Below are positions 1 to 5,804 of a stretch of 5,804 nucleotides of DNA, one piece after another; the first letter of the stretch is position 1, and every line of letters begins with the position of its first letter. Position numbers and translations under genes: made by a program. Origin of the DNA: Candidatus Latescibacterota bacterium (GTDB lineage Bacteria; JAAXHH01; JABIQT01); the NCBI GenBank assembly GCA_018667995.1, contig JABIQT010000992.1, positions 1 to 5,804 on the forward strand, given 5' to 3'. The notes below the pieces were generated by a model. The model saw only the letters and a list, made by a program, of their open reading frames with translations. It made no database searches and was not told where the DNA came from.

Positions 1-237
1 ATCCACGGAATCGGTCAAAGTGAAAGAACATGCCGAGTGCAGTTGTTCTTCACTGTCAACTTCCACCAGGCACAGGCGACAAGCACCTAAAGTGCGAAGA
101 CGGTCATTGCTGCAAAGTGTCGGAATGGACAGCCCAAAGTCCTTGGCGGCATCGAGAACAGTGGTCCCCGAGGCAACCTCCAATGGCTGGCCGTTCAGCG
201 TGATCGATACCATGTTAGTTGGGGCGGTTGTGGTCAT
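1..237 (-). CDS. N-terminal [2Fe-2S] domain of a NuoG/formate dehydrogenase alpha-type subunit (partial, runs off left edge)
   Basis: Reading leftward from the ATG at 237, 79 codons stay open to the window edge, so the C-terminus is missing. The visible part is a complete ferredoxin-like [2Fe-2S] domain: a beta-strand pair (VSITLNGQPLEVASGTTVL), a helix, then IPTLC and GACRLCLVEV, with four cysteines at residues 42, 53, 56 and 70 (C-x10-C-x2-C-x13-C). This is the N-terminal domain seen in NuoG, HoxU and the molybdopterin-containing alpha subunit of NAD-dependent formate dehydrogenases (FdsA), where it relays electrons between the catalytic centre and the flavoprotein subunit. It lies 35 bp behind the NuoF/FdsB-like gene on the same strand. 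A TGA two codons upstream in frame makes this ATG the first available one; the Shine-Dalgarno is weak (AAGTG). An Fds-type alpha subunit is favoured from the neighbour, but a NuoG-like or short HoxU-like protein cannot be excluded because the catalytic part lies outside the window. Confidence 0.85.
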   Translation of the reverse strand, partial: MTTTAPTNMVSITLNGQPLEVASGTTVLDAAKDFGLSIPTLCSNDRLRTLGACRLCLVEVDSEEQLHSACSFTLTDSVD

Positions 238-272
238 ATGTCACACTTAATATAGTAAAAACTCAGAACAAC

Positions 273-1874
273 TTACTGTTGGGCCGTCACCTGCTCACGA
301 ATCTCATTGCCAAAATGCTGTAGGGCTGTGGTGACGCCCGACGGCACTGCGTGGCCGTAACTGCACATGGAAGATGTTCGGACGTACTGGCTGAGCTGAT
401 CAAGAACGGCCAGATCGCCCGTCTGTCCTTCGGAGGTCCCAAGCTTGTCTCCTATCATGCGCGCTTGAGCCAGTCCCTCTCTACACGGCGTGCAGTAGCC
501 ACAGGATTCAGATGCCGCAAATCGCAAATGATCCTGCAGCCATGAAAGAATTGACGTCGACTGATCCAAAACGGTCACGAGACCCGTACCGGGCCATATA
601 GACAGCCATTTATAGGATTGCTGGGTCAGAGGCGTGTCCAGAAGATCCGGAGACAGAATCCCTCCCATCCGACCACCTATACAGATTGCCTTTATATCCC
701 GAGCATCCGTGCCGCCTATGCCGCAGACAAGATCGCGTAATGTGGTACCCACCTCTACCTCAACTACTCCGGCTACCGCCGTTCCTTCCAGCGTAAATAA
801 CCTTGTGGGTAGAGGGTCTTCCTGATCAGCATCGAATGGAATGGTCGTCACTCGTACGAATGTTTCGACATTCCCTACAATGGTCGGATACCCGTTGAGA
901 CCGGCGGCGACAGCCTCTGGCGACAGCGTGCGGGGCCCCGCTTTCCCCTCAAGAAAGGAAACCAGTGCCGACTCTTCGCCTGCGGCATATCCTACCGGAC
1001 CAGAGCGCACGGTCAAATCAAACTCGAATGCGCCGCCTCGGATATTAGATCCAAGTCGTCGGTGCCGGCGCGCCTCCGCTATCGCTGATTCCAAGCGCGC
1101 GCGGGCCAGACGATAAGATGGATTGACGACTATTATTCCTATACGTGCGCCCAGAGCATAAGCGGCGATGGCCATGCCTTCTATCAGGGCATGGGGATCG
1201 CCTTCCAGGAGATATCTATCCTTAACAGAGGCTTCATCTACTTCGAGCGCATTACAGATCAGACAGGTTTCTGTGGTCTGCTCCGCTGCCAACCCCCACT
1301 GTTCCATGATGGTCGAACCCTTGCCGCCGTGCCCGTGTAGTCCAGAGCTCTCTAAGGCTCCCATAACCTCATCCCGAGTGTGGCCCAGTGCGGCATCCTG
1401 TGATAGATAGCCGCCCGACCGCAAAACATCGTCGATTCGGGCAGGTACTATATATCCACAGCGATGCGAGACGACACGGCTCTGCCTCGAGAAGAACTCC
1501 ATATCTGACATGGTGGGCAGATTCGGGACCGGGGTGCGGGTCCCTGGAATCTGATAGATCGCCTGTTCACGATCTGGTTCACCAAAAACAAGGTGTTTAG
1601 ATAGGACATCGACTACTGTATCGGGATGTACATCACCATATACGATCTGAGACAGATCAGGTGAAGCGATTCGGACCATGGGATCGGCTGAGAATAGCCC
1701 GGTGGAACCAACTTCCCGGACCAGAATACCTTGAATATCCAGTTCATCGAGCGCCTTGGAAACAGCTTCCAGCAGCGGCCCGCCCTTTGAATTGGCCTCT
1801 GTATGACTGACCGTTACGACGCCTGCCGCACCGTCCGGGATACCATCATCTGTATGCAATTGATCCTTGATCAT
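273..1874 (-). CDS. NuoF/FdsB-like iron-sulfur flavoprotein-family subunit with degenerate FMN/NADH motifs
   Basis: This 533-residue protein belongs to the 51-kDa (NuoF) family that normally oxidises or reduces NAD(H) through FMN. Residues about 15-100 form a thioredoxin-like N-terminal region without cluster cysteines; the pattern GLFSADPMVRIASP...IVYGDV resembles the beta subunit (FdsB) of soluble formate dehydrogenases. The Rossmann-like core covers about 170-345, then a SLBB-like segment (about 355-430), then the helical [4Fe-4S] domain with C458, C461, C464 (ESCGYCTPCREG) and C504. The length fits FdsB, which ends after this domain. EGDPHALIEGMAIAAYALGA and GEESAL are well conserved. The FMN/NADH motifs are not: GRGGAGFP is GHGGKGST (181-188), the following lysine is Q192, NADE is NALE (208-211), and NNVET is GNVET (334-338). 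Nucleotide binding is therefore doubtful, although electron transfer through the cluster remains plausible. The ATG follows an AGAGAG-type ribosome site and sits 10 bp behind the CheW gene, suggesting one transcript. Confidence 0.9.
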   Translation of the reverse strand: MIKDQLHTDDGIPDGAAGVVTVSHTEANSKGGPLLEAVSKALDELDIQGILVREVGSTGLFSADPMVRIASPDLSQIVYGDVHPDTVVDVLSKHLVFGEPDREQAIYQIPGTRTPVPNLPTMSDMEFFSRQSRVVSHRCGYIVPARIDDVLRSGGYLSQDAALGHTRDEVMGALESSGLHGHGGKGSTIMEQWGLAAEQTTETCLICNALEVDEASVKDRYLLEGDPHALIEGMAIAAYALGARIGIIVVNPSYRLARARLESAIAEARRHRRLGSNIRGGAFEFDLTVRSGPVGYAAGEESALVSFLEGKAGPRTLSPEAVAAGLNGYPTIVGNVETFVRVTTIPFDADQEDPLPTRLFTLEGTAVAGVVEVEVGTTLRDLVCGIGGTDARDIKAICIGGRMGGILSPDLLDTPLTQQSYKWLSIWPGTGLVTVLDQSTSILSWLQDHLRFAASESCGYCTPCREGLAQARMIGDKLGTSEGQTGDLAVLDQLSQYVRTSSMCSYGHAVPSGVTTALQHFGNEIREQVTAQQ

Positions 1875-1884
1875 CTGAATCTCT

Positions 1885-2544
1885 CTACATCCGGGGAAAA
1901 TGGAAGGTCACAAGACGGTTGGCCACACTGAGAGGGATTCCAAATTTCTTAGCCGTCCGTCGGATTTCATCGGATGTCACGCCGCTCTGAAGGGCCCTAT
2001 TTACCGATGAGATTGCTACCAGGAAGTCTGATTCATTTGATCCGGTCTGTTCGACTGCTGGCAGACTGAATAACTCATTGATGTCCAAGACATCGTCCTC
2101 TGCAAGGATCTCATCCCAATCAAGAAGAAAGATCGTGTCTGCCTTGTCCGCAACGACTCCGACAATATACGATTGTCCCGCCTTCTCAATCGGCTTTATC
2201 TTGGCGTTTCTGACCAATTCCACCGTTGCGAACCTGTCAAGTACCAGACCAACCGTTCGACCAGATATTTCCGCCGTCAGTAATCGGGTTCCCTGGTCTC
2301 CTGACATCGTAGAAAACCCGAACTTTCGGCGTAGATCGACAACATGTATGGTAGAGTTGAGCGTTCCGCTTCCGGAGTCGTTTACCGACATCCTGCTGTC
2401 ATCAAGGACAGGACTAAGTACTATAGCCTCATAGGGCAAGCAGACTCGGATGTCTTCTACATCAAAGGTTACAACGTCCATACCATATTCCGAGAGATAT
2501 CTCCGAGAAGGTCTTTCTCGCGTTTCCGTGTGCGGGATGGTCAT
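1885..2544 (-). CDS. CheW-domain protein, first gene of the redox operon
   Basis: With the ATG at 2544 the protein has 219 residues. Residues about 22-150 fit a CheW (SH3-like beta-barrel) domain: VVTFDVEDIRVCLPYEAIV, IHVVDLRRKFGF, TRLLTAEISGRTVGLVLDRF, then YIVGVVADKADTIFLLDWDEIL. CheW domains join receptors to the CheA kinase in chemotaxis arrays and otherwise act as protein-docking modules; none of those partners is in the window. The loop that usually carries the conserved RG before PVVDLR is altered (DSGSGTLNSTI). About 48 further residues follow the domain, with a helical, helix-turn-helix-like look (TSDEIRRTAKKFGIPLSVAN). No signal peptide or membrane segment is seen, so it is probably cytosolic. 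Its stop lies 10 bp before the NuoF-like ATG. The start is uncertain: the frame is open to a TTG at 2619, and an ATG at 2481 would begin directly at the domain (198 residues). The ATG at 2544 is chosen as a compromise; its Shine-Dalgarno is poor. Confidence 0.87.
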   Translation of the reverse strand: MTIPHTETRERPSRRYLSEYGMDVVTFDVEDIRVCLPYEAIVLSPVLDDSRMSVNDSGSGTLNSTIHVVDLRRKFGFSTMSGDQGTRLLTAEISGRTVGLVLDRFATVELVRNAKIKPIEKAGQSYIVGVVADKADTIFLLDWDEILAEDDVLDINELFSLPAVEQTGSNESDFLVAISSVNRALQSGVTSDEIRRTAKKFGIPLSVANRLVTFHFPRM

Positions 2545-2551
2545 CAGAAAT

Positions 2552-2568
2552 CCGGTAAAATGTACCGG
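2552..2568 (-). repeat. Second inverted repeat just upstream of the CheW start
   Basis: CCGGTA-AAATG-TACCGG is a perfect 6-bp inverted repeat with a 5-base loop. It ends 8 bases before the ATG at 2544, where a ribosome site would be expected. A hairpin here could limit initiation at that ATG, or it may indicate that translation starts further downstream, at 2481. Confidence 0.4.
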
Positions 2569-2587
2569 CAGGGATGCGGGGACCCAC

Positions 2588-2602
2588 CAGGTTGAGAACC
2601 TG
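2588..2602 (-). repeat. Perfect inverted repeat in the CheW-side leader, next to an AGGAGG
   Basis: CAGGTT-GAG-AACCTG is a perfect 6-bp inverted repeat with a 3-base loop. On the minus strand it comes directly after AGGAGG (2608-2603), a consensus-like Shine-Dalgarno with no in-frame start at a usual distance. It could be an RNA hairpin in the leader or a protein-binding dyad; its role is unknown. Confidence 0.4.
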
Positions 2603-2630
2603 CCTCCTGACGTCGCCAAGGTGTACGTCC

Positions 2631-2659
2631 AGTCTATCCGCTCACTGGGGGGGTGTCAA
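2631..2659 (-). promoter_or_regulatory. Sigma70-type promoter candidate for the CheW-NuoF-like-[2Fe-2S] operon
   Basis: On the minus strand a consensus -35 TTGACA (2659-2654) is followed by a 17-base spacer and a -10 like TAGACT (2636-2631), matching four of six TATAAT positions. Transcription would begin near 2624, leaving a leader of about 80 bases to the ATG at 2544. The spacer starts with seven consecutive C (seven G on the plus strand, 2647-2653). The element was found by eye and not scored against background. Confidence 0.5.
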
Positions 2660-2740
2660 GTTTTTTATTGTGGCTGAAGCGTCTGTATTCATGGGGTTTC
2701 AGAGCCAATTAACGGGTGGTTTCCACGGTCAGGATCCTCC

Positions 2741-2768
2741 TTGACAATGAGCAAGATCGACGTATTTT
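2741..2768 (+). promoter_or_regulatory. Sigma70-type promoter candidate for the enolase-superfamily gene
   Basis: A consensus -35 TTGACA (2741-2746) is followed, after 16 bases, by TATTTT (2763-2768), matching four of six TATAAT positions. Transcription would start near 2775, giving a leader of about 79 bases before the GTG at 2854. Because it lies downstream of the GTG at 2716, it supports the shorter reading of that gene. Found by eye only. Confidence 0.45.
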
Positions 2769-2842
2769 CAGCGACACCAACCTTCCAGATTCAGACCAGA
2801 AATATGGTATTCACTCGAACACCTATTCCGCCTATCCCATAC

Positions 2843-2847
2843 AGGAG
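2843..2847 (+). promoter_or_regulatory. Ribosome binding site that fixes the enolase-superfamily start
   Basis: AGGAG stands 6 bases before the GTG at 2854, an ideal spacing. The codons after that GTG open the family's typical first beta strand (RITDVSALVLRLP). This decides the start against the longer in-frame reading from 2716. Confidence 0.75.
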
Positions 2848-2853
2848 CCGATC

Positions 2854-3969
2854 GTGCGAATAACGGATGTTTCCGCCCTCGTTTTGAGACTACCTGACGT
2901 TACGGATGCGTGTGACGGTACACAGGATACCTGTTTAGTCAAGATAGAAACCGATTCTGGTATCACCGGGTGGGGCGAGGTAGACTCGTGTCCATCAGTG
3001 GTCAAAGCGGTGATAGACGCTCCCTTGTCTCATCAGATCTGTAACGGACTTGGAAATGCGCTGCTCGATGCCGATCCACTGGCTGTTGAAGTTTGTATGG
3101 AGAAAATGATGTCGGCCGCCAACTACTACGGTCGTGCAGGCGTGGGGCGCCATGCCATGGCTGGGGTTAACCTGGCCCTATGGGATATTGCCGGCAAATC
3201 TGCAGGGGTCCCGGTCTATCGTCTCCTGGGTGGTGGCTTCTCTACCAGATTCAGGGCATACGCATCGGTGCTCTTCGGCGATACACCCTCCGAGACTTAT
3301 GAAATCGGTCGGAAGTTCGCCGATCAGGGATTCTCTGCCATAAAGTTCGGATGGGGCCCCATGGGAGCTGATGAAACTCAGGACATCGACCTGGTCAAAG
3401 AGGCCCGCCGAGGATCCGGCAGTGAGGTGGACGTGCTCATAGATGCCGGACAGGTCTGGGACTGGAAAACAGCGCTCACGCGGGCACACCAATTCGCAGA
3501 ATACAACCCCTTCTGGATTGAAGAGCCGCTTATGCCGGATGATGTGGCTGGCTACGGACAACTTTCGGCAGCCAGTCCCATACCTATCGCCACTGGAGAG
3601 GCGGAGGCTGCACTGGAGGATTTCGAACGACTGATTGTAGCGGGAGGCATTGACTGGGTTCAGCCCGATCCAGGTCGATGTGGAATCTCAACCATGGTGG
3701 CCGCAGGTCTTGTCGCAGACCGATACAATAGGAAGGTTGTGAATCACAGCTTCAAAAGCGGTATCACAATGGCGGCATCCCTTCATGCCCTCGCGTGCCT
3801 ACCCAATGCCTCGATCTTCGAATTCTGCATGTCCGATTCACCACTACGTCATGAATTGACGCATGAACGATTTACCATTGATGACGAAGGATACATCAGC
3901 GTACCGGAAGGTCCCGGTCTTGGCGTCACCATAAACAGTGATACTATAGATCGATACAGAGTGCTTTGA
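2854..3969 (+). CDS. Mandelate racemase/muconate lactonizing enzyme family protein (enolase superfamily)
   Basis: From the GTG at 2854 the product has 371 residues, the usual size of the family. Enolase-superfamily enzymes use Mg2+ to stabilise an enediolate after proton removal next to a carboxylate. The N-terminal capping domain (about 1-125) contains TDSGITGWGEVDS and GRAGVGRHAMAGVNLALWDIAGK. The barrel carries K164 in IKFGWG, metal ligands D197 (LIDAG), E223 (WIEEPL) and E249 (ATGE), the D272-H298 dyad (VQPDPGRCG, VVNHSF) and E323 (FEF). These positions nearly coincide with mandelate racemase, placing it in the MR subgroup. However, the second basic residue of the KxK motif is replaced (K164-F-G166). 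A dehydratase or epimerase acting on a sugar acid or other hydroxy acid is likely; the substrate cannot be told. The frame is open back to a GTG at 2716, but the ribosome site and domain start favour 2854. A cupin follows after 70 bp. Probably cytosolic. Confidence 0.92.
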   Translation: MRITDVSALVLRLPDVTDACDGTQDTCLVKIETDSGITGWGEVDSCPSVVKAVIDAPLSHQICNGLGNALLDADPLAVEVCMEKMMSAANYYGRAGVGRHAMAGVNLALWDIAGKSAGVPVYRLLGGGFSTRFRAYASVLFGDTPSETYEIGRKFADQGFSAIKFGWGPMGADETQDIDLVKEARRGSGSEVDVLIDAGQVWDWKTALTRAHQFAEYNPFWIEEPLMPDDVAGYGQLSAASPIPIATGEAEAALEDFERLIVAGGIDWVQPDPGRCGISTMVAAGLVADRYNRKVVNHSFKSGITMAASLHALACLPNASIFEFCMSDSPLRHELTHERFTIDDEGYISVPEGPGLGVTINSDTIDRYRVL

Positions 3970-4002
3970 GCTGAAACGGCTCCGTAGGTAACTGTCCACC
4001 AA

Positions 4003-4014
4003 GTGTTTAAACAC
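4003..4014. repeat. Perfect 12-bp palindrome upstream of the cupin gene
   Basis: GTGTTTAAACAC is a perfect palindrome with no spacer, 25 bases before the cupin ATG and 16 bases before its ribosome site. Its size and symmetry suit a dimeric repressor, but no regulator is encoded in the window. No good promoter accompanies it: TTGAGC at 3966 with TAACTG at 3989 is poor. Confidence 0.4.
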
Positions 4015-4039
4015 ATCGCCAATCCACCTGGAGACTATC

Positions 4040-4441
4040 ATGGCTATGCAAAATCCCGTACTGCACGCCGGACTTAATCAAATCAGCATCGATGAAATAA
4101 AGCGCCAACTCGGTACACCGCCTTCGTCGTGCCAAGTGGTTATGGCCGATCATGTAGTGGGCGTGTTTATATGGCAGGAAGACGGTCAGAAAAACGATAA
4201 CCATTGCCATGATTACGATGAGTGGTGGATGGTACTTGAGGGAGAGATCGACTGGGTCATAGAGGGTCGTGACGAACCTGTGCATGCTAAGGCAGGCGAC
4301 TTCGTCTACGTGCCCGCCCAGGTTTTTCATCATATCTATCCGAAGGGTGGAAAACCTTCAATCCGTTTAGGGATTGCGCTTCCAGGGCATGGCCATCTCC
4401 ATGAACGCCCAGAACGTAAGGTCAAAATCTCCTTCGAATAG
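4040..4441 (+). CDS. Small single-domain cupin protein
   Basis: This 133-residue protein has one cupin beta-barrel. Motif 1 is NHCHDYDEWWMVLEGEIDW, with H55, H57 and E61 as expected metal ligands. Motif 2 is AGDFVYVPAQVFHHIYPKG, with G86, P92 and H97 as the fourth ligand; the usual glycine after the proline is changed. All four likely metal-binding residues are therefore present, so an active metallo-cupin (isomerase, dioxygenase or sensor-like) is plausible. A short His-rich stretch (GHGHLHE, about 116-122) follows the barrel. The ATG is preceded by GGAG (4030-4033) at 6 bases; a second ATG two codons in is less well placed. It lies 70 bp after the enolase-superfamily gene on the same strand, which suggests a role in the same small-carboxylate pathway, but this is inference. 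No signal peptide or membrane segment is visible. The reaction is not known. Confidence 0.85.
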   Translation: MAMQNPVLHAGLNQISIDEIKRQLGTPPSSCQVVMADHVVGVFIWQEDGQKNDNHCHDYDEWWMVLEGEIDWVIEGRDEPVHAKAGDFVYVPAQVFHHIYPKGGKPSIRLGIALPGHGHLHERPERKVKISFE

Positions 4442-4524
4442 AAGAGGAAACTCTGGAATACGAGACAATCTGACCTGCCGGCATGGGTGCGGCAGACAGA
4501 TTCGTCTACTTACGGGATCCGTGT

Positions 4525-5379
4525 ATGTCGAATGACGCGCTTTACGAGCAGCAGTTGGAGGAGTCCGGATCTTACCGTGCTGCTATGGAGAAGGTACTGA
4601 TTCGGTCGTTCTACGATAATCAGGAAGACCTTCACGATTTCCTTTTCTCCATTTACTACTCATTCGTCCCCGTGACGCGATTTGTGGATCGGCTTCCACG
4701 TGAACTCTACGAACTGTATCTAGAAAAAGTCTATCTACACGAACGACGCGTACGGGCTATTATCGACATAGCAGATCCACAGGACGGTGAAACGGCACTG
4801 GATCTGGCTTGTGATATAGGGGCCGTCGGCCACTTCCTATCGAACCAGGGACTCGCTGTTTTGGGATTGGATCTGGATTGGGGGCCTCTGAAGCGATGCA
4901 ATAGCCTCTGGCCCACTGAGACCCGCCCCATGCCCATCGTGCAAGGCAATGGCCGACATCTACCGTATCGCGTCGATTCGTTCGATCTGGTAGTGGCGGC
5001 CGATTTCTACGAGCACATCGATACGGCTACCAAAAATGCGGTCACCGCTGAAGTTCTGAGGGCCCTCAAACCAGGGGGACGCTTAGTGATTCATACAGAC
5101 AATCTGACCCGATACAATCTCAGTATGAGACTGAGAAAATTCAAGGATGTCATTGCGGGACGCGATCCGTCAAAACAGAAACATCACTTTGCGGAAACCC
5201 ATACCGACGTGGACAGCGCCGATCACATTCTCGAGATTATCACAGCGCATGGCTTCCGACTGAAGAAAATGACCTACTTTCCCGGTAGATTCAAGCTGGA
5301 CAAACTAATTGTACGGATCCCCATCATTCGACGCTGGCTGGCCTCAAGCTATTTGATGTCACTAGAAAAACCGAAATAG
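4525..5379 (+). CDS. Class I SAM-dependent methyltransferase
   Basis: From the ATG at 4525 the product has 284 residues. A helical N-terminal region (about 1-85) precedes a Rossmann-type methyltransferase core. Motif I is ALDLACDIG (91-99), where family members usually have a DLGCGTG-like loop; A95 and D97 replace two glycines. The acidic strand end LGLDLD (112-117) should bind the ribose hydroxyls. LPYRVDSFDLVVAADFYEHI (146-165) and LRALKPGGRLVIHTDN (178-193) match the later core motifs. The C-terminus has a basic segment (RIPIIRRW), with no clear membrane helix. The methyl acceptor cannot be predicted. The ATG at 4525 follows GGGA (4514-4517) at 7 bases and is preferred over an in-frame ATG at 4483, which lacks a ribosome site and would add 14 residues. 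It follows the cupin gene after 83 bp and may be co-transcribed, though the gap permits a separate promoter. Confidence 0.88.
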   Translation: MSNDALYEQQLEESGSYRAAMEKVLIRSFYDNQEDLHDFLFSIYYSFVPVTRFVDRLPRELYELYLEKVYLHERRVRAIIDIADPQDGETALDLACDIGAVGHFLSNQGLAVLGLDLDWGPLKRCNSLWPTETRPMPIVQGNGRHLPYRVDSFDLVVAADFYEHIDTATKNAVTAEVLRALKPGGRLVIHTDNLTRYNLSMRLRKFKDVIAGRDPSKQKHHFAETHTDVDSADHILEIITAHGFRLKKMTYFPGRFKLDKLIVRIPIIRRWLASSYLMSLEKPK

Positions 5380-5426
5380 AAATCCAGTGCGGCGGTGAAT
5401 TCCAAAAGCTCACACCAATGATGCAA

Positions 5427-5804
5427 TCAGTCATTCATCCCGGTCCGTTCTGCTACCACCACATAACCCCAGGCAGCAAGACGATTTCCCAAACCAATGG
5501 GATAGGCGTGTTCAATATCGAATCCGCCTAACTGAAAGATTCTGGTAATATCCCTCAATCTATAGGCGACTGTCGCAAATGTGGCATCGCGCCGATGCCA
5601 CCAGTATTTCGCAACCAGGACTGGATTGTCACCGTTCCGGATGTCCACGATGACCTTTCCGTCACTTACGCGCATCATCTCGTTGAGGGCGGTACCCACT
5701 ACATCCAGGGAGGGAAGGTTCAACAAGGTATTCAAGCAGGTCACTGCGTCGAAAGATCTATCTACAAATGGTAGATGGTCGATCATCGCACGTGTACATT
5801 CCAC
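5427..5804 (-). CDS. C-terminal part of a second class I methyltransferase (partial, runs off right edge)
   Basis: The last 125 or so codons of a minus-strand gene are visible; its beginning lies beyond the right edge, so the GTG at the very end should not be taken as a start. HLPFVDRSFDAVTCLNTLLNLPS is the classical post-SAM-binding segment (LPF, then FDAV), followed by ALNEMMRVSDGKVIVDIRN, the strand where many family members read LKPGG. The SAM-binding loop itself is outside the window. The tail (YWWHRRDATFATVAYRLRDITRIFQLGGFDIEHAYPIG) is typical of a core end with a final beta hairpin. It is tail to tail with the methyltransferase at 4525-5379, separated by 47 bp. The two share only the general fold in the visible parts, so they are not obvious duplicates. 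The substrate is unknown. Confidence 0.8.
   Translation of the reverse strand: MECTRAMIDHLPFVDRSFDAVTCLNTLLNLPSLDVVGTALNEMMRVSDGKVIVDIRNGDNPVLVAKYWWHRRDATFATVAYRLRDITRIFQLGGFDIEHAYPIGLGNRLAAWGYVVVAERTGMND

Follow-up and report, generated by a model that had tools for sequence, protein, structure and literature searches.

The operon described here probably encodes an iron-sulfur complex derived from HydABC that responds to redox state or to gases and is not a hydrogenase, and in which a hybrid of a CheW domain and a helical domain takes the place of HydC. This suggests that a signalling adaptor has been built by evolution into an iron-sulfur electron-transfer complex. CheW normally belongs to chemoreceptor arrays, and a link between CheW and hydrogenases was not found in literature searches.

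Gene layout of the operon

The window, that is, the whole stretch of 5,804 nucleotides analysed, is an entire contig (G000:C247) from a draft genome of 6.06 Mb that is 85% complete. All three genes of the operon are on the minus strand. The first one (2544..1885) is an open reading frame of 219 amino acids with a CheW domain (Pfam E 4.6e-10, above the cut-off). It is followed, after a gap of 10 bp, by a NuoF/HydB-like gene (1874..273; 533 amino acids; Pfam Complex1_51K 1.7e-29 and NADH_4Fe-4S 2.5e-20) and, after 35 bp more, by a HydA-like gene (237..1), which is cut by the contig end and of which the N-terminal 79 amino acids, with a [2Fe-2S] domain (Fer2_4 1.3e-16), are present. The first-pass annotation of this DNA had already pointed out that the CheW gene lies 10 bp upstream of the NuoF-like gene and in line with a [2Fe-2S] subunit gene, and these matches confirm it. 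It had also called the operon formate dehydrogenase-like, which has to be corrected: in the orthologues the alpha subunit resembles that of an [FeFe] hydrogenase (HydA) and not FdsA or FdhA. Regarding the shared promoter that it proposed, a sigma-70-like candidate exists at 2659-2631 of the minus strand (TTGACA-17-TAGACT) and matches the consensus at 10 of 12 positions; sites of such quality occur three times in 1 kb against 0.8 expected. This consensus match is weak evidence of an operon promoter.

An alternative start of the CheW gene at 2481 of the minus strand (MDVVTF...) would give a protein of 198 amino acids and may be the true one; both orthologues begin there. Related to this, an inverted repeat, CCGGTACATTTTACCGG, is found at 2552-2568, a few bases before the first start codon (2544); it could be an operator or a hairpin, or a hint that the real start is at 2481. 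The operon's neighbours in the window, encoded on the plus strand between 2716 and 5804, are a mandelate-racemase/enolase-type enzyme, a cupin and a methyltransferase.

Orthologous loci and distribution

When relatives were sought with the CheW protein of the window in 96 genomes, two full-length ones were found (genomes G013 and G001), belonging to other families of the same order. The gene order cheW, nuoF-like, hydA-like is repeated in both, where neighbouring genes are separated or overlap by no more than a dozen bases or so. Identity to the proteins of the window is 36% for CheW, 50-51% for the NuoF-like protein and 53-57% for the HydA fragment, and that all three genes recur together in two other families at such protein identities rules out a chance neighbourhood. 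Besides, differences among the trio genes of the three genomes are fewest at the second codon position, intermediate at the first and most frequent at the third, a pattern that points to purifying selection. The mandelate-racemase, cupin and methyltransferase genes also lie beside the operon in G001 (locus L023, 14414-16428; 74%, 77% and 60% identity, respectively); synteny of the region thus extends from one family to another.

Two of the three loci contain, upstream of cheW, a gene encoding a REC-GAF-HisKA protein (L023, G001:C316, 12898-14178; L022, G013:C70, 18467-19999). In G001 a DUF169 gene (PF02596, 5.6e-56) is placed between it and cheW (L023 about 12105-12893; L004 2086-2874). In both loci the REC-GAF-HisKA protein stops right after HisKA and carries no HATPase domain; consequently it could not autophosphorylate alone and would depend on a partner in trans to act as a kinase. 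The remaining 13 genomes of the order gave no match to this protein, and neither did the 85% complete genome of the window, from which the kinase-like gene is either missing or left out of the assembly.

The distribution of the family was followed on a larger scale. A single-sequence scan with the NuoF-like protein over a GTDB-wide collection of 84,980 species gave no matches, and a profile scan of the GTDB contigs of these species gave 80 NuoF relatives, all of them at 37% identity or less and none with a CheW gene nearby within the flanks fetched. In a survey of 384 genomes, likewise, full-length relatives of CheW were not found outside the order. On present evidence the CheW-HydAB family is limited to one order.

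Hybrid architecture of the CheW protein

A model of the CheW protein was obtained with AF2 from 18 sequences (pLDDT 82, pTM 0.67). An earlier model made from three sequences was poor (pLDDT 41), its helical tail excepted, and its Foldseek results were uninformative except for one NuoE-type row. Residues about 20-151 adopt the CheW fold in the later model, with a VIA-align Z of 12.4 to TtCheW (rmsd 2.8 over 127 residues) and a Foldseek value of 1.3e-7 for the same protein. However, residues typical of chemotaxis adaptors are lost. The NLRG position corresponds to a three-residue gap in all three CheW proteins, so that Arg62 and Gly63 of the E. coli protein have no counterpart, whereas 13 other aligned CheWs retain an (L/F)R pair there; the position of Glu38 also carries no Glu in any of the three. 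In E. coli CheW the NLRG hairpin (Arg62, Gly63) and Glu38 tune the coupling between the receptor and the kinase sites (PMC3828127).

At the C-terminus the three proteins are extended by about 60 residues, in which a three-helix domain of NuoE/HydC type is predicted (residues about 163-219; window bases about 1888-2058, minus strand). When residues 164-219 of the model were compared with known structures, most of the top VIA-align rows were NuoE/Nqo2/HydC-type chains (Z 5.2-6.4), and the matches to these chains always fell on their N-terminal helical domain; homeodomain folds score about as well as NuoE in this comparison. Sequence profiles point to the same domain. With hhalign, the tail was aligned to residues 27-71 in the N-terminal part of NuoE/HydC, the TFY motif included, with a probability of 91 and E 9.5e-7. 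The best of 200 column shuffles reached 18.8 against 37.5 for the real pair. Among other windows of real alignments a comparable score was given only by the thioredoxin-like part of NuoF, which is itself a NuoE relative. An independent profile test on 29 protein families, drawn from 80 loci, put NuoE/HydC at the top with 38.9, the second family reaching 18.1. Single-sequence matches of the tail to NuoE are weak, and a PDB sequence search with it gave only weak matches, one of them to a 24-kDa subunit (E 1.7).

An IclR-type helix-turn-helix was considered for the tail and rejected, its Pfam match (E 0.07) appearing in one sequence only. A generic helix-turn-helix is disfavoured, though less firmly, homeodomain folds being about level with NuoE in structure. 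The whole protein gives no Pfam match to PF01257, and what remains of it besides the tail is CheW, with no thioredoxin-like [2Fe-2S] domain. Judged by profiles and by the predicted structure, the protein is a hybrid consisting of a CheW fold with the N-terminal helical domain of NuoE/HydC at its C-terminus.

The position of the gene is also informative. In 29 of 32 hydB-hydA loci, from many phyla, hydC lies just upstream of hydB, and two of the three loci where it is missing from that place are at contig ends. The gene for the hybrid occupies this hydC position in the CheW loci, which together with the helical domain makes the hybrid HydC-like, CheW standing where HydC has its thioredoxin-like [2Fe-2S] domain.

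The NuoF-like and HydA-like subunits

The motifs of the NuoF-like proteins were compared with those of 56 HydB/NuoF relatives. LRGRGGAGFPTGxKW, NADEGDPGAF and RPPFP are replaced in all three proteins, and the cluster cysteines of the thioredoxin-like N-terminal part are lost in two of them, that of the window included. GEE, NVET and the four cysteines of the N3-type [4Fe-4S] cluster are kept. Since motifs of the NADH/FMN site are replaced, the usual mechanism of NADH oxidation is unlikely to operate; the FMN site, with GEE and NVET in place, may still bind flavin.

The best NCBIfam model for the third gene of the window is FeFe_hydrog_A6 (5.3e-18). Its complete counterparts in G013 and G001 match Fe_hyd_lg_C (1.3e-69 and 8.7e-64), which forms their C-terminal part, and a molybdopterin domain was not found in them. 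These two genomes, which are the CheW genomes with a complete gene, are the only ones with Fe_hyd_lg_C among the 16 of the order. Their scores with the NCBIfam group A6 model (554 and 536 bits) are below its cut-off of 765 bits. The orthologues retain the Fer2 cysteines, two [4Fe-4S] motifs and the four cysteines of the H-cluster (C300, C355, C499 and C503), while the cysteines of the His-ligated cluster are lost. Around the H-cluster site C299 is replaced by Ser, E279 and M353 by Thr and K358 by Gly or Ser, the altered motifs reading ISSCPAL and TPC. A Pfam scan showed no PAS domain, and there is no C-terminal Cx2Cx4Cx16C motif, no cysteine being present after the L3 motif.

The maturases were also searched for. 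No HydF above the family cut-off was detected in the 16 genomes of the order, and no HydG above its cut-off in the three CheW genomes. Some HydF matches below the cut-off were discarded as ordinary GTPases, covering the GTPase part only. The loss of these residues at the H-cluster site, together with the lack of HydF and HydG, makes it unlikely that the complex is a working hydrogenase; for the gene of the window, with 79 residues visible, this reading is taken from the orthologues. Another altered-site HydA-like protein was observed in a Bacteroidales contig (L076, WXFD01000043.1, 9846-11567; ITACPAW and SPCMAMK, with C299 replaced by Ala and K358 by Met), encoded in the normal hydC-hydB-hydA order with no CheW.

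Proposed mechanism and alternative explanations

The proteins of the operon would form a complex derived from the NADH-dependent or bifurcating [FeFe] hydrogenase HydABC. The hybrid would replace HydC, bringing CheW and the NuoE/HydC helical docking domain and leaving out the thioredoxin-like [2Fe-2S] domain. In NuoEF and HydBC this helical domain docks on NuoF or HydB, and by analogy the helical tail may dock on the NuoF-like subunit, with the CheW barrel presumably sitting where the [2Fe-2S] domain of HydC would be. Such a complex would no longer turn over NADH and H2, and the CheW domain would act as the protein-protein output surface of a redox- or gas-responsive Fe-S assembly, with an output in the orthologues that is probably directed towards the upstream REC-GAF-HisKA protein. 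Sensing of redox state or gases is the best guess because CheW folds are protein-protein adaptors and a kinase-like gene lies upstream in the orthologous loci; redox sensing is plausible. The sensory reading has two loci behind it, since in the window no such gene lies beside cheW and none was detected in that genome. It is put forward tentatively, with chances somewhat below even, that CheW in the place of HydC creates a soluble redox sensor signalling to a split REC-GAF-HisKA kinase, with neither chemoreceptor nor CheA. If confirmed, CheW would prove usable outside chemotaxis, as a modular adaptor attached to an electron-transfer complex, and a testable route would lead from the redox state of Fe-S clusters to two-component signalling.

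The main rival explanation is a catalytic oxidoreductase in which the CheW-helical protein would be a purely structural stand-in for HydC, closing off the surface of NuoF and having no part in signalling. Three strongly conserved subunits with many Fe-S ligands retained would fit it, as would the higher conservation of NuoF and HydA (50-56%) than of CheW (36%) and a kinase-like gene that is neither adjacent in the window nor found in its genome. On the other hand, the NADH-site motifs and the H-cluster surroundings are altered and no new active site is recognisable, the CheW fold is elsewhere a signalling adaptor, and REC-GAF-HisKA starts two of the three loci, all of which leaves this explanation with a minor, although real, share of the probability. 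A sensory [FeFe] hydrogenase of the HydS type (group C or D), detecting H2 and signalling through CheW, is improbable. The signalling genes nearby and the changes at C299 and M353, which recall group D HydS (PMC8163306), speak for it; nevertheless, HydF and HydG were not detected, K358 is lost too, the PAS domain and the C-terminal four-cysteine motif are absent from the orthologues, and the overall similarity is to the A6/HydABC type and not to groups C and D.

The many cofactor-site residues lost could also be expected of a decaying remnant of a hydrogenase operon beside an unrelated CheW gene, but the frames are intact in three families, the codon-position pattern is that of purifying selection, the substitutions are shared rather than random, CheW and its helical domain are conserved and the gene order is the same, so that such decay is very improbable. 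Even less credible is a CheW that couples the redox enzyme to a chemosensory array of the ordinary kind. It has in its favour the CheW domain detected by Pfam. However, PF01584 (CheW) is found at one place in each of G000, G001 and G013, which is the operon gene, and the remaining 13 genomes of the order have none. Since a CheW domain is part of CheA too, the lack of a second one means that no CheA (P5) was detected. MCPsignal is absent from all 16 genomes (drafts, 83-99% complete), control genomes matching as expected, and the NLRG/Arg62 and Glu38 positions are lost (PMC3828127). The link to a signalling array raised in the first-pass annotation thus loses its partners, CheA and MCP. Its view that CheW belongs with the redox proteins is borne out by an operon kept in three families, with the sole CheW domain of each genome and no chemoreceptors, and its idea of a subunit or docking scaffold agrees with the HydC/NuoE-type helical domain and the hydC position. 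The recurrence across lineages that it proposed as a check extends to three families of one order and, in the scans, to nowhere else: the pairing goes beyond a single genome, but not beyond that order. The preferred reading remains a HydABC-derived complex with altered function.

Comparison with known systems

The CheW loci define a HydABC-derived family with altered catalytic sites. Among the closest known systems are the HydABC/HydAB NADH-dependent [FeFe] hydrogenases (group A3/A6; T. maritima 7p5h, 8a6t), which have the same hydC-hydB-hydA order and are similar in the HydB-like and HydA-like sequences, in most Fe-S ligands and in the helical domain of HydC. They differ in having the [2Fe-2S] thioredoxin domain of HydC where the loci described here have CheW; the proteins of the latter also lack C299, M353, K358 and the NADH-site motifs, their HydB-like protein has no C-terminal ferredoxin domain, and HydF and HydG were not detected. 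The NAD-dependent formate dehydrogenase FdsABG is distinguished by its molybdopterin catalytic domain, absent from the HydA-like orthologues. With the 24-kDa subunit NuoE/Nqo2/HydC (PF01257) the hybrid shares the three-helix domain ending in a TFY/TFH motif and the place in the operon, but it has no thioredoxin-like [2Fe-2S] domain and its helices are C-terminal, after CheW. Its resemblance to the CheW chemotaxis adaptor lies in the CheW fold; the NLRG hairpin and Glu38 are missing, a C-terminal helical domain is added, and the genomes have no detected receptors or CheA. Finally, the sensory hydrogenases HydS (groups C and D) differ from the HydA-like protein described here, which is of the multisubunit HydABC type, has no PAS domain, has lost K358 and is found where maturases were not detected. 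Group D HydS enzymes are reported to have lost C299 and to carry Ser or Thr instead of M353 (PMC8163306), and it is in the loss of C299, the change of M353 to Thr and the proposed sensory role that both systems are alike.
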